A stretch of 10,079 bases of DNA from Candidatus Microgenomatus auricola (GTDB lineage Bacteria; Patescibacteriota; Patescibacteriia; UBA9570; XYC2-FULL-38-9), in assembly GCA_005239655.1 (NCBI GenBank), contig SBBP01000010.1:1-10079 (forward strand). Direction: 5' to 3'. The position numbers and the translations under genes are program-made. Below are positions 1-10,079 of the stretch, one piece after another (the first letter of the stretch is position 1; every line of letters starts with the position of its first letter). Under the pieces are notes generated by a model. That model was not told where the DNA came from and did not search any database. It was given only the letters and a program-made list of their open reading frames with translations.

Positions 1-663
1 AAGCCAGAGCGAGAAGCACACTGATGTGGCAATGAACACCGCTTTGCCAGACGGCAGCGCAATCGTTGCAAGGAATACACCGATCGGCAGTGCAAACAAC
101 ATCACACGGTCCAGCGTGGTTGCCTCGGCGATGTTACGCACGCGCCGAATGCCCTGCAAGAAGAATACCACACCGGCGGCGAAGAGTGAAGCTCCCATGT
201 GCGGGATGAGCAAGCTGAATCGATCGAAAAAATTGGTCTCAATGAGTCCCGGGTCTGGCAGAAATGGGTAGAGTACATTTTTATCAGACAGCTGCAATCC
301 AGAGGAAAATACTTTGTACAAAATCAAAAACACAAGAATCTGAAAGAGCAGCGCGATCAAATTTGAAAAAATGCCAATGTTGTTTTTGCGCAGCAACTGC
401 TTTGTCGCCTCACGCTGTTTTTCGATGTTGTACTTGTAGCGTTTTTTGATTTCCACAAATACGGGTTCGAGTCGCTCCAGTCGGTGTTCAGAACGCGCCG
501 CGCGAATCGAGAATGGGAGCAGCAAAATACGCATGAAAACAGTCAAAAAAATGACCGCTAACCCCATGTCGCGGCCAGGGGAAATGACATAAAAGAACAT
601 CAATGTATTGTAAATCGGCTCGTACAACAAGTCGTGTCCAACGAAGTCGATAACAGAGATCAT
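1..663 (-). CDS. yidC: YidC/Oxa1-type membrane protein insertase (C-terminus cut by window edge)
   Basis: Seen: the minus strand reads 221 codons from ATG at 663 to base 1 with no stop, so the C-terminus is missing. The first strong hydrophobic segment (about residues 33-51) holds an Arg at residue 45, where YidC proteins have the conserved groove Arg. A basic cytoplasmic hairpin follows (about 55-95, with EIKKRYK), then transmembrane segments at about 98-118, 150-170 and 186-205. The last of these carries ALPSGKAVF, matching the family LPAG-type motif. Known of the family: inserts and folds inner-membrane proteins alone or with SecYEG. It has no large periplasmic P1 domain, as in Gram-positive and CPR YidC. 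The start was chosen because a TTGATA-17-TATACT promoter ends 8 bases upstream. There is no Shine-Dalgarno site, so the mRNA is probably leaderless. Divergent from the DHH gene. Probably only the last few dozen residues are lost. Confidence 0.9.
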   Translation of the reverse strand, partial: MISVIDFVGHDLLYEPIYNTLMFFYVISPGRDMGLAVIFLTVFMRILLLPFSIRAARSEHRLERLEPVFVEIKKRYKYNIEKQREATKQLLRKNNIGIFSNLIALLFQILVFLILYKVFSSGLQLSDKNVLYPFLPDPGLIETNFFDRFSLLIPHMGASLFAAGVVFFLQGIRRVRNIAEATTLDRVMLFALPIGVFLATIALPSGKAVFIATSVCFSLWL

Positions 664-671
664 AATGTTCT

Positions 672-700
672 AGTATACCTGAAAATGCAGAAAATATCAA
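672..700 (-). promoter_or_regulatory. sigma70-type promoter of yidC
   Basis: On the minus strand, the -35 box TTGATA (695-700) and the -10 box TATACT (672-677) are separated by exactly 17 bp. The expected start of transcription is about 665, within about 3 bases of the yidC ATG at 663. This predicts a leaderless or nearly leaderless mRNA. Confidence 0.75.
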
Positions 701-708
701 GCATTTTT

Positions 709-725
709 ATCATACAATGTATGAT
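709..725. repeat. perfect inverted repeat between divergent promoters (operator candidate)
   Basis: Seven-base arms ATCATAC and GTATGAT flank the spacer AAT. The repeat lies between the yidC -35 box (695-700) and the DHH-gene -35 box (748-753). No T-tract adjoins it in an orientation that would make a terminator of either gene. A dimeric repressor site is possible, but this is inferred from position and symmetry only. Confidence 0.4.
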
Positions 726-747
726 GTTCACCTCAACACATTTTACC

Positions 748-776
748 TTGACAAGGCCATCTGAAGAGAATATGAT
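748..776 (+). promoter_or_regulatory. sigma70-type promoter of the DHH gene
   Basis: Consensus -35 TTGACA (748-753), a 17-bp spacer, then -10 TATGAT (771-776). Transcription should start near 783, giving a leader of about 18 nt before the ATG at 801. The leader shows no Shine-Dalgarno sequence. Confidence 0.8.
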
Positions 777-800
777 GCTCAGTTCTCTGCAAAAAATTCT

Positions 801-1937
801 ATGGTGAAAGCGAAAGAAGAACAAGTCTTAGAGCTCATCAAGCACAGCGCCTCTGTGCTGATTTGTCTTCCTGAACAGCCAAGCACCGATGCCATCGCCG
901 CAGGACTTGCGATGCTTTCAGTGGTTGAAAAGCTCGACAAGCGCGGTAAGGTTGTCTGCGCGGGTTTTCAGCTTCCAGCGAATCACTCCTTCCTTCCGAA
1001 AAGTGAAGAAATCTTTGACGACCTCTCTGCGTTGCGCGCATTTGTGATTTCGTTAAACCTCTCGAAAACGCGTGTCGAAGAGCTGTCATACGCCGTCGAA
1101 GATGACAAACTCAACATCTATATCTCTCCGAAAGACGGATATTTTGAGCCCGCAGATGTATCCACGTCCACTGGTGAGTATGGATTTGATCTCATCATTA
1201 CGGTCGACAGCCGTGACCTTGAGCAACTCGGCCGTATCCATGAAATGAACGCCGATTTTTTTTATCACACGCCCATCATCAACATCGACCATAGCCCAGC
1301 CAACGACCACTTCGGCCAAGTGAACATTGTGAACGTGCGGGCGACTTCCACTTCAGAAATCATGTTTGAGTTGATTAAAGATTGGGGAGAACACATCATG
1401 GATGAATATATTGCCACCAATTTACTCACCGGCATGATCTCCAAAACGAAAAGTTTCCAGGCCGGCACCGTCACCCCGCGTTCGTTGGCGATTGCATCAC
1501 ACTTGATTTCCCAAGGTGCACGCCGTGAAGAAATCGTCAAAAACTTGTATCAATCAAAACAGATTTCCACGTTGAAGTTGTGGGGACGTGCCCTGTCGAA
1601 ACTGGAATCCGATAGTGAGCATAAGATTGTCTGGTCGTGCCTCACCCCCGAGGACTTTACGAGCACCGGAGCCACCGAACGCGATTTGGCCGACGTCATT
1701 GACGAGTTGATTATCAATACCCCTGAAGCACGCAATGTGTTCATTCTTTCACAACGGCCGGATCACACCATCGAAGCGGTTGTCAGCACCGCGCCGTACG
1801 TGAATGCGCAATCCCTTTTCCCGGAATTCTCTGCGGAAGGCTCAGAGCACTTTGTGACGTTTACGGTGAGCGAAATGACCCTCCCAGAACTCACGCAACG
1901 CATTCTCCAGCGTATCAAACAGGCTCACCCGGATTAA
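801..1937 (+). CDS. DHH-family phosphoesterase-like protein with degenerate active site
   Basis: The 378-aa protein has the layout of NrnA-type DHH/DHHA1 proteins (nanoRNase/pAp phosphatase family). Motif I, normally HxxPDGDAIGS, reads PEQPSTDAIAA at 24-34, so only the last Asp (D30) remains. The motif II Asp is kept (VDSRD, D136). The DHH motif reads NIDHSPAN (D163, H164, S165), with the second His lost. The GIITDTGSF-type motif reads GMISKTKSF (211-219), with Lys at the metal-binding Asp position. The C-terminal third lacks the glycine-rich GGGH-like motif of DHHA1. Known: family members use two Mn ions held by these residues to hydrolyse short RNAs, pAp or cyclic dinucleotides. Inference: catalysis is lost or strongly changed, and the fold may serve as a ligand sensor or scaffold. 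It lies 63 bp upstream of pilB in the same direction, behind its own strong promoter. Start is the first ATG after that promoter. Confidence 0.75.
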   Translation: MVKAKEEQVLELIKHSASVLICLPEQPSTDAIAAGLAMLSVVEKLDKRGKVVCAGFQLPANHSFLPKSEEIFDDLSALRAFVISLNLSKTRVEELSYAVEDDKLNIYISPKDGYFEPADVSTSTGEYGFDLIITVDSRDLEQLGRIHEMNADFFYHTPIINIDHSPANDHFGQVNIVNVRATSTSEIMFELIKDWGEHIMDEYIATNLLTGMISKTKSFQAGTVTPRSLAIASHLISQGARREEIVKNLYQSKQISTLKLWGRALSKLESDSEHKIVWSCLTPEDFTSTGATERDLADVIDELIINTPEARNVFILSQRPDHTIEAVVSTAPYVNAQSLFPEFSAEGSEHFVTFTVSEMTLPELTQRILQRIKQAHPD

Positions 1938-1960
1938 ACTGTACGGCCCTGACAACGACA

Positions 1961-1986
1961 GACGCTCCTCAGAGAGGGTCTTTTTT
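1961..1986 (+). terminator. weak intrinsic terminator after the DHH gene
   Basis: GAC and CCTC (1961-1963, 1967-1970) pair with GAGG and GTC (1974-1980), leaving a GCT bulge and an AGA loop. Six T follow directly (1981-1986). The stem is short, so termination may be partial. The last T overlaps the extended -10 element of pilB. Confidence 0.5.
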
Positions 1987-1994
1987 GTTATACT
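1986..1994 (+). promoter_or_regulatory. extended -10 promoter of pilB, predicting a leaderless mRNA
   Basis: TGT directly precedes TATACT (1989-1994), forming an extended -10 element. No -35 box is visible 17 bp upstream, as is usual for extended -10 promoters. The -10 box ends 6 bases before the ATG at 2001, so transcription would start at or next to the start codon. There is no room for a Shine-Dalgarno site. Confidence 0.55.
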
Positions 1995-2000
1995 CCGTGC

Positions 2001-3752
2001 ATGAGTGTTGTTGGATTTTCATCAATCGGCGATCTGTTCCCCGCTGACAAGGAAAAAGGGGACGGAGGAGGCGCGAACGCGACGTCGACGACTGCGCGTG
2101 CGCAAGCCAAAATTGATGAGAAAATGGAGGCGATCCGTTTGAAGACATTCGAAGAAGAAACGGAGTTGCAGGCATCGAATTGCGGCATGAGTTATATCAA
2201 CCTCGCCAGTTTTCCGATTAGTCCTGAGGTGATTGCGCTCATTACAGAAGAAACTGCGCGCGAACATAAAATAATCTGTTTTTTTCGATTGCAAAATCAA
2301 ATGCGTGTTGGTGTAGTGGACCCCGATGATCCAAAAATACATGACATCATTGCACAGTTGCAGTATGAACATGAAGGCGATCACATTCAATTGTATCTGA
2401 TTTCCCAGCACAGTTTTGACCAGGCAGTGCAACTGTACCGCGCGGTTGCAAAGGTACGGGTGGTTGAAACCAATGTTCGTATCACCGCTGAGCAGCTGGA
2501 ACGATTCCAGAAGGAACTCACCTCAGCGGACATCTTCCAAAAGCGACTGCAAGAAGTGAATATGACCGAGGCGTTTGCGATGATCATTTCCATGGCGTTG
2601 AATGCAGGATCGTCGGACGTGCACATCGAAGCGGAAGAAAAGGAAGTGGTGATCCGTTGTCGCATTGACGGTGTGTTGGTGGTGTTTGCGCGATTACCAC
2701 ACGCGATGTGGAAGCGACTCATCAGTCGCATCAAGACCGTCGCTGGATTAAAAATCAACATCAGCGAGATTCCACAGGATGGCCGCATTACGATCGAACT
2801 TGGCGAGAGCGGGTCACTGGATATTCGTGTCTCCACTCTGCCGTCGGCGTTTGGTGAAAGCGTCGTCTTCCGCTTGCTCAAGTCGTCTTCGATTGGGCTG
2901 TCGTTTGATCAACTCGGCATGCGGCCGCTCGTCTACGAGCGACTGAAAGCGGAGGTCGAAAAACCGAACGGCATGATTATTACCACCGGGCCGACGGGTT
3001 CTGGTAAAACAACGACGCTCTACGCTATTTTGAATACACTCAATTCGCCCGACAACAAAATTATCACTCTCGAAAATCCAATTGAGTACAAGCTGAAAGG
3101 GATTGTGCAGAGTCAGATTGACCACTTCAAAGGATACACATTTTCGTTGGGCTTGCGCGCGATCCTGCGTCAGGACCCGGACATCATTATGGTTGGTGAA
3201 ATTCGTGACTTTGAAACCGCGCAGACCGCAATTGATGCGGCGTTGACTGGCCACTTGATGCTTTCGACGATCCATACGAATGATGCCGCCGGTGCCGTGC
3301 CGCGATTTTTGGGCATGGGAGTGCAAGGGATTTTCTTGGCGCCTGCGTTGAATGCAGTCATCGGTCAACGCTTGGTGCGCCGCATTTGTGAACAGTGTAA
3401 ACAACCGTATACACCTTCTGCAGAAGAACTCAAAAAAATGAAAGAATGGATTGATGCGATTCCGGAAAACTCTGGGGAGAAAAAACCCGACGTGTCGCAG
3501 GTAAAATTTATGAAGGGCACCGGATGCGATCGATGCAACAAAACCGGCTACAAAGGTCGCGTGGGTATTTATGAAGTGTTCACGATGTCGGCTGAAGTCG
3601 AACAACAGATTTTGTCTGGGAAAGTGTCCGAATTCCAAATGAAAGAAATTTTGAAACGCGCCGGCATGGTGACCATGGGTCAGGACGGAATGCTGAAAGT
3701 GGTTGAAGGGGTGACGACGCTCGACGAAGTATTCCGCGTGGCAAAAGCGTAA
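2001..3752 (+). CDS. pilB: type IV pilus assembly ATPase PilB (GspE/T2SS family)
   Basis: Hexameric cytoplasmic ATPase that powers pilus extension or type II secretion-like assembly at the inner membrane. Of the 583 aa, residues 1-45 are a charged, low-complexity leader. Residues about 60-145 look like a MshEN/GspE N-terminal domain, and the core PilB/GspE domain begins near 185. Walker A is GPTGSGKTT (330-338), the Asp box is TLENPIEY (356-363), the Walker B region is DPDIIMVGEIRD (392-403, Glu400), and the His box is LTGHLMLSTIHTND (415-428). A four-Cys zinc site is complete: C463, C466, C509 and C512. The length fits the family and all ATPase motifs are intact. These features favour PilB/GspE over the retraction ATPase PilT, which is shorter and lacks the Cys site. 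The start is set by the extended -10 element six bases upstream. The gene is convergent with valS and follows the DHH gene. No other pilus gene is in view. Confidence 0.95.
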   Translation: MSVVGFSSIGDLFPADKEKGDGGGANATSTTARAQAKIDEKMEAIRLKTFEEETELQASNCGMSYINLASFPISPEVIALITEETAREHKIICFFRLQNQMRVGVVDPDDPKIHDIIAQLQYEHEGDHIQLYLISQHSFDQAVQLYRAVAKVRVVETNVRITAEQLERFQKELTSADIFQKRLQEVNMTEAFAMIISMALNAGSSDVHIEAEEKEVVIRCRIDGVLVVFARLPHAMWKRLISRIKTVAGLKINISEIPQDGRITIELGESGSLDIRVSTLPSAFGESVVFRLLKSSSIGLSFDQLGMRPLVYERLKAEVEKPNGMIITTGPTGSGKTTTLYAILNTLNSPDNKIITLENPIEYKLKGIVQSQIDHFKGYTFSLGLRAILRQDPDIIMVGEIRDFETAQTAIDAALTGHLMLSTIHTNDAAGAVPRFLGMGVQGIFLAPALNAVIGQRLVRRICEQCKQPYTPSAEELKKMKEWIDAIPENSGEKKPDVSQVKFMKGTGCDRCNKTGYKGRVGIYEVFTMSAEVEQQILSGKVSEFQMKEILKRAGMVTMGQDGMLKVVEGVTTLDEVFRVAKA

Positions 3753-3767
3753 AGCGTAATCTTCGCC

Positions 3768-6338
3768 TCAACTCAACGCTTCGAGAGACTTCTTCAACTG
3801 CTGGAGTTCAGTTTCACGCTGTGCATGCAGATCGCGTGTCTGGTCGACAATATCCGCTCGTGCATTCTGCATAAACTTCTCGTTGTTGAGTTTGTCAGCA
3901 ATGCTGGCAATATGCTTCTCGACTTCAACCATCTGTGTCGCGAGACGTTGCTTTTCTTTTTCGACATCAATGACACCATCCAGTGGGATGATGAACTTCT
4001 GTTCACCAGAAACCAGATGCGCTGCCGTGGTATATGATTTTTCTGGCACAAAATGCACACGGGCGAGGTGGGCAATGAGCGCCGTGTCTTCTTCTGGCAT
4101 GTCCACAGCCAATACCTCTAGTTTTCTCCCGGGCGCAATGCGATATTCGCGACGCAGGTTACGAACATCCGTGACGATCTGTTGAATGGCGTCAAATCGC
4201 TTATCAAGCGCGGGGTCAATCATCGATTCGTCCGCGTGCGGCCATTCATCAACCATCAACATGCCGTGTGGCATGACCATTCCTGCTTCTTTTGCGACCA
4301 CTTCAGTCACAAATGGAATGACCGGATGCAATAATTTCAGCACCGTTCCCAACACCTCGCGTTGTTTTATGGAGGGTACTGTTTTTAACTTCGACATCTC
4401 AATATACCAGTCAGCAAATTCATGCCACACAAATCCATACAGCCGATCACACGCCTGGCCGTATTGGTCATCCGCATAGGCACGGTCCACATCGCGAATC
4501 AACGCATGCAGACGGGAGAGAATCCATCGGTCCGCACGTGACGGCTCGCCTGCCGAGGCCTCATTCATCACCACAAAACGCGACACATTCCACAGCTTGT
4601 TCACGAAGTTTCGAAAGTTTGCGATTTTTTCTTCGTAGAGTCGCACGTCATTCCCTGGCGTTGTTCCGGTGACCAGCGACATGCGCACTGCGTCCGTTCC
4701 ATATTTTGCGGTCATCTCGAGCGGGTCAATGCCATTGCCTTTGGACTTGCTCATTTTCTGCCCAAACTTGTCACGCACCAATCCATGCAAATAGACTTTG
4801 CGAAACGGAATTTCGCCCATGCCGTAGGTTGTCATTAAGATCATGCGTGCCACCCAGAAAAACAAAATGTCATAGCCGGTTTCCAATACGTCTGTGGGAT
4901 GGAATGTATTCAAGTCCTTCGACTTCTGCGGCCAGCCGAGCGTGGAGAAAGTCCACATACCAGAAGAAAACCACGTATCCAACACATCTTCGTCTTGTGT
5001 GTAGTCTGCTCCTGGCGAATCAATCTGCACAACCGGTTTTTCGCGCGCAGCATCACCGCTGTGATACCACGCAGGAATGCGATGGCCGTACCACAGCTGG
5101 CGAGAAATACACCAATCATGCAAATTCTCCATCCAGTGTTCGTACGTTTTGTTAAAACGATCCGGAACAATCTGAATGTCCCCCTCACGAACCACGTCAA
5201 GCGCCACTTCTTTCAATGTCTGCGTTTTTCCCTTCCACGCAACCACTGGCTTGTCGACCGCGACAAACCACTGCTTCATGATTTGTGGTTCGATCTTTCC
5301 TCCACCGCGATAGCTCACCGCGATGCTGTGCAAATATTCTTCGTCGATTTTTACCAACAGCCCTTTGGCTTTCAGTTTTTCAACAATCTTTGGCCGCGCC
5401 TCTTCAATATGCGTGCCGGCAAATTCACCGGCAACGGGCAACAGATTTCCATCCAAATCAATAATCTGTTCTTTATCCAGCCCGTGACGCTGCGCAATCT
5501 CAAAGTCCGTCGGCGTGTGCCACGGTGTGATGGTCATTACGCCTGAACCAAACGCGGGATCCACTGCTTCGTCTTTAATGATCGTCGCCGTGATCGGACC
5601 GTTGATCCATTCGACTTCCAAAGTGTCGCCGTGGCGATATGCGGCGTAACGCTCATCATCGGGATGCATCACGACGTATTTGTCACCGAACTTCGTTTCT
5701 GGCCGTACGGTACCAATCACAAACGGTCCGTACTGAAAATAGTAAAACGGCGCCTTCTCCTCTTTGTATTCCATTTCGTCGTCGGCAACAGTGGTATGCA
5801 GTTTCGGATCCCAGTTGACGACACGGTCACCGCGATACACGAGTCCGTCGTTCGCCATTTGAATGAACATGGTTTGTACCGCGTGAACCAATCCAGGATC
5901 GAGTGTGAATCGCTCACGCGTCCAGTCGAGCGAGAATCCCATTTTGCGCAACTGGTTGTTGATCGTGGATTTTGATTCTTCAACAAAAGCGTCAATGCGC
6001 CGCAGCAATTCTTCACGCCCCACGTCGTGCCGTGTTTTTCCTTCGGCTGCGTACATCATAGACTCCACTTTGCTCTGCGTGGCAATCGCCGCGTGATCTG
6101 TGCCCGGCAGCCAGAGTGTTTTTTTGCCTTGCATACGAGCATGACGAATCATCACGTCCTGGAGCACGTACATGGCGTGGCCAAGATGCAGCGTTCCTGT
6201 GGCATTTGGCGGCGGCAAGACAATGCTAAACGGCTCAGTGCGATCGCCTGGCAAGTTTTCGGGAGTATAAAAACCGGACGCTTCCCATAGACCGGAAATC
6301 TCATCTTCATGTTGTGCGGGATTGTATGCTTTGTCCAT
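3768..6338 (-). CDS. valS: valyl-tRNA synthetase
   Basis: Class Ia synthetase charging tRNA-Val with valine in the cytoplasm. From ATG at 6338 the product is 856 aa and begins MDKAYNP, matching the usual ValRS N-terminus. In-frame ATGs at 6341 and 6353 and a TTG at 6359 would add one, five or seven residues. The HIGH-type signature is HLGH (about residues 51-54), inside PPPNATGTLHLGH. KMSKS lies at about 528-532. Between them is the CP1 editing domain, with VRPETKFGD and ITPWHTPTDFE. In that last motif the universal Asp is kept, while the positions equal to Lys270 and Asp276 of Thermus ValRS are Thr. The anticodon-binding domain (LWNVSRF, about 582-588) and a C-terminal coiled-coil arm (about 790-856) are complete. 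No clear promoter, Shine-Dalgarno site or T-box lies directly upstream. It is convergent with pilB, 15 bp between stops, with no evident terminator between them. Confidence 0.96.
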   Translation of the reverse strand: MDKAYNPAQHEDEISGLWEASGFYTPENLPGDRTEPFSIVLPPPNATGTLHLGHAMYVLQDVMIRHARMQGKKTLWLPGTDHAAIATQSKVESMMYAAEGKTRHDVGREELLRRIDAFVEESKSTINNQLRKMGFSLDWTRERFTLDPGLVHAVQTMFIQMANDGLVYRGDRVVNWDPKLHTTVADDEMEYKEEKAPFYYFQYGPFVIGTVRPETKFGDKYVVMHPDDERYAAYRHGDTLEVEWINGPITATIIKDEAVDPAFGSGVMTITPWHTPTDFEIAQRHGLDKEQIIDLDGNLLPVAGEFAGTHIEEARPKIVEKLKAKGLLVKIDEEYLHSIAVSYRGGGKIEPQIMKQWFVAVDKPVVAWKGKTQTLKEVALDVVREGDIQIVPDRFNKTYEHWMENLHDWCISRQLWYGHRIPAWYHSGDAAREKPVVQIDSPGADYTQDEDVLDTWFSSGMWTFSTLGWPQKSKDLNTFHPTDVLETGYDILFFWVARMILMTTYGMGEIPFRKVYLHGLVRDKFGQKMSKSKGNGIDPLEMTAKYGTDAVRMSLVTGTTPGNDVRLYEEKIANFRNFVNKLWNVSRFVVMNEASAGEPSRADRWILSRLHALIRDVDRAYADDQYGQACDRLYGFVWHEFADWYIEMSKLKTVPSIKQREVLGTVLKLLHPVIPFVTEVVAKEAGMVMPHGMLMVDEWPHADESMIDPALDKRFDAIQQIVTDVRNLRREYRIAPGRKLEVLAVDMPEEDTALIAHLARVHFVPEKSYTTAAHLVSGEQKFIIPLDGVIDVEKEKQRLATQMVEVEKHIASIADKLNNEKFMQNARADIVDQTRDLHAQRETELQQLKKSLEALS

Positions 6339-6352
6339 CATAGGCGAATACA

Positions 6353-6381
6353 TTGACAATGAAACTTTTTTTTAGTTGAGT
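6353..6381 (+). promoter_or_regulatory. possible promoter of the 110-aa orphan gene
   Basis: Perfect -35 TTGACA (6353-6358), a 17-bp spacer, then a poor -10 TTGAGT (6376-6381). The predicted start near 6388 leaves a 16-nt leader holding AGGG before the ATG at 6404. The -35 box overlaps the upstream in-frame start candidates of valS on the other strand, so the two 5' ends are interlocked. Confidence 0.4.
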
Positions 6382-6403
6382 GAATGCACCACAGGGTGTG
6401 ATC

Positions 6404-6736
6404 ATGAGTAATCGAATTCGTAGAACGCTCGAGGGGCGGTCGCTGGGTGCCAAACAGGCGATTCGACTTCTGCTCGCTGAACTCGAGCTCGAGGAACGTG
6501 AGGCCAATGCGATGCCTCGTGTCGAGCTCATCAGGCGCGTCAACGACCACCAGGTGATGCTGAAGAACGCTGCGCAGGTTGATTACGTCTTCGGTCCAGA
6601 GCTCAGCAGCAACGCAGAGCTCGGGTCAGGCGGACGGCCTGAAGCTCGCGAGCCTCCGTCCGACGATCTGCGGGCCGCAGTGGAGCGGCCGTGGTATTGG
6701 TGGCTCTGGCCGCCGAACTGGCGACGTCGCGCGTGA
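6404..6736 (+). CDS. 110-aa orphan protein with Trp-rich basic tail
   Basis: No family recognised. Residues 1-60 are charged and look helical: a basic start (MSNRIRRTLEGR), then LLLAELELEEREAN (22-35) and VELIRRVNDHQVML (40-53). Residues 64-95 are Gly/Pro/Ser-rich and probably disordered. The end, PWYWWLWPPNWRRRA (96-110), has five Trp and three Arg, which suggests membrane-interface contact or a binding peptide. There is no signal peptide or full transmembrane segment. ATG at 6404 is preferred over an in-frame GTG at 6380 because AGGG lies about 7 bases upstream of it. A strong terminator follows the stop. The gene is clearly more GC-rich than valS and lies opposite to both flanking genes (valS and HD). 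Bounded by its own promoter candidate and terminator, it behaves like a self-contained, perhaps acquired, unit. Coding status rests on the RBS, terminator and open frame, not on homology. Confidence 0.6.
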   Translation: MSNRIRRTLEGRSLGAKQAIRLLLAELELEEREANAMPRVELIRRVNDHQVMLKNAAQVDYVFGPELSSNAELGSGGRPEAREPPSDDLRAAVERPWYWWLWPPNWRRRA

Positions 6737-6745
6737 GTGGAGCAT

Positions 6746-6780
6746 GCCGGACGACGACGAAAGTCCGGCCTTCTTTTTTT
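6746..6780 (+). terminator. strong intrinsic terminator of the 110-aa gene
   Basis: A perfect 7-bp GC-rich stem, GCCGGAC (6746-6752) with GTCCGGC (6763-6769), and a 10-nt loop, followed by a T-rich tract (6771-6780). It begins 9 bases after the stop codon. The T-tract touches the stop codon of the HD gene on the opposite strand. Read in the HD direction the hairpin has no T-tract behind it, so it should not stop HD transcription. Confidence 0.9.
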
Positions 6781-7747
6781 AAAGAACTTTCACAAAATAG
6801 CCCTGGCTCATCCGCTGCATAAAGGCAGTATTCTCCTGTTGGACAGAGTGGTCAATTGCACTGATGCGCTGCTTCGTCCCTCTCTGCATTACCCAAGGAT
6901 CGACCACGCGAATCTTCGGACGAATGTGATAATCATAGTCCGTGCTGTCCTCTCGCACGGTGATGTGCTCCATATCGTGCAAAAATTTTGTGACTTCTGG
7001 ATGTTGTGACGATTGCATTTTCCGATAGACGTCCTGGTCCGTTGTAAAGAGATCGTCAAAAGTGATGATGCCTTCTTCAAGACTGAGTTTCATTGCTGAC
7101 GCCAGTAAATAGTACAACGCTGATTGCAGCGGGTTTGCCCACAGTTTTTCGTTTGCGGCGCGGTAGGTGGTTGCAAACTGTTTTGCCCGTTCGGTGTTTT
7201 GAAAAACAATGTCGCCCTCGAAGACTGTCATGTCGCTGAGGAGCGCACGTGCTTCGAGGAGGTCCAGTTGCTTGTCGGTCACACAATCCCGAAAGCAGTA
7301 ATCAATGCGATCGGCGCACAGGTCCGGCAGGTCGCGATCGGCAAGCTGAAACGCAGACTTGTTCAGCAAACTCCAGACCGAAATTCCATTGCGCTTGAGA
7401 ATTTTTGGAATCTCGGATTCAAAAATAATTTTTTCGTGGAATTTTTCGTGGAATGTTTGCGAGGCGTCACCAAACACAATGTCGGACACATGCGAAAAGG
7501 CGGTGTGCGGAGCGTCGTGCAACAACCCGGCCACTTGTTCAACCAGTGATGCACCAAGGCGTTGCAAAATGTGGTAGACGCCGACGCTGTGTTCAAAACG
7601 ATTGGTGGTGAGGTGCGGAAAACGGTAAAACGACGCACCGTACTGATTGACATCTTTCAACCGTTGCAACGGCTTACTCAAAATCAACTCTTCAACCACC
7701 GGTTCGGTGATGGTGATGTTGCCGTAAATGCGGTCGGTGTATTCCAT
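6779..7747 (-). CDS. HD-domain phosphohydrolase (COG1078/dGTPase-like)
   Basis: The 322-aa protein resembles the dNTP-triphosphohydrolase-like branch of the HD superfamily, related to SAMHD1. Metal-site residues are in place: H53 in NRFEHSVGVYH, H77-D78 in AGLLHDAPHTAFSH, and D146 in DLCADRIDY. The N-terminus (DRIYGNITITEP, then LQRLKDVNQYG) matches the family opening DPIHGYI...FQRLRRIKQLG. Known of the family: members hydrolyse dNTPs or other nucleotides using a bound metal. The exact substrate cannot be read from sequence. No membrane segment is seen. ATG at 7747 lies 12 bases after the T-tract-associated terminator hairpin of its leader and has no Shine-Dalgarno site. The leader looks like a T-box attenuator, so expression may respond to uncharged tRNA. 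No terminator is seen after the gene in its own direction, so transcripts could run on, antisense to the 110-aa gene, into valS. Confidence 0.85.
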   Translation of the reverse strand: MEYTDRIYGNITITEPVVEELILSKPLQRLKDVNQYGASFYRFPHLTTNRFEHSVGVYHILQRLGASLVEQVAGLLHDAPHTAFSHVSDIVFGDASQTFHEKFHEKIIFESEIPKILKRNGISVWSLLNKSAFQLADRDLPDLCADRIDYCFRDCVTDKQLDLLEARALLSDMTVFEGDIVFQNTERAKQFATTYRAANEKLWANPLQSALYYLLASAMKLSLEEGIITFDDLFTTDQDVYRKMQSSQHPEVTKFLHDMEHITVREDSTDYDYHIRPKIRVVDPWVMQRGTKQRISAIDHSVQQENTAFMQRMSQGYFVKVL

Positions 7748-7909
7748 AGAATAAATAAAGACCCCTGCTCAGGGTCCTTTGGATCACGCTCCATCGGACG
7801 GTACCACCTGATTCTCTCGCGACGGCGAGAGCGCTCATTGTCTGCCATTCACGCTGGCAAAACGGGTCAGCTCCTACTGGTGACATGGGCAGTAGTACGT
7901 GCGCTTTTC
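7748..7909 (-). promoter_or_regulatory. T-box-like tRNA-sensing leader of the HD gene
   Basis: Read on the minus strand from the predicted start near 7909, the leader shows in order: (1) a long arm whose base is AGCGC/GCGCT (7902-7906 region with 7830-7834), then CTGCC/GGCAG, TCAC/GTGA and GCTG/CAGC, separated by internal loops; (2) a hairpin CTCTCGC-cgtc-GCGAGAG (7814-7831) whose first bases compete with the arm base; (3) the core AGGTGGTACCG (7799-7809), one base short of the classic T-box AGGGTGGTACCG and containing the UGGU that would pair with a tRNA acceptor end having A73; (4) an intrinsic terminator (7750-7776). TCAGG at the core can pair with CCTGA inside the terminator's 5' side, giving a switch. 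Known: T-boxes sense uncharged tRNA, mostly upstream of aminoacyl-tRNA synthetase and amino-acid genes. The specifier is unclear. The 3' loop opposite the arm base reads ACAATGA, where AUG followed by A is only one candidate. Confidence 0.55.
7750..7776 (-). terminator. attenuator terminator ahead of the HD gene
   Basis: On the minus strand GACCC pairs with GGGTC (7772-7776 with 7760-7764) around a 7-nt loop, with an alternative register CCCT/AGGG. TTTATTTATT follows directly, and the HD start codon lies 12 bases beyond the hairpin. A terminator between promoter and start codon implies regulated read-through. Confidence 0.7.
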
Positions 7910-7915
7910 GTTTCT

Positions 7916-7944
7916 ACTGTAGTGGAAGTGCTTGCTCGCGTCAA
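7916..7944 (-). promoter_or_regulatory. sigma70-type promoter of the HD leader
   Basis: On the minus strand, -35 TTGACG (7939-7944), a 17-bp spacer, and -10 TACAGT (7916-7921). The expected start near 7909 gives a leader of about 160 nt that begins just before the T-box-like arm. Confidence 0.65.
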
Positions 7945-7987
7945 GGCATCTGCGTGTGCGTTTGCGCATGTGCACTACTCACGCGTA

Positions 7988-8016
7988 TTGTCGTTTCAGT
8001 GGAGCGGTGCTATGGT
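7988..8016 (+). promoter_or_regulatory. promoter candidate of the CNBD-fold gene
   Basis: TTGTCG (7988-7993), a 17-bp spacer, and TATGGT (8011-8016), each matching consensus at four of six positions. The expected start near 8023 gives a leader of about 43 nt that includes GGGAGG. It diverges from the HD promoter, with 43 bp between the two -35 boxes. Nothing else was recognised in the spacer. Confidence 0.5.
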
Positions 8017-8065
8017 TTTTCTGCATACAGCAGTCTCGCTTGTGTGCTTGTACCGGGAGGTTTTG

Positions 8066-8530
8066 ATGGATATCTCACTTCAGCAGCTGCGAAACGGACC
8101 GGAGGTGCGTGCCCAGGTGCTGCGGGGCGCGGGCTTCTTCAGGGATAACATGGAGTCCGACCTCATCGACGAGCTCGCTCTGCGTGTTCTCGCCGAAGTC
8201 TACGCCCCGGGCAGGGACCTCTGCCAGATGGGGGAAGTGGCGGACTCCGTCATCGTGGTGGTCTCGGGGCGTGTCGTCATCCCGGGGAGTGGCGAAGATG
8301 GCCCGAGCTTCGGTCCGGGCGACGTCATCGGCGACTTCGGTCTCCTGGTGGGCTCCGGTGACGCCACGCGGACGGAAAGCCTGGTCGCGGCGGAGGAAAC
8401 CGTCGTGCTCGAAATTCCCTACGAGCACCTACTCGTACACCGCAGTTCGCTGCTCTTCGCCATCGGTCGGCGGGTGCACGCGGCGCTCACCGCAGCGAAC
8501 CAGCGTATCCGGAGGCTGACCCAGTTGTAA
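8066..8530 (+). CDS. stand-alone cyclic-nucleotide-binding-fold protein
   Basis: The 154-aa protein looks like a single CNBD/Crp-N-type beta-roll without an HTH or enzymatic domain. An N-terminal helical part (about 1-43) leads to VYAPGRDLCQMGEVADSVIV (45-64), matching the family pattern of a basic turn, then G then D/S then hydrophobic strand. VSGRVVI (66-72) is the typical 'v.sG.v.v' strand. The phosphate-binding cassette region is GDVIGDFGLL...TRTES (85-105), with Arg102-Thr103 in the usual RT position and Asp where the family has Glu. A C-helix-like end (126-150) follows. Known of the family: binds cAMP or cGMP and changes conformation, often to drive a partner domain. Here the partner must be a separate protein, or ligand binding may be lost. 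ATG at 8066 has an excellent GGGAGG 5 bases upstream. GC is well above the core genes (39 of 60 bases in the row starting at 8221). Divergent from the HD leader and convergent with the membrane-protein gene. Confidence 0.75.
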   Translation: MDISLQQLRNGPEVRAQVLRGAGFFRDNMESDLIDELALRVLAEVYAPGRDLCQMGEVADSVIVVVSGRVVIPGSGEDGPSFGPGDVIGDFGLLVGSGDATRTESLVAAEETVVLEIPYEHLLVHRSSLLFAIGRRVHAALTAANQRIRRLTQL

Positions 8531-8548
8531 CCGTTGGTTGCATTCTGG

Positions 8549-8592
8549 CTCTTTTTTTATTGGCAAAAAAAGAGAGTCCGTGTGATGGACTC
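8549..8592. terminator. back-to-back hairpins between convergent genes
   Basis: Two inverted repeats abut. CTCTTTTTTT (8549-8558) pairs with AAAAAAAGAG (8565-8574). GAGTCC (8574-8579) pairs with GGACTC (8587-8592) around a 7-nt loop. On the minus strand the second hairpin is followed by TCTTTTTTT, an excellent intrinsic terminator starting 4 bases after the stop of the 145-aa gene. On the plus strand the T-run at 8552-8558 may end the CNBD gene, but its upstream stem is poor. Confidence 0.8.
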
Positions 8593-8595
8593 GTG

Positions 8596-9033
8596 CTACG
8601 GCAGACCGGAGCTCGCCCGCCAACCCCACGGACGCATGTCACGCGGTTGCGCCGCGCGTTCCGTGTGCAGCAGGTTGGCCGCGATCCTTGCCTCCAGGCG
8701 AAGGAACAGCCGGTCTCCCCACCGGATGTCCTTCGCGGGGATGCTGTCGATGAATGCGCGGGCTTCCTCCTTGGTTGCCACGGGCACCCGACGTGCGGCG
8801 ACGTGCGGTTCCTGCACGTTGTCGGACTCGGCCGTGAAGACCAGGTAGACGAAGCCCCTGCCGTCTTCCTCCACCAGCTTGATGCGTGGCGTCTTGCTCC
8901 GCGAGAAGGCACCCCGTGCCCGGTTGAACGCCGCTACGGTGAGCAGCGCTCCGGTACAGGTGGCCCATACGCCGAGCTGACGAGTGAGTGTGCTGTTCCC
9001 TCCCACCATTTCTCCTTCCGGTGCTCTGTGCAT
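8596..9033 (-). CDS. 145-aa membrane-anchored orphan protein
   Basis: No family recognised. From ATG at 9033 the protein has a short N-terminal part, one predicted transmembrane segment (LGVWATCTGALLTVAAF, 20-36), then an Arg-rich stretch (38-50, RARGAFSRSKTPR). By the positive-inside rule this puts the C-terminal domain in the cytoplasm. That domain (51-128) has beta-like segments (RIKLVEEDGRGFVYLVF, 50-66) and a helix (87-98). The tail is basic with two Trp. The start was chosen because AGAGG lies 7 bases upstream and a strong promoter precedes it. The longer frame to 9129 would begin inside or upstream of that promoter. An internal ATG at residue 9 has a Shine-Dalgarno-like AAGGAG but only 2 bases away, too close. 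GC is higher than in the core genes. It is bounded by its own promoter and terminator, like the other GC-rich orphans here. Confidence 0.65.
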   Translation of the reverse strand: MHRAPEGEMVGGNSTLTRQLGVWATCTGALLTVAAFNRARGAFSRSKTPRIKLVEEDGRGFVYLVFTAESDNVQEPHVAARRVPVATKEEARAFIDSIPAKDIRWGDRLFLRLEARIAANLLHTERAAQPRDMRPWGWRASSGLP

Positions 9034-9058
9034 GTTTTGACCTCTTGCAGCGATGACG

Positions 9059-9087
9059 ATTGTAGTGAATTCTTTTACGCGCGTCAA
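9059..9087 (-). promoter_or_regulatory. strong sigma70-type promoter of the 145-aa gene
   Basis: On the minus strand, -35 TTGACG (9082-9087), a 17-bp spacer, and -10 TACAAT (9059-9064). The expected start near 9052 gives a leader of about 19 nt that contains AGAGG before the ATG at 9033. Confidence 0.75.
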
Positions 9088-9133
9088 TGCAGTGATGTGT
9101 GGGTGTGTTGTGTGGTGTCGGATCCACACGAGT

Positions 9134-9195
9134 AAAAAAAATGGGCCCGATCGTGTTCTTTCCGCGTTCCGTCGTTGGAACGCACACGATGGGCC
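9134..9195 (-). terminator. large bulged-stem terminator downstream of the right-end gene
   Basis: On the minus strand GGCCC-ATCGTGT pairs with ACACGAT-c-GGGCC (9184-9195 with 9144-9156), a 12-bp stem with one bulged base. The loop holds a second perfect stem GCGTTCC/GGAACGC (9164-9183). The outer stem is followed by a run of eight T on the minus strand (A at 9134-9141). Orientation and T-tract assign it to the gene ending at 9258. Confidence 0.8.
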
Positions 9196-9207
9196 GATGC
9201 GGCCTGA

Positions 9208-9240
9208 CCCGGCGGCGACAGGGTCGCCACCACCGCCGGG
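9208..9240 (-). repeat. GC-rich hairpin directly after the right-end gene
   Basis: CCCGGC (9208-9213) pairs with GCCGGG (9235-9240), and GGCGAC (9214-9219) pairs with GTCGCC (9223-9228) around an AGG loop, leaving a 6-nt bulge (9229-9234). It begins 17 bases past the stop codon. With no T-tract of its own, it may protect the 3' end of the mRNA or pause polymerase before the terminator that follows. Confidence 0.6.
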
Positions 9241-9257
9241 CTAGAACGCGCCCGCTA

Positions 9258-10049
9258 CTACTGCGGGCTGGGCGCCGCGTCGCGCTGGCCGAAGCGGGCG
9301 AGGCTCGGCAGGTCGCGGCGGTTGCGGACCGAGAACGCGCCGGTGAGGCGGTTCTGCAGCGCGAGCTGCTCGGGCTTGAACCCGCGGCCGCAGACGACGG
9401 TGTTGTCGCCGAGCTTGTCCGTCCCGACCACGAGGGTCTGGAGCTGGATGAGCTGCGGGTCGCGGCTGTCGTCCCAGGTGACCGCGAAGTGCGGGAAGCG
9501 CGCCTTGCGGTCGCTCCCCTTCACCGTCGCGGTGAACACGCCGTTGTCGGGCGTGCCCAGGCCGGTGATCTCGCCGTCGGCGTTGAGCGTGCCGGCCAGC
9601 TTGTAGGCCGCCTCGCGCTCGCTGTCGTCGTCGTTCACCCAGCTGCGGGCGTCGTCCGCGTTGACCGCGTAGACGTCCTTGCTGCCCTGCGCCACCGAGA
9701 CGAGCGTCCCCTCGACGTCGTAGGCGGTGAACACCTCGTCGTCGCTGGCCTGCTCCGGGTTCGGGTCGAGCTCGCGGTAGTTCTTCGTCCGGTTGTCGAG
9801 CATCGCGCGCTTGGCGCGGCTGTCCGGCTTGCCGAACAGGGCGACGTTCGTCGAGACGGCCGCGTTGCGGGTGCGGCACTCCTCGTCGAAGATCGTCTGC
9901 TCGAGCATGTGGGCGAAGCCCATGGCCTCGGGGTCGTCCACGATCCGGGCGTCGGCGTGGATGAGCACCAGCTTGGTGCGCGCCACGCCGATCTCGTAGA
10001 TCTCGCCCGGGTTCTTCATGCCCGGGTAGAGGTCGTCGAGCGCGATGCG
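9258..10049 (-). CDS. very GC-rich protein of unknown function (5' end missing)
   Basis: No family recognised. From an in-frame ATG at 10019 there are 253 residues, but this Met looks internal. The frame stays open upstream (RIALDDLYPG before MKNPGEIYEIG), and no Shine-Dalgarno site precedes it. The true 5' end is hidden by the fold-back at 10011-10079. The protein is acidic, hydrophilic and without a transmembrane segment. Residues 15-21 of that numbering (KLVLIHA) look like a buried strand. The middle is rich in Asp and Asn (about 90-150). The end (AAPSPQ) is probably disordered. GC is the highest in the window (44 of 60 bases in the row starting at 9301). Two stacked hairpins with a T-tract follow the stop. 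It could be a laterally acquired gene, or the region could come from another genome joined by mis-assembly. The Arg-rich overlapping frame was rejected as a composition shadow. Confidence 0.55.
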   Translation of the reverse strand, partial: RIALDDLYPGMKNPGEIYEIGVARTKLVLIHADARIVDDPEAMGFAHMLEQTIFDEECRTRNAAVSTNVALFGKPDSRAKRAMLDNRTKNYRELDPNPEQASDDEVFTAYDVEGTLVSVAQGSKDVYAVNADDARSWVNDDDSEREAAYKLAGTLNADGEITGLGTPDNGVFTATVKGSDRKARFPHFAVTWDDSRDPQLIQLQTLVVGTDKLGDNTVVCGRGFKPEQLALQNRLTGAFSVRNRRDLPSLARFGQRDAAPSPQ

Positions 10050-10079
10050 GTCGACGACCTCTACCCGGGCATGAAGAAC
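10011..10079. repeat. perfect 29-bp fold-back inverted repeat at the contig end
   Basis: Bases 10011-10039 are the exact reverse complement of 10051-10079, with an 11-nt loop (10040-10050). The left arm continues the coding frame of the right-end gene, and the right arm simply retraces it. The arm ends exactly at the last base given. This is typical of a chimeric fold-back read at an assembly end. A true hairpin end is possible but less likely. Confidence 0.9.

Follow-up and report, generated by a model that had tools for sequence, protein, structure and literature searches.

A predicted valine T-box riboswitch with an ultra-short stem I ahead of an HD phosphohydrolase–valS gene pair in a patescibacterial genome

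The minus strand of contig SBBP01000010.1 from Candidatus Microgenomatus auricola, analysed here as a window of 10,079 nt (the whole stretch of DNA), carries a structured leader ahead of a gene for an HD-domain phosphohydrolase, which raises the question of what kind of switch this leader is and which gene it serves. An earlier note, made from the sequence alone, had read it as a T-box-like attenuator of the HD gene in a likely CPR genome. A promoter, a leader and an intrinsic terminator are present ahead of the HD ATG on the minus strand of 7740–7950, and all the elements named in that note (promoter, AGGTGGTACCG, a UCAGG/CCUGA option, intrinsic terminator and ATG at 7747) were found in the minus-strand sequence. 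The T-box attenuator is borne out by the sequence and by covariation, including an Rfam T-box ahead of a relative's HD gene and a match to a covariance model built from relatives (R1, described below), and the CPR host agrees with the nearest named relatives, which are Candidatus Kerfeldbacteria (L054, L055). The leader is very probably a valine T-box of some kind and, with a probability of roughly 0.7, the valine T-box riboswitch of an HD–valS gene pair, gating read-through into HD and valS. The features of the locus are as follows.

7944–7916, minus strand: sigma-70-like promoter TTGACG-17-TACAGT, from a consensus scan
7905–7869, minus strand: ultra-short stem I, from the comparative fold of relatives, the R1 match and covariation over 12 T-boxes
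7905–7903 / 7871–7869, minus strand: lower helix of stem I, AGC/GCU, on the same basis
7895–7890 / 7879–7874, minus strand: hairpin of stem I, CUACUG/CAGUAG, 6 pairs, on the same basis
7884–7882, minus strand: proposed specifier GUC (valine) in the hairpin loop CCCAUGUCAC, followed by A7881
7864–7862 / 7854–7852, minus strand: IIA helix CGU/GCG of a possible stem IIA/B pseudoknot, weak
7859–7855 / 7847–7843, minus strand: IIB helix UGCCA/UGGCA of the same possible pseudoknot, weak
7842–7832, minus strand: purine-rich linker GACAAUGAGCG, 5' of stem III
7831–7814, minus strand: stem III hairpin CUCUCGC-CGUC-GCGAGAG, from the energy fold, the comparative fold and R1
7811–7769, minus strand: antiterminator, from the core pattern, comparative fold, local fold and covariation
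7811–7807 / 7773–7769, minus strand: A1 helix UCAGG/CCUGA, which can pair
7809–7799, minus strand: T-box core AGGTGGTACCG, from the sequence
7806–7800, minus strand: T-box bulge UGGUACC, between A1 and A2
7799–7796 / 7777–7774, minus strand: A2 helix GUCC/GGAC, stacked on A1
7779–7757, minus strand: intrinsic terminator stem, its 5' arm using the 3' arms of A1 and A2, with a U-rich tail next to it
6779–7747, minus strand: HD-domain phosphohydrolase, 322 aa (PF01966, E 3.3e-7), first gene past the switch
6380–6736, plus strand: orphan ORF, 118 aa, between HD and valS
3768–6359, minus strand: valS, valine--tRNA ligase (TIGR00422, 876.6 bits; NF004349, 964.2 bits; both over cut-off)

This map amends the earlier one in several places. 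The terminator does lie just 5' of the ATG, but 9 bases from it rather than 12, and the antiterminator pairs as had been proposed, with the addition of the A2 helix, which was missing from the earlier list. The long stem with nested helices has to be given up: the minimum-free-energy fold of the leader is not unusual (z −1.11, with 24 of 200 shuffles equally good) and the relatives show a much shorter stem I. The suggestion of a divergent T-box class is retained as to divergence, the arm being an ultra-short hairpin and not a long one.

HD homologues were found in 19 of 57 genomes (own included), nine of them in the order (G000–G008); a tenth order member, G009, had neither an HD match nor a strong match to valS. 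The sequence GGTGGTACCG lies ahead of HD in five of the nine, namely the window, L006 (G002), L007 (G001), L012 (G007) and L013 (G008). The expectation that the core is kept ahead of HD genes is therefore borne out in these five and not in the other four (L008–L011), HD–valS order members in which neither the core pattern nor R1 detected a T-box. The core pattern likewise gave no rows in L014–L023.

The five order leaders share the order of their parts: a lower helix of 3–4 pairs, an internal loop and a hairpin of 5–7 pairs with a loop of 9–10 nt, and on the 3' side a short IIA helix followed by A1, UGGUACC, A2 and contiguous A2/A1 3' arms. Stem III was drawn in the window, L006 and L007. The distance from the start of stem I to the core is 93–99 nt in four of the leaders and 137 nt in L007, which carries a long stem II; the window has no stem II, since its spacer from stem I to IIA consists of GACC alone. 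The internal loop of stem I in the window is GCACGUA/GA at the K-turn position, and the K-turn UGA is present in three of the five leaders (L006, L012 and L013) and absent from the window and L007. A similar promoter site, compared without a chance control, precedes all five, and its −10 end lies so close to stem I (10–18 nt on its 5' side, 10 nt in the window) that a longer stem I could not be accommodated. The IIA/B pseudoknot can be drawn in all five and is not claimed here, because its matched arms pair no better than in the cross-pairing control (7, 5, 4, 4 and 4 pairings against a mismatched mean of 4.05), the IIB arms cross-pairing equally well. By eye, the leaders of L012 and L013 are without stem III, and the pairing partner of their terminator's 3' arm (UCACUU) is the purine linker 5' of the T-box (AAGUGA); their switch seems to be built differently.

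Detection by general models was weak. A search of all Rfam families over the whole window listed no T-box up to E 10, and one restricted to 7700–8000 (301 nt) gave RF00230 at 12.1 bits (E 1.5), placing the T-box core and stem III as in the anatomy proposed here. The RF00230 run that had been suggested earlier does list the leader, but at a score far under the gathering cut-off of 93 bits, which the G001 leader (40.6 bits) also misses. Over the whole genome RF00230 gave two places, C57 at 25 bits (E 5.4e-4), which is a thrS leader (TIGR00418 over cut-off), and C89 at 8.5 bits; the window leader was not listed. The L007 leader, directly ahead of HD, reached its 40.6 bits with E 6.5e-8 in its own genome and E 4.4e-6 against all Rfam families over five loci, a search whose rows at E≤1 did not include the T-boxes of L006, L012, L013 or L001. 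Chance is taken to account for weak matches to Rfam families of miRNAs, snoRNAs and plant viruses.

The model R1 was built from six valS leaders (L006, L007, L012, L013, L037 and L115), with the window left out, stem II removed from five of the six and the named structure supplied; MAFFT misaligned the untrimmed leaders because stem II varies in length, and the trimmed leaders were taken instead. Searched against the window, it gives the leader a score of 47.6 bits (E 1.5e-10), and over the whole genome this leader ranks first at the same score (E 1.4e-8), the sole other match up to E 10 being the thrS leader (28.2 bits, E 4.6e-4); these E-values are rough because the calibration was short. 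Much of the score comes from the conserved core, yet the window match spans all 121 positions; the score depends, too, on leaders having been aligned to fit the structure. Among 29 other loci, eight of the nine that hold a T-box gave an R1 match there with E no higher than 0.0027, the exception being L076, where the R1 row (E 6.6) falls elsewhere; the remaining 20 loci, including L008–L011 and ten valS loci without the core, gave nothing.

Chance occurrence of the core was assessed with a pattern of A1 helix, UGGNACC and A2 helix with contiguous 3' arms; 400 shuffled versions of the window held 11 copies of it, or about 0.03 per window. Over the collected loci and the window (1,064,202 bases, counting both strands and with overlaps between loci left in), 46 rows resulted, every one at an RF00230 match or a tested HD–valS leader. 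The pattern is insensitive, recovering 31 of the 50 loci that had been chosen for their RF00230 matches (L024–L053, L060–L079). The shorter GGTGGNACCR occurs 11 times in the genome, where stricter criteria leave the window and thrS. One match of a loosened pattern, in L145, was rejected, the printed stretch being an open coding frame.

Covariation of the helices in homologues, to which the earlier note had tied its reading, was found in 12 chosen T-boxes (the six of R1, the window, L071, L068, L075, L043 and L040) aligned as in R1. In total, 22 of 27 pairs changed on both sides, 88.2% of cells were paired against 64.8% in shuffles and 30–53% in slid versions, and none of 500 shuffles reached any of the five covariation measures, in an alignment that was fitted to the structure, which favours the structure, and with a result that leans on the conserved core too. 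Both helices of stem I covary fully, the lower one in 3/3 pairs (100% paired) and the hairpin in 5/5 (87.8% paired), followed by A1 in 3/5 (two invariant) and A2 in 3/4, while helices IIA and III are poorer (62–69% paired). The pairing control for stem I used arms picked for pairing and is hence not independent.

Energy folding of the whole leader gives a different picture, in which the core GUGGUAC pairs with a GUACUAC stretch from the 5' side of stem I, leaving both A1 and the proposed stem I unformed. These folds differ from relative to relative and were put aside for the comparative fold; they count against the T-box reading. Together with an Rfam score of 12.1 bits taken alone, they would suit an intrinsic attenuator without tRNA sensing, in which, for example, the GUACUAC/GUGGUAC pairing competes with the terminator and the core is decayed or due to chance. 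We give this alternative very little credence, since a model built without the window finds the leader at E 1.4e-8, relatives carry a T-box at the same place, the helices covary, and both a codon and a discriminator match, set out next, point to a tRNA.

The proposed specifier in the five order leaders is GUC (GUU in L012), followed by A (G in L007); in L076 and L115, the base after GUC is C. A valine codon in a hairpin loop, 1–2 nt 5' of the 3' arm, occurs in 9/10 valS leaders against 5/23 others (p 0.0004). The equivalent figures are 13/14 against 10/19 for the cognate codon in thrS leaders (p 0.015) and 7/9 against 9/24 for an Asp or Asn codon in aspS leaders (p 0.046), with thrS and aspS labels that come mostly from sequence motifs, or from letters (L038, L050), NCBIfam having been run on ten genes. 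Taken by itself, the codon test lacks sharpness, because the loops of the ten valS leaders hold cysteine codons in seven and serine codons in six, next to valine in nine, and a cysteine codon stands in the same kind of loop in 4/5 order leaders. It covered 33 leaders (glyS L060 and L074 and ileS L068 dropped), missed L064, L073, L070 and L075, and placed several thrS hits away from stem I. A first script on 36 leaders, which ranked the cognate hairpin first in 13 (4/10 valS leaders and 4/5 order leaders), was discarded, some of these hairpins lying at positions impossible for stem I.

The discriminator match is a second link to valine. The genome gave 34 tRNA matches, and a scan of 30 of these loci showed tRNA-Val with anticodons GAC, UAC and CAC. 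In a check covering the GAC and UAC species, the discriminator is A in both, and the UGGU of the window bulge complements this A73. The thrS leader of the same genome has UGGA, which fits the discriminator U of its tRNA-Thr(UGU). Among relatives the bulge follows the gene: UGGU ahead of valS in the window and 9/9 others, UGGA ahead of thrS in 13/13 and UGGC ahead of aspS in 7/9 (UGGU in L039 and L044), a tally in which two aspS and one valS were labelled later or by letters.

The specifier is thus cognate to the second gene downstream (valS) and not to the first (HD). HD is indeed the first gene past the switch, as the earlier claim of control over HD had it, but valS comes next after HD in all nine order genomes that have HD, and with a valine codon as proposed specifier, the switch most likely serves valS. 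NCBIfam was run on the window, L006, L007, L012 and L013, the last four falling below cut-off because their valS genes are cut by the locus ends. The HD protein itself is likely to be a nucleotide phosphohydrolase, judging from its nearest solved sequences, 2hek (E 7.9e-20), 2o6i and SAMHD1 chains (from E 2.7e-8). A link between tRNA charging and nucleotide metabolism, as put forward in the earlier note, does not follow, a valine T-box of an HD–valS pair being no evidence for it by itself; it is possible, because HD would be co-induced.

In the genome studied, HD and valS are 419 bp apart (counting from the TTG listed as the valS start), and the gap holds the orphan ORF on the opposite strand, for which Pfam and NCBIfam gave no match and a protein search returned the window's own copy alone. 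By eye, a GC hairpin with a T-run lies 3' of this ORF on the plus strand (6746–6780). This gap and its opposite-strand ORF, without relatives or family matches, speak against the main reading and would fit a T-box that reads tRNA-Val and here controls HD alone, a gene having been inserted between HD and valS and valS being transcribed from another promoter. A consensus scan of the gap, however, showed neither a terminator nor a promoter on the minus strand, and the matched HD and valS parts are about 10–155 bp apart in the other eight order members, which makes control of HD alone unlikely. A 9-of-12 promoter site is present at 6855–6827 on the minus strand, within the end of HD. Outside the order, the ten genomes with HD have HD and valS on separate contigs or far apart. 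On the other side of the leader, GC content rises from about 50% to 64–67% (8000–10079), and an ORF at the edge of this rise (7562–8530, plus strand) has a cyclic-nucleotide-binding domain and matches family 2B encapsulin weakly.

Control of the HD–valS pair by the valine T-box would involve a choice between two folds. In computed local folds of 7815–7752, the antiterminator is best (−16.1 kcal/mol) until the 3' arm of the terminator appears, after which the terminator is best (−17.4, −18.1); both draw on the same 3' arms, those of A1 and A2, and are thus mutually exclusive. The conserved and covarying parts, the two rival local folds, the codon and discriminator matches and the gene order come from computation; that the tRNA binds and affects termination, and that transcription runs on from HD into valS in this genome, we infer. 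The GUC in the loop of the very short stem I would pair with the GAC anticodon of tRNA-Val, and the 3' end of the uncharged tRNA would pair with UGGU of the T-box bulge and hold the A1/A2 antiterminator, allowing the polymerase to continue into HD and valS. With valine-charged tRNA, the terminator at 7779–7757 would prevail and transcription would stop.

The window shares with class I T-boxes (RF00230) the UGGNACC bulge between A1 and A2, the discriminator match, the terminator/antiterminator exchange, the purine linker, stem III and an aminoacyl-tRNA synthetase gene downstream. In contrast to them, it is without a long stem I, stem II or the distal elbow-binding (IDTM) arm, for which there is no room because the predicted −10 box ends 10 nt 5' of stem I. 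In its short specifier stem I and the absence of an elbow arm it resembles the class II ultra-short translational ileS T-boxes of Actinobacteria (Nocardia, Mycobacterium), but it differs from these in having a terminator-like hairpin with a U-rich tail instead of a ribosome-site sequestrator and valine instead of isoleucine, and in lacking a stem II with S-turn. The glyQS T-box of Firmicutes has a terminator and a full stem I with elbow contact. It and the window are alike in having a terminator and no stem II, and differ in the full elbow-contacting stem I of glyQS. PMC7583486 mentions glyQ T-boxes without stem II, and a stem II with S-turn is described as aiding tRNA binding in known ultra-short T-boxes; its absence here, like that of the K-turn UGA, weighs against the T-box reading.

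The same review states that transcriptional T-boxes generally need a long, elbow-gripping stem I because the tRNA must bind before the polymerase reaches the terminator, and that translational T-boxes mostly have intermediate or ultra-short stems (PMC7583486). The latter would speak for a T-box acting on translation here, as would the moderate U-tract and the AGGGG within the 3' arm of the terminator (7767–7763), which could be a hidden ribosome site. We hold this very unlikely: AGGGG is 15 nt from the ATG, beyond the usual spacing, and the gap is larger still in L006 and L007, while L012 and L013 carry runs of at least seven T 3' of the hairpin. No well-spaced ribosome site was seen by eye in the window leader.

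If the leader acts by termination, a terminator-bearing T-box with a 37-nt stem I and no stem II would break the long-stem rule and offer a minimal T-box for work on structure and kinetics. An ultra-short stem I, no stem II and a transcription terminator, in Patescibacteria, is an unusual combination. Searches of open-licence PMC found no paper on T-boxes in Patescibacteria, CPR, Parcubacteria, Kerfeldbacteria or Saccharibacteria (print elsewhere is possible), one on riboswitches in Patescibacteria, which proposes riboswitches as genetic tools, and the T-box review alone for an ultrashort stem I T-box with a terminator. Wels 2008 reports T-boxes in five of its tabulated phyla, with no CPR phylum among them, and the T-box database TBDB may hold such sequences.

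A broader proposal is that Patescibacteria have a T-box kind of their own, ultra-short, termination-acting and elbow-free, and that in the Kerfeldbacteria order a shortage of valine raises valS together with a SAMHD1-like dNTP hydrolase, slowing DNA synthesis. We regard this whole as improbable; if true, replication in a host-dependent cell would be coupled to tRNA charging through a protein-free starvation response.

In a wider search, RF00230 matched 86 of 191 relatives at E≤1 and 79 at E≤0.001, with six over the cut-off; at E≤1 it also matched 6 of 14 genomes used as controls, an archaeon among those six, so the weak end of these matches holds chance matches. At E≤0.001, R1 matched 54/191 genomes of the class and 26/145 of the phylum, own genome counted in both, in matches that need not all be of the short form. 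These results would place tRNA-sensing switches in Patescibacteria. Genes named by NCBIfam after such leaders are thrS, valS, aspS, proS, trpS, trpB, TrpB-like and argG (19 genes given), and a uridine-phosphorylase-like gene, below its NCBIfam cut-off, was found as well; in L077 and L078 no gene follows the leader on the contig.

Several of these leaders merit separate mention. In L031 (683–1438) and L032 (659–1420), a UGGGACC T-box immediately precedes the gene of a nucleoside enzyme, a PNP/uridine-family phosphorylase that scores over the cut-off for PF01048 and under it for TIGR01718. UGGGACC fits a discriminator C, which is that of tRNA-His, and by eye the L031 leader has a CAC (His) specifier after GAA. 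The thrS T-box of the genome studied here (C57; L001, 1480–1640) has UGGAACC and a short hairpin with the loop GUACACU, which holds ACA (Thr) followed by C. Long T-boxes precede argG in several families of the class (L027, L035 and L041 by NCBIfam, that of L041 being cut and below cut-off, and L028 by letters). Among aspS-like leaders, L038 has a GAC (Asp) codon in the loop, and L039, L040, L044, L046 and L062 have AAC (Asn) in a short hairpin loop, which hints that these five sense tRNA-Asn; the L040 protein is TIGR00459 and that of L070 is TIGR00458, aspS_nondisc.
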